DNA of 47,860 nt from an uncultured Litoreibacter sp. Lineage in GTDB: Bacteria > Pseudomonadota > Alphaproteobacteria > Rhodobacterales > Rhodobacteraceae. Below are positions 1-47,860 of the stretch, piece after piece. The stretch lies in contig CALHHY010000104.1 of assembly GCA_938030665.1 (NCBI GenBank), positions 1-47,860 of the forward strand. Reading direction: 5' to 3'. Numbering within the stretch: position 1 is the first letter of the stretch; the number at the start of each line of letters is the position of its first letter. A program made the position numbers and the translations under genes. A model generated the notes under the pieces. The model did no database searches. It saw nothing but the letters and a program-made list of their open reading frames with translations, and had not been told where the DNA came from.

Positions 1-705
1 GCGGGTGAAGTGGTCGATATCGCCCGGCTTGGTCAGGCCAACAACGGGGTGGATCAGCAGGTTGGCCTGCGCTTCCTTGGCGGCGCGGAATGTCAGTTCC
101 TGATGCGCGCGGTGCAGCGGGTTGCGGGTCTGGAAGGCCACAACCTTGCGCCAGCCCATTTTGCGGAAATAGGCGCGCAACTCATTCGGGGTGTCGCGGC
201 GGGCGCGGAAATCGTAATGGACGGGCTGCTGGATGCCAGTGACGGGTCCGCCCAGATAGATTTTGCCGGCCTGATTGTGCAGGTAGTTGACGGCTGGATG
301 CGCGCTGTCATCGGCACCGAAGACCATTTTGGCCTCATGCGCTTTGTTCGGCTCCCAACGGTCGGTGACGGTCATGGTGCCAAGGATCACACCTTCCTGG
401 TCGCGCAGGGCGATGTCCTGGCCGATTTCCAGCGAATTGGCGAAATCTTCCGACACATCCAGCGTGATCGGCATGGGCCACAGCTCACCGGTTGTCAGGC
501 GCATTGTGTCCACGACGGAGTTGTAATCGGTCTCGCTCAGGAAGCCTTTCAGCGGGTTGAAGCCGCCATTCATCAGCAGCTCAAGATCGCAAATCTGGCG
601 CGGTGTCAGGTCATGCGATGTCAGCTCGGCGGCCTCCACCTTAAGCTTTTGCGCGCTGTCGTATGAGACGAACAGCTCGGGGATCGGGGCGAGGTTGTTT
701 TGCAT
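1..705 (-). CDS. sat: Sulfate adenylyltransferase (ATP sulfurylase), N-terminal part, truncated by window edge
   Basis: This enzyme makes adenylyl sulfate (APS) from ATP and sulfate, the first step of sulfate activation in the cytoplasm. The 235 codons in the window cover the N-terminal PUA-like domain (start MQNNLAPIPELFVSYDSA) and the beginning of the catalytic domain. The nucleotide-binding motif QTRNPLHRAHQ lies at 93-125 in window coordinates, and the frame is still open at base 1. In this bacterial group the protein is often a bifunctional sulfurylase/APS kinase of about 570 residues; whether the kinase is present lies outside the window. ATG at 705 matches the usual family start and has a weak AGGA about nine bases upstream. 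However, the same frame continues upstream without a stop through a DNA-binding domain (706-1065), so the protein may be longer. Confidence 0.93.
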   Translation of the reverse strand, partial: MQNNLAPIPELFVSYDSAQKLKVEAAELTSHDLTPRQICDLELLMNGGFNPLKGFLSETDYNSVVDTMRLTTGELWPMPITLDVSEDFANSLEIGQDIALRDQEGVILGTMTVTDRWEPNKAHEAKMVFGADDSAHPAVNYLHNQAGKIYLGGPVTGIQQPVHYDFRARRDTPNELRAYFRKMGWRKVVAFQTRNPLHRAHQELTFRAAKEAQANLLIHPVVGLTKPGDIDHFTR

Positions 706-1065
706 CAGTTTGGTCCTGTCACTGAAGGGAGTAAGGCCCGAGGCACTGCCGGTCAGCTCTGCATGCAAAGCGTCATATTCGGCCAGTTTCCGGGCAAGAA
801 AAGCGTTTGTAAGCCGGTTTTTCTCCGACGCGCCGCGGGTTGTGAGGGAGTAGGCGAAGCGCTGGCGCTTATCCGGCCCCGACCGTTTGGTCACTTTGAC
901 AAATCCGGCATCCGCGGCGGCGCGCAGCAATGCGTTCAATTTACCAAGCGAGACGTCAATCGCGGCCGCCGTCGCCCGTTGCGACGCGTCTGCAGCCAGA
1001 TCAAGCTGGCGCAGAAGCCGGAAGCGCAGGTCTTCCTCTTCGCTTATGGGGGCAGGCTTTGACAC
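706..1065 (-). CDS. EPS-associated MarR-type winged-helix domain, in frame with sat
   Basis: The 120 codons from GTG at 1065 encode a small winged-helix protein that resembles the MarR-family EPS-associated transcriptional regulators. It has an N-terminal helix around EEDLRFRLLRQL, a recognition region around VSLGKLNALLRAA, a wing near GFVKVTKRSGP, and a C-terminal helix containing ARKLAEYDALHAEL. That last segment is very characteristic of the family. There is no stop codon after it: a linker of about 17 residues (GSASGLTPFSDRTKL) runs straight into the sat start codon. The reading frame is therefore either a regulator-enzyme fusion or an overlapping pair with an internal start. Upstream of the GTG the frame is closed by a TGA inside a palindrome at 1088-1101. 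The family identification is from memory; the open frame is read directly. Confidence 0.8.
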
Positions 1066-1087
1066 GGTAGGGGACGACTCACCATTT

Positions 1088-1134
1088 GTTCACGGGTGAA
1101 CGTATCGCGCTCTGGGTGTGTTCACGCAAGAACA
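1088..1134. promoter_or_regulatory. Two GTTCACG palindromes 32 bp apart (candidate operators)
   Basis: A perfect palindrome, GTTCAC-gg-GTGAAC, occupies 1088-1101. A second, TGTTC-acgcaa-GAACA, occupies 1119-1134. Both contain GTTCACG, at 1088 and 1120, exactly 32 bases apart, so the sites fall on the same helix face about three turns apart. They sit 23 to 69 bases before the GTG of the MarR-type gene, where an autoregulatory MarR operator would be expected. Binding is inferred. Confidence 0.5.
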
Positions 1135-1371
1135 ATCTTTGCATCGATGGGCGAAACACATTGTTTCCTTTGCACTTCCGCCCGCGTCGAGTGTGACGAG
1201 CAATAGCCCAGAAACGGAACCCCATAATCCGGCTCCCCCTAGCTCGCCAAGCGATCACGAACCGGTGCTCTCACGGACAGTTGTCTGTAATGCGAGGTGT
1301 AGGCCGGCGAAGCTTTGCGTATTGCCAGCGGGCTGCCACAGGCCCGGAAAAACCTGAATTGGGAGAAAAAT
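1135..1371. other. Remainder of the 306-base intergenic region 1066-1371
   Basis: This stretch separates the minus-strand MarR/sat frame from the plus-strand DUF4399 gene. Apart from the palindromes at 1088-1134 and the GGGAGAA ribosome-binding site just before ATG 1372, I see no gene, RNA or repeat in it. It should hold the divergent promoters. No convincing -35/-10 pair stood out. Confidence 0.5.
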
Positions 1372-1824
1372 ATGCTGAGATCACTGGGGCTTATGGCCGC
1401 ATTCGCACTGAGTATCGCTACAGCCGCCATGGCGGAGGAACACAAATCCGCCGTCCCTGATGGGGCCAAGCTGTATTTTGTGGGGCTTGCCAGTGGGGAC
1501 ACGGTCTCCTCCCCCGTGACGGTCCGTTTTGGGCTGTCGGGGATGGGCGTGGCGCCGGCAGGTGTCACTGAGAAAGAGAATGTCGGACACCATCACCTGC
1601 TGATCAACCGCGCCCCGTTCGGCGAAGGCGCAGATGGCGCGGAAGAATGGGAATATGGGATCGCCAGCGACGACAACCATCGCCATTTTGGCGGCGGCCA
1701 GACGGAGGTGACGCTGGACCTGCCACCCGGCGAACATACGCTGCAGATGGTCCTGGGCGACCATTCGCATGTCCCTTTCGGGCCAGAACTTGCAACCAAT
1801 CAGATCACGATTACGGTCAAATAA
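1372..1824 (+). CDS. DUF4399 domain protein, secreted
   Basis: This 150-residue protein has a cleavable signal peptide (about residues 1-21, ending AAMAEE). A single domain follows that matches the DUF4399 pattern: a histidine cluster in NVGHHHLLINRAPF, a second in DDNHRHFGGGQTEVTLDLPPG, and GEHTLQMVLGDHSHVPF near the end. The conserved histidines suggest a metal-binding periplasmic role, but the function of the family is not known to me. I chose ATG 1372 because GGGAGAA lies just upstream and the signal peptide begins there; an upstream in-frame ATG at 1315 has neither. The gene stands alone and is followed by a hairpin shared with trxB. Confidence 0.88.
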   Translation: MLRSLGLMAAFALSIATAAMAEEHKSAVPDGAKLYFVGLASGDTVSSPVTVRFGLSGMGVAPAGVTEKENVGHHHLLINRAPFGEGADGAEEWEYGIASDDNHRHFGGGQTEVTLDLPPGEHTLQMVLGDHSHVPFGPELATNQITITVK

Positions 1825-1869
1825 CGCAGTACCCATAGACGATCCGCCACTAAACGTCCCCGACAAGAA

Positions 1870-1899
1870 AACAGCCGGCCCGCGACCGGACCGGCTGTT
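1870..1899. terminator. Hairpin between DUF4399 gene and trxB
   Basis: AACAGCCGG (1870-1878) pairs with CCGGCTGTT (1891-1899) around a 12-base loop. It lies between two convergent genes, so it can serve both. There is no long T tract on the plus side; on the minus strand it is followed by TTCTTGTC. Confidence 0.6.
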
Positions 1900-1927
1900 C
1901 TAGACAGATCGGTGCAGGCTGGGCCGG

Positions 1928-2872
1928 TTATTCGTCTTCTTCTGCGAGGAAGCGTTCCGCCTCAAGTGCGGCCATGCACCCCATGCCGGCAGACGTCACG
2001 GCTTGCCGGTAAATATGGTCGGTCAGATCGCCTGCCGCGAAGATGCCGGGGATCGACGTCTCGGTGCTGTCAGGTTTGGTCACGACATAGCCGCCCATAT
2101 GGGTCTCAAGCACATCTTTGACCAGCTCGTTGGCGGGCGCATGGCCGATGGCTACGAAGACGCCTTTGCACGCGATCTCGGTTATCTCGTCGGTCTTCAC
2201 GTTACGCACCCTGACCCCTTCGACCGAGTTCGGGTTCTCGGTGCCGATGACCTCTTCCAGTTGGTGGAACCAAAGGGGCTCGATCTTTGGGTTCTTGAAC
2301 AGGCGGTCTTGCAGGATGGCCTCGGCCCGCAGCTCGTCACGGCGGTGGATCAGCGTCACTTTCGAGGCGAAGTTGGTCAAAAACAGCGCCTCTTCAACGG
2401 CCGTGTTGCCGCCGCCAATCACCACGATTTCCTGGCCGCGATAGAAGAAGCCGTCGCAGGTCGCGCAGGCGGAAACACCGAAACCCTTGAACTTCTCTTC
2501 GGACGGCAGGCCCAGCCATTTGGCCCGCGCGCCGGTGGCGAGGATCACCGCATCGGCGGTGTAGATCGTGCCGCTGTCGGACGTGCAGGTGAAAGGGCGT
2601 TTTGTGGTGTCGATGGAGGAGATGATATCGCTGATCACCTCGCACCCCATGGCTTTCGCGTGGGCTTCCATCCGCACCATCAGGTCGGGGCCCTGCACCT
2701 CGGTATCGCCAGGCCAGTTCTCTACCTCGGTCGTGGTGGTCAGCTGCCCGCCGGGCTCGATCCCTTGGACCAGGATCGGGTTCAGCATCGCCCGCGACGC
2801 ATAGACGCCCGCCGTATACCCCGCAGGGCCGGAGCCGATGATAAGAACTTTCGTGTGACGGGTTTCGGACAC
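1928..2872 (-). CDS. trxB: Thioredoxin-disulfide reductase
   Basis: This cytoplasmic NADPH-dependent flavoenzyme keeps thioredoxin reduced. The 314-residue protein has the FAD-binding GSGPAGYTA near residue 13, the redox-active CATC at residues 136-139, the NADPH site VIGGGNTAVEEA near 151, and the C-terminal FAD motif GIFAAGDL. The length is typical for bacterial TrxB. I prefer GTG 2872 (VSETRHTKVLIIG) because GAGGGGA is correctly spaced before it and homologues start there. An in-frame ATG at 2890 would add six residues and would overlap that ribosome-binding site. The gene is divergent from an Lrp/AsnC regulator, with a pair of TTGCGCA repeats in between. Confidence 0.97.
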   Translation of the reverse strand: MSETRHTKVLIIGSGPAGYTAGVYASRAMLNPILVQGIEPGGQLTTTTEVENWPGDTEVQGPDLMVRMEAHAKAMGCEVISDIISSIDTTKRPFTCTSDSGTIYTADAVILATGARAKWLGLPSEEKFKGFGVSACATCDGFFYRGQEIVVIGGGNTAVEEALFLTNFASKVTLIHRRDELRAEAILQDRLFKNPKIEPLWFHQLEEVIGTENPNSVEGVRVRNVKTDEITEIACKGVFVAIGHAPANELVKDVLETHMGGYVVTKPDSTETSIPGIFAAGDLTDHIYRQAVTSAGMGCMAALEAERFLAEEDE

Positions 2873-2971
2873 GGCAGCATCCCCTCTCATGTAATATTGG
2901 TCTGCCCGATATAGTCCGCGCTGAAAGAAGGTGCCAGAGCGCCCCGATCAATTTCATCGTTAGATTTTTTC

Positions 2972-2999
2972 TTGCGCACATATGAAATATTATTGCGCA
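2972..2999. promoter_or_regulatory. Direct TTGCGCA repeats 21 bp apart in the trxB / Lrp intergenic region
   Basis: TTGCGCA occurs at 2972-2978 and again at 2993-2999, a 21-base period or two helical turns, flanking an AT-rich core. The location between trxB and a divergent Lrp/AsnC gene suggests an operator for that regulator. This is an inference from spacing and position only. Confidence 0.45.
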
Positions 3000-3044
3000 G
3001 GAGCTTCACGATACCTAAGATTGCGTCAGCTAAAGGGATGTGGA

Positions 3045-3545
3045 ATGGCAATTTCTAAACTTGACGATATCGACCGCAAGATCCTTGCCGAATTGCAGGC
3101 CGATGGCCGGATGACCAATGTTGAGCTCGCGAAGCGGGTGGGGATATCGGCGCCGCCTTGCCTGCGCCGGGTGCGTACGCTGGAAGAGTCGGGCTTTATC
3201 AAGGGCTACCATGCCGAGGTTGAAGCGCGCGCCCTTGGCTTTGAGGTTCAGGTCTTTGCCATGGTCGGACTGCAAAGCCAGGCCGAAGCGGACCTAAGCG
3301 CCTTTGAGGCGCGCTGCCGCGACTGGCCGCTTGTACGCGAATGCCACATGCTGAACGGCGAGGTGGACTTCATCCTGAAATGCGTGGCCCCGGACCTGTC
3401 GAGCTTTCAAAGCTTCCTGACGGAGCAGCTGACCTCTGCCGAGAATGTGGCCAGCGTGAAAACCTCGCTCGTGATCCGCGGCGCAAAGGACGAGCCCGGC
3501 GTGCCGTTCGACGTGGTTGAAGAACGGCTGAGCCAGATCAGCTAG
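3045..3545 (+). CDS. Lrp/AsnC family transcriptional regulator
   Basis: This 166-residue protein has an N-terminal helix-turn-helix (KLDDIDRKILAELQADGRMTN then LAKRVGISAPPCLRRVRTLEESGFI). The C-terminal RAM/AsnC ligand-binding half follows from about residue 65, including VRECHMLNGEVDFILKCVA. Such proteins form octamers and respond to amino acids. ATG 3045 is preceded by AAAGGGATGTGG and gives the standard family N-terminus; an upstream ATG at 2982 would add 21 unlike residues. The gene is divergent from trxB, and an Lrp-type gene beside trxB is a common arrangement in this group, so trxB is a likely target. Its stop codon overlaps that of the convergent Hint gene within GCTAGC. Confidence 0.93.
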   Translation: MAISKLDDIDRKILAELQADGRMTNVELAKRVGISAPPCLRRVRTLEESGFIKGYHAEVEARALGFEVQVFAMVGLQSQAEADLSAFEARCRDWPLVRECHMLNGEVDFILKCVAPDLSSFQSFLTEQLTSAENVASVKTSLVIRGAKDEPGVPFDVVEERLSQIS

Positions 3546-4333
3546 CCGGCCTCCCGCAACCTTTCCACCTCGTAGCTTGTCAGATGCGGGATCAATTCAG
3601 CACCGAATTCATGCAGGCTTCGGATATGCGGAAACAACCGTAGCAGCCCGTGCATCATCCCCTGATCACGCAGCGCCGCCGATAGCGGAGCCGGGTGGAA
3701 ACTTTCCACCTCCAGCCCGTTCACATTGATTGTGGCCTGGCGGTCGAAGGCGAGGTTGAAAAACGTCACCGACGAGACCGGAGACACCGATATCACCTGC
3801 ACCCCGTCTTCGAAGGCCCGGATCGGCATATAGGCTGGGTTGCTTTCGGCCTCTTCCCCGCCGCCCTGACGCATCAGGATGTGGGCGCGGTGGGACAGCA
3901 TCACGTCGGCGCGTGGCTTGGCCAGCCCGAAGGCATCGGGCATCACGCGCAACAGCCGCGGCTTAGGTGAGGCCGCAAATTCCTGGGCATTGACGGTAAA
4001 GGAGCCGACCCAACGCAGTATCACCGGGCCGAATTCGCTGGTCAGCACGCGCATGCCGGGGATCAGGTCCTCCACCGCCACCGGCCCGTCCTCTGTCAAA
4101 ACCACTGTCCCTCTCGCCAGATGATCGCAGGCGGCCTCAATCACGGGGCTGGCCGGGGCGCGCATTGTGTCAAACTGCGCACGGCCATCTGCACCCAGCC
4201 AGGCAATTTCGTAGTTGCGGTCAGCATAGTGACGTTTCGATGGAGCACCGCGGGCGGCAAGCTGGTTGAAATCATAGCTCCGTCCGGAGCTTACAGAGGC
4301 GTAGTCGGATAGGGCGGAGCGGGGAACATTCAT
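3542..4333 (-). CDS. Hint (Hedgehog/intein-type) domain protein
   Basis: This is a 263-residue protein. A roughly 65-residue N-terminal segment precedes a Hint-like domain that starts at LARGTVVLTEDGPVAVEDL (residues 72-90). It continues with PGMRVLTSEFGPVILRWVG and an SHRAHILM block typical of roseobacter Hint_2 proteins. Active Hint domains begin with a cysteine or serine nucleophile just before A-R-G-T. Here that place is taken by histidine 71, with Cys69 two residues earlier, so self-splicing is doubtful. There is no signal peptide. ATG 4333 has AAGGA six bases upstream. The role is unknown; many such proteins accompany secreted calcium-binding proteins, but none is seen here. Confidence 0.82.
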   Translation of the reverse strand: MNVPRSALSDYASVSSGRSYDFNQLAARGAPSKRHYADRNYEIAWLGADGRAQFDTMRAPASPVIEAACDHLARGTVVLTEDGPVAVEDLIPGMRVLTSEFGPVILRWVGSFTVNAQEFAASPKPRLLRVMPDAFGLAKPRADVMLSHRAHILMRQGGGEEAESNPAYMPIRAFEDGVQVISVSPVSSVTFFNLAFDRQATINVNGLEVESFHPAPLSAALRDQGMMHGLLRLFPHIRSLHEFGAELIPHLTSYEVERLREAG

Positions 4334-4599
4334 AAGGGGTCCTTCTACCAGCTAAGGTCTTGTATTTGGTCCCCACCGGCGCAACACGAAGCTCGGGAAG
4401 CCCCCGTATGCGCATGTTGCTAGAGTATGCCTTCCCACCAAAAAATCAACTTTTTGCGCCGATTATGGTCCTGCAAGGCTGCAGTAATCGTGATCTTCCA
4501 ACATTGTTTCTGCGCTTCGCCATGTGCCCAAAGATCGCCACCTTGCTGCCGCGCTCGATTCGACCGCTCTGGCGAGGCCGCAGCCCGCGTGATAAGCCC

Positions 4600-6294
4600 A
4601 TGGCAGCAAAAGTGAGCCATGTCAGAATGACCCCCGACCTGATCAAGAAGACCTATGCAAGAGCACTGAAAGCCCAGCAAGCAGGCCGCTGGACAGAAGC
4701 GGAAAAAGGCTACGCCCGCATCATCGCCGCCCGCCCCGGCCTGGCAGAGGCGCAGTTCAACATGGGGCGGGTCTTGGCGGCGCAGGTCCGATTGACCGAC
4801 GCCGCCCGGCATTTCGAGGCCGCCCTGCGCGCGAAACCCGGCCAGCCGGAGATTTGGCTGGCCTATCTGGACATGGCGTCCCGGCACCCCAAACCTGACA
4901 ATCTGGAGAAGCTGTTGGGACGCGTTGGCAGCGGGCTTGATCACCTGCCTGACATCAGCTTTTTGCGGGGGCTCGTGGCGGCCCGGCGGGGCGATGCGGC
5001 GCAGGCTGAAACTTTGATCGGGGCGGCAATCGCCATGGGGCTGAAATCCGCCCGCGCCCAGACGGAGCTGGGGTTGCTGCACCTCCAAGCGGGCGAGGAT
5101 GTGAAAGCCATGGCCGCCTTTGACGCGGCCCTCGCGCTCAACCCCAAGGACGCGTTCGCGCTGATCAGCAAGGCGGGTTTGCTGCGGGGCCTTGGTAAAA
5201 CCGACGAGGCATTGGCCTGCGCCACAGCGGCGATTTCAGCCGATCCGGCAACGGCGCAGCATTACTATACCTACGCATCGATCACCAAACTCAAATCCGG
5301 CGACCCGATGATCGCGCAGATGCAAAAGCGCTTTGCCGCCACGCGCAAGGGGGATCTGGGCCGGATCTACCTAGGTCACGCCTTGGCCAAAGTGATGGAA
5401 GAGACCGGCGCGCAAGACCAGATGTTTCGCTTCCTGAGTGCGGCCAATCAAGTGGCAGCGGACCGGTTCCCCTACGACCATGACGCCGACCGGCAGGCCG
5501 TCGCGAAGGCGCAGGAAACCTTCGAAGGGCTGTCGGCAACGCCCGACAGCGACGCCCCCCCCGATTCTCGTCCGCGCCCAATTTTCGTGACGGGCATGCC
5601 GCGCTCCGGCACGACATTGGTGGAACAGATCTTGGCGTCCCATTCCGCGTGCACCGGGGGCGGGGAGCTGGGCCTGCTCAGCTCCGCTTTGGCCCCGGTT
5701 TTGGAAGGTGAGGAGCGCCCTGCGGCTGACTTGGCTGCAGCGCTCAGAAATGCCGGGGAGACCTACCGCCACCAGCTTTCCGCGCGGTTTGGGGCTACGG
5801 GCTGCGTCACTGACAAATCAATCAGCACCTATGCCTCGATCGGGTTTGTGCGCCACGCGCTGCCGGACGCCAAGATCATCGTGATACGCCGTAACCCGGC
5901 GGATAACGCCCTGTCGATCTATAAGAACCTTTTCAAACCGGGGTCGCATCGCTACGCGACGGATCTGCGCGCCATCGCCCGGTTCTGCGCCCTGTTCGAG
6001 GCCCAGCTGGACTTCTGGCGCGACCAGATGCCGGGCAGCTTTTATGAGCTGCAATATGAGGCGCTGATCGCCGACCCCGAGCCTCAATCGCGCGCCTTGG
6101 TCGCCGCAGCCGGGCTGGAATGGGAGGACGCCTGTCTTGCCTTTTACGACACCAGCAGGCGGGTGGACACGCTGTCATCCGCGCAGGTGAGGCAACCGAT
6201 CTATCGCTCGTCAGTGGGTGGGTGGGAGCGGTACCGGGACGACTTGGCCACGTTCATTGAGGAATATGCGCAGCTTACCGGCCAAACGCTTTGA
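4600..6294 (+). CDS. TPR-repeat sulfotransferase
   Basis: The first half (to about residue 310) consists of tetratricopeptide repeats, for example YARALKAQQAGRWTEAEKGY and MAAFDAALALNPKDAFALI. The second half is a PAPS-dependent sulfotransferase: the 5'-phosphosulfate loop FVTGMPRSGTTLVEQIL and the 3'-phosphate site KIIVIRRNPADNALSIY are both visible. It should transfer sulfate from PAPS to a protein or glycan acceptor that I cannot name. The start is uncertain. ATG 4600 gives 564 residues; GTG 4612 and ATG 4627 are alternatives and none has a strong ribosome-binding site. Sequence from 4360 to 4599 is open but looks non-coding. A hairpin at 6327 follows. Confidence 0.88.
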   Translation: MAAKVSHVRMTPDLIKKTYARALKAQQAGRWTEAEKGYARIIAARPGLAEAQFNMGRVLAAQVRLTDAARHFEAALRAKPGQPEIWLAYLDMASRHPKPDNLEKLLGRVGSGLDHLPDISFLRGLVAARRGDAAQAETLIGAAIAMGLKSARAQTELGLLHLQAGEDVKAMAAFDAALALNPKDAFALISKAGLLRGLGKTDEALACATAAISADPATAQHYYTYASITKLKSGDPMIAQMQKRFAATRKGDLGRIYLGHALAKVMEETGAQDQMFRFLSAANQVAADRFPYDHDADRQAVAKAQETFEGLSATPDSDAPPDSRPRPIFVTGMPRSGTTLVEQILASHSACTGGGELGLLSSALAPVLEGEERPAADLAAALRNAGETYRHQLSARFGATGCVTDKSISTYASIGFVRHALPDAKIIVIRRNPADNALSIYKNLFKPGSHRYATDLRAIARFCALFEAQLDFWRDQMPGSFYELQYEALIADPEPQSRALVAAAGLEWEDACLAFYDTSRRVDTLSSAQVRQPIYRSSVGGWERYRDDLATFIEEYAQLTGQTL

Positions 6295-6326
6295 GTTCTG
6301 AAATTGTCCTCGGAGCTGACAGAAAA

Positions 6327-6355
6327 CGCGTGTCTGCTGGGAGGGCAGACACGCG
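6327..6355 (-). terminator. Strong hairpin terminator downstream of the 6383 small ORF
   Basis: CGCGTGTCTGC (6327-6337) and GCAGACACGCG (6345-6355) form a perfect 11-bp stem with a 7-base loop. Read on the minus strand it is followed directly by TTTTCTG, so it best fits termination of a minus-strand transcript. It also lies 33 bases after the plus-strand sulfotransferase stop. Confidence 0.75.
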
Positions 6356-6382
6356 CTTCATGTCGCAGCCGTTCGGGCTGGC

Positions 6383-6538
6383 TCAGGCTGATTTCAGGTC
6401 TTCCTTCTTCAGCGCAGGCGCCTTGACGGCAAGATGGGACTTCCATGCAGGACGGTCTTTGCGGCGCCAACACGTGGTGTCATTTGACGTTGCGGTCTCT
6501 GCCAAAACCCAAGTCATCCAGCGTGATGTTTTCGCCAT
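6383..6538 (-). CDS. Candidate 51-residue small protein
   Basis: An ORF of 51 codons starts at ATG 6538, is preceded at ideal spacing by AGGAG, and ends 27 bases before a minus-strand terminator. The product is basic and tryptophan-rich (MAKTSRWMTWVLAETATSND, later CWRRKDRPAWKSHL). It has no signal peptide or membrane segment. I do not recognise a family, although short basic proteins with a W-rich N-terminus do occur in this bacterial group. The same frame is open further upstream (to 6946), but that part overlaps pgeF and lacks start signals. The case rests on the ribosome-binding site and terminator, not on homology. Confidence 0.55.
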   Translation of the reverse strand: MAKTSRWMTWVLAETATSNDTTCWRRKDRPAWKSHLAVKAPALKKEDLKSA

Positions 6539-6854
6539 AAAGCCGCTCCTACTGCCGCGGGTCGCGCCGTTGCATCTGGGGGTATGCTTTGGCCAACCGA
6601 CGGTGAATTCTGCCCCACCTTTCGATGCCACCACTATCCCAACCGACTGCGGCGACATCTTGGCCTTGGTTAATTTTTTTGGGTCCTTTTGGAGGTTTCT
6701 GGTTCGGTCAAGTGAAATCATAATTACAAAACGATTACAGCGCCTTAAGGGCGCGTGACTCGATCGCTCCGCGTGATTGTGGCGGGATCGCGGCACGTCT
6801 CGCCCAGAGTTTGTCACGAATGACTTTGTGGCAGGCCAAGAAACAATGCCTGAT
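6539..6854. other. Intergenic region between the small ORF and pgeF
   Basis: This 316-base stretch contains an AT-rich core (about 6665-6735) that probably holds the small gene's promoter. A short palindrome, GCGCC-ttaag-GGCGC at 6740-6754, may end the pgeF transcript on the minus strand. I see no other gene in it; the open frames crossing it have no ribosome-binding sites. Confidence 0.45.
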
Positions 6855-7607
6855 CTAGAGCCTGATCGTTGCGATGAGTCGCCCGTAATCGGCCTCTGCC
6901 TCATGCACGGAGCGGCGGTAGGAAAAAAAGCGTTTGGGGTCGGCATAGGTGCAATGGCGCGTCCATTCCGCCGTCACCCCCGCCTCCCGCAGCCGTTTCA
7001 GCCCGTAGCTGGGCAGGTCAAACTGCACCCGGTCGCCTTTACCTTGCGCGAAATAGCGGGCGTTCTCCGGGTCCTCGTCCAGAAACCTGTCCATGTAGTC
7101 AGGGCCCACCTCGTAGGAGGCCTGGCTGATACAGGGGCCGATCACCGCCGTGATGCCCTCCCGCGTGGCACCGGCACCGCACATCGCGTCAATCGTGGCC
7201 TCCAACACCCCGCCAATGGCGCCGCCCCAGCCCGCATGGGCCGCGCCGATCACACCGTTTTCATGGTCGGCAAACAGGACCGGCTGGCAGTCGGCGGTCA
7301 GTATCCCAAGCGCGATGCCGGGCACATTGGTCACCAACGCATCGGCCTTTGGGCGGTCGTCTCGCGGCTCCGACAGGGTGATGACCTCCGCCGAATGGTA
7401 TTGATGGAGGGAGACCAGATGATCCGGCGGCACCTGCATCGCCTCGGCCACCCGCGCCCGGTTGCAGGCGACGGCGTCGGTCTGATCGGAGGAGCCGTAG
7501 CCGCAGTTGAGCCCCTCAAATATCCCTGACGACGCCCCGCCCCGCCGGGTAAAAAAACCGTGGCGCAGGGGCGCGAGGCTGTCGGCGGTGATGATCTCGA
7601 GGGTCAT
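6855..7607 (-). CDS. pgeF: Peptidoglycan editing factor PgeF (YfiH / polyphenol oxidase family)
   Basis: PgeF-family proteins are cytoplasmic zinc enzymes. They remove mis-incorporated amino acids from peptidoglycan precursors, and LACC1-like members act on purine nucleosides. The 250-residue protein has the metal/active-site triad expected of the family: His71 in SLHQYHS, Cys107 in LTADCQPVLF and His124 in AAHAGWGG. The IGPCIS motif follows. The length is typical. It is the third gene of a minus-strand operon after lgt and a methyltransferase, with only three bases between the methyltransferase stop and its ATG. This order is well known in alphaproteobacteria. Confidence 0.95.
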   Translation of the reverse strand: MTLEIITADSLAPLRHGFFTRRGGASSGIFEGLNCGYGSSDQTDAVACNRARVAEAMQVPPDHLVSLHQYHSAEVITLSEPRDDRPKADALVTNVPGIALGILTADCQPVLFADHENGVIGAAHAGWGGAIGGVLEATIDAMCGAGATREGITAVIGPCISQASYEVGPDYMDRFLDEDPENARYFAQGKGDRVQFDLPSYGLKRLREAGVTAEWTRHCTYADPKRFFSYRRSVHEAEADYGRLIATIRL

Positions 7608-7610
7608 GAC

Positions 7611-8678
7611 CTATCCCTGTTCGTCAAATCCGGGTGGCGGCTGAGCGCCCTTGGGGTAAAGCGCGATTGCTTTGAACAGCGTCCCCATCTGGGCCGGGTC
7701 CGTCAAGCGTTGATAGGCGGCGAGATGGCTTTGCACCCCTTTTTCATCGCTCTTGGCATCAAAGCTTTCGGCGATCTGCTGGGCGCGCGGGCCGATGCCA
7801 AGCCTGTGCAGCAGCTCGCCCTGAGCAATCATCTGCGACGCTCTGCAGGCCGATGCTGCCGCCAGAGCGCTGAAATCCACATGCGCCGTCAGGTCTGCCG
7901 TGCCGGGGGTTTGCAGCGGGTCCGTAGGGCTATGGTCCTTGACGGCCTGAAACGTATCACCAAGCGAGATCCAATCACCGTAATCCACGATCAAAGCCGC
8001 CCCGCCATGCTGCGCGATCCGAGCGGAGATTTCGGCAATGACGGGCGGCGCGGCAGGGCAAAGCTCCACGACGTCGCCGTCTTTCGTGTCCGCCAGCCGG
8101 TGCGCGAGCGCCTCCATCGGCACAGGTTCCGTAAGGCCGAATTGCAGCGCGTCCCCTTCCGCGCCGACCCGCTTCTCTGCCCAGCCCCGGCCTTGGCGGA
8201 TGAATTGGCGGATGGGGAGCGCGTCAAAGAATTCGTTTGCGACCAGATATAGCGGGGCGGGGGGAAGGGTAGCGGCGCTGTCATGCCACGTGATGTCATG
8301 GCCTTCGAGCGTGGCACGTTGCACCGCGCGCAAAGCGGGGCTGGCCTCCACCAGATGCAGCTGAGGCGCGAAGCCGGGGATCGTGTTCGTGGCGCGTAGC
8401 ATGTCGGCCATCAGCGTGCCGCGTCCCGGTCCCAGCTCTGCCAGCACGCACGGCCCGCCGCCCTGATCCATCCAGCTTTGCGCCAGACACAGTCCCAAAA
8501 GCTCCCCGAACATCTGGCTGATCTCGGGCGCGGTGATGAAATCGCCGGACGCGCCCAATGGGTCGCGGGTCGCGTAATAGCCGTGATCGGGATGCAGCAG
8601 GCAGGTCTGCATGTAATCAGCAAGGCTCAGCGGGCCGTCCACCGCGATCTGGCGCAGCAGGATGTCGCGCAGGCTCAT
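7611..8678 (-). CDS. Class I SAM-dependent methyltransferase (COG1565, NDUFAF7-like)
   Basis: This 355-residue protein starts with the family signature LADYMQTCLLHPDHGYYATRDPLGASGDFITAPEISQMFGE (residues about 18-58, key residues HPxxGYY and GDFxTAPE). It has a SAM-binding motif LAELGPGRGTLMADML and the NEFFDALP segment. Relatives include human NDUFAF7, an arginine methyltransferase needed for respiratory complex I assembly; a similar role here is an inference. ATG 8678 overlaps the lgt stop by four bases (ATGA), which settles the start. The frame remains open upstream inside lgt, but only as an overlap. Confidence 0.93.
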   Translation of the reverse strand: MSLRDILLRQIAVDGPLSLADYMQTCLLHPDHGYYATRDPLGASGDFITAPEISQMFGELLGLCLAQSWMDQGGGPCVLAELGPGRGTLMADMLRATNTIPGFAPQLHLVEASPALRAVQRATLEGHDITWHDSAATLPPAPLYLVANEFFDALPIRQFIRQGRGWAEKRVGAEGDALQFGLTEPVPMEALAHRLADTKDGDVVELCPAAPPVIAEISARIAQHGGAALIVDYGDWISLGDTFQAVKDHSPTDPLQTPGTADLTAHVDFSALAAASACRASQMIAQGELLHRLGIGPRAQQIAESFDAKSDEKGVQSHLAAYQRLTDPAQMGTLFKAIALYPKGAQPPPGFDEQG

Positions 8679-9565
8679 GCCAGCCGCCGGCGCGCGCCCC
8701 AGATGATCAGCACGCCTACCAAGATCATAGGGGTCGACAGCAGCTGCCCCATGGTAACGCCGAGTGGCCCCAGTTGCAGCGCGTATCCCAGCGGGTTGCC
8801 CTCCGTGATGAACTGCGCGTCGGGTTGGCGGAAGAACTCCACGAAGAAGCGGGCAGCACCGTAGCCTGCCAGAAATACCCCGATCAAAGCGCCGGGCGTT
8901 TTCAGCCAGCGGCGCCGGGTCGCGAGCCACACAAGCACTAGCCCCAGGACAAGGCCCTCAAGCGCGGCCTCATAAAGTTGAGAGGGGTGGCGGGCGCATA
9001 GCTGTTCGAGCGTGGCGCAGGCCTGAGCGGCGTCGCCGGGAAAAACAACAGCCCATGGGACGTCGGTCTGACGTCCCCAAAGCTCCCCGTTGATGAAATT
9101 CGCGAGCCGCCCCAGCAGGATGGCGGGCGGGGTTGCGACGACGATCATATCGCCCGTGCTGAGCGGTGACAGCTTGTGCCGCCAGCAAAAGATCAGCCCC
9201 GCCAGAAGCACGCCCAAGGCGCCGCCATGGAAGGACATACCGCCTTGCCAGACCTGCAGGATCTCGCCCGGGTTCCGCATGTAATAGGCGGGCTGGTAAA
9301 ACAGCACAAAGCCGATCCGTCCGCCCAGGACGATGCCGATGATCAGCCAGGTAATGAGGTCTGAAAGTTGCTCAGGCGTCATGGGGGCCGCGTTTTTGTA
9401 CCAGAGTTTCGCGCGCCGGATCAGGCGGCCAGCCATCCACCAGCCGATGAGGATGCCCACGATATAGGCCATGGCGTACCAGCGCAGGGCGAACTCGCGG
9501 CCAAACAGCTCGATGGCCACAATATTGGGCCCGATATCAGGGAAGGGAAGGCGCATTGGGATCAT
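8675..9565 (-). CDS. lgt: Prolipoprotein diacylglyceryl transferase
   Basis: Lgt is an inner-membrane enzyme that transfers diacylglycerol from phosphatidylglycerol to the lipobox cysteine of pre-lipoproteins. The 296-residue sequence is multi-spanning. It contains the LRWYAMAYIVGILIGWW helix, GGRIGFVLFY, the SFHGGALGV motif and the essential arginine region GRLANFINGELWG. A final FFVEFFRQPD block is followed by the last helix. I use ATG 9565 (MIPMRLPFPDIGP), which matches family N-termini. ATG 9601 would add 12 polar residues and ATG 9556 is also possible; no ribosome-binding site decides between them. It heads the lgt / methyltransferase / pgeF operon. Confidence 0.96.
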   Translation of the reverse strand: MIPMRLPFPDIGPNIVAIELFGREFALRWYAMAYIVGILIGWWMAGRLIRRAKLWYKNAAPMTPEQLSDLITWLIIGIVLGGRIGFVLFYQPAYYMRNPGEILQVWQGGMSFHGGALGVLLAGLIFCWRHKLSPLSTGDMIVVATPPAILLGRLANFINGELWGRQTDVPWAVVFPGDAAQACATLEQLCARHPSQLYEAALEGLVLGLVLVWLATRRRWLKTPGALIGVFLAGYGAARFFVEFFRQPDAQFITEGNPLGYALQLGPLGVTMGQLLSTPMILVGVLIIWGARRRLA

Positions 9566-9661
9566 GGCGGTTTGAGTGCGCCGCGCCTGCGGCGTTGTCA
9601 ACCTTGAGCTTTCGGCCTTCCATCACCATATAGGGGTCAAGCGAAACGGAAGGGGCGTCAC

Positions 9662-9907
9662 ATGCAGACCCGCAACAAATTCTTTGACGATATGAGCCAG
9701 CTGATGACCAATGCCATGGGCGTGGCGCAAGGCGCACGCGGCGAGGCTGAAAACGCCATGAAATCCATGATGGACCGCTGGCTGGCTGACCGTGATTTCG
9801 TCACTCGTGACGAGTTTGACGCGGTGCGGGCCATGGCCCAGAAGGCCCGGGAAGAGAACGAGGCGTTAAAGGCGCGCATTGACGCGCTGGAAGCCAAAAA
9901 GGGCTGA
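9662..9907 (+). CDS. ubiK: Ubiquinone biosynthesis accessory factor UbiK family
   Basis: This is an 81-residue helical protein of the UbiK/YqiC (BMFP, COG2960) family. The N-terminal amphipathic helix (NKFFDDMSQLMTNAMGVAQGA) is thought to bind membranes. The C-terminal coiled coil (VTRDEFDAVRAMAQKAREENEALKARIDALE, residues about 48-78) mediates oligomerisation with UbiJ-type partners in the aerobic ubiquinone complex. GGAAGGGG precedes ATG 9662. It is divergent from lgt, a placement often seen in this group. The exact role in alphaproteobacteria is inferred from enterobacterial work. Confidence 0.88.
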   Translation: MQTRNKFFDDMSQLMTNAMGVAQGARGEAENAMKSMMDRWLADRDFVTRDEFDAVRAMAQKAREENEALKARIDALEAKKG

Positions 9908-9929
9908 TCCCGCCCGCGCCTGCTCGGCC

Positions 9930-10484
9930 TCAGATCACGGTGACCATAACGACGACATAAGCCAGGCACAGCGCGCAGACGAAAAGCGGGCGTGCCATAT
10001 AGGTTAGCCGCCCGTAGCGGCCCACCACGTCTGATACCTCCTCTTTCGACAGGCCGAAGCGCAGGCTGCGCAGCGTCTTGCGCGACGCGTCTCTTGCGGC
10101 CTCGCCCGCGTCGTTGTTCCAGACCAGCACCGCCAGAATGTCCAGCGCGATGGAGACGGGCCACAGCAGCGTTGCCGTCAACATGCCGATCGCACGGCCG
10201 GCTTTGGCGGTTGTGGCGCGGGAGCGGTATTTGGCGACGAGGCCTGCGTAATCATAGGCCCATTCGCTGACCGCTTTTTCGACCAACCCGAAGAGCAGGT
10301 AGAACAGCGCCGCGTCGCGCAGCCAACCGGGCAGTCCAAGGGGAAGGGCATCGCGCACGCTCCGGTAACCCTCGACCACAGCCCCGACCCAGCCGTCAGG
10401 CGGCAGGCCAAAGCCCGTTAGAACCAGCGAGGCCAGCACGACCAGCGAGGCCAGCCAGCACAAAGAAACAGCAGCACGCATCAT
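9930..10484 (-). CDS. Hypothetical inner-membrane protein
   Basis: I do not recognise this 184-residue protein. It has a hydrophobic N-terminal segment (AVSLCWLASLVVLASLVLTGF), a second near WLRDAALFYLLFGL, a third in GMLTATLLWPVSIALDILAVLV and a C-terminal one (LFVCALCLAYVVVMVTVI). Four membrane helices are therefore likely. A basic loop containing KYRSRATTAKAGRA lies between the second and third. The start at ATG 10484 (MMRAAVS) puts the first helix at the N-terminus; the frame opens at 10538 and no ribosome-binding site separates the options. It is convergent with ubiK and divergent from the ABC binding-protein gene. Confidence 0.7.
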   Translation of the reverse strand: MMRAAVSLCWLASLVVLASLVLTGFGLPPDGWVGAVVEGYRSVRDALPLGLPGWLRDAALFYLLFGLVEKAVSEWAYDYAGLVAKYRSRATTAKAGRAIGMLTATLLWPVSIALDILAVLVWNNDAGEAARDASRKTLRSLRFGLSKEEVSDVVGRYGRLTYMARPLFVCALCLAYVVVMVTVI

Positions 10485-10590
10485 GAGACCCGGGCCTAAG
10501 CCAGATTTGCCGCGCTGTGAAGGGGGCGAGCCTTGCAACTTCGCGCCCGCTCGCTACGCTTCGACCCAGATTTGATTTGGAGGCTGCGCC

Positions 10591-11376
10591 ATGAAACTGA
10601 TCACCACCCTTTTCGCCACCCTGCTTGCGACATCCGCCCTTGCCGACGGTCACCTGCCTGATCTTGACGGCAAAGAGGTCGTCGTGGTGACCGAAAACGC
10701 CTACCCGCCGCTGCAATTTGTCGAACCCGGCACCGGCGACGCCATCGGCTGGGAATATGACGCCATGGCCGAGATCGCGGAACGCATCAACATCACCGTG
10801 GTGTACGAAAATACCAGCTGGGACGCGATGATCCCCGCGGTCAGCGAAGGGCAGTATGACCTTGGCATGACCGGCATCACCATCCGCGACGACCGGAAGG
10901 AGAAGGTCGATTTCTCCGACAAATACATGACCTCCGAGATGGTGATGATGGTGCGCGGCGACGAGGACCGGTTTGTCGACGCCAAAAGCTTTGCCTCCGA
11001 TAGCGACCTCTTGATGGCCGCGCAGCCGGGCACCACGCCGTTCTATGTGGGGGTCTATGACGTGCTGGACGGGGATGAGGCCAACCCGCGCATCGTGAAG
11101 TTTGAAACCTTCGGCGCGGGCGTCGCAGCGCTGCGCGCGGGCGACGTCGATCTGGTGCTGACGGACGGAACGTCAGGCAATGGCTATGTCTCCGCCTCGG
11201 ATGGCGGGCTGAAGATCGTGGGCGAAAAGCTTGGGACGGAGGATTTTGGGTTCATCTTCCCCAAGGGCTCCGACCTGGTGGCGCCGATCAACGCGGCCAT
11301 TGCGGATATGGAGGCTGACGGCACCATCGAGGCGCTGAACAAGAAATGGTTCCTGGACTATAAGCTGGGTGGCTAG
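10591..11376 (+). CDS. Amino-acid ABC transporter, periplasmic substrate-binding protein
   Basis: The 261-residue protein has a signal peptide (cleaved around SALADGH) and a type II periplasmic-binding fold of the PBPb/family 3 class. Family features include [26 protein letters not shown], the loop [24 protein letters not shown] and a closing [11 protein letters not shown]. These are characteristic of polar amino-acid importers. The ligand cannot be read from sequence. GGAGG lies upstream of ATG 10591. The permease follows 15 bases later; no ATPase gene follows. Confidence 0.92.
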
Positions 11377-11391
11377 ACCAAAGCTGCCCGC

Positions 11392-12186
11392 GTGATCGGG
11401 CCGTCGCATCCCGACAAGGATTTCCCCTATTGGCTCATCCTTCTGGGCGGGCTGATTGCGTGGATGTTCTATCAGGTTTGGACCAATGACCTTTACACGC
11501 AGGTCATTGGCACGCTGTCGAAAGGCGTGCGTATCACGGTGATGGTAACGCTGATAGGCTTTGCCATGGCCTCGGCCGCCGGGCTGTTGCTGGCGGTCAT
11601 GTCGCTGTCGCGCTCGCTGATCCTGCGCCAGATCGCGCGGTTCTATATAGAGGTCGTGCGCGGCATCCCCATCATCGTGCTCTTGCTTTACGTGGCCTTC
11701 GTGGTCGCCCCGGCGCTGGTGGCCGCGCTGAACTGGCTGCTGGAACCCTTGGGTGCCGCGCTGTGGCGCACCCGTGATTTCCCGCTGTTGTGGCGCGCGA
11801 CGCTGGCGCTGGCCATCGGCTACTCCGCCTTCATCGCGGAGGTGTTTCGCGCCGGCATCCAGTCGGTCGATGCGGGCCAGATCGAGGCGGCGGAGGCTTT
11901 GGGGCTGAACCGCTGGCAACGGTTCCGCCATATCGTGTTTCCGCAAGCGATCCGCACCATACTGCCCCCTTTGGGCAATGATTTTGTTGCAATGGTGAAA
12001 GACAGCTCCCTCGTGTCGGTGTTGGGGGTCTCGGACATTACGCAGCTTGGCAAGATCACAGCGGCCGGAAATTTCCGCTATTTCGAGACCTACAATATCG
12101 TGGCGCTGATATACCTGACGCTGACAGTGACGCTGTCGCTTGGCCTGCGCCGGTTGGAACAGCGGATGCGCAACAAGCCGCAGTGA
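11392..12186 (+). CDS. Amino-acid ABC transporter permease (HisM/GlnP type)
   Basis: This is a 264-residue inner-membrane protein. It has the His/Glu/Gln/Arg-type permease signature: TLSKGVRITVMVTLIGF at the start of the domain, EVVRGIPIIVLLLY, and the ATPase-contacting EAA loop QIEAAEALGLNRWQRFRHIVFPQAIRTILPPLGNDF (about residues 163-198, key residues EAA, G and P). The GTG start at 11392 retains the first membrane helix (FPYWLILLGGLIAWMFY); no ribosome-binding site is obvious. It pairs with the binding protein just upstream. The missing ATPase must come from elsewhere if this system works. Confidence 0.92.
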   Translation: MIGPSHPDKDFPYWLILLGGLIAWMFYQVWTNDLYTQVIGTLSKGVRITVMVTLIGFAMASAAGLLLAVMSLSRSLILRQIARFYIEVVRGIPIIVLLLYVAFVVAPALVAALNWLLEPLGAALWRTRDFPLLWRATLALAIGYSAFIAEVFRAGIQSVDAGQIEAAEALGLNRWQRFRHIVFPQAIRTILPPLGNDFVAMVKDSSLVSVLGVSDITQLGKITAAGNFRYFETYNIVALIYLTLTVTLSLGLRRLEQRMRNKPQ

Positions 12187-12240
12187 ACCCTTGCGGGCGC
12201 GGCCCGGCGGTTTAGGTTGAGCGGAAAGGAGAACCGCCCC

Positions 12241-14259
12241 ATGACCAACCCGCTCAGCGCCCCTTGGGACACGCCATTCGGTCTGCCCCCTTTCGCCCAG
12301 ATTTCCGACGATGACTTTGAGCCCGCTTTCGCCCAGGCCCTGACCAACGCCCGGACGGAATTGCAGGCGATTGCCACCAATCCCGACGCCCCGACATTTG
12401 CCAACACAATCGACGCGCTGGCCCTGATGGGCGAGGGGATGGAGAAAGCGTTGTCGCCTTTCTACCTGATGGCCGGTGTGGACGCGAACCCGAAGCGCGA
12501 GGCGCTGATGCGCGACTTCTCCCCCAAGCTGGCGGCGTGGGGGTCCGAGGTGATGATGAACCGCGATCTGTTCCAGCGCGTCGAAACCCTGTGGGAAGCG
12601 CGCGACAGCCTGGACCTGACAGACGAACAGCAGCGAGTGTTATTTTTGCAGCGGCGCGGCTTTCTGCGGGCCGGCGCACAGCTGGAAGGGGCCGACTATG
12701 ACCGCCTGAAAGAGATCAAGAACCGCCTTGCCGTCATCGGCACCGCATTTACGCAAAACCTGCTGGCCGATGAGCGGGAGTGGTTCATGGAAATCGGCGC
12801 AGATGACCTTGGCGGTCTGCCTGACTTCGTCATCTCCTCCGCCAAGGCGGCGGCTGAGGAGAAGGGGGTGGAGGGCTATGTGATCACCCTGTCCCGCTCA
12901 CTCATTGTGCCGTTTCTGCAATATTCCGGTCGCCGTGACCTACGCGAAAAGGCCTATGAGGCCTGGACCGCACGCGGGGCCAATGGCGGGGAGACGGACA
13001 ACCGGGCCATTGCGTTGGAAACACTGCAACTGCGCCGCGAACGCGCGCAGCTTTTGGGCCATGACACATTCGCCGATTTCAAGCTGGTCACCGAGATGGC
13101 CAAGACGCCCGAAAATGTCCGTGACCTGTTGATGCAGGTATGGGAACCGGCCAAGGCACAGGCCGAACTGGATGCGGAGCGCCTGGAGGCGATGATGCAT
13201 GAAGACGGCGTCAACGGCCGGTTGGAGCCATGGGACTGGCGGTATTATTCCGAGAAGCGCCGCGCGGTCGAACATGATCTGGATGAGGCGGCGTTGAAGC
13301 CCTATCTGCAGCTGGATAACATGATCGATGCCGCGTTTGACTGCGCGCAGCGGCTGTTTGGGCTGTCTTTCGCGCCGTTGGACGTGCCGCTGCACAACCC
13401 TGACGCGCGGGCGTGGGAGGTCACGCGGGACGGCGCGCATATCGCAGTTTTTATCGGTGATTATTTCGCGCGAAGCGGCAAGCGGTCGGGTGCGTGGTGC
13501 TCCGCCCTGCGGTCGCAGCAGAAGCTGAAAGGCGATATCCGCCCGCATGTCATCAACGTGTGCAACTTTGCCAAGGGCGACCCGGCGCTGTTGTCCTATG
13601 ATGATGCGCGCACGCTGTTTCATGAGTTCGGCCATGCGCTGCATCAGATGCTGTCTGATGTGACATATGAAAGCATTTCCGGCACTTCTGTACCGCGCGA
13701 TTTCGTGGAATTGCCCAGCCAGCTTTACGAGCATTGGCTGGAAGTGCCCGAAGTGCTGCAAAAACACGCGACCCATCACAAGACGGGGGAGGCGATGCCG
13801 GACGATATGCTTGAAAAGATGCTGAACGCGGCCACCTATGATCAAGGCTTTGCGACGGTGGAATATGTGGCCTCCGCGCTGGTCGATTTGGAGTATCACA
13901 GCGGCCCGGTCCCCGACGATATCATGGCCCGGCAGAGGGAAATCCTGGACGGGCTAGGCATGCCGCATGCGATCAGGATGCGCCACGCGACGCCTCATTT
14001 CGCGCATGTTTTCGCGGGGGACGGCTATTCCAGCGCCTATTATTCCTACATGTGGTCCGAGGTGATGGATGCCGACGCGTTCGAGGCCTTCGAGGAAGCA
14101 GGCGGCGCGTTCGACCCTGAGATGGCCGCGAGGCTGGAGGAACATATCCTGTCCGCTGGCGGCTCTAAGGAGGCGGATGTGCTTTACACCGCGTTCCGCG
14201 GCAAGATGCCGGGGGTGGAGGCTTTGCTGAAGGGCCGGGGGCTCGACAAGGTGGCGTGA
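12241..14259 (+). CDS. M3 family oligopeptidase (Dcp/OpdA-like metallopeptidase)
   Basis: This 672-residue zinc peptidase has the active-site HEFGH at residues 461-465, within LFHEFGHALHQML, and the downstream glutamate region FVELPSQLYEHW. It begins with the typical PFGLPPFAQISDDDFEPAF. M3 enzymes trim short peptides, and with no signal peptide it should act in the cytoplasm. ATG 12241 has AAGGAG at good spacing; an in-frame TTG at 12217 is less likely. It lies 54 bases after the ABC permease on the same strand, so it may be co-transcribed and digest imported peptides, though the transporter looks amino-acid-specific. A repeat element begins five bases after its stop. Confidence 0.94.
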   Translation: MTNPLSAPWDTPFGLPPFAQISDDDFEPAFAQALTNARTELQAIATNPDAPTFANTIDALALMGEGMEKALSPFYLMAGVDANPKREALMRDFSPKLAAWGSEVMMNRDLFQRVETLWEARDSLDLTDEQQRVLFLQRRGFLRAGAQLEGADYDRLKEIKNRLAVIGTAFTQNLLADEREWFMEIGADDLGGLPDFVISSAKAAAEEKGVEGYVITLSRSLIVPFLQYSGRRDLREKAYEAWTARGANGGETDNRAIALETLQLRRERAQLLGHDTFADFKLVTEMAKTPENVRDLLMQVWEPAKAQAELDAERLEAMMHEDGVNGRLEPWDWRYYSEKRRAVEHDLDEAALKPYLQLDNMIDAAFDCAQRLFGLSFAPLDVPLHNPDARAWEVTRDGAHIAVFIGDYFARSGKRSGAWCSALRSQQKLKGDIRPHVINVCNFAKGDPALLSYDDARTLFHEFGHALHQMLSDVTYESISGTSVPRDFVELPSQLYEHWLEVPEVLQKHATHHKTGEAMPDDMLEKMLNAATYDQGFATVEYVASALVDLEYHSGPVPDDIMARQREILDGLGMPHAIRMRHATPHFAHVFAGDGYSSAYYSYMWSEVMDADAFEAFEEAGGAFDPEMAARLEEHILSAGGSKEADVLYTAFRGKMPGVEALLKGRGLDKVA

Positions 14260-14263
14260 TCCA

Positions 14264-14305
14264 ATTGTGCGCTGGCGCGCCCACGATATTTTGCGCTCGC
14301 CACGC
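14264..14305 (+). repeat. Dispersed intergenic repeat, copy 1 (short form)
   Basis: The segment from ATTGTGCG through CGATATTTTGCGCTC to GCCACGC closely resembles 21797-21859, which reads ATTGTGCG, CGATGTTTTGCGTTC, then an inserted hairpin, then CGCCACGC. Both copies begin within 15 bases after a plus-strand stop codon. They look like members of one mobile or conserved 3'-end element family. Confidence 0.5.
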
Positions 14306-14408
14306 AGGCTGAGGGCCGCGCCTCACCTTCGCCACCTACATCATGGGAATCATTGCAATTTCCGGTTTGGGGTGTTTTGAAACGGTTACAGCCTCGGGGG
14401 GACCAGCC

Positions 14409-15233
14409 ATGCTGACCGAAGACCAGATCACTGCGTTGATCGACACCGTGCGCCGCGTCGCCAAGGCCGAGATTGTGCCGCATTTCCGCAATCTCGGCGC
14501 GTTGGAGATCGACGCCAAATCCGCGCCGGATGACCTGGTGACCGTCGCTGACCGCGCAGCGGAGCTGGCGATTTCGCAAGCCGTGCATGACATCCTGCCG
14601 GAAGCCGCGATCGTGGGGGAGGAGGCGGTCTCTGCCGACAAAACCGTGCTGGCCCGCGTCAAGGAACCGGGGCTATGCGTTGTCATCGACCCGATTGACG
14701 GCACCTGGAATTACGCCAATGGGATCGCGACTTTCGGCGTCATTCTGGCGGTGATCGAAAACGGGGTGACGGTGTTTGGCCTGCTTTATGATCCCAGCTA
14801 TGACGATTGGATCATGGCCACAAAGGGCGCGGGCGCGGTTTATTGCAAATCTGACGGGTCACGTCAGGCATTGACACTTAGCCCGCCGCCCGATGCCTTG
14901 TCCGACACGTTTGGTTTTGTCGGGCTTTACCTGTTCAGCAGGGAGCGGCAGGCGAAACTCGCGACCACCTTGCCGGCTTTCCGCCGTACGATGACCCTGC
15001 GCTGCTCGTGCCATGAATACCGGATGCTGGCGCAAGGCACGTCGCAATTCTGCCTGAACGGGATGCTGAATGTCTGGGACCACGCGGCAGGCGTTTTGAT
15101 CTACGAGGAAGCTGGCGGGGTCGCCCGGCTTTTGGACGGGCGGCCCTACAACCCGGCCATGCGTAAAGGCCACCTGCTGACCGCCGCGTCCGAGCGGCTT
15201 TGGGAAGAGCTGGCGGAGCTTTTCGCGGGCTAG
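14409..15233 (+). CDS. Inositol monophosphatase family protein
   Basis: This 274-residue protein belongs to the Mg-dependent, lithium-sensitive phosphatase superfamily. The metal-binding motifs are present: IVGEEAV at residues 68-74, IDPIDGTWNYANG at 93-105, and WDHAAGVLIYEEAGG in the C-terminal half. Substrates in this family include inositol-1-phosphate, histidinol phosphate, fructose bisphosphate and PAP; sequence reading cannot choose among them. ATG 14409 follows GGGGGGA at suitable spacing; the frame is open to 14343, but without start signals. It ends one base before the convergent SH3-domain gene. Confidence 0.9.
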   Translation: MLTEDQITALIDTVRRVAKAEIVPHFRNLGALEIDAKSAPDDLVTVADRAAELAISQAVHDILPEAAIVGEEAVSADKTVLARVKEPGLCVVIDPIDGTWNYANGIATFGVILAVIENGVTVFGLLYDPSYDDWIMATKGAGAVYCKSDGSRQALTLSPPPDALSDTFGFVGLYLFSRERQAKLATTLPAFRRTMTLRCSCHEYRMLAQGTSQFCLNGMLNVWDHAAGVLIYEEAGGVARLLDGRPYNPAMRKGHLLTAASERLWEELAELFAG

Positions 15234-15234
15234 A

Positions 15235-15726
15235 TCAGTCCCGCTCCTCGCCGGGCATCAGGCCCCAGAAGGTAGCGCGGCGCACCCAGCCTTTGGTCCC
15301 ATTTACGGTAACGCGGCACCACTCTCCCTCACATTTCCCCAGCCGTGCGATGACGCCTGCTTCGGCATGGGCGCGAATGGGTGAGGCCGGGTCGGCGGTG
15401 GCATGAAGGGGGGCCATGTCTTCTTCGATCAGGACGGTGCGGGCGCCTGACAGCAAGGTGTAATGCACCCACCCCCCTGCGCCATCCCGGTCCTCGACCC
15501 GGCGCCAATGGCCATGTTCCGCCACGACCTGCAGCGGCATGTTACGGCGCGTGAAGACCCAGTCGATTCGATGGCTCAGCGACGGGCCGCGCCGCACATT
15601 CCCCTCCGACGCTTTCAGCGACACGAAACGCGGCATTGGCAGGTTGGTGACCGGGCCACGGTCAGCCAAAGCGTGCGACGCGAAAAGGGCGACGCCAAGC
15701 GCCGCGATAGATGTCAGAAACTTCAT
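15235..15726 (-). CDS. Secreted SH3-domain protein
   Basis: The 163-residue protein has a signal peptide (MKFLTSIAALGVALFASHALAD). Two bacterial SH3-like repeats follow: one around FVSLKASEGNVRRGPSLSHRIDWVF, ending in GHWRRVEDRDGAGGWVH, and a second around AHAEAGVIARLGKCEGEWCRVTVNGTKGWVRR. Such proteins (SH3_4 / DUF1058 type) are periplasmic and may bind peptidoglycan peptides. ATG 15726 is set by the signal peptide; longer in-frame starts overlap the upstream promoter. It is divergent from the 2-hydroxyacid dehydrogenase. Confidence 0.88.
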   Translation of the reverse strand: MKFLTSIAALGVALFASHALADRGPVTNLPMPRFVSLKASEGNVRRGPSLSHRIDWVFTRRNMPLQVVAEHGHWRRVEDRDGAGGWVHYTLLSGARTVLIEEDMAPLHATADPASPIRAHAEAGVIARLGKCEGEWCRVTVNGTKGWVRRATFWGLMPGEERD

Positions 15727-15837
15727 GGCCTGCCTGTATCCGCTCGAATTGCTTTTGCCGGGGCTTATTGTTGCTTGCCCCTTTGGCTGCGATCTTGTCA
15801 TCATGGGGCGAAGAAATCCAGCCCGAGGGTCCGCCGC

Positions 15838-16824
15838 ATGCCAAGACAGAAGCTCAGTGTTGTTGTCACGCGACGCTTGCCCGACGCCGTCGAGACCCGG
15901 TTAAGCGAGCTGTTTGACGTCAGGCTGCGCGACGACGACACCCCAATGACCAAGGCGGAGCTGGCAGAGGGCATGCGCGTGGCAGATGTCCTGGTGCCAA
16001 CCATTACCGACAAGATTGACGCGGGCCTTTTGGGGCAGGCGGGCGACCGGCTGAAGCTAATCGCCAATTACGGGGCCGGGGTCGACCATATCGACGTGGC
16101 CACGGCCCGGCAGCGCGGCATTCTGGTATCAAACACCCCCGGCGCGGTGACGGAAGACACCGCCGATATGACGTTGGCGCTGATCCTTGCGGTCACGCGC
16201 CGCATCCCCGAAGGGCTGTCGATGATGCAGAAGGGCGACTGGGACGGCTGGGCACCCACGGCGCTGATGGGCGGGCGGATTGCCGGGCGGAGGCTCGGCA
16301 TCTTGGGCATGGGGCGGATCGGGCAGGCGGTTGCGCGACGCGCCAAGGTGTTCGGGATGCAGGTCCATTACCACAACCGCACCCGCGTCCATCAGGGCAT
16401 TGCCGACGATCTGGAGGCCACCTATTGGGAAAGCCTCGACCAGATGCTGGCGCGCATGGATGTGGTGTCGGTGAATTGCCCACATACCCCCTCGACCTAC
16501 CACCTGCTTAACGCGCGACGGCTAAAGCTGATGAAGCCCTCTGCGGTGATCGTGAACACCTCGCGCGGCGAGGTGATCGACGAAAACGCCCTGACCCGTA
16601 TGTTGCGCGCCGGTGAGCTGGCGGGCGCGGGCCTCGACGTGTTCGAGCATGGCAAGGACATCAACCCCCGCCTGCGGGAGCTGAGCAACGTCGTGGCTTT
16701 GCCGCATATGGGCTCCGCCACGGAAGAGGGGCGGTTGGAGATGGGCGAAAAGGTGCTGCTCAACATCAAGACATTTGACGACGGGCACCGGCCACCTGAC
16801 CAAATCGTGCCGGGTATGCTTTAG
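15838..16824 (+). CDS. 2-hydroxyacid dehydrogenase (glyoxylate/hydroxypyruvate reductase type)
   Basis: This is a 328-residue NAD(P)-dependent dehydrogenase of the D-2-hydroxyacid family. The nucleotide-binding GMGRIG lies at 157-162. The catalytic triad is Arg243 (NTSRGEVID), Glu in the LDVFE block near 270, and His290 in LPHMGSAT. The closest textbook relatives reduce glyoxylate or hydroxypyruvate to glycolate or glycerate, which fits serine-cycle or photorespiratory-type metabolism; substrate preference is inferred. ATG 15838 (MPRQKLSVVVTRRLP) matches family N-termini. The frame is open far upstream, but that part overlaps the SH3 gene on the other strand. Confidence 0.92.
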   Translation: MPRQKLSVVVTRRLPDAVETRLSELFDVRLRDDDTPMTKAELAEGMRVADVLVPTITDKIDAGLLGQAGDRLKLIANYGAGVDHIDVATARQRGILVSNTPGAVTEDTADMTLALILAVTRRIPEGLSMMQKGDWDGWAPTALMGGRIAGRRLGILGMGRIGQAVARRAKVFGMQVHYHNRTRVHQGIADDLEATYWESLDQMLARMDVVSVNCPHTPSTYHLLNARRLKLMKPSAVIVNTSRGEVIDENALTRMLRAGELAGAGLDVFEHGKDINPRLRELSNVVALPHMGSATEEGRLEMGEKVLLNIKTFDDGHRPPDQIVPGML

Positions 16825-16843
16825 GTCTATCTCGTCTTTCGCG

Positions 16844-16869
16844 GGAACCGCGCCTCGTTTCTTCGCGTT
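16844..16869 (+). promoter_or_regulatory. EcfG-like general stress promoter upstream of csbD-type gene
   Basis: GGAACC at 16844-16849 and CGTT at 16866-16869 are separated by 16 bases. This is the consensus described for the alphaproteobacterial general-stress sigma factor EcfG. The -10 lies 36 bases before the ATG of the CsbD protein, a classic stress-regulon member. The genome must encode EcfG/PhyR for this to operate. Confidence 0.6.
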
Positions 16870-16905
16870 GTCTTGATAACTGAAACGCGAACGAAGGAGA
16901 GACCA

Positions 16906-17100
16906 ATGAATTGGGACCAAATTCAAGGCAACTGGAAAGAGTGGAAGGGCAAAGCCCAGCAACATTGGGGCGAGCTGACGGAAGATGATCTGGACAAAGC
17001 CGCCGGCGACCGCACCGAGCTGGAAGGTCTGATCCAGCAGAAATACGGCAAGACCAAAGAACAAGCGCGCGACGCCGTGGACAGCTGGCTCGCCCATTAG
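16906..17100 (+). CDS. CsbD family stress-response protein
   Basis: This is a 64-residue, very polar protein with the CsbD signature: MNWDQIQGNWKEWKGKAQQ at the start, then WGELTEDDLDKAAGDRTELEG and IQQKYGKTKEQA. CsbD proteins accumulate under general stress; their biochemical role is unknown. ATG 16906 is preceded by AAGGAGAG. The gene is a single-gene transcription unit, with an EcfG-like promoter at 16844 and a strong intrinsic terminator at 17134. This architecture supports independent stress control. Confidence 0.95.
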   Translation: MNWDQIQGNWKEWKGKAQQHWGELTEDDLDKAAGDRTELEGLIQQKYGKTKEQARDAVDSWLAH

Positions 17101-17133
17101 ATTTCCGACATTCAGTGCAAAGAGTGACCAGGA

Positions 17134-17159
17134 CCCCCGCCCAACCGGCGGGGGTTTTT
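17134..17159 (+). terminator. Intrinsic terminator after csbD-type gene
   Basis: CCCCCGCC (17134-17141) pairs with GGCGGGGG (17147-17154) around a 5-base loop, followed by TTTTT. It is a textbook rho-independent terminator 33 bases after the stop. Confidence 0.92.
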
Positions 17160-17164
17160 CGTGA

Positions 17165-17974
17165 CTAGCGGTCTATGCGGGCCGCCGAAAGCGCAATGGC
17201 TTGCTGGTAGACGGTCGCGGCATTCCACTCGTTCAGGACCCGAAAATTCGCGGTACCCTCGTTGTAGGGCTGGCCTGCCTGCCAGCCTTTGGCTTTCAGA
17301 AAATTGGCGGTGGAGGCCAGCGCATCAGCAAGGTCATAGAAATCCGCCCGCCCGTCGCCGGTTGCATCGACCCCATAGCGCAGCGCGTTGCCGGGCAGGA
17401 ATTGGGTATGCCCCAGCTCGCCATGGGCCGCACCGCGCTGACCGGGGGCCAGCGTGCCTTTGTCGACCATGGACAAGGCCGCCAGCGCATGGGGGGTGAA
17501 GAACGCGGAGCGGCGGCAATCATAGGCCACGGTCAGAATGGAATCGACGACCGGCGTGTTGCCCATGTTGCGCCCAAATCCAGTTTCCATGCCATGAATG
17601 GCCAGCAATATCCCCGCCGGCACCCCGTATTTCGCCTCAAGCGACTGGTAAAAGCCCGGGCTACGCGCTTTGCGTTTCCGGGCCTGACCGGCAAAACTGT
17701 CGACAGAGCCAAGGCGGATTTGGATAAACCGGTCGAGGGAGTATTTGACGCCTTTCTGATTGCGATCGGCGGCAATGGTGCTGGTTGAATAACGGGCCTG
17801 CGCCAAGGCCTGCTGACCCCGTTTGCCGACGCCCACGGCGGCGGCTTCCTGCGCGAATTGCTGTTTCCAGCGTTCAAACCCGCTGGCGTCATTGCCGCAT
17901 TGCGCGGCCCAAGCACCGGTTGCGCTTGCCGCAAGAACCGTGGCGGCCTGCAAAACGTTTCTCATCTGACGCAT
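17165..17974 (-). CDS. Lytic murein transglycosylase (MltB / SLT_2 type)
   Basis: The 269-residue periplasmic enzyme has a signal peptide (MRQMRNVLQAATVLAASATG, cleaved near AWAAQ). An MltB-like catalytic domain follows. The catalytic glutamate is Glu130 in IHGMETGFGRNMGN, and the later motifs GELGHTQFLPGNALRYGVDATGDG and LASTANFLKAKGW are typical. It cleaves peptidoglycan between MurNAc and GlcNAc to form anhydro-muropeptides. There is no lipobox, so it is likely soluble. GTG/ATG choice: ATG 17974 has AGGGGA at about nine bases, and ATG 17965 is also possible. Confidence 0.93.
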   Translation of the reverse strand: MRQMRNVLQAATVLAASATGAWAAQCGNDASGFERWKQQFAQEAAAVGVGKRGQQALAQARYSTSTIAADRNQKGVKYSLDRFIQIRLGSVDSFAGQARKRKARSPGFYQSLEAKYGVPAGILLAIHGMETGFGRNMGNTPVVDSILTVAYDCRRSAFFTPHALAALSMVDKGTLAPGQRGAAHGELGHTQFLPGNALRYGVDATGDGRADFYDLADALASTANFLKAKGWQAGQPYNEGTANFRVLNEWNAATVYQQAIALSAARIDR

Positions 17975-18174
17975 CGGGTCGTTCCCCTGTTTTGTTTATG
18001 GCACATCTAAGTGCCGGTTTGGTACAAAATAAGGGAAATGGGGCAACGCTCCTAGCCCTCAATTAGTGGATTTTGATCACATGTTGATTGCCTGGGCCGC
18101 GACCACAATTCCTGCGAAAGCGTCGTAAATTTGCCCAATTTGGGACTTATCCTCCCCCGCGAGAGGGGCAAACT

Positions 18175-19176
18175 ATGATGTACCGCATTCTTCCAGGGCT
18201 GATGATATCAATCCCGATGATGGCTATCGCTTTTACGGGCATGTTCTATGTCGGCTACCAGAAATACCAACTCGCTGCGGAAACCAGCGACCTTCCGAAG
18301 CTAAGCGCGGTTGACTATGCACGCTATGCAGTGGACCGCTTTAGGCAGCAGGGCGCCGCGCAGGCAGCTCAAGAGATGTTCGACCTGAAAGTAGCGATGC
18401 CGCAAGGCGCGCCCGGCTGGAATGTCGAGCCCTATCAGGCCGTGCATGGCGCGACGATTATGAACAAAACCTACAATCCAAGCCCGGCCTCCTCCGACAC
18501 TGAGGCCTCGATCCAGAACCGGTTTCGCGTGATCTCCCCGCAGGAGAAGGATGCCGCCTCCGCTACTTATATTCGCGGGGCGGAGATCGTCTCCCTTCTG
18601 ATGCAGATCGAAGATGCGCCGGACCCCGGCACGCTTGAGGGCCAAGTCGCCGAAAACCTGTCCGCGGTGGCCGACACGTCGGATGAAAGCCAGACATTCG
18701 CCGTCATCGATGGTGTGGAGATCAGGCAGTTGCCACAGGTGTCCCGCCATTACATCAAGTCAGAAGACACGCCGGTCAACTACCGCCGCTTCACGGCGGG
18801 GGTCGGACAGCAGATCACCATTTTCGCTGTCACAAATGCGAGCGACCCGGCTGTGCAGGAAGTCTTGTCCGGCATCGATATGACGGCCCTGAAGACTTTT
18901 GCTAAGACCATTGACCCTCTGGCACCCAAAGCCCCGGAACTGACCTCAGAGCAAAAGAAGCAGCGTTTGAATGACGTCGACCCGGAAACTGCGCAAACCG
19001 CGTTGGAGCAGCCAGGTTTCGGCGCGCGCTTAAAAGACTTCTTTATGCCCAGCACCAGCGCATTGACGTCGGCCGAACCTGAGGTGGAGGATACGCAACA
19101 ACCCCGCCGGATGACCTGCGAAATCCGAAACGGCGCGAAGCACTGCTTTTTCGAGGCGGTCGAAGACACTGAATGA
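18175..19176 (+). CDS. Hypothetical protein with N-terminal membrane anchor
   Basis: I do not recognise this 333-residue protein. Residues about 5-25 (ILPGLMISIPMMAIAFTGMFYVGY) form one membrane helix or uncleaved signal anchor. The rest is soluble and probably periplasmic, with a repeated mention of DLKVAMPQGAPGW and a disulfide-capable tail (MTCEIRNGAKHCFFEAVED). ATG 18175 has GAGAGGGG eight bases upstream and is followed directly by a second ATG; the frame opens at 18088 without signals. It stands alone between a divergent transglycosylase and the DMGDH-like gene, and ends in a hairpin. Confidence 0.75.
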   Translation: MMYRILPGLMISIPMMAIAFTGMFYVGYQKYQLAAETSDLPKLSAVDYARYAVDRFRQQGAAQAAQEMFDLKVAMPQGAPGWNVEPYQAVHGATIMNKTYNPSPASSDTEASIQNRFRVISPQEKDAASATYIRGAEIVSLLMQIEDAPDPGTLEGQVAENLSAVADTSDESQTFAVIDGVEIRQLPQVSRHYIKSEDTPVNYRRFTAGVGQQITIFAVTNASDPAVQEVLSGIDMTALKTFAKTIDPLAPKAPELTSEQKKQRLNDVDPETAQTALEQPGFGARLKDFFMPSTSALTSAEPEVEDTQQPRRMTCEIRNGAKHCFFEAVEDTE

Positions 19177-19177
19177 C

Positions 19178-19200
19178 CCCCGCCCTGCCCACCGGCGGGG
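19178..19200 (+). terminator. GC-rich hairpin after the anchored hypothetical gene
   Basis: CCCCGCC (19178-19184) pairs with GGCGGGG (19194-19200) around a 9-base loop, one base after the stop codon. There is no T tract, so termination efficiency is uncertain. Confidence 0.55.
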
Positions 19201-19295
19201 CTAGGTCGCAAATGTCACAGGAATGTCGGGCCTTTCCTCGCAAAGCGCTGCGTTTCACGCGATGAAAGCGCACAGCCATTTGAAGGACGGTGCGC

Positions 19296-21782
19296 ATGAA
19301 AACTCACGTAAAGGCATTAGTGGTCGGCGGCGGCGCTGTTGGCACCTCTATCGCGTATCACCTGGCGAAGGCCGGCTGGGACACGATGCTGTTGGAGCGC
19401 GACGAGCTGACCTCCGGCTCCACATGGCACGCGGCGGGCCTTCTGCCCTATTTTAACATGAGCTTCGCGACGACGCATATTCATGACTACTCCATCAAAT
19501 TCTACAAAGCGCTTGAGGCGGAAACTGGGCTGAACGCGGGGTTCTCGATCTGCGGCAACCTGCGCATGGCGCAAACCAAGGCGCGGATGGACGAATACGC
19601 CCTTTACGGTGCCACCGCCGAAACCGTTGGCGTGCCCTATGAGTGGATGACGCCTGCTCAGATCAAGGACCGCTGGCCGCTGATCCGAACCGAGGACCTG
19701 GAAGGCGCGATCTACCACCCCACAGATGGTTACATCAATCCCGCTGACGTCACCATGGCGATGGCCAAAGGCGCGCGGCAGCACGGCGCCACGATTGAGC
19801 GCAAGTGGCAGGTCGATGGGTATGAATGGACCGGCTCTGAATGGCGGGTCACCGTCACCAAGATGGTGGAGAAGGGCGGCAATCTGGTCCCCTCCGACGA
19901 GCAAACGGTGATCACGGCGGAACATGTCGTCACCGCCACTGGCAACCACGCGCAACGCACCGCGGAGCTGCTGAAGATCAAGATTCCCGCCATCCCGGTT
20001 GAGCATCAGTTCATCGTGATGGAGCAGGACCCGGCGCTGGTTGAATGGCGCAAGGACAACCCCGAACATCCCGTCATTCGTGACGCCGACGCGCAAAGTT
20101 ATGTGCGCGAGGAGCGCGGCGGCTGGATTCTGGGTGTCTACGAGAAGAACGCGCCAGCGCGGTTTGAATACGGCGTGCCTGACAGCTTCCGCGCTGACCT
20201 GTTCCAGCTCGACCTGGAGCGGATTGAGGCGCAATATATGGCGATGATCCACCGCATCCCCTCTTGCGAGACCTGCGGGCTGAAGGATGATTTCAACGGG
20301 CCGATCTGCTATACTCCCGATGGCAATCCGCTGGTTGGTCCTGCGCCGGGGCTGCGCAATATGTGGCTGGCTGAAGGCTTCTCCTTCGGGATTACGGCGG
20401 CCGGCGGCACAGGGCATTATCTGGCGCAGATGATGGTTGAGGGCGAGGCAGAGATCGACATGGCCTCGCTTGACCCGAAACGCTACGGGAGCTGGATGAC
20501 GACGGAATTCGCGGCTCGCAAGAACGAGGAATGCTACGACCACGTCTATATCTTACACCACCCGGATGAAGAACGCCCGGCGGCGCGGCCTCTGCGCACA
20601 TCGCCCGCCTATGATCGGCAAGCCGCGCGCGGAGCGCAATTTGGCTGGGTGAACGGCTGGGAGCGCCCGAATTACTATGCACCCGAGGGGTTCAGCGACC
20701 ATGACAGCCGCTCTTTCCGGCGGGGTGCGTGGTGGCAATATGCGGTTGAAGAAGCCAAGGCGATCCGGCAAGGCGTCGGCCTGATCGACGCCACGGCCTT
20801 TACCAAACATCTGGTCAAGGGGCCCGGCGCGGCGGCGTTCCTTGATTGGTTTACCACCAACAAGCTGCCCCGCGTGGGCCGCATCAACCTGACCTATGCG
20901 TTGACGGACGCAGGCACGACGCGCACGGAATACACGATTGTGCGGCTGGGGGAGGAAGAGTTTTACCTCGTCTCCGCTGGGGCCTGGACGGCCTATGACG
21001 CGGACTACCTGAAGAAATCCATCGTGGATAAAGAGGCAGAATTTGGCCGGATCGAATGTCAGGATGTGACCACCCAATGGGGCGTTTTTGCCATTGCCGG
21101 GCCAAAATCGCGTGAGGTGCTAGGCGCTGTCATCAAGGACGCGGACCCCGCAACCGCGCTGAGCAATAAGCGCTTCCCATGGCTCTCGGCCAAGCAGGTC
21201 GAGCTGGGCATGTGCCCCGTCAACGCCATCCGCGTGGCCTATACCGGCGAGCTGGGATGGGAACTGCACCACCCGATTGAGATGCAGAACTACCTGTTTG
21301 ACCTGCTGGAAAAAGCCGGTGCGCCGCATGGGATGAAGCTTGTCGGCGCACGGGCGCAGAACTGGCTGCGGCAGGAGAAAAGCTACCGCGCCTTTGGCAC
21401 CGAGCTGGGCCGCGACGCGACACCTATGGAGGCCGATCTGCCGCGTTTTGTGGACCTGGAAAAGGATTTCCGCGGCAAAGCGGCGATGCAGGCCCTGGGT
21501 ATCCGGTCAAGATGCGTCACCCTGCTGATTGACGGGCCTGAAGATGCCGACCCCTGGGGCCGTGAGGCTTTGTATGACGGCGACCGGAAAGTGGGCCGCC
21601 TGACCTCCGGTGGCTATTCGGTGGCTTTCGGCAAGAGTATCGGTATGGGCTATGTTGAGCCGGAGTTGTCGACCGTGGGCACAAAGCTGAAATTGCGGAT
21701 GCAGCGCAAGCTTTGGGATGCGGAGATTGTCGAGGACAGCCCCTATGACCCGAAAAACGCCACCATCCGCGTCGACGGGTAA
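19296..21782 (+). CDS. FAD-dependent oxidoreductase with GcvT domain (dimethylglycine/sarcosine dehydrogenase-like)
   Basis: This 828-residue two-module enzyme starts with a DAO-type flavin domain: Rossmann ALVVGGGAVGTSIAYHLAKAG at residues 7-27. A STWHAAGLL block follows, whose His45 matches the histidine that carries covalent FAD in dimethylglycine dehydrogenase. A C-terminal GcvT/aminomethyltransferase module follows from about residue 430, with FGRIECQDVTTQWGVFAIAGPKSREVL and GELGWELHHPIEM. Members demethylate N-methylated glycines and pass the one-carbon unit to tetrahydrofolate. The substrate here is not readable; roseobacters carry many paralogues. ATG 19296 has AAGGA eight bases upstream, better than GTG 19290. 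Confidence 0.92.
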   Translation: MKTHVKALVVGGGAVGTSIAYHLAKAGWDTMLLERDELTSGSTWHAAGLLPYFNMSFATTHIHDYSIKFYKALEAETGLNAGFSICGNLRMAQTKARMDEYALYGATAETVGVPYEWMTPAQIKDRWPLIRTEDLEGAIYHPTDGYINPADVTMAMAKGARQHGATIERKWQVDGYEWTGSEWRVTVTKMVEKGGNLVPSDEQTVITAEHVVTATGNHAQRTAELLKIKIPAIPVEHQFIVMEQDPALVEWRKDNPEHPVIRDADAQSYVREERGGWILGVYEKNAPARFEYGVPDSFRADLFQLDLERIEAQYMAMIHRIPSCETCGLKDDFNGPICYTPDGNPLVGPAPGLRNMWLAEGFSFGITAAGGTGHYLAQMMVEGEAEIDMASLDPKRYGSWMTTEFAARKNEECYDHVYILHHPDEERPAARPLRTSPAYDRQAARGAQFGWVNGWERPNYYAPEGFSDHDSRSFRRGAWWQYAVEEAKAIRQGVGLIDATAFTKHLVKGPGAAAFLDWFTTNKLPRVGRINLTYALTDAGTTRTEYTIVRLGEEEFYLVSAGAWTAYDADYLKKSIVDKEAEFGRIECQDVTTQWGVFAIAGPKSREVLGAVIKDADPATALSNKRFPWLSAKQVELGMCPVNAIRVAYTGELGWELHHPIEMQNYLFDLLEKAGAPHGMKLVGARAQNWLRQEKSYRAFGTELGRDATPMEADLPRFVDLEKDFRGKAAMQALGIRSRCVTLLIDGPEDADPWGREALYDGDRKVGRLTSGGYSVAFGKSIGMGYVEPELSTVGTKLKLRMQRKLWDAEIVEDSPYDPKNATIRVDG

Positions 21783-21796
21783 CATCGGTTTGACCT

Positions 21797-21895
21797 GATT
21801 GTGCGGCTGCGCCGCGCGCGATGTTTTGCGTTCTTGGAGAGCTTTGCTCTCCGCCACGCGGACATCCTCTCAGAGTATTTCTGAAGCAGTGATGG
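21797..21895 (+). repeat. Dispersed intergenic repeat, long copy with hairpin
   Basis: This element has three parts. The first, from ATTGTGCG to CGATGTTTTGCGTTC, is shared with 14264-14305. The middle is a perfect 7-bp hairpin, GGAGAGC-ttt-GCTCTCC (21836-21852). The last, AGAGTATTTCTGAAGCAGTG at 21872 onward, is shared with the minus-strand element at 29094-29121. It begins 15 bases after the DMGDH-like stop, and the hairpin may terminate that transcript. Confidence 0.55.
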
Positions 21896-21897
21896 GA

Positions 21898-22248
21898 TTA
21901 GCTGTTTGGGCGTTTTCTCAGCTTGCGGCGCTTGACTTCATACCAGCGGCGCAGCCGGATCATTGTCGTTGCGAGCGGGCCACGTAGTTGAGGTAGATCG
22001 ATGGCCAGCAACATCAAACCGACGGGCAGCATCCACAGACCCAGAAAAGGCAGGATCGACAATATGCCGCCTGCAATCAAAAGCAGGGCTATAGGCAGGC
22101 GCAGCACCCACCAACCGCGCGTCTGGATCAGTGCCAACGGGCGGCGAAGCGCAGGGATTTGACGCGAAAACATCGCGAATTGACGTTGGAGCCGCGCGGC
22201 GTTGCGGTCCCTGACAGGCGCGGGGTTATCTGACGGACTAGTTAACAT
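21898..22248 (-). CDS. Small membrane protein, unknown
   Basis: This is a 116-residue protein with one long or two short hydrophobic segments in the middle (VLRLPIALLLIAGGILSILPF then LGLWMLPVGLMLLAIDLP), between two strongly basic ends (RDRNAARLQRQF and RRWYEVKRRKLRKRPNS). The P-x-L-G-x-W-M-L-P core is typical of PGPGW-like small transmembrane proteins common in this group, none with a known function. No clear ribosome-binding site precedes ATG 22248. It follows the DAO-type gene 40 bases away on the same strand? No: it lies downstream of it, reading the minus strand, and may be the last gene of that operon. Confidence 0.72.
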   Translation of the reverse strand: MLTSPSDNPAPVRDRNAARLQRQFAMFSRQIPALRRPLALIQTRGWWVLRLPIALLLIAGGILSILPFLGLWMLPVGLMLLAIDLPQLRGPLATTMIRLRRWYEVKRRKLRKRPNS

Positions 22249-22288
22249 GACGCGTTAGATAAGAACCAATAGCGCGCAGATCAATGGG

Positions 22289-23362
22289 TCAGAAGAACCG
22301 GGCCGGGGAAAGCTGCATCCGGGTTTCGGGGGAAAGCTCCGACGGTCTGCTGGCGACTAGGTCGGCAACCAGCTGGCTTGCAGCAGGGGCTGTTTGAAAC
22401 CCGTACCCCCCTTGTGCCGCGCACCAGATGAATTCAGCGTCCTGCGGGGCAGGGCCCAGCACCAACTGCCGGTCAGGGGAAAAACTGCGCAAGCCGGCCC
22501 AATTGGCGAGCATCCGGGTGACCTCGGCCGTGATATGCGGCTGGTAGCGCGCGATGCCTTGGGCGAGCACCGAGTCATCGGCCCAGGCGTCCTGCGGTGG
22601 CACGGGGTCTTCGTCGGCCGGAGAAATCAGTAGCGCGCCTGCGTCGGGTTTGGCGTACCAGGTCTCGCCCGGACCAAATAGCATGGGCCATTTGGAGACA
22701 TCGTGCGCCTCGGGCGCGGCAACCCGTGCGATGGAGCGACGCATGGGTTGTAGCCCGATGCCGGGCATCCCCGCCATCTGCGCGATCTGGTCGGACCAGG
22801 CGCCGGCAGCGTTGACCAATATGCGGGCCTCGAAAACCTCGCCTGCAGTCACCTGCCAGCCTTGACCCGTGCGGTTGATCGCGCTTGCGGGGGATTTGGT
22901 AAGGACCTTGCCACCGGATGCTGTGATCATGCGGGTGAAGCGCGTCAGCGCCGCGTCGGTATCGACATCATATGCCTCGGCGTGAAACGCCACCTCGGTG
23001 ATGTGGTTGGCGTCGAGAAGCGGCACCATCGCTTGCGCTTCCGCCATGGTGAGCCGGTGCATGTTCATGGCCGCCAAGTCCTGCGCGAAAGCCTCGCCCG
23101 TTGTGGCGCTGCCGAGCAGCATCAGTCCGCGCGGGGTGTCGATGGAGCGGTTCTCGAACAGGTGCCAGTCGCGCGAGGCCTTGTTCAGCGCTATAGTCGA
23201 GGGCGCGCCGTAGGTTTCCTCGAACAGGGCGGCGGATCGGCCGGAGGCGTGGTAGCCGCAATGCGGCTCGGCCTCCAACACGGTGACATGTCCAAGTTCC
23301 GACAGGCGCGCGCCCGCAGACAGACCCGCGATGCCGCCGCCGATCACCAGGAAGTCGATCAT
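22289..23362 (-). CDS. FAD-dependent amino-acid/amine oxidoreductase (DAO family)
   Basis: This 357-residue flavoenzyme has the N-terminal dinucleotide motif FLVIGGGIAGLSAGARLSELG (residues 4-24). The central ALFEETYGAPSTIALNKASRDWH and the C-terminal WAGLRSFSPDRQLVLGPAP and GGYGFQTAPAASQLVADL resemble D-arginine/D-amino-acid dehydrogenases of the DauA type. It should oxidise an amino acid or amine and pass electrons to the quinone pool or oxygen; the substrate is not readable. Its ATG overlaps the stop of the aldo/keto reductase by four bases (ATGA), so the two are translationally coupled. Confidence 0.9.
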   Translation of the reverse strand: MIDFLVIGGGIAGLSAGARLSELGHVTVLEAEPHCGYHASGRSAALFEETYGAPSTIALNKASRDWHLFENRSIDTPRGLMLLGSATTGEAFAQDLAAMNMHRLTMAEAQAMVPLLDANHITEVAFHAEAYDVDTDAALTRFTRMITASGGKVLTKSPASAINRTGQGWQVTAGEVFEARILVNAAGAWSDQIAQMAGMPGIGLQPMRRSIARVAAPEAHDVSKWPMLFGPGETWYAKPDAGALLISPADEDPVPPQDAWADDSVLAQGIARYQPHITAEVTRMLANWAGLRSFSPDRQLVLGPAPQDAEFIWCAAQGGYGFQTAPAASQLVADLVASRPSELSPETRMQLSPARFF

Positions 23363-24291
23363 GCCTCTTCAAGCCGATCTGTTGCAGGCGGCGGCGCGGG
23401 GGTAAGCGCCGTAAGGCGGTCATAAAGGGCCTTGGACATATCGAAATCCAGCGCGGCGAGGGAAGGGGCCAGCTGCTCAACCGACCGGGCGGAGATGATC
23501 GGCGCGGCGACGTTTGGGTTCATAGCGACCCAGGCCACGGCGAGGGTGGCGGCCTGCGTGTCATGTTCTGCTGCGATGCCGGGCAGGGCGGCGGCGGCCT
23601 CGTGCATCCAGGTGACGTCGTAGCGCTTCGTGTACATGTCGACGTCCTTCAGCCGGCCTCCCGCGCCTTGCGCATATTTGCCGGTCAGGAGCCCGCCACC
23701 AAGCGGCGAGTAAGGGACAACGGCCACATGCTGGTCGCGGCAGGCGGGCAGAATTTCAACCTCGGCCTGCCGTTTGACCAGATTATACATTGGCTGAAGC
23801 GCATCAATTTTCAGATCGAATTGCGCGGCGACATGGCAGGCTTTCACGACCTGCCAGGCGGCAAAATTCGAGATGCCGACATAGCGGATCCTGCCTTGCT
23901 GCTTCAGCGTCGCCAGCGCCTCGAAACTTGCCTCCAGCGGAGTGTCGGGATCAAAGCGGTGCAGATACATCAGATCGACGCTGTCCATGCCCAGCCTGCT
24001 AAGGCTCGTCTCGGTGCTTTTGAAAATCGCGTCACGGGTCTGTGGCGCCTCGAAGGAGATTTTGGTGGCGATCAGCACATCGTCCAACTCATCCGCGCAG
24101 GCCTGCCCCAGATATGTTTCGGATTTGCCATCCGTGTAGGCCCAGGCCGTGTCAAAGAAGTTTATCCCGGCGTCGCGGCACGCAGCGTAAAGCGCCTGGG
24201 AGGTGGCCTGATCGGCGTTGGAGCCAAATTGCATCGTGCCAAAGCAGAAGGGCGAGGCGGGGGTGCCGGAGCGGGTGAAAAGCTGTGTCAT
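23359..24291 (-). CDS. Aldo/keto reductase
   Basis: The 310-residue NADPH-dependent (alpha/beta)8-barrel oxidoreductase has the catalytic tetrad region NFFDTAWAYTDGKSE (Asp, Tyr), ATKISF (Lys) and DLMYLHRFDPDTP (His). IRYVGISNFAAWQV and VPYSPLGGGLLTGKYA follow. The last of these is typical of the AKR11/12-like general subfamily. The substrate is unknown. ATG 24291 gives the standard start MTQLFTRSGTPASPFCFGTMQFG. The frame is open to 24699, but that extension crosses the divergent lipoprotein gene. It is coupled to the DAO-type gene through an ATGA overlap, hinting at a shared catabolic step. Confidence 0.92.
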   Translation of the reverse strand: MTQLFTRSGTPASPFCFGTMQFGSNADQATSQALYAACRDAGINFFDTAWAYTDGKSETYLGQACADELDDVLIATKISFEAPQTRDAIFKSTETSLSRLGMDSVDLMYLHRFDPDTPLEASFEALATLKQQGRIRYVGISNFAAWQVVKACHVAAQFDLKIDALQPMYNLVKRQAEVEILPACRDQHVAVVPYSPLGGGLLTGKYAQGAGGRLKDVDMYTKRYDVTWMHEAAAALPGIAAEHDTQAATLAVAWVAMNPNVAAPIISARSVEQLAPSLAALDFDMSKALYDRLTALTPAPPPATDRLEEA

Positions 24292-24472
24292 GCGGGCAAT
24301 GGTGGCAGAGCGGCTATGGAAGGAAAAGGGGGAACCAGTGCAATCGACGCGTTTCGCGTGTTGTGGCCGCCCCGCACCCACGTCGATGTGAAGGCCCGGA
24401 TGGCTCGACAAGGGGCGGGGATGTCGGTAGCCGGTAGGGGCCAATTTGACCCAGACCCGGACCCGCCTGCGC

Positions 24473-25111
24473 ATGACCTCATTCCTGACCGCCGCCAGAT
24501 TTTTGTTGCTTGGGGCCGCATTGGCCCTGTCCGCCTGCGCCGCGCCAGTCAGCCAGGCCCCCGTCGCCCCCTTGCTGGCGCTGCCCCCGGCAAGCGCGCC
24601 CACGCCCGAGATGCAGGTGGAGATTGCCAAGCTGACAGCCGGCATTCTGGAGATGGGGCAGGGCATCGACCCGGAGGAGGCCGCCCGCGCCGCCCGCATC
24701 GCCTATACCCACACGGCGGTGCTGAAAGAGGCCTACCAGATCACGGACGGGCCGATCATTCACAACATCAAGGTCAATAACGGCACCAAACCGCGGGGCC
24801 TGTGCTGGCACTGGGCGGAGGATCTTGAGAACCGTTTGGCGGAGGAGGATTTTCAGACCCTCGACCTGCACCGCGCGATTGCCAATTATGACAACTGGCG
24901 GCTGGAACATTCGACGGTCATCGTCAGCGCCAAGGGTGATGCGATGGACAAAGGCATGGTGCTGGACCCCTGGCGCTTTGGTGGCCGACTGTTCTGGTCC
25001 GCGGTGACCGAAGACCGCCGCTACGCCTGGGCCCCGCGCCAGTTTGTTTTCGATTGGAAGCGCGAACGCGGTCTGTTGACAGTGCGCTACGTGCAAGCGG
25101 CCGGCGGCTGA
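24473..25111 (+). CDS. Hypothetical lipoprotein
   Basis: This 212-residue protein has a lipoprotein signal with lipobox LSAC, the lipidated cysteine being Cys22, after MTSFLTAARFLLLGAALA. The mature part is unrecognised. It contains GLCWHWAEDLENRLAEEDFQTLDLHRAIANYDNWRLEHSTVIVSAKG (about 106-150, key Cys/His/Trp/Glu) and a WDW-like aromatic C-terminus, a pattern I associate with conserved roseobacter lipoproteins of unknown function. ATG 24473 is chosen because the signal starts there; TTG 24446 is an in-frame alternative. It is divergent from the aldo/keto reductase. Confidence 0.8.
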   Translation: MTSFLTAARFLLLGAALALSACAAPVSQAPVAPLLALPPASAPTPEMQVEIAKLTAGILEMGQGIDPEEAARAARIAYTHTAVLKEAYQITDGPIIHNIKVNNGTKPRGLCWHWAEDLENRLAEEDFQTLDLHRAIANYDNWRLEHSTVIVSAKGDAMDKGMVLDPWRFGGRLFWSAVTEDRRYAWAPRQFVFDWKRERGLLTVRYVQAAGG

Positions 25112-25149
25112 ATCCACATCCTCGCAAGAGGATTTGTGGGCGCACAGCC

Positions 25150-25728
25150 TTAGGCCATTACGCGCCGGGCACCGGCTTTCTTGCGCAGGTAGAGCCCCGC
25201 CAGAGCGCCCAGCATCAGCGATAGCGAACCGGGAAGGGGCATCGCGGCAACCGTAGCTGTTATATCTGTGGCGCTACGCACATTGGTCAGCTCGAAAAAC
25301 AGGAACTCCAACCAGACATCGCCCGGGCCGCCTACATTATCGTGGAGAAACAAGAACTCCAGCGTGCCGCTCTCCCCGTCAATATCCCAGCTGGCATAGC
25401 TGCCCATCCCCATCGGCGGGGAGCAGGAACCGACCGTCGGGTCTAGCCGGTCAGAGATGCTGGCCGGGCCGATCCCGCTGACCGAAGCGCTGCAGCCATG
25501 CGTGTTGCTGTCATAAGCCTCGTCGGAGAAGTCCCAGAAGATTTCGCCGGATTTGATGCCGTCGAAGCTGGAAGGGTAGAATGCGTCTAGTACAAATTCA
25601 GAATTCTCGTCGACCGTGCCGATTTCGTAGTGTGTCAGCTCAGCGTCGAATGAGTAGGTGGATGCTTGGGCAGCGCCAACAAGCGAGCACGAGACCAGCA
25701 TCGCAAAGAGCGTGAAATACCTTTTCAT
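25150..25728 (-). CDS. VPLPA-CTERM-like surface protein
   Basis: The 192-residue protein has an N-terminal signal peptide (MKRYFTLFAMLVSCSLVGAAQAS) and an acidic beta-rich middle. Its C-terminus, AAMPLPGSLSLMLGALAGLYLRKKAGARR, is a variant of the VPLPA-CTERM sorting signal: a P-L-P motif, a hydrophobic helix, then a basic tail. Such proteins are handled by an exosortase and are linked to extracellular polysaccharide. The middle contains four cysteines, including a CSASVSG and SCSPP pair. An AT-rich region at 25738-25800 upstream probably holds the promoter. No exosortase gene is in the window. Confidence 0.8.
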   Translation of the reverse strand: MKRYFTLFAMLVSCSLVGAAQASTYSFDAELTHYEIGTVDENSEFVLDAFYPSSFDGIKSGEIFWDFSDEAYDSNTHGCSASVSGIGPASISDRLDPTVGSCSPPMGMGSYASWDIDGESGTLEFLFLHDNVGGPGDVWLEFLFFELTNVRSATDITATVAAMPLPGSLSLMLGALAGLYLRKKAGARRVMA

Positions 25729-25874
25729 GAACTGTAATCCTCAAAATAGTTAATAACCTATTAACACAGAATTGAGTATAATTGATGGATTTGCAACTCA
25801 CGTTTTGGGCTAAGGCCCGGGCCTTCGCAGAACATCAGCGCCGCCTGACATCGCTTGCAGTCCCGTTAAACGAC

Positions 25875-25900
25875 AAGGCCCGCAGATCGCTGCGGGCCTT
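25875..25900 (-). terminator. Hairpin terminator after the purine operon
   Basis: AAGGCCCGCAG (25875-25885) pairs perfectly with CTGCGGGCCTT (25890-25900) around an ATCG loop. Read on the minus strand it lies 24 bases after the last gene of the xdh/ABC operon and is followed by GTCGTTTAA. It probably ends that long transcript. Confidence 0.8.
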
Positions 25901-25923
25901 GCTCGTTGTCTAGGTCAAAAGCC

Positions 25924-27021
25924 TCAGTTCGGGATTTCGCCCGTGATGCCTTCGACATAGAAGCTCATGCCCGCCAGCGTGCCGTCATCGGCAACCTCGC
26001 CCTCGGCCAGCCAAGGCGTGCCGTCCTGCTTGTTGATCGGGCCGGTGAACGGGTGGTAGGTGCCGTCGGTGATGGCAGCAATCATGGCCTCGGCCTCGGC
26101 TTTCACCTCGGCGGGGACGACCTCCGTAATCTCACCGATGACCACCTCGCCCTCAGGCATGCCGCCCCAGCTTGCGCCCTGCTCCCACGTGCCGGCGATC
26201 ACCTGACCGACGCGCTTGATGTAGTAGGGCGACCAATCGTCAATGATGGAGGCGATGCGCGGGGCAGGCGCAAAGGACGCCATGTCGGAGGCCTGCCCGA
26301 AGGTGAACACCCGCCCGCCTTCGTTATTGGCCTCAAGTGCTGCCGCTTGCGGGGCCGTCGAATCCGTGTGCTGCATGATCACGTCAACGCCCTGGCCGAT
26401 CATGGCGCGCGCGGCGTCTGCCTCCTTAGCGGGGTCAAACCAAGTGTAGACCCAGGTGACCACCATCTCGACATCGGGGTTCACCTTCGCGGCATGCAGA
26501 TAGGCAGCGTTTATGCCCTGAATGACCTCCGGGATCGGGAAGGAGGCGATGTAGCCGATCTTGTTCGTCTCGGTCATATGCCCGGCAATTGTGCCGATCA
26601 CTGCGCGCCCCTCGTAGAACCGGGCGTCATAGGTGGCAACATTCGGGTGCTCGCGCTTGAAGCCCGTGGCGTGTTCGAACTTCACATCCGGGAACTTGGC
26701 AGCAACCGAATTGGTCTGATCCATGTAGCCGAAGGAGGTGGTGAAGATGATGTCCGCGCCTTGCAGTGCCATCTGAGTGATCGCGCGTTCGGCATCCGCG
26801 CCCTCAGGCACGCTTTCCTGGAAGATCGTTTCGACCTTGTCGCCATACTCTGCTTCCACGGCAAGACGGCCCTGGTCGTGCTGGTAGGTCCAGCCGCCGT
26901 CACCAATTGGGCCCACATAGATGAAGCCGACCTTGGTTTTCTCATGCCCGTCGGCAAAGCCGCCGCCGGTGGCAAGGGCAAGGGCGGCCGCGCCTGCGGC
27001 AAGTAGTGATCTGCGTTTCAT
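25924..27021 (-). CDS. BMP-family ABC transporter substrate-binding protein (nucleoside/purine type)
   Basis: This 365-residue periplasmic protein has a signal peptide (MKRRSLLAAGAAALALATGGG). The BMP/PnrA-like fold motifs are VGFIYVGPIGDGGWTYQHDQGR near residue 31, a FTTSFGYMDQT block, HATGFKREHPNVATYDARFYEGRAVIG and DVIMQHTDSTAPQAA. Family members bind purine nucleosides; linkage to xanthine dehydrogenase supports a purine ligand. GGGGAG precedes ATG 27021. It is the last gene of the operon, 48 bases after the second permease. Confidence 0.93.
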   Translation of the reverse strand: MKRRSLLAAGAAALALATGGGFADGHEKTKVGFIYVGPIGDGGWTYQHDQGRLAVEAEYGDKVETIFQESVPEGADAERAITQMALQGADIIFTTSFGYMDQTNSVAAKFPDVKFEHATGFKREHPNVATYDARFYEGRAVIGTIAGHMTETNKIGYIASFPIPEVIQGINAAYLHAAKVNPDVEMVVTWVYTWFDPAKEADAARAMIGQGVDVIMQHTDSTAPQAAALEANNEGGRVFTFGQASDMASFAPAPRIASIIDDWSPYYIKRVGQVIAGTWEQGASWGGMPEGEVVIGEITEVVPAEVKAEAEAMIAAITDGTYHPFTGPINKQDGTPWLAEGEVADDGTLAGMSFYVEGITGEIPN

Positions 27022-27069
27022 ATTTTGTTCTCCCCAGTTGGTCTGTTCATTGTCGTTAGCAGCGATGCC

Positions 27070-28002
27070 TCAGGATGAGGCGTGGAATTGGCGCCCGAGG
27101 CAGGCAGGCGCGTTCAGCGCGGCCTTGGCCTTGCCCGAGGACATGATGACAAGTACCGCGATGGTTATCAGATAGGGCGACATGGACAAGTACTCCACCG
27201 GTATATTGGCGCCCGCGGCCTGCAGGTTCAGCTGCAACACGGTCACGCCGCCAAAAAGATAGGCACCCAGCAAAACCCGGAACGGCCGCCATGCGCCGAA
27301 GACCACAATGGCCAGCGCAATCCAGCCCGCCCCTGCGGTCATTCCTTCGGTCCATTGCGGCACCCGCGCAAGGCTCAGATATGCCCCGCCCAGGCCCGCG
27401 CAGGCCCCGCCGAACATGATCGCCATCAGCCGCACCCGCACCACCTTGTAGCCGAGCGCATGGGCGGCGTCGTGGTTCTCCCCCACGGCGCGCAGGATCA
27501 GCCCGGCGCGACTGAATTTCAGCACCGCCCAGGTGGCCACAACCAGCAGCAGCGCAAAATAGACCACGAGGTCCTGATTGAAAAGGATCGGTCCCAACAC
27601 CGGTATCTCCGACAGAACGGGGATATCGACCTTGCTGGTCGTTGGCGGCCGGATGCCGATATAACCCTGCCCCATAAGCGCGCTCAGGCCGAGGCCGAAC
27701 AGCGTCAGCCCCAGCCCCGTGGCCACCTGATTGGACAGGAAATACTGGGTCAGGACGCCAAAGAGCAGTGATAGCACCGCGCCACCCACCGCCGCCGCGA
27801 TGAAGCCCAGCAGGGGGGAGCCACTTTCGACCGCGATGGCAAACCCGCAAATCGCACCGGTGATCATCATGCCCTCGACGCCAAGGTTAAGCACGCCTGC
27901 CTTCTCGACAATCAGCTCGCCAATCGCCGCCAGAATGATTGGCGTCGCCGCGACCATGAGCGCGGCGATCAGCAGGGTGGGGGAGATTGCTGAAAGATCC
28001 AT
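27070..28002 (-). CDS. Nucleoside/purine ABC transporter permease (NupQ/YufQ-like)
   Basis: This 310-residue inner-membrane protein of the BPD_transp_2 (branched-chain/sugar) class has the motif GELIVEKAGVLNLGVEGMMITGA at residues 27-50. The later EAA-like cytoplasmic loop LKFSRAGLILRAVGENHDAAHALGYKVVRVRLMAIMFGGACAGLGGAYLS is diagnostic of YufQ-type permeases. It pairs with the permease immediately upstream, whose stop codon directly abuts its ATG at 28002. Together they form the membrane channel for the BMP binding protein. Confidence 0.93.
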   Translation of the reverse strand: MDLSAISPTLLIAALMVAATPIILAAIGELIVEKAGVLNLGVEGMMITGAICGFAIAVESGSPLLGFIAAAVGGAVLSLLFGVLTQYFLSNQVATGLGLTLFGLGLSALMGQGYIGIRPPTTSKVDIPVLSEIPVLGPILFNQDLVVYFALLLVVATWAVLKFSRAGLILRAVGENHDAAHALGYKVVRVRLMAIMFGGACAGLGGAYLSLARVPQWTEGMTAGAGWIALAIVVFGAWRPFRVLLGAYLFGGVTVLQLNLQAAGANIPVEYLSMSPYLITIAVLVIMSSGKAKAALNAPACLGRQFHASS

Positions 28003-29085
28003 CTACACCGCCTCCCGCTTGCCGAGCCGTACCCGGTAATTCGTCAGCACATCGACCGCCAGCAGGAAAAACAGCAACATCCCCTGGAAGGCCTGAATGG
28101 CCGCGGCGGGCAGGCCAAGCGCCGATTGCGCGGCCTCGCCGCCGATATAGGTCAACGCCAGCAACAGCCCTGCAAGCAGAATGCCGACCGGGTGCAACCG
28201 GCCCAGAAAGGCCACGATGATCGCGGTGAACCCGTAGCCCACGTTGAAATCAATGCTGATCTGCCCCGCCGGCCCAGAGACCTCGAAAAGCCCGGCAAGC
28301 CCCGCCAATGCGCCCGACAGGCCAAGGCAGAACAGGACAAGGCGCGCGGGGTTCACGCCGCCAAACCGCGCCGCGCGCGGGGCCTGGCCTGCCAGCTTGA
28401 TCTGGAAGCCCATCTGGTGGCGGGCGAAAAGGACGTAGGTGAAGATCACCGCAATAAAGGCCGCGACAACACCCCAATGCATGCCGGTGCCTGCGATGAT
28501 CTCCTCGTTGAAGCCTGCCGGGTAGCTGCGGAAATTGCGCGAGCCGGGGAAGCCCGCCCCATCCGGGTTGCGCAGCGTGCCAAGCGCCATGGAGGCCAGC
28601 AGGAATTCGGCGACATAGACCAGCAGCAGCGAGACGAGGATTTCATTGGTGTTGAACTTCACCCGTAAGATGCCGGGGATCATTGCCCAAAGGAAACCGC
28701 CCAAAGCGCCGAAGACCACCATCAGCGGGAAGACGATGAAACTTTCCAGCGGATAGAAAGCCAGCCCGACGGCCGCACCGCAGATCGCGCCCACGATATA
28801 CTGCCCTTCCGCGCCGATATTCCAGATACCCGCGCGAAACCCGATCGACAGGCCGATGGCGATCAGGATCAGTGGCCCGGCCTTGATCAGCAACTGACCA
28901 CGATAATAAAAGGCGAACTCCCCGAAAAGCGGGTCCCAGAAGATCGTGCGGATCGCTTCTACCGGGTTCTTGCCGAGCGCGGCAAACATCAACCCGCCTG
29001 CGATCATCGTCAGCAACACTGCCAGCATCGGGGTGGCGAAGGACCAGGCCCGCGACGGCTCCGGGCGTTTTTCCAAAGCGATCAC
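28003..29085 (-). CDS. Nucleoside/purine ABC transporter permease (NupP/YufP-like)
   Basis: This 360-residue permease starts with a basic leader and a first helix (MLAVLLTMIAGGLMFAALGKNPVEA). It carries IGLSIGFRAGIWNIGAEGQYIVGAICGAAVG and VKFNTNEILVSLLLVYVAEFLL, features of YufP-type channels. The start is GTG 29085 (V-IALEKRPEPSR), with GAGGG about eight bases upstream. That ribosome-binding site lies inside the repeat at 29094-29121. It is the second transporter gene after the ATPase, with a 45-base gap. Confidence 0.92.
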   Translation of the reverse strand: MIALEKRPEPSRAWSFATPMLAVLLTMIAGGLMFAALGKNPVEAIRTIFWDPLFGEFAFYYRGQLLIKAGPLILIAIGLSIGFRAGIWNIGAEGQYIVGAICGAAVGLAFYPLESFIVFPLMVVFGALGGFLWAMIPGILRVKFNTNEILVSLLLVYVAEFLLASMALGTLRNPDGAGFPGSRNFRSYPAGFNEEIIAGTGMHWGVVAAFIAVIFTYVLFARHQMGFQIKLAGQAPRAARFGGVNPARLVLFCLGLSGALAGLAGLFEVSGPAGQISIDFNVGYGFTAIIVAFLGRLHPVGILLAGLLLALTYIGGEAAQSALGLPAAAIQAFQGMLLFFLLAVDVLTNYRVRLGKREAV

Positions 29086-29093
29086 GCGGCGGC

Positions 29094-29121
29094 CCTCATC
29101 ACTGCTTCAAAAATACTCAGA
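29094..29121 (-). repeat. Dispersed intergenic repeat, copy 3 (GAGTATTTTTGAAGCAGTG core)
   Basis: On the minus strand the sequence TGAGTATTTTTGAAGCAGTG followed by ATGAGG matches the plus-strand sequence at 21871-21895 with about three differences in 25 bases. It fills the gap between the ABC ATPase and the first permease, and its end supplies the permease's GAGG ribosome-binding site. Confidence 0.55.
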
Positions 29122-29130
29122 CCCGCGATC

Positions 29131-30645
29131 TCACCCATGCGCCGCCTCCAGATCATGGGCGCCGCCCATCATCAGCCCGATCTGATCCACCGTCAGCCCC
29201 GCCGCGGGCACCGGCGCGGTCAGCCTTCCCGCGTTCAGCGCGGCAAACCGGTCAGAGATTTCCATCAGCTCGTCCAAATCCTGGCTGATCACGATAATCG
29301 CGGCCCCGTTGGCGGCCAGGTCAAGCAGCGCCTGCCGGATCGCGGCAGCGGCGGAGGCATCGACCCCCCAGGTGGGTTGGTTGACGACCAGCGCCGCCGG
29401 ATCCTGCATGATCTCCCGCCCGATGACGAATTTCTGCAGATTGCCGCCCGACAACGCGCGGGCGGCGGTATGCGCGCCTGGGGTGCGGACGTCAAACCGG
29501 GTGATCACCTCGTTTGTGAAATCCTTCGCCGCGCGCCAATTTAAAAAACCTTTGCGCGATAACCCTTTGCGCACGGTCCCGGTCAGCACGGCGTTTTCCG
29601 TCAGGCTCATATCGGGCGCTGCCGCGTGGCCCAACCGTTCCTCGGGGGCGGCCAGAACGCCCAATGCCCGCCGCGCATTTGGCCCAAGCGGGCCGATATC
29701 GTGGCCCTCAAAGAATATCTGTCCCGCCTGCGCGGGTAGCTCGCCGGACAGGGCGCCGGTCAGCTCGTCCTGCCCGTTGCCCGCCACACCGCCAATGCCC
29801 AGCACCTCGCCCTTCTCGACCGAGAAGGTGACGTCTTTCAGCGCCGTGCCAAAGGCAGATGGGGCGGCCAGCGACAGTCCGCGCAGCTCCAACGCCACCT
29901 CTGCCGTGGCGTGGGGTTTGCGCTCCGGCACATGCAGGACCTCGCCCACCATCATCTCTGCCATGGCGCGGGCGGTTTCCTCGCGCGGGTTGCAGGTGCC
30001 GACATTCTTGCCCAGCCGCAGGATCGTCGCGGCGTCGCACAGTCTGCGAATTTCCTCCAGCTTGTGGGAGATATAGAGGATCGAGGTCCCCTCGCTCCGC
30101 AGCTTTTCCAGCGTTTTAAACAGGATCGCGACCTCTTGCGGCGTCAGCACGGAGGTCGGCTCGTCCATGATCAGCAGCTTGGGGTTTTGCAGCAGGCAGC
30201 GGATGATTTCGACCCGCTGACGCTCCCCGGCGGACAGGTCGCCCACCAGCCGCGACGGGTCAAGCGGCAGCCCGTAGGCCTGCGAAACCTCGCGAATCCG
30301 CGCGGCCAGATCGCGCATCTTGGGCGGGTTTTCCATGCCGAGCGCGATGTTTTCGGCCACATCCAGCGCCTCAAAAAGGGAGAAGTGCTGAAACACCATC
30401 GCCACGCCCGCAGCCCGTGCGGCGCGCGGCTCGGCCGGCGTGAAACCCTCCCCCAGCAGCCGCATCGTGCCGGCATCGGGCTTGACCAGCCCATAGATCA
30501 TCTTGACCAGCGTGGATTTGCCCGCGCCATTCTCCCCCAGAAGCGCGTGTACTTCGCCGTGCTGAATGGTCATGGAGACATCGTCATTGGCCACAACGCC
30601 CGGATAGGCCTTGGTCAGCCCCGTCAGCTCCAACAGCGCGCTCAT
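29131..30645 (-). CDS. Nucleoside/purine ABC transporter ATPase, two ABC domains (NupO/YufO-like)
   Basis: The 504-residue protein carries two ABC ATPase domains. The first has Walker A LLGENGAGKSTLVKMIYG, the signature LSAGERQRVEIIRCLL and Walker B LLIMDEPTSVLTP. In the second, Walker A is degenerate (GIGGVAGNGQDELTGAL), with the signature ALSGGNLQKFVIGREI and VVNQPTWGVD. Such asymmetry is normal for RbsA/YufO-type ATPases. It powers the BMP-type importer. Its ATG overlaps the xdhC stop by four bases, so transport and xanthine dehydrogenase maturation are coupled at translation. Confidence 0.95.
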   Translation of the reverse strand: MSALLELTGLTKAYPGVVANDDVSMTIQHGEVHALLGENGAGKSTLVKMIYGLVKPDAGTMRLLGEGFTPAEPRAARAAGVAMVFQHFSLFEALDVAENIALGMENPPKMRDLAARIREVSQAYGLPLDPSRLVGDLSAGERQRVEIIRCLLQNPKLLIMDEPTSVLTPQEVAILFKTLEKLRSEGTSILYISHKLEEIRRLCDAATILRLGKNVGTCNPREETARAMAEMMVGEVLHVPERKPHATAEVALELRGLSLAAPSAFGTALKDVTFSVEKGEVLGIGGVAGNGQDELTGALSGELPAQAGQIFFEGHDIGPLGPNARRALGVLAAPEERLGHAAAPDMSLTENAVLTGTVRKGLSRKGFLNWRAAKDFTNEVITRFDVRTPGAHTAARALSGGNLQKFVIGREIMQDPAALVVNQPTWGVDASAAAAIRQALLDLAANGAAIIVISQDLDELMEISDRFAALNAGRLTAPVPAAGLTVDQIGLMMGGAHDLEAAHG

Positions 30646-31604
30646 GCCCTGGCCCGTCCCCCTTCGGTGCGCGCCTCCCCACGGGCCCGCAGGGATGTCA
30701 GTAGCGCGGCGCCCACGCCCAAGGCAATAGCCTGCGGGTGTTTGCCCAGTCCCGGATCGCCAATCGGGCAGGTGATCCGCGCGATGGCGTCAGGGGCGTG
30801 ACCCAGGGCGGCCAGCCTGCTGCGAAACCGCGCCCATTTGGTTTGCGACCCGATCAGCCCAGTTGAGGCGAAGCCATGGCCCAGTAGCCGGTGGCACAGC
30901 TCCAGATCCAGCGCGTGCGAATAGGTCAGCACCAGATGATGCGCGTCATGTGGTGCGAGGTGGACGGCATCCGCCGGGTTAGCGGCGGGCAGGCAGGTCA
31001 CCCCCTCGGGCGGGGCGTGTGGAAACCGCTCAGGCCCGGTATCCACCCATGTGATTGCCAGTTCCGGCAGCGGCACGAGCACATCCACCAAGGCGCGGCC
31101 CACATGCCCGGCCCCGTAAATCCACAAGGGGGTTTGGGCCCGTGCCAGGGGTTCAGCCAGCCACCCGGCCTCGAATGTCAGAGGCGCGCTCGCCGACCCG
31201 TTGCGCATTAAGGACCGTGCGCGTTTCATGGGCAATGGCTCCGCCTCCGTGCCGCCGCAGCGCCTGACATAGAGCCCCGCGGCCGGATCAATGGTCTCAA
31301 GAACCTGGCCATCAAACACCTCGCTGACCAGCACGACCGACCCGCCGCAGCATTGCCCTAAGGCGGGTCCCAAAGGCAGCCGGTCTATCTGCGTGCCGCC
31401 TTCGGCCAAGCGCCCGCGCATCCGGGTCACGGCCTCAAATTCCAAAGCGCCGCCGCCGATCGTGCCACCTTGCCCGGTTTCCCAGACCAGCATGGCGGTC
31501 CCCGTTTCCCGCGGGGCGGAGCCCGCGTGATCCGCAATGACAATCCGGCCAACACGGCCATGGCGTGCAACCGCAGCGCGCAAGGCGTCGAAATTGAAAC
31601 TCAT
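30642..31604 (-). CDS. xdhC: Xanthine dehydrogenase accessory protein XdhC
   Basis: XdhC binds the molybdenum cofactor, has it sulfurated and inserts it into XdhB. The 320-residue protein has an N-terminal GSAPRETGTAMLV block, the conserved cysteine pair LGQCCGGSVVL (the likely cofactor site), and a Rossmann-like C-terminal domain (LWIYGAGHVGRALVDVL). A TGLIGSQTKWARFRSRL and CPIGDPGLGKHPQAIALGV end completes the family pattern. ATG 31604 overlaps the xdhB stop (ATGA). The longer open frame to 31979 is an extension into xdhB and is not used. Confidence 0.94.
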   Translation of the reverse strand: MSFNFDALRAAVARHGRVGRIVIADHAGSAPRETGTAMLVWETGQGGTIGGGALEFEAVTRMRGRLAEGGTQIDRLPLGPALGQCCGGSVVLVSEVFDGQVLETIDPAAGLYVRRCGGTEAEPLPMKRARSLMRNGSASAPLTFEAGWLAEPLARAQTPLWIYGAGHVGRALVDVLVPLPELAITWVDTGPERFPHAPPEGVTCLPAANPADAVHLAPHDAHHLVLTYSHALDLELCHRLLGHGFASTGLIGSQTKWARFRSRLAALGHAPDAIARITCPIGDPGLGKHPQAIALGVGAALLTSLRARGEARTEGGRARA

Positions 31605-33874
31605 CGCTGCACCCGCGTCACAGCTGCCAAAACCCGCTCCGCCGTGGCAGGCGCGTCCAGCGCGGGGTAGGGCGCGCCGCAACTGGCCACCGCATCCGAC
31701 AGGGCCATCAAGGCGGAGATCCCCAGCATCAAGGGCGGCTCCCCCACGGCTTTGGAGCGGTAAATCGTCTCCGCCGCATTCGCCCCCTCCCAGAGGGCGA
31801 CGTTGAACACTTCGGGCCGGTCGGAGGCGCAGGGTATCTTGTAGGTGGCAGGCGAATGGGTCTTCAGCGTGCCCTTGTCGTCCCAGACCAGCTCCTCCAT
31901 CGTCAGCCAGCCCGCGCCTTGCACATACCCCCCCTCGACCTGGCCGATGTCCAGAGCCGGGTTCAACGACGCCCCGCAATCATGCAGGATGTCCGCGCGC
32001 AGGATGCGATTTTCGCCGGTCAGCGTGTCGATCACCACCTCGGTCACGGCCGCGCCATAGGCGAAGTAGAAAAACGGGCGACCCTGCCCCTTGATGCGGT
32101 CCCATGCGACGTCGGGCGTGGCATAATAGCCCGTGGCTGACAGTGAGACGCGGTTTTCATAGGCGCTTTTCACAGCCTCTTCGAAGGTGATCTCTCGTCC
32201 GCTTTGCCGCACCTTGCCGCCCTCAAATACGGCGTCACCGCCCAGATGCTCGGAGATGCGCGTGCAGATCGTTTCGCAGGCCGCCTTGACTGCCATCCCG
32301 TTCAGATCCGACCCGGAGGAGGCCGCCGTGGCAGATGTGTTGGGCACCTTGCCCGTGTCCGTCGCAGTGATCTGCACCTGCTCCAACGGTACACCGAAGA
32401 CCGAAGCGGCGACCTGCGCGACCTTGGTAAACAGCCCTTGCCCCATCTCAGTGCCGCCGTGATTCAGATGGATGGAGCCGTCCTGATAGACATGCACCAG
32501 CGCCCCCGCCTGATTGAGATGGGTCAGGGTAAACGAAATCCCGAATTTCACCGGCGTCAGGGCCAGCCCGCGTTTCAGCACCGGGTTCGCGGCATTCCAT
32601 TCCGCCACTTTCTTGCGCCGCTTTGCATAGTCAGCGCTGACCTCCAGCGCGCCTACCAACTCATCGAGAATGCTGTCTGTAACCTCCATGCCGTAGGGCG
32701 TTGTCTGGGTCGTTTTGTCAGTGGTAGTCCCGCCAGAGGCATAGAAATTGCGCCGCCGCACCGTCAACGGGTCCAGCCCCAGATGATGCGCGATATGGTC
32801 CATCACCCGCTCGATCCCGACAATCCCTTGGGGGCCGCCGAAGCCGCGGAAAGCCGTGTTGCTTTGCGTGTTGGTCTTAAGCCGATGCGACGTGATCCGG
32901 GCGGCGGGCAGCTGATAGGCGTTGTCGGCATGCAGCATCGCCCGGTCGGCCACGGGCAGGGACAGGTCCTGCGCCCAGCCGCATCGCGCATATTGGGCGA
33001 AATCAACGCCGGTCAGCCTGCCGTCCGCATCAAAGCCCACATCGTAGTCAATGCGAAACTCGTGCCGCTTGCCGGTGATGATCATATCGTCGTCACGGTC
33101 ATAGCGCATCTTGGCAGGTCGGTCCGTGCGTGCGGCGACGATCGCGCAGGCCACGCAAAGCGCATTGCCCTGGCTTTCCTTGCCGCCAAAGCCGCCCCCC
33201 ATGCGCCGCACCTCGACCCGAATGGCGTTCATCGGTTTGCCAATGGCGTCAGCCACCTTGTGCTGTATTTCCGTCGGGTGTTGGGAGGAGGCGTGAATCA
33301 CCATCTCCCCCCCGTCCTGCGGCAGGGCGAGGGCTGCGTGGCCTTCAAGGTAGAAATGTTCCTGCCCGCCGATCTCGATACTGCCTTGCAGTCGCTCCGG
33401 CGCGGCCGACAGCGCCGCTGCGACGTCGCCCTTCTGGTAAATGCGCGGGCCTTCCTCGAACCGGCTGTCAGCGGCAAGCGCCTCGTCAATCGTCAGGATC
33501 GGGGTTTCTTCCTGGTAGCTGGTCTTGGCCAGTCGTGCGGCCTTGCGGGCAGCAAGGTGGCTGGTGGCGACGACCAAAAAGACGGGCTGCCCAAGGTAGT
33601 GGATGTCGCCCGTGGCCAGAAGCGGCTCGTCATGGGCGGAGGGGGAGACGTCATTGTCAAACGGAAGGTCCTCCGCCACCAGCACATCGACGACGCCCGG
33701 TGCCGCGCGGACCGCGTCCAGCGTCATTGCGGTGATCTTGCCACGCGCGACCTCGGACAGGCCGAAGGCCAGATGCAGCGTATTTGCAAGCGTCGGGATG
33801 TCATCAGTGTAGCGGGCCGCACCTGTCACATGCAGCGGCCCGCTGTCATGTTTGGCCGAGGTATGAACGCTCAT
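31601..33874 (-). CDS. xdhB: Xanthine dehydrogenase, molybdopterin-binding subunit
   Basis: This large subunit hydroxylates hypoxanthine to xanthine and xanthine to urate. The 757-residue sequence includes [12 protein letters not shown] at the start and [13 protein letters not shown] near residue 190. It also has the molybdenum-domain motifs [13 protein letters not shown] and [11 protein letters not shown], the latter with the substrate-binding arginine, and the active-site glutamate block [12 protein letters not shown] near the end. The length fits the family. It overlaps both neighbours by four bases (xdhA before, xdhC after), so all three are translationally coupled. Confidence 0.96.
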
Positions 33875-35229
33875 GGGCGCACCTCCAACACGTCGCCCGC
33901 GACGCCGTGATCCTCGTAAAAATAGCGCTGCAGCAGTGCCTTGGCGGTTTGCATCCGGTAGCCGGCAGAGGCGCGCATATCGGAAAGCGGCGTATAATCC
34001 TGCTCGAATGCGGCTTGCGCGGCGGTCACCGTCGCTTGCGTCCAGGGCCGGGTTTTCAACGCCGCTTCGACGTAGGTCGCCCGTTTCGGGGTGCCCGCCA
34101 TGCCGCCAAAAGCGATGCGGGCGTCAGCCACGACACCGCCTTCGACCGTGACGTTGAAGCAGCCGCACAGGGCTGAGATATCCTGGTCAAACCGTTTCGA
34201 TATCTTGTAGCAGCGCAAGCGATCGGGTTGCCTTGGGACGCTGATGGCTTCCACAAATTCGCCGGGCGCGCGGTCTTGCTTGCCGTAGTCGAGGAAGAAA
34301 TCCTCCAGCGCCGTCTCACGCTGCGCCGCGCCCTTGCGCAGATGCAGCACCGCACCAAGCGCGATCAGCGCGGGCGGACTGTCCCCAATGGGGGAGCCGT
34401 TTGCGATGTTGCCGCCAATTGTCGCCGCGTTGCGTACCTGCACCGACCCGTAGCGGCGCAGCATTTCGGCAAAGGAAGGGTGCAGCGGGCGGATCGCCTC
34501 CAGCACTTGGGCTACAGTGCAGGCGGCACCAATTTTGATATGCGTCTCGCCCAGCTCAATCTGTTGCAGGTCGGCGCAGCGGTTCAGGAAGGCGACGTCC
34601 TTCAAATCCCGCAGCTGCTTGGTCACCCATAGCCCCACATCCGTGGCACCCCCAATCAGCGTCGCGTCAGGGTGGTCGGCGTACCATGTGGCCAGCGCGT
34701 CGGCGGTTTCAGGCATGGCAAAGGGCGGCGCGTCCACCTTGGGCAAGGTCTCGGCCATATGCGCGGGAACACCTTCGCTTGCCGCCGCTTCGGCGGCGCG
34801 GATGATCGGGGCGTAACCGGTACAGCGGCAAAGGTTGCCTGCCAGCTGGTCGGCGTGGTCGGTCGCGCCGTTGGTATGGGCCGCGGCCATCGAGGCGATG
34901 AACCCCGGCGTGCAAAACCCGCATTGGGAGCCGTGATGGGCCACCATCGCCGCCTGCACGGGGTGCAGCGTGCCGTCCGCACCGCTGATCCCTTCGACCG
35001 TGCGCACGGCGCGGCCATGCAACTGCGGCATGAAAAGGATGCAGGCATTCATCGCTCGGGCGACCCCGTCCGGCCCGGTCACGATGACCGAGCAGGCCCC
35101 GCAATCGCCTTCGTTGCACCCTTCCTTGGTGCCGGTACTTCCCTGCCGTTCGCGCAGGAAGTCCAGCAGCGTTTCCGTCGCGCCGACATCGGCGCGCATG
35201 GTTTCCCCGTTCAGAGAAAACGTTATCAT
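33871..35229 (-). CDS. xdhA: Xanthine dehydrogenase, FAD/2Fe-2S subunit
   Basis: This 452-residue small subunit passes electrons from the molybdenum site through two 2Fe-2S clusters to FAD and NAD+. The first cluster ligands are Cys38, Cys43, Cys46 and Cys63; the second are Cys103, Cys106, Cys134 and Cys136 (GFCTPGF and CRCTGY). The FAD domain follows, with [17 protein letters not shown] and [30 protein letters not shown] use ATG 35229 ([14 protein letters not shown]), the normal family start; the frame stays open to 35763 but that part overlaps the divergent gene, and no ribosome-binding site is clear. It heads the seven-gene purine operon. Confidence 0.94.
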
Positions 35230-35446
35230 ATGAAAAAGCCCGGCCGCGTTACCCGTCATTTGGTCTTTGGCGGAAGGGTCGATGCGGCGTAGACCGCTCC
35301 CGCGCGTATTTAAGTCAAATTCTAGGCGCTTCGTCATGGATTTGGCAAGCTCGCCGCGCCCGGCGCACAGTCGCGCCCTAATATTGCACCTATCTTCAGC
35401 GATAAGAGGGCCGTGAGATGATTCATGAGGACGTTTGAGCACTGCC

Positions 35447-36688
35447 ATGCTGAAGAAATTGATGGGCCACGTAAGATCAAGATCGATCGCCGCCACACCT
35501 GATATGGTGGCGGAGGCCGAGCTTTTGTTGGTACCCCAGAAAACGTCCGCAACCGCCGCAGCCAAGGCGCAGCCCGCGCGGTCCAGGCAGTCACGCAGCA
35601 TGCGCGATTCAGACATCAAGGACGAATATGGCCGCTCCGCTGAGGAAATCGCAGCCGAAGCGGCCAAGGAATTTGATCTTGAAGGGGTGATGCGTCGCGC
35701 AGCGGCAATGCCCGAAAGACCGGACCGGCCCGTGTCCCACCCCGGCAAGGCACCACCGATCATCGTGGCGGCAGCGGCTGCGCAAGCGCAAGGCCCAACC
35801 CCAGTGCATCAGGGGGTGAATGGGGCTCGGCTCACCACCCGACAACTACGCCCCTATGAGATCGAAGAAGCGCAGGTTGCAGCGCAGGCCATTCACGGCC
35901 AGGTCGCGTCGCCCGTGCAAGCCGCAATCCCGCAGCAGGTTGCCCCGTCGCAGCCGCCAGCCGCGGTACCGCCTGCCGACCCTGAGGCCGGACATATCTT
36001 TCTGCCCGGTCCCGGATCTGCGGCAGCCACGCGCGGCGCCGCCGCGCGGAGCGCCTACTGGGATGCGATTGGCGCCAGCGATGACGCGTTGTTGCGCTAT
36101 GACGTCTCCCCGGAGTCGCAAGGATTCCCTGCCTGGCCCGCGAAGGAGCAGCAATACCGCATCATCCGCACCCATGGCAGCGCGATCATCGCGTCGGAGG
36201 GGCTCAGCGATCCGTTCGGGCCGTTCGACAATCGCAACCGGCAGAACGGTTTTGGGGTCGAGGTTTATATCGAGGTGATCGGCTGGCAAGACATGCCTGC
36301 CGAGGCGCTGCAGCAAAGCTGGGCGTTCAAGGCGGTCGAGCATATCGCCAAGATCGCGGCCTATACGGGCAAGCTCGCTGGCATGGTTGCGGGCCATGAA
36401 GTGCTATCCATCGACATCCCGGAAGAATGCGCGCCGGAAGGGTGGGTCGCCCCTGGCATTGCCGAACCCGCCGGCGCATTGCTGAATGTCGCGCAGCCCC
36501 GTGGGCGGAACGCGATCCCTGATATGCCTTTGTCAGAAGTGGCCGTGGTGCCGATCACGCCGATCTACCCCGAGGAGCTGGAATCATGCATCCTCGAAGG
36601 CACGAAGGAACGGCGTGCGCTGGCGAATGATCTGCTGGCCTCTGGCTACGGGCACCGGATGCAGCTGGGGCGGACCAGCCTGCGTTAA
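35447..36688 (+). CDS. Unrecognised two-part protein (disordered N-terminus, SUFU-like-looking C-terminus)
   Basis: This is a 413-residue protein. Roughly residues 1-200 are rich in Ala, Gln and Pro (for example [16 protein letters not shown]) and look disordered. The C-terminal 215 residues look globular: [41 protein letters not shown], and [29 protein letters not shown]. The G-L-S-D-P and G-F-G-x-E blocks recall suppressor-of-fused-type domains, but this is a tentative resemblance. ATG 35447 or TTG 35435 (GAGG close upstream) may be the start. It is divergent from xdhA, and dnaE follows 54 bases later. Confidence 0.72.
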
Positions 36689-36742
36689 GGCGCGCGCAAC
36701 TACATCTTCCGCTCCGCCACCCGGCCAGCTACTCTGGATGGT

Positions 36743-39700
36743 ATGAGCACTGATCCCCGATTCATTCACCTGCGCGTCCATTCCGAATATTCGCTTCTGG
36801 AAGGCGCGATGCGCGTCAAAAAGCTGCCGGGCCTCTGCGAAAGCGCCGGGATGCCAGCGGTCGCGCTGACGGATACCAATAACATGTTCGCCGCTTTGGA
36901 GTTTTCTGAGTATGCGGCAGGGGCGGGTGTGCAGCCGATCATTGGCTGCCAGGTTGACCTCAGCTATGAGGCCACACCGCCCGGTGAAAAGCCGCGTCCA
37001 CCTGCGCCCGTTGTGCTGCTGGCGCAAAACGAGCAGGGGTACGAGAACCTGATGAAGCTCAACTCCTGCCTCTATCTGGATGCGCAGGGGCAATTACCGC
37101 AGGTTAGCATGGCGGAGCTTGCCGCCCATCATGAAGGCTTAATCTGCCTGACGGGTGGTCCCGACGGTCCGGTCGGTCGGCTGTTGCGCAATGGGCAGGG
37201 ACCGAAAGCGGATGCGCTGTTGCGGGACATGGCGCAGATTTTCCCGGACCGGCTTTATGTCGAACTACAGCGCCATCCCGGCGATGACGGCCTGCCGCAG
37301 GGCGAGCAATTGGCGGAACGCGGCCATGTCGAAATGGCCTATGCGATGGACCTGCCGCTGGTGGCCACCAACGATGTCTACTTCCCCAAGCCCGATATGT
37401 ACGAGGCCCATGACGCGCTGATCTGCATCGCGGATGGGGCCTATGTGGATCAGCAAGGCGACCGGCGCAAACTGACGCCGCAGCATTATTTCAAATCCCC
37501 ACAGGAGATGGCGACGCTTTTTGCCGACCTGCCCGAAGCGCTGGAAAACACGGTAGAGATCGCGCGCCGCTGCGCTTTCAAAGCCTATAAGCGCGACCCG
37601 ATCCTGCCGAAATTTGCCGATGACGAGGTGGAAGAACTGCGCCGCCAGGCGGTTGAAGGGTTGAAAGCCCGCCTTGCGGTGATCCCGCAGGCGGCGTCGG
37701 TCGAAGACTACGAGAAGCGGCTGGAATTCGAGCTGGGCATTATCGAAGGCATGGGCTTTCCCGGCTATTTTCTGATCGTGGCCGACTTCATCAAATGGGC
37801 CAAGGATCAGGACATCCCGGTCGGGCCGGGTCGGGGGTCGGGCGCGGGCTCGCTCGTGGCTTACGCGCTCACAATCACCGACCTCGATCCTCTGCGCTAT
37901 AGCCTGCTGTTTGAACGGTTCTTGAACCCCGAACGGGTCTCCATGCCCGATTTCGATATTGATTTCTGCATGGACCGGCGGGAGGAAGTGATCCGCTACG
38001 TCCAGGAAAAATACGGCCGCGACAAGGTGGGGCAGATCATCACTTTTGGCGCACTATTGTCGAAGGCCGCCGTGCGCGACATCGGCCGGGTGCTGCAAAT
38101 GCCTTACGGGCAGGTGGACCGGCTGTCGAAGATGATCCCGGTCGAAGGCGTGAAACCTGTCAGTATCGAGAAGGCCTTAGCCGACGAACCTAAACTGCGC
38201 GAAGAGGCCCGGAATGAGGAGGTCGTGGCCCGGCTGCTCGATTATGGTCAGCAGGTCGAGGGGCTTCTCAGGAACGCCTCAACCCACGCGGCGGGCGTGG
38301 TGATCGGGGACCGGCCATTGGACGCGCTGGTGCCCTTGTATCAGGATCCGCGTTCCGACATGCCGGCAACCCAGTTCAACATGAAATGGGTGGAGCAGGC
38401 AGGGCTGGTGAAGTTCGACTTTCTGGGCCTGAAGACGCTGACGGTCATCCAGAACGCCATCGACCTGCTGGACCGGCCTTTGCATATAGCGGCCGATGGC
38501 AGCCAGATTTACGAACCACCCGCAGGGGCCGAAAATGACATCGGGGCAATTCCGTTGGACGACAAAAAGTCTTACGACCTCTATTCATCTGCCAAAACGG
38601 TTGCCGTGTTCCAGGTGGAAAGCTCCGGCATGATGGATGCGCTTCGTCGCATGAAGCCCACTTGTATCGAGGACATCGTGGCGCTGGTGGCCCTCTATCG
38701 CCCCGGACCGATGGAGAATATCCCGACCTATTGCGAGGTAAAGAACGGCCTCAAAGACCTTGAATCCATTCATCCTTTGATCGATCACATCCTGGCCGAG
38801 ACGCAAGGCATCATTGTCTATCAGGAACAGGTGATGGAGATCGCGCAAGTTATGGCAGGCTACTCCCTTGGTGGCGCTGACCTTTTGCGCCGCGCCATGG
38901 GCAAGAAGATCAAGGAGGCCATGGATGCCGAGCGCCCGAAATTTGAGGAGGGCGCGAAAAAGAACGGCGTTGACGCGAAGAAGGCACGAGAAGTTTTTGA
39001 TCTGCTAGAGAAATTTGCAAATTACGGCTTCAACAAATCCCACGCCGCGGCCTATGCGGTGGTCAGCTACCAGACCGCTTGGCTGAAGGCGAACCACCCG
39101 GTGGAGTTCATGGCCGGCGTGATGAACTGCGACCTGCATCTGACCGACAAGCTGGGCGTCTACAAGGAAGAGATCGTCAAGACGCTGGATATCGAGATCA
39201 TTCCGCCTTGCGTCAACCGTTCCGGCGCGACCTTTACTGTGGCGGGTGGCAAAGTCGTCTATGCGCTTGGCGGGTTGAAGAATGTGGGGGTCGAAGCGAT
39301 GCGTCTGGTGACGGATGCGCGGGTGGTTGAGGGCGTCGAGAAGCCGTTTTCAACGCTTTATGATTTTGCTCGTCGGGTTGACCTGAAACGTGTGGGCAAG
39401 CGCCCGTTGGAGATGCTCGCCCGCTCCGGCGCGTTTGATCAGCTTGACCCGAACCGCCACCGGGTTTTTGCCTCGCTGGACGGGCTGGTGAATTATTCTG
39501 CGGCGATCCACGAGCAGCGCAACTCCAATCAGGTGTCTCTGTTCGGCGAGGCTGGCGACGACCTGCCCGAACCGCGCCTGTCGCCTGTGGATGACTGGTT
39601 GCCGACGGAACGGCTGGCGCAGGAATTTACCGCGATTGGCTTCTACCTGTCAGGCCATCCGCTGGACGACTACGCCCTTGCGTTGAAGCGCAAAGGCGTG

Positions 39701-40243
39701 CTGAGCCTGACCGAGATCGAGGAAAAGGTGCAGGGCGGCGCGATCATCGCCAAGCTGGCGGCAACCATTTCAGGCCGGCAGGAACGCAAATCCGCGCGCG
39801 GCAACCGCTTTGCGTTTGTGCAGGGTTCGGACCCGTCGGGCATGTTCGAGGTGACCGTCTTCTCCGACACGTTGGAGGCGGCAGGCGATCATCTGATGCC
39901 GGGCCAGAATGTGGTCCTGACGGTGGAGGCGACCTATGAGGCCGAACAGCTCAAGCTTCTGTGCCGGGGGGCGCAGCCAATAGACGGCGCGGTTGAAGCA
40001 GGCGCCATGGGGCTGAAAATTTTTGTGGAGGATGACCTGGCGATTGCCTCCATCGCCTCGGTGCTGGAGCGCTCAGCGCTGGACAAATCGATCCGGGCGC
40101 GGGGGCCTGTATCGCTTTGCCTGATGAACCCGGACCTGCCGGGCGAGGTAGAGGTCGATCTGGGCGACAGCTTCGCGGTGAACCCGAAGGTGAAAGGGGC
40201 CATCAAATCCCTCGGTGGCGTGGTGATGGTAGAAGAAATCTAG
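36743..40243 (+). CDS. dnaE: DNA polymerase III alpha subunit
   Basis: This is the catalytic subunit of the replicative polymerase, 1166 residues, a normal length for DnaE1. The N-terminal PHP domain starts at FIHLRVHSEYSLLEGAMRV. The polymerase palm follows, with catalytic aspartates at 403 and 405 in MPDFDIDFCMDRREEV, and GPGRGSGAGSLVAYAL lies just before it. The finger region includes GLVKFDFLGLKTLTVI and NYGFNKSHAAAYAVVSYQTAWLK. An OB-fold and tail end the protein. The PHP histidines appear intact. It is transcribed alone, ending at a double hairpin at 40251. Confidence 0.98.
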   Translation: MSTDPRFIHLRVHSEYSLLEGAMRVKKLPGLCESAGMPAVALTDTNNMFAALEFSEYAAGAGVQPIIGCQVDLSYEATPPGEKPRPPAPVVLLAQNEQGYENLMKLNSCLYLDAQGQLPQVSMAELAAHHEGLICLTGGPDGPVGRLLRNGQGPKADALLRDMAQIFPDRLYVELQRHPGDDGLPQGEQLAERGHVEMAYAMDLPLVATNDVYFPKPDMYEAHDALICIADGAYVDQQGDRRKLTPQHYFKSPQEMATLFADLPEALENTVEIARRCAFKAYKRDPILPKFADDEVEELRRQAVEGLKARLAVIPQAASVEDYEKRLEFELGIIEGMGFPGYFLIVADFIKWAKDQDIPVGPGRGSGAGSLVAYALTITDLDPLRYSLLFERFLNPERVSMPDFDIDFCMDRREEVIRYVQEKYGRDKVGQIITFGALLSKAAVRDIGRVLQMPYGQVDRLSKMIPVEGVKPVSIEKALADEPKLREEARNEEVVARLLDYGQQVEGLLRNASTHAAGVVIGDRPLDALVPLYQDPRSDMPATQFNMKWVEQAGLVKFDFLGLKTLTVIQNAIDLLDRPLHIAADGSQIYEPPAGAENDIGAIPLDDKKSYDLYSSAKTVAVFQVESSGMMDALRRMKPTCIEDIVALVALYRPGPMENIPTYCEVKNGLKDLESIHPLIDHILAETQGIIVYQEQVMEIAQVMAGYSLGGADLLRRAMGKKIKEAMDAERPKFEEGAKKNGVDAKKAREVFDLLEKFANYGFNKSHAAAYAVVSYQTAWLKANHPVEFMAGVMNCDLHLTDKLGVYKEEIVKTLDIEIIPPCVNRSGATFTVAGGKVVYALGGLKNVGVEAMRLVTDARVVEGVEKPFSTLYDFARRVDLKRVGKRPLEMLARSGAFDQLDPNRHRVFASLDGLVNYSAAIHEQRNSNQVSLFGEAGDDLPEPRLSPVDDWLPTERLAQEFTAIGFYLSGHPLDDYALALKRKGVLSLTEIEEKVQGGAIIAKLAATISGRQERKSARGNRFAFVQGSDPSGMFEVTVFSDTLEAAGDHLMPGQNVVLTVEATYEAEQLKLLCRGAQPIDGAVEAGAMGLKIFVEDDLAIASIASVLERSALDKSIRARGPVSLCLMNPDLPGEVEVDLGDSFAVNPKVKGAIKSLGGVVMVEEI

Positions 40244-40250
40244 CGCGGGC

Positions 40251-40296
40251 AGAGTTTCGCGGAAACTCTAGGCCCAAAGTCTCGCAAAAGACTTTG
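40251..40296. terminator. Double hairpin between dnaE and phhA (repeat family, copy 1)
   Basis: Two perfect stem-loops stand side by side: AGAGTTTC-gcg-GAAACTCT (40251-40269) and CAAAGTCT-cgcaaa-AGACTTTG (40275-40296). They fill the whole gap between two convergent stops. The same arrangement, with nearly the same first hairpin, recurs in reverse orientation at 45193-45238. It probably terminates both transcripts. Confidence 0.7.
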
Positions 40297-40297
40297 A

Positions 40298-41083
40298 CTA
40301 CGCAGCGACCTCAAAGCGCGGGGGCAGATCGCCGCGCGTTTCGGCCTCGCAGATTGCGGCTTCGATATCTTGGCCGAGCACGTTCACCAGCTGGTCAAAA
40401 CTGTCGATCACGAAATAGACGGGTTGCACGATATCGATGCGGTAGCCGGTGCGCAAAACCGTGATCAGGTCAAACTCGATCCGCTTGGCTTCCGGTGAAC
40501 TGGCAAAAGCCGCCTCCGCCGGGGAGGACATGATGCCCGCACCAAAGGCTTTTACCGCCCCTCCTTCGCGGATCATCCCAAATTCCACGGTGAACCAGAA
40601 CAGCCGGTAGAGATGTTTCAGATGTGTTTTCGGCAGGCTTAGGGCGAGAGTGCCGAACCGCTCCAGGAACTGGCAGAACGCGTCATTGGTGAGCATGGGG
40701 GCGTGGCCGAACACCTCGTGAAATATATCCGGCTCCTCCAGGTAATCCATATCCTCGCGGGTGCGGATGAAGGTGGCGACCGGAAACTTGCGGGCGGCCA
40801 GAAGGGCTGAGAACTCTGATTGTGGGATGATTGCTGCCACACCTACTACGCCGGCCCCGGTCAGTTGCGTCAGACGCTTGTTGAGCGCGGTAACCTGCGG
40901 GACGGCATCCGGCGTCAGGCCAAGTGCGTCGACGCCGTCAAGATACGCACGGCAGGCGCGGGTTTTCAGATAGGTGATCTGCCGTTCGAAAAGCTCCCCC
41001 CAAACAGCGTTTTCCTCATCTGAATAGGCATAGAGCCCGTCAGAGCCGGGCGTTTTTGAGGTATAGGCGGGGTTGAGTGGCAT
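40298..41083 (-). CDS. phhA: Phenylalanine 4-monooxygenase
   Basis: This cytoplasmic non-haem iron enzyme hydroxylates phenylalanine to tyrosine using tetrahydropterin and oxygen. The 261-residue single-domain protein has the iron ligands His122 and His127 in PDIFHEVFGHAPML and Glu167 in WFTVEFGM. The length is typical of bacterial monomeric PhhA, with no regulatory ACT domain. It is divergent from an Lrp/AsnC-type regulator 113 bases away, which probably senses an aromatic amino acid and controls it. Confidence 0.96.
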   Translation of the reverse strand: MPLNPAYTSKTPGSDGLYAYSDEENAVWGELFERQITYLKTRACRAYLDGVDALGLTPDAVPQVTALNKRLTQLTGAGVVGVAAIIPQSEFSALLAARKFPVATFIRTREDMDYLEEPDIFHEVFGHAPMLTNDAFCQFLERFGTLALSLPKTHLKHLYRLFWFTVEFGMIREGGAVKAFGAGIMSSPAEAAFASSPEAKRIEFDLITVLRTGYRIDIVQPVYFVIDSFDQLVNVLGQDIEAAICEAETRGDLPPRFEVAA

Positions 41084-41160
41084 GGCGTGTCTCCTTCTCC
41101 TGCTGAAAAGGATCGGCCAGCTCTTTGATCAAGTGCTGTCAAAACAGGCCGGAATTGTCT

Positions 41161-41188
41161 TTGAATTGGGAAAATGTTCTCGTATATG
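41161..41188 (+). promoter_or_regulatory. Sigma-70-like promoter for a probably leaderless Lrp gene
   Basis: TTGAAT at 41161-41166 and TATATG at 41183-41188 are 16 bases apart. The expected start of transcription, about seven to nine bases downstream, coincides with the ATG at 41197, and no Shine-Dalgarno precedes that ATG. This would give a leaderless messenger. Confidence 0.45.
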
Positions 41189-41196
41189 GTCAATAT

Positions 41197-41655
41197 ATGA
41201 AGGTATCTGATCAAGAACGCGTCATTCTCAAGAATTTGCAACGCGATACGACACTCTCCTTGGCCCAGCTGTCCGAGGTCTGCGCGGTGGCGCAAAGTAC
41301 GCTTTGGCGCAAGCTGCAAGATCTGGACGGGGCCGGTATCATTAGATCGCGCGTGGCAATCCTGGATCCGGCCAAGGTGGGTGCCAAGCTATGCGTACTG
41401 GCCAGCGTCACCTTGCATGACCATACGGAGGAGGCGATTGACGCCTTCAGCGCCCTTGTGCAGCGTTTGCCCGAAATCATGGAATGCCACGCGGTATCTG
41501 GCGGGGCCGACTACATGCTGAAAATCAGGGTGGCCGATGTGGAGGCCTATGAGCAATTTATGTCGCATAACCTGCTGCGCAGCCCGTTCATCCGTGCGGT
41601 CACGTCGAGTTTCGTGCTGAAAGAGATCAAGTCGACGACAGAGCTGCCGCTATAG
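41197..41655 (+). CDS. Lrp/AsnC family regulator, probably of phhA
   Basis: The 152-residue protein has the N-terminal helix-turn-helix VILKNLQRDTTLSLAQLSEVCAVAQSTLWRKLQDLDGAGII. A RAM domain follows (VLASVTLHDHTEEAIDAFSALVQRLPEIMECHAVSGGADYMLKIRV, about residues 68-113). ATG 41197 matches the usual start spacing (MKVSDQERVILKNL). It has no ribosome-binding site, consistent with a leaderless mRNA. Being divergent from phenylalanine hydroxylase, it likely activates or represses phhA in response to phenylalanine or tyrosine, as divergent Lrp-type genes commonly do. Confidence 0.9.
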   Translation: MKVSDQERVILKNLQRDTTLSLAQLSEVCAVAQSTLWRKLQDLDGAGIIRSRVAILDPAKVGAKLCVLASVTLHDHTEEAIDAFSALVQRLPEIMECHAVSGGADYMLKIRVADVEAYEQFMSHNLLRSPFIRAVTSSFVLKEIKSTTELPL

Positions 41656-41662
41656 GCCGCGC

Positions 41663-41872
41663 CTAGTAATGCGGCGGCCGTTCGTCGCCCAGCACCACAT
41701 GGCCGCCCGCATCTTGCTGCCGCTCCTGCTCGCGCTCCATCAGCAGGCGGACGCGGTGGGTCAGCAGTGCGATCTCCTTCTCCTGCCGGGCGACCACGTC
41801 GGACAGCTCCTCCGTCACGCGGGTCAGGTGGGCCAGCTTTTCTTCGATATTGGTATTGGTCCGGTCGCTCAT
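41663..41872 (-). CDS. slyX: SlyX family protein
   Basis: This is a 69-residue, nearly all-helical protein with the SlyX coiled coil ([41 protein letters not shown], about residues 8-48) and the family's C-terminal PPHY. Its function is unknown. ATG 41872 follows GGGAGCC; longer in-frame extensions run back through the hisS promoter and are rejected. It is divergent from hisS and convergent with the Lrp gene, ending seven bases from that stop. Confidence 0.9.
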
Positions 41873-41954
41873 GGCTCCCATGTGGCAGGTTGCTTGTTTC
41901 TCGTCCAGCCCTTCGATAAAGCGAGGCGCAAGTTCAGACGCAGGATCGCACGCC

Positions 41955-43418
41955 ATGGCCAAAGTCAAAAAACAGCCGCGCCCCAAGGCGGAGACGCCCA
42001 AGGGCTTCCGCGATTACTTCGGGGCGGAGGTGTCGCAGCGCAAGGCGATGCTGGAGGAAATTTCGACCGTCTACCAGCTATATGGCTTTGACGCTTTGGA
42101 AAGCTCGGCGGTGGAGACGGTCGAGGCACTGGGCAAATTCCTCCCCGATGTTGACCGCCCGAATGAGGGTGTTTTCGCCTGGCAGGAGGAGGAGGATTGG
42201 CTGGCCCTGCGCTACGACCTGACCGCCCCTTTGGCCCGGGTCTACGCGCAATACCGCAACGACCTGCCGACGCCTTACAGGCGCTTTGCCATGGGTCCGG
42301 TCTGGCGGAACGAGAAGCCGGGGCCTGGCCGATTTCGTCAGTTTTATCAATGCGATGCGGATACGGTTGGCGCGCCCTCCGTGGCCGCAGACGCGGAGAT
42401 CTGCGCAATGCTGGCGGACGTGCTGGAGCGCGTCGGCATCCCGCGCGGCGACTACCTGATCCGGGTGAATAACCGCAAGGTGCTGAACGGGGTGTTGGAG
42501 GTAATGGGGTTGGCTGAAGATCCCCGCCGCGACGATGTGCTGCGCACCATCGACAAGTTCGACAAGGTGGGTGAGCAGGGCGTTCGAGAACTGCTGACAG
42601 TGGGCAGGACCGACGCGTCGGGCGCCGAAATTGACGGGGTTGGGCTGAGCGGCGAGCAGGCAGGTCCGGTACTGGCGTTTCTGACCGCCAAGAAGGATCG
42701 GGTCGAGGACACGCTTGCGCAGCTTCGTGAAGCTGTAGGCGCTTCTACCATTGGCAATGACGGCATTGAGGAATTGGCCGAAATCGCCAACCTTCTAGAA
42801 GCCCAAGGCTACGGCCCCGACCGGATCGTTATCGACCCCTCTGTCGTGCGCGGCCTCGGATACTATACCGGCCCCGTCTACGAGGCGGAGCTGACATTCG
42901 AGATCAGGGACGAAAAAGGCCGCCCGCGTCAATTCGGCTCCGTCGCGGGGGGCGGGCGCTATGACGACCTGGTCAAGCGCTTCACGGGCCAGGCGGTGCC
43001 GGCCACGGGTGTCTCCATCGGGGTGGACCGGTTGCTGGCCGCGCTGCATGCAAAGGGGCGGCTCAGCAAGGAAACCGTGGGTCCGGTGATCGTCACCGTC
43101 ATGGACCGCGACCGCATGGCCGATTATCAGGCGATGGTGGGCGAGCTGCGTGCCGCCGGTATCCGGGCGGAGGTCTATCTGGGCAACCCGAAGAACTTTG
43201 GCAATCAGTTGAAATACGCCGACAAACGCCGTGCGCCTGTTGCGGTGATCGCGGGCTCGGAGGAGTTCGACAAAGGCGTGTTGCAGATCAAGGATCTGGT
43301 GCTGGGCGCCAGGATTGCCGAGACCGCTACCCATGAGGAGTGGAAGGAGCAACCCGCCCAGTTCGAGATTGCGCGCGGTGATCTGGTCAGCAAAATCCGC
43401 GAGATGCTGGGCGGCTGA
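41955..43418 (+). CDS. hisS: Histidyl-tRNA synthetase
   Basis: This class II synthetase charges tRNA-His. The 487-residue protein has [20 protein letters not shown] near the start, motif 2 ([30 protein letters not shown]), the histidine A peptide region [14 protein letters not shown], and motif 3 ([15 protein letters not shown]). The C-terminal anticodon-binding domain follows. ATG 41955 is chosen because the open frame upstream (from 41850) overlaps slyX on the other strand. It begins the hisS-hisZ-hisG unit; its TGA is one base before the hisZ ATG. Confidence 0.96.
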
Positions 43419-43419
43419 G

Positions 43420-44508
43420 ATGGCAGATAAGGCCCTCATCCGCGCCGAGGCCGAGCGGGCTTTCGCCCTGTTCCAGGCCGCTGGCGCGCAAGCCGTTGAG
43501 ACGGATTTGCTGCAACCCTCCGAGGTGCTTTTGGACCTATATGGGGAAGATATCAGGGCGCGCGCCTATGTGACTTCTGACGCCGTGCGGGGGGAGCAGA
43601 TGCTGCGGCCTGATTTCACAGTGCCGATTGTGCAGGCCCATATGGCCGACGGCGCGGAGCCTGCGCGATATACCTATATGGGCGAGGTTTTCCGCCAGCA
43701 GGATGCCGGCACCGGGCGGCCGCGCGAGTATCTGCAGGTGGGCTACGAGGTTTTTGACCGCGCCAGCCCCGCGGATGCGGATGCAGAGGTTTTTGCGCTG
43801 TTTGCTGAGGCCTTGAAGGGGCGTGAGTTGCACGCCTCCATCGGTGATATCGGCGTTCTGATCGCCGCCGTTCGGGGCCTGACCACGTCAGAGCCGCGCC
43901 GCGCCGCGTTGCTGCGCCACATCTGGCGGCCCACCCGGTTTCGCGCGCTTTTGGACCGTTTTGCGGGCCGCGCACCAATGCCTCACGGGCGGGAGGCGCT
44001 CGTCGCAGCGCTCGCCGGACAAGACGTTGCCGCGCTTGTATCCGGCGCAGGGCCCGAGATCGGTTTGCGCAGCGCGGATGAGGTCGAAGCGCGGCTCGCC
44101 TCCCTGCGCGAAGACACCGAAGTGGCGCCCATCCCATCGACGGAAATCGACGCGGTCAGCGCGATCCTGAACCTTCTGGGCGGCGCGGATCAAGCGGCGG
44201 GCCAGCTGGCAGAAATCGCAGTTGGCTTTCCGGCCATCAAAGCAGCGGCGCAAGGGTTTGTCAGACGCCTGCACGCGCTGGCGGCGCGCGGGGTAGACGT
44301 TGAAACGCTGTCTTACGAAGGCTCCTATGGTCGTACCTCGATGGAATATTATGACGGTTTTGTCTTTGGCTTCGCGCGCGATGGCGCGGCCCCTGTGGCC
44401 TCCGGCGGGCGATATGACGCGCTCACCCGCATGCTGGGGCAGGGGCGCGAGATCCCGGCTGTTGGTGGCGTGATCCGGCCCGCCTTGCTGCAGCAGGAGG
44501 GCGCATGA
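43420..44508 (+). CDS. hisZ: ATP phosphoribosyltransferase regulatory subunit HisZ
   Basis: HisZ is a catalytically inactive relative of HisS that forms an octamer with short-form HisG and gives histidine feedback control. The 362-residue sequence has LQPSEVLLDLYGEDIRARAYVTSD, LRPDFTVPIVQAHM and YTYMGEVFRQQDAGTGRPREYLQVGYEVF (motif-2-like). It also has YDGFVFGFARDG and VASGGRYDALTRMLG, a class II synthetase core without the anticodon domain. It starts one base after the hisS stop and overlaps hisG by four bases (ATGA). Confidence 0.94.
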   Translation: MADKALIRAEAERAFALFQAAGAQAVETDLLQPSEVLLDLYGEDIRARAYVTSDAVRGEQMLRPDFTVPIVQAHMADGAEPARYTYMGEVFRQQDAGTGRPREYLQVGYEVFDRASPADADAEVFALFAEALKGRELHASIGDIGVLIAAVRGLTTSEPRRAALLRHIWRPTRFRALLDRFAGRAPMPHGREALVAALAGQDVAALVSGAGPEIGLRSADEVEARLASLREDTEVAPIPSTEIDAVSAILNLLGGADQAAGQLAEIAVGFPAIKAAAQGFVRRLHALAARGVDVETLSYEGSYGRTSMEYYDGFVFGFARDGAAPVASGGRYDALTRMLGQGREIPAVGGVIRPALLQQEGA

Positions 44509-45203
44509 GCTTGAAACTGGCAGTACCCTCAAAGGGTCGGTTGATGGAGGACACGTTCGCCTGGTTTGGCGCACGGGGCGTGGGTCTGTCGCGCGCGGGG
44601 TCAGAGCGGGAATATGCAGGTGCGGTGACCGGCGCGGAAGGGGTAGAGCTGATCCTGATGAGCGCCGGCGAAATCCCGCGGGAGCTGGCTGCAGGGCGCA
44701 TCGATCTTGGCGTCACCGGCACCGATCTGGTGCGGGAGAAAATTCCACTATGGGCAGATAAGGTTGACCCCTTGGCGGAGATGGGTTTTGGCCATGCCAA
44801 TCTGATCCTTGCGGTGCCGCAATTCTGGGTGGATGTATCCAACCTTGATGATCTCGACGCGGTCGCCGCAGCCTTTCGGGCGCGCCACGGGTTCCGGCTG
44901 CGGATTGCCACGAAATACCATCGTTTGGTACGCGAACATCTGACCCGCGCCGGAGTGGCCGATTATCAGTTGGTCGACAGCCAGGGCGCGACGGAAGGCA
45001 CCATCAAGAATGCAACCGCGGAGGCTGTGGCCGATATCACCTCAACCGGGGCGACATTGGAGGCGAACCACCTGAAGATACTGGACGGGGAGCCGATCCT
45101 GCGCAGTCAGGCTACGCTTTTTGCCTCGAAAACTTCGCAGGCGGATGTGGCTTTGATGTCTGCCCTGTGTGCGACATTGGGGCTGGGCGACAAAAACTTT
45201 TGA
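44505..45203 (+). CDS. hisG: ATP phosphoribosyltransferase, short form
   Basis: HisG catalyses the first step of histidine synthesis, joining ATP and PRPP. The 232-residue length shows the short form, which lacks the regulatory ACT-like domain and needs HisZ. Motifs visible include LAVPSKGRLMEDTFAWFG, GRIDLGVTGTDLVREK and the PRPP loop DSQGATEGTIKNATAEAVADITSTGATLEANHL. ATG 44505 overlaps hisZ (ATGA). Its stop codon lies in the loop-proximal part of a 9-bp hairpin at 45193-45213. Confidence 0.96.
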   Translation: MSLKLAVPSKGRLMEDTFAWFGARGVGLSRAGSEREYAGAVTGAEGVELILMSAGEIPRELAAGRIDLGVTGTDLVREKIPLWADKVDPLAEMGFGHANLILAVPQFWVDVSNLDDLDAVAAAFRARHGFRLRIATKYHRLVREHLTRAGVADYQLVDSQGATEGTIKNATAEAVADITSTGATLEANHLKILDGEPILRSQATLFASKTSQADVALMSALCATLGLGDKNF

Positions 45204-45238
45204 GAAAAGTTTTGGCACAGAGTTTCTTAGAAACTCTG
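45193..45238. terminator. Double hairpin after hisG (repeat family, copy 2)
   Basis: AAAACTTTT-gag-AAAAGTTTT (45193-45213) contains the hisG stop codon. CAGAGTTTC-tta-GAAACTCTG (45218-45238) follows. In reverse complement the second hairpin and its flank (GGCAGAGTTTC, three bases, GAAACTCT, two bases, GCC) match the unit at 40248-40274. It sits between two convergent genes. Confidence 0.72.
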
Positions 45239-45241
45239 CCG

Positions 45242-45673
45242 CTACCGTACCCCGATATCAGCAAGGGCCGCGCTCAGCTGGGGCGGAAGTTGCTCCTCAT
45301 GCGCACGATGCGCTGGCAGGTCTGCAGGCGCGTCCTCAGACCGTAGGTAGCGCCAGCCCTGAAACGGCCGTTTGGTCATGTTTTCCACCCGGATCAGCTT
45401 GGGGTCAAACACCAGGGCGCAGCGGCGGATGCCGTCACCACGGTCATATTCATCCAGCCGCAGGATACGTTGCCGCGCCTGCACCACGCCTTTGATCACC
45501 CAGTAGATGCTGCCGCCATTGAGGATCTCGGCTTCACGCTTCGGCCACATCCGGGTGACATGGCGGGGTTTGCCATCAGCGCCTTTGGGGCGGGGGCTGG
45601 ATTGCCAGGCCGCCAGATCATCGACTGTCTCGGTGCCGACGCTGAGTTTGATCAGATTGATGAATGTGCTCAC
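45242..45673 (-). CDS. DUF1489 family protein
   Basis: This is a 143-residue cytoplasmic protein of a family found mainly in alphaproteobacteria. It begins STFINLIKLSVGTETVDDLAAWQ and carries HVTRMWPKREAEILNGGSIYWVIKGVVQARQRILRLDE and PFQGWRYLRSEDAP. The function is unknown. GTG 45673 has GAGGGGAA four bases upstream and gives the family's normal start; the longer frame to 45844 overlaps the histidine-kinase gene. It is convergent with hisG. Confidence 0.9.
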   Translation of the reverse strand: MSTFINLIKLSVGTETVDDLAAWQSSPRPKGADGKPRHVTRMWPKREAEILNGGSIYWVIKGVVQARQRILRLDEYDRGDGIRRCALVFDPKLIRVENMTKRPFQGWRYLRSEDAPADLPAHRAHEEQLPPQLSAALADIGVR

Positions 45674-45750
45674 TGGCTTCCCCTCGCGCGCCCTGCCATT
45701 AAACATATGGGAATGTGGCGCAGGGACAAGGCGGGGCGGGCAAGTGTGAT

Positions 45751-47112
45751 CTAATTTCGCGGGGCCGTCGGCAAGACCAGCATGAATTGCGCGCCTTCGC
45801 CCTCGACGCTGTCGAGCAGCAGCCCGCCGCCTGATTGCTCGCAAAACCCTTGCGCCATGGACAGGCCCAGCCCGGACCCTTTGCCGACCGGCTTGGTGGT
45901 GAAAAACGGCTCGAACACGTCGTCGCTGATGCCGGCCGGGATGCCGGGGCCGTTGTCGCTGACGCAGACCGCGCCGTAAAAATCGGGCGCGGCGGCATCA
46001 AGACCCAGCCGTCGAACGGCGCTTGGCGGGGCAAAGCCGCAGCTGAGACTGATCTTGCCCTTCCCGTCCAGCGCGTCACGGGCGTTAATCACAAGGTTCA
46101 ACATTGCCGTTTCCAGCTGGGTCGGATCGCAATAAAGCGCCTTCAGCCGGTCGTCATGGCTACGCTCGAGCACGATCGTGGCCGGCAGGACACGGGCGAG
46201 CACATCGCCAAACCGCTGCATGAAAGGCAGGACCTCGACCGCGCGGTCATTGTGGCGGGCCTTGCGCGAATAGGCGAGCAGCTGGTTGGTCATGCTGGCC
46301 GCCCGGATCGCGGCCCCGCGCGCCTCGCTCATGCGTTCTCGCTGCTCGACCACGTTGTCGGTCAGTTCCGCCAGCTCCAGGTTACCGTTGATCACGGTCA
46401 GGATGTTGTTGAAATCATGCGCCACGCCCGCCGTCAGTTGGCCTATGGCCTGGAGCTTCTGGGCTTGCATGGCCTGCGACTTGGCCGCCGCCAGCTGCTT
46501 GCGGGTGCGCAGCATCGCGGTTTGGGCCAGCACAAAATAGCTAGCGACCCCAAAGGTGCTGATCAGCAGGATCACCCGCTCCGTCCAGTTTGGCATCTCC
46601 ATCAGCGGGGACAGCCCGATGTAGAGGCTGAGCATCAGCAAAAGCAGCCAGTCAAACGCCATGCCAATGCTGACCCGTTGATGCCGGGCCAGACTATATA
46701 GCGCAAAGGCGGCGGTGGCGGCGACTGAAATCACGATGGTGGGGATCGCGCCAAGACTGAAAAGGTAGGCAGCCGCGAGGCTGTAGAACAGGTGCCCGGT
46801 GCAATCGACCGCAATGAGCTTGTAATATTGGGGCCGGCTCGGGGCCGCAGGCGTGCGTAGCAGCAGAAACAGGTAGAGCATGTCGAAGAAGAAATAACCC
46901 GACAGCAGCCCCACGATCCAAAGGTCTTGGGACAGCGCAAACGACGCGACCATGCCGATGAAAATGATCAGGTAGCGGAGAGACCATTCCGCGCGATTGC
47001 TGAGGTCAAACGCGCGCAGCTCAGCAACCATCACGCGCCATTCCGGTTCGGCCTCAGCCGGACGGAAGGCCGATGCCGCGGCAGCGGGGCCAAATTTGCT
47101 GAAAATTGTCAT
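45751..47112 (-). CDS. Membrane sensor histidine kinase
   Basis: This is a 453-residue protein. Six hydrophobic segments lie between residues 46 and 200 (for example YLIIFIGMVASFAL and IPTIVISVAATAAFALYSL) and form a membrane sensor without a periplasmic loop domain. The kinase core follows: H-box VAHDFNNILTV with phospho-acceptor His232, N-box MLNLVINARDAL, G1 SDNGPGIPAGI, F-box FEPFFTTK and G2 GSGLGLSMAQGF. The HDFNN form is typical of HATPase proteins related to hybrid kinases, but no receiver domain is attached. ATG 47112 has AGGG six bases upstream; GTG 47127 is an alternative. No response regulator gene is adjacent, so it is an orphan kinase. Confidence 0.92.
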   Translation of the reverse strand: MTIFSKFGPAAAASAFRPAEAEPEWRVMVAELRAFDLSNRAEWSLRYLIIFIGMVASFALSQDLWIVGLLSGYFFFDMLYLFLLLRTPAAPSRPQYYKLIAVDCTGHLFYSLAAAYLFSLGAIPTIVISVAATAAFALYSLARHQRVSIGMAFDWLLLLMLSLYIGLSPLMEMPNWTERVILLISTFGVASYFVLAQTAMLRTRKQLAAAKSQAMQAQKLQAIGQLTAGVAHDFNNILTVINGNLELAELTDNVVEQRERMSEARGAAIRAASMTNQLLAYSRKARHNDRAVEVLPFMQRFGDVLARVLPATIVLERSHDDRLKALYCDPTQLETAMLNLVINARDALDGKGKISLSCGFAPPSAVRRLGLDAAAPDFYGAVCVSDNGPGIPAGISDDVFEPFFTTKPVGKGSGLGLSMAQGFCEQSGGGLLLDSVEGEGAQFMLVLPTAPRN

Positions 47113-47253
47113 AAAGACCCTGAACACTACCCGTCAAACGCGCATAATATATCATAATCATTGTGGCTCAATTGTGAAGGTTTCAAGGGTATACCGCGGT
47201 CTGCGCTGACATTGGGCGGCGATAAATCGCCTGATATGGCTTCCAAATCTGCC

Positions 47254-47270
47254 GCGAACGCTATATCTTG
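47254..47270 (+). promoter_or_regulatory. Possible NrdR box upstream of nrdJ
   Basis: The sequence around CTATATCTTG at 47261-47270 resembles half or more of the NrdR consensus (acaCwAtATaTwGtgt). A weaker relative, CTGATATGGC, lies about 30 bases upstream at 47231, close to the three-turn spacing of paired NrdR boxes. Location 50-60 bases before nrdJ is right for such a site. The match is imperfect. Confidence 0.3.
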
Positions 47271-47321
47271 GGCAGCCTGACACTCACCTCACATCCACTG
47301 ACTGCACAAGGGACGCAAGCG

Positions 47322-47860
47322 ATGACCGCCTTTTCTGCCCCCATTGCCGAGCAAATCTGGGACATGAAATACCGGTTCAAGGAGGCCGACGGCACGCCGA
47401 TTGACGCCACCGTGGCGCAGACCTGGCGTCGCATCGCCCGCGCGCTTGCCGCCCCTGAGGCTGACCCTGCCGCGTGGGAAGACCGTTTTTACGCGGCCCT
47501 TGAGGATTTCAAATACCTGCCCGCAGGCCGCATCACCGCGGGTGCCGGCACGCAGCGCAGCGTGACGCTGTTCAACTGCTTCGTCATGGGGACCATCCCC
47601 GACAGCATGGGCGGCATTTTCGAGATGCTGAAAGAGGCCGCGCTGACCATGCAGCAGGGCGGCGGCATCGGGTACGACTTCTCTACCATCCGGCCCAAGG
47701 GCGCGGATGTGAAAGGTGTGGCGGCGGACGCATCGGGGCCGCTTTCCTTCATGGATGTGTGGGACGCGATGTGCCGCACGATCATGTCGGCAGGCTCGCG
47801 CAGGGGGGCGATGATGGCCACGATGCGCTGCGACCACCCCGACATCGAGGATTTCATCAC
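47322..47860 (+). CDS. nrdJ: Adenosylcobalamin-dependent ribonucleotide reductase (class II), N-terminal part
   Basis: This enzyme reduces ribonucleotides to deoxyribonucleotides using coenzyme B12. The 179 codons in the window begin MTAFSAPIAEQIWDMKYRF and include FKYLPAGRITAGAGTQRSVTLFNCFVMGTIPDSMGGIFEMLKEAALTMQQGGGIGYDFSTIRPKG. This contains the conserved cysteine in LFNCFVM and the GGGIGYDFS nucleotide-site block of class II enzymes. GDGMATMRCDHPDIEDFI-like text at the window end (ATMRCDHPDIEDFI) is also typical. AAGGGA precedes ATG 47322. The gene runs off the window edge and is divergent from the histidine kinase. Confidence 0.95.
   Translation, partial: MTAFSAPIAEQIWDMKYRFKEADGTPIDATVAQTWRRIARALAAPEADPAAWEDRFYAALEDFKYLPAGRITAGAGTQRSVTLFNCFVMGTIPDSMGGIFEMLKEAALTMQQGGGIGYDFSTIRPKGADVKGVAADASGPLSFMDVWDAMCRTIMSAGSRRGAMMATMRCDHPDIEDFI

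Follow-up and report, generated by a model that had tools for sequence, protein, structure and literature searches.

A winged-helix domain fused to a bifunctional ATP sulfurylase, with a candidate internal start, in the Rhodobacteraceae

Some enzymes carry a DNA-binding domain of their own. PutA, BirA and NadR are examples of such trigger enzymes, in which enzyme and autoregulator share one chain. The locus described here resembles them by sequence alone: a winged-helix (HTH) domain is joined to ATP sulfurylase in a single open frame. It differs from them in its pathway and in its type of HTH, and a conserved internal start predicts that an enzyme free of the DNA-binding domain is made from the same gene.

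A comparable arrangement can be found in BzdR, where, according to the available excerpts of PMC3602430, an HTH is linked to a shikimate-kinase-like domain and loss of the ancestral kinase activity was essential to becoming a regulator. In both cases a linker joins an HTH to an enzyme-like domain, but in the present gene the catalytic motifs are intact. Two proteins per frame are described for Salmonella in the excerpted text of PMC11005335, where N-terminal proteoform pairs arise through alternative in-frame starts. The pair proposed here is instead deduced from conservation across genera, and only one form would contain the DNA-binding domain. Enzymes with their own DNA-binding domain and in-frame proteoform pairs are already known. 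The literature searched, which consisted of open-licence papers, yielded no published HTH-bearing sulfurylase.

Each of the two parts has described relatives. The HTH resembles the MarR_EPS regulators (TIGR04176) in sequence, in its modelled winged helix with a long C-terminal helix, and in the GTTCN6GAAC palindrome that lies upstream of 12 of 26 stand-alone relatives. It differs from them in being fused to an enzyme, in scoring under the curated cut-off of 88 and in belonging to a clade of fused domains (support 97/90). Three stand-alone loci have polysaccharide genes nearby, whereas the gene studied here does not lie in an exopolysaccharide cluster. The enzyme part, as read in intact relatives, resembles the bifunctional enzymes of model NF004040, of which 2gks is a solved example, over the whole enzyme. 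It differs in the additional HTH and linker of about 120 residues at the N-terminus; unfused relatives lack both the HTH and the palindrome.

The window, the stretch of DNA analysed, is 47,860 nucleotides long and makes up one entire contig of a draft assembly (159 contigs, 82% complete). On its minus strand, a frame of 355 codons (1..1065) runs from GTG 1065 to base 1 without a stop; reading of the frame and profile matches divide it into HTH, linker and the N-terminal part of ATP sulfurylase. The end of the contig truncates the gene at base 1. Intact relatives predict a long product of about 690 residues. The GTG (1063..1065) is the sole ATG, GTG or TTG of the frame ahead of the HTH, and is therefore the only possible start of the long form within the frame. 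It has no AGGA-like Shine-Dalgarno sequence ahead of it.

Such a frame could be produced by a missed stop or a frameshift in one draft assembly, and a gene cut off at the end of a contig from an 82% complete draft would fit this explanation. Its probability is negligible, as the same frame occurs in few-contig assemblies and in many genera, and the relatives refute it. Among relatives' genomes, an HTH query matched 31 of 101 and a sulfurylase query 55 of 101. The fused genes are the 20 strongest HTH matches. Nineteen of them, the window included, can be read through both parts with no stop; the twentieth (G019) is truncated by a contig end. Within the window's genus, a sulfurylase match was obtained in 19 of 21 genomes, of which 12 have the fusion and seven have no HTH match.

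In the wider family, an HTH match was obtained in 141 of 394 genomes (393 genera), and 90 of the 394 carry the fusion, counted as rows of at least 150 bits. The strong rows have frames of at least 690 residues, except for three (267, 363 and 601 residues) that are cut short by contig ends; among the matches listed, the weak rows score at most 112 bits and have frames of 119-335 residues, with the exception of G355. A scan of named genomes returned 325 HTH relatives. The best 80 of these, from Litoreibacter, Phaeobacter, Leisingera, Shimia, Roseovarius, Octadecabacter and others, are referred to as the named loci, and all 79 that are readable run into sat without a stop. The genus representatives and the named loci overlap in part. 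From the named counts L120 (contig end) and L186 or L166 (pattern unmatched, both with AGGA and ATG) were dropped, and L298 was left out of the palindrome count, since a contig end leaves it half a site. One named locus, L170, is titled Nocardioides marinus (Actinomycetota); its fused sat groups with Leisingera with high support, and the assembly is probably misnamed or contaminated.

The original prediction of a stopless frame uniting the two parts is thus upheld by the frame itself and by its relatives: the fusion recurs, and no stop precedes the sat ATG in the 19 near fused genes, the 79 readable named loci or the 90 strong family matches. Interrupted copies would have shown, because the sets were chosen by the HTH alone. 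Two other accounts, a chance open frame and two genes split by a stop, are ruled out: the same frame is found in relatives from many genera, and no fused frame that was read contains a stop. Recurrence of the frame, the internal start, the AGGA and the palindrome across dozens of genera is far beyond chance.

The HTH occupies residues 10-104 (754..1038, minus strand). Its best match is TIGR04176, with 86.4-86.7 bits against a cut-off of 88. The isolated domain scores 86.4 bits (1.2e-24) and the same match in the full frame 83.2 bits; the domain is filed as a relative of the MarR_EPS regulators that lies just short of this threshold. All 19 fused HTHs match the same model. An AlphaFold2 model (pLDDT 82.5) gives the domain a winged-helix fold and a long C-terminal helix, and most of the best hits of this model in Foldseek are regulators of the MarR family (lowest E 8e-5; TM 0.54, scaled to the query length). 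The earlier description of this part as an EPS-associated MarR-like winged helix agrees with the profile, short of its cut-off, and with the predicted fold. A full-length structure prediction had a mean pLDDT of 44.9 and was left unused.

The sulfurylase part (1..705, minus strand) is identified by profile matches and relatives; the predicted short product has 567-571 residues where relatives are intact. Residues 119-355 match NF004040 with 381.7 bits (5.2e-114) against a model threshold of 669, the window's gene being truncated by the contig end. The Pfam domains are PUA_2 and ATP-sulfurylase. Enzymes of this type can be tested for the motifs QxRNPxHxxH and GRDHA and for the kinase P-loop. 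The catalytic motifs and P-loop are intact in all 77 full-length named loci (best 80 of 325), and QTRNPLHRAH is readable in the window. Across 300 random pairs of named loci (best 80 of 325), the HTH has a median dN/dS of 0.12 (262 usable pairs), the linker one of 0.29 (239) and Sat one of 0.07 (300), from which it follows that the HTH is kept as a protein.

The linker comprises residues 107-120 (706..747, minus strand). It has a constant length in 78 of 78 named loci and evolves fast save for one AGG codon. This Arg codon and the following A form AGGA (714..717), a candidate internal Shine-Dalgarno sequence 8 nt ahead of an ATG (703..705) that aligns with the first codon of unfused sat genes. 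At this place every one of the 19 near fused genes has an ATG with AGGA 8 nt ahead. Among the named loci (best 80 of 325), all 78 have AGGA at -12; at the position of the internal start, 67 have ATG, nine GTG, one TTG and one ATA. The ATA belongs to L161, an Octadecabacter MAG, which retains the AGGA. AGGA is also present in 88 of 90 genus representatives, the other two having AGGT and CGGA, and here the codon is ATG in 85, GTG in four and TTG in one. In two of the 90 the linker is one residue shorter, and AGGA and ATG are shifted together. The order ATG > GTG > TTG is also the order of preference among starts of Ruegeria pomeroyi (94%, 5% and 1%) in the available text of PMC3305630. In that same text, which treats N-terminal proteogenomics, the single occurrence of "adenylyltransferase" is in the title of a reference, and "sulfurylase" is absent.

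Evidence for selection on this site can be drawn from its surroundings. Elsewhere in the frames of the named loci, AGG accounts for 28 of 3936 Arg codons (0.7%). AGGA was found at -12 of none of 1192 other in-frame ATGs. Among 51 Arg-dominated columns, the AGG column is the sole one without synonymous variation; of 628 columns, one Asn column likewise has none. On the Sat tree (88 fused rows), 587 parsimony changes fall on the 42 bases of the linker and none on the AGGA, and the linker contains no stop, against about 12 expected had stops been free to occur. Together these features point to a second in-frame start with a Shine-Dalgarno sequence under selection.

Predicted pairing to the 16S 3' end has a mean of -4.2 kcal/mol at the internal start; the long start averages -2.3 and the other ATGs, used as controls, average -2.4, with 17% of them reaching the value of the weakest internal start. 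A stretch of 50 nt spanning the internal start folds with -4.6 kcal/mol, compared with -12.1 in the rest of the gene and -10.0 elsewhere at like G+C; low RNA folding lends weak support to an internal start, as the region is not less folded than its own shuffles (-4.6 vs -3.9 kcal/mol).

Alternatively, the long protein may be the single product, and AGG+A may act as a rare-codon or Shine-Dalgarno-like pause that helps the two domains to fold separately. All 78 named loci (best 80 of 325) have a rare codon where the two domains meet, and it could serve as such a pause. A pause needs no start codon 8 nt further on, however, and the site coincides with the position at which unfused sat genes begin. 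The codons that replace the Met are GTG nine times, TTG once and ATA once, and GTG makes up 41% of Val codons elsewhere in the frames. The pause is accordingly considered improbable. The reading favoured by the conserved internal Shine-Dalgarno sequence and start is the one originally suggested, that two proteins would come from one frame through the ATG at 705.

Two palindromes lie upstream of the gene. The promoter-proximal one, GTTCACCCGTGAAC (1088..1101, minus strand), is conserved in relatives and is the likely operator. The other, GTTCTTGCGTGAAC (1120..1133, minus strand), lies 32 bp from the first and is present in a minority of relatives. By alignment, a -35-like TTGCGT (1124..1129) would lie inside the upstream palindrome and a -10-like GATACG (1101..1106) would abut the proximal one; across the alignment, a -35-like TTG precedes the proximal palindrome by about 27 bp, and these promoter assignments are putative. 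The leader between the palindrome and the long start (1066-1087) is well conserved in the 78 named loci, with the consensus ACACTTTGAGTCG. An AGGA-like Shine-Dalgarno sequence precedes the long start in just four of these 78.

GTTCN6GAAC is found upstream of sat in all 19 near fused genes, all 78 named loci (best 80 of 325) and all 89 genus representatives whose upstream DNA is long enough, whereas it was found within 400 nt upstream of none of 18 unfused sat genes (20 genomes fetched, of which G004 and G023 could not be parsed). A second copy occurs in 13 of the 78 named loci (best 80 of 325), at 26-33 bp and mostly at 32. The twin palindromes of the original prediction are accordingly both real in the window, and it is the single site that is universal. 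Among stand-alone HTH relatives, 12 of 26 have the palindrome within 300 nt upstream, compared with 0.27% of mononucleotide shuffles; of the 14 without an exact copy in that distance, five have one with a single mismatch. These 26 loci (20 from the family listing and six from near relatives) are not all that exist. Within the stretches fetched, none of them has a sulfurylase gene nearby, which also speaks against two genes split by a stop; two five-letter matches to sulfurylase motifs lie in unrelated frames.

The palindrome also stands upstream of stand-alone relatives, which probably makes it the family's type of operator. Its conservation at fused genes, its absence at unfused ones and its sharing with stand-alone relatives point to autoregulation, as had been proposed from the window alone.

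The HTH could also act on further genes, as a wider regulator, for instance of exopolysaccharide genes run by a stand-alone paralogue. Stand-alone relatives have the same type of palindrome, the three stand-alone loci inspected have exosortase, glycosyltransferase and sugar-nucleotide genes nearby, and some fused genomes hold both a fused and a stand-alone HTH. The longer pattern GTTCAN4TGAACA is present at sat in all 11 fused congeners searched, and four of these have it at further sites. In the other seven (G006, G008, G015, G016, G017, G018 and G020), however, it occurs solely at sat, and a wider role is judged unlikely. Of seven unfused congeners, four lack the pattern and three have sites elsewhere. 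A search of the draft genome to which the window belongs found the 14-mer pattern at three places against two control matches per strand, which is no enrichment.

An autoregulatory HTH might activate rather than repress, or the domain might be kept merely as a tag for solubility or localisation. The palindrome overlaps the inferred -10/+1, and the -35 where it is doubled, which is the usual position of a repressor site; a tag would need no palindrome, and the palindrome is absent at all 18 unfused genes. Both possibilities appear distinctly unlikely, and repression by the long form is the preferred reading.

The conserved fusion and palindrome, the candidate internal Shine-Dalgarno sequence and start, and the intact catalytic motifs can be read from the sequences, and they are most likely explained by one gene that makes both a regulator-enzyme and a plain enzyme. 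The original prediction had set autoregulation and two proteins from one frame against each other; each gains support, and the data favour the two together over a choice between them. It is highly probable that sat/cysC is autoregulated in this way. The long product would be a DNA-binding form of the PAPS-making enzyme. It would bind the GTTCAN4TGAAC palindrome overlapping its own promoter and, once bound, would repress transcription of sat. The Shine-Dalgarno-driven internal start would yield plain sulfurylase/APS kinase, both proteins being expected in cells.

Since the second start would make plain enzyme, most enzyme subunits would be free of the DNA-binding domain, and the short form is expected to be in excess because its Shine-Dalgarno sequence is stronger. 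Sulfurylases of this type are oligomers, so that long and short chains may mix. The enzyme part might sense sulfate, ATP, APS or PAPS, feedback by PAPS being a guess. A more tentative extension, for which the chances seem somewhat below even, is a dual-start enzyme and repressor that forms mixed oligomers, in which the number of HTHs per oligomer, and with it DNA binding, would depend on the relative use of the two starts and on occupancy with substrate or PAPS.

If this is true, the entry into sulfate assimilation and the supply of PAPS would, in a major marine group, be controlled directly by the enzyme itself, and a separate regulator would not be involved. The locus would also be a cleanly testable case of dual initiation maintained by selection and visible from codons alone, in genera with isolates such as Phaeobacter, Leisingera and Shimia. 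Annotations of "sulfate adenylyltransferase" in the Roseobacter group may conceal a transcription factor.

The history of the fusion can be followed in both parts. Fused HTHs (26 rows) form one clade apart from the 26 stand-alone relatives, and this single clade suggests that the HTH was captured once. A Sat tree of 88 fused and 18 unfused genes, built without two short sequences (G052 and L156) and without seven named loci from genomes already in the near set, requires 10 changes of state, three of them forced by well-supported branches. At some unfused congener sat genes the gene order is that of fused ones, which suggests later loss of the HTH together with the operator. Joint loss of HTH and operator is not significant on its own (three supported independent contrasts, sign test p 0.25; 10 contrasts on all branches).

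A further arrangement is found in G355 (L332:2065-4203), where a more distant TIGR04176-like HTH is joined to sat by a longer linker. Two palindromes lie upstream, and AGGA precedes the internal ATG by 7 nt. This HTH falls outside the fused clade on a long branch of unsure placement, and G355 may represent an independent fusion; no second fusion of its type was found in the 394 family genomes.

The neighbours of sat in the window are a DUF4399 protein, a Pyr_redox_2 protein that is here named trxB-like, a protein of Lrp/AsnC type and a Hint_2 protein, and they are kept in many relatives. The Hint_2-domain protein (3545-4333) likewise neighbours sat in many of the relatives whose gene order was compared. 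Sulfotransferases use PAPS, the product of the sat/cysC enzyme, and a protein with TPR and sulfotransferase domains is encoded near sat at 4360-6294.
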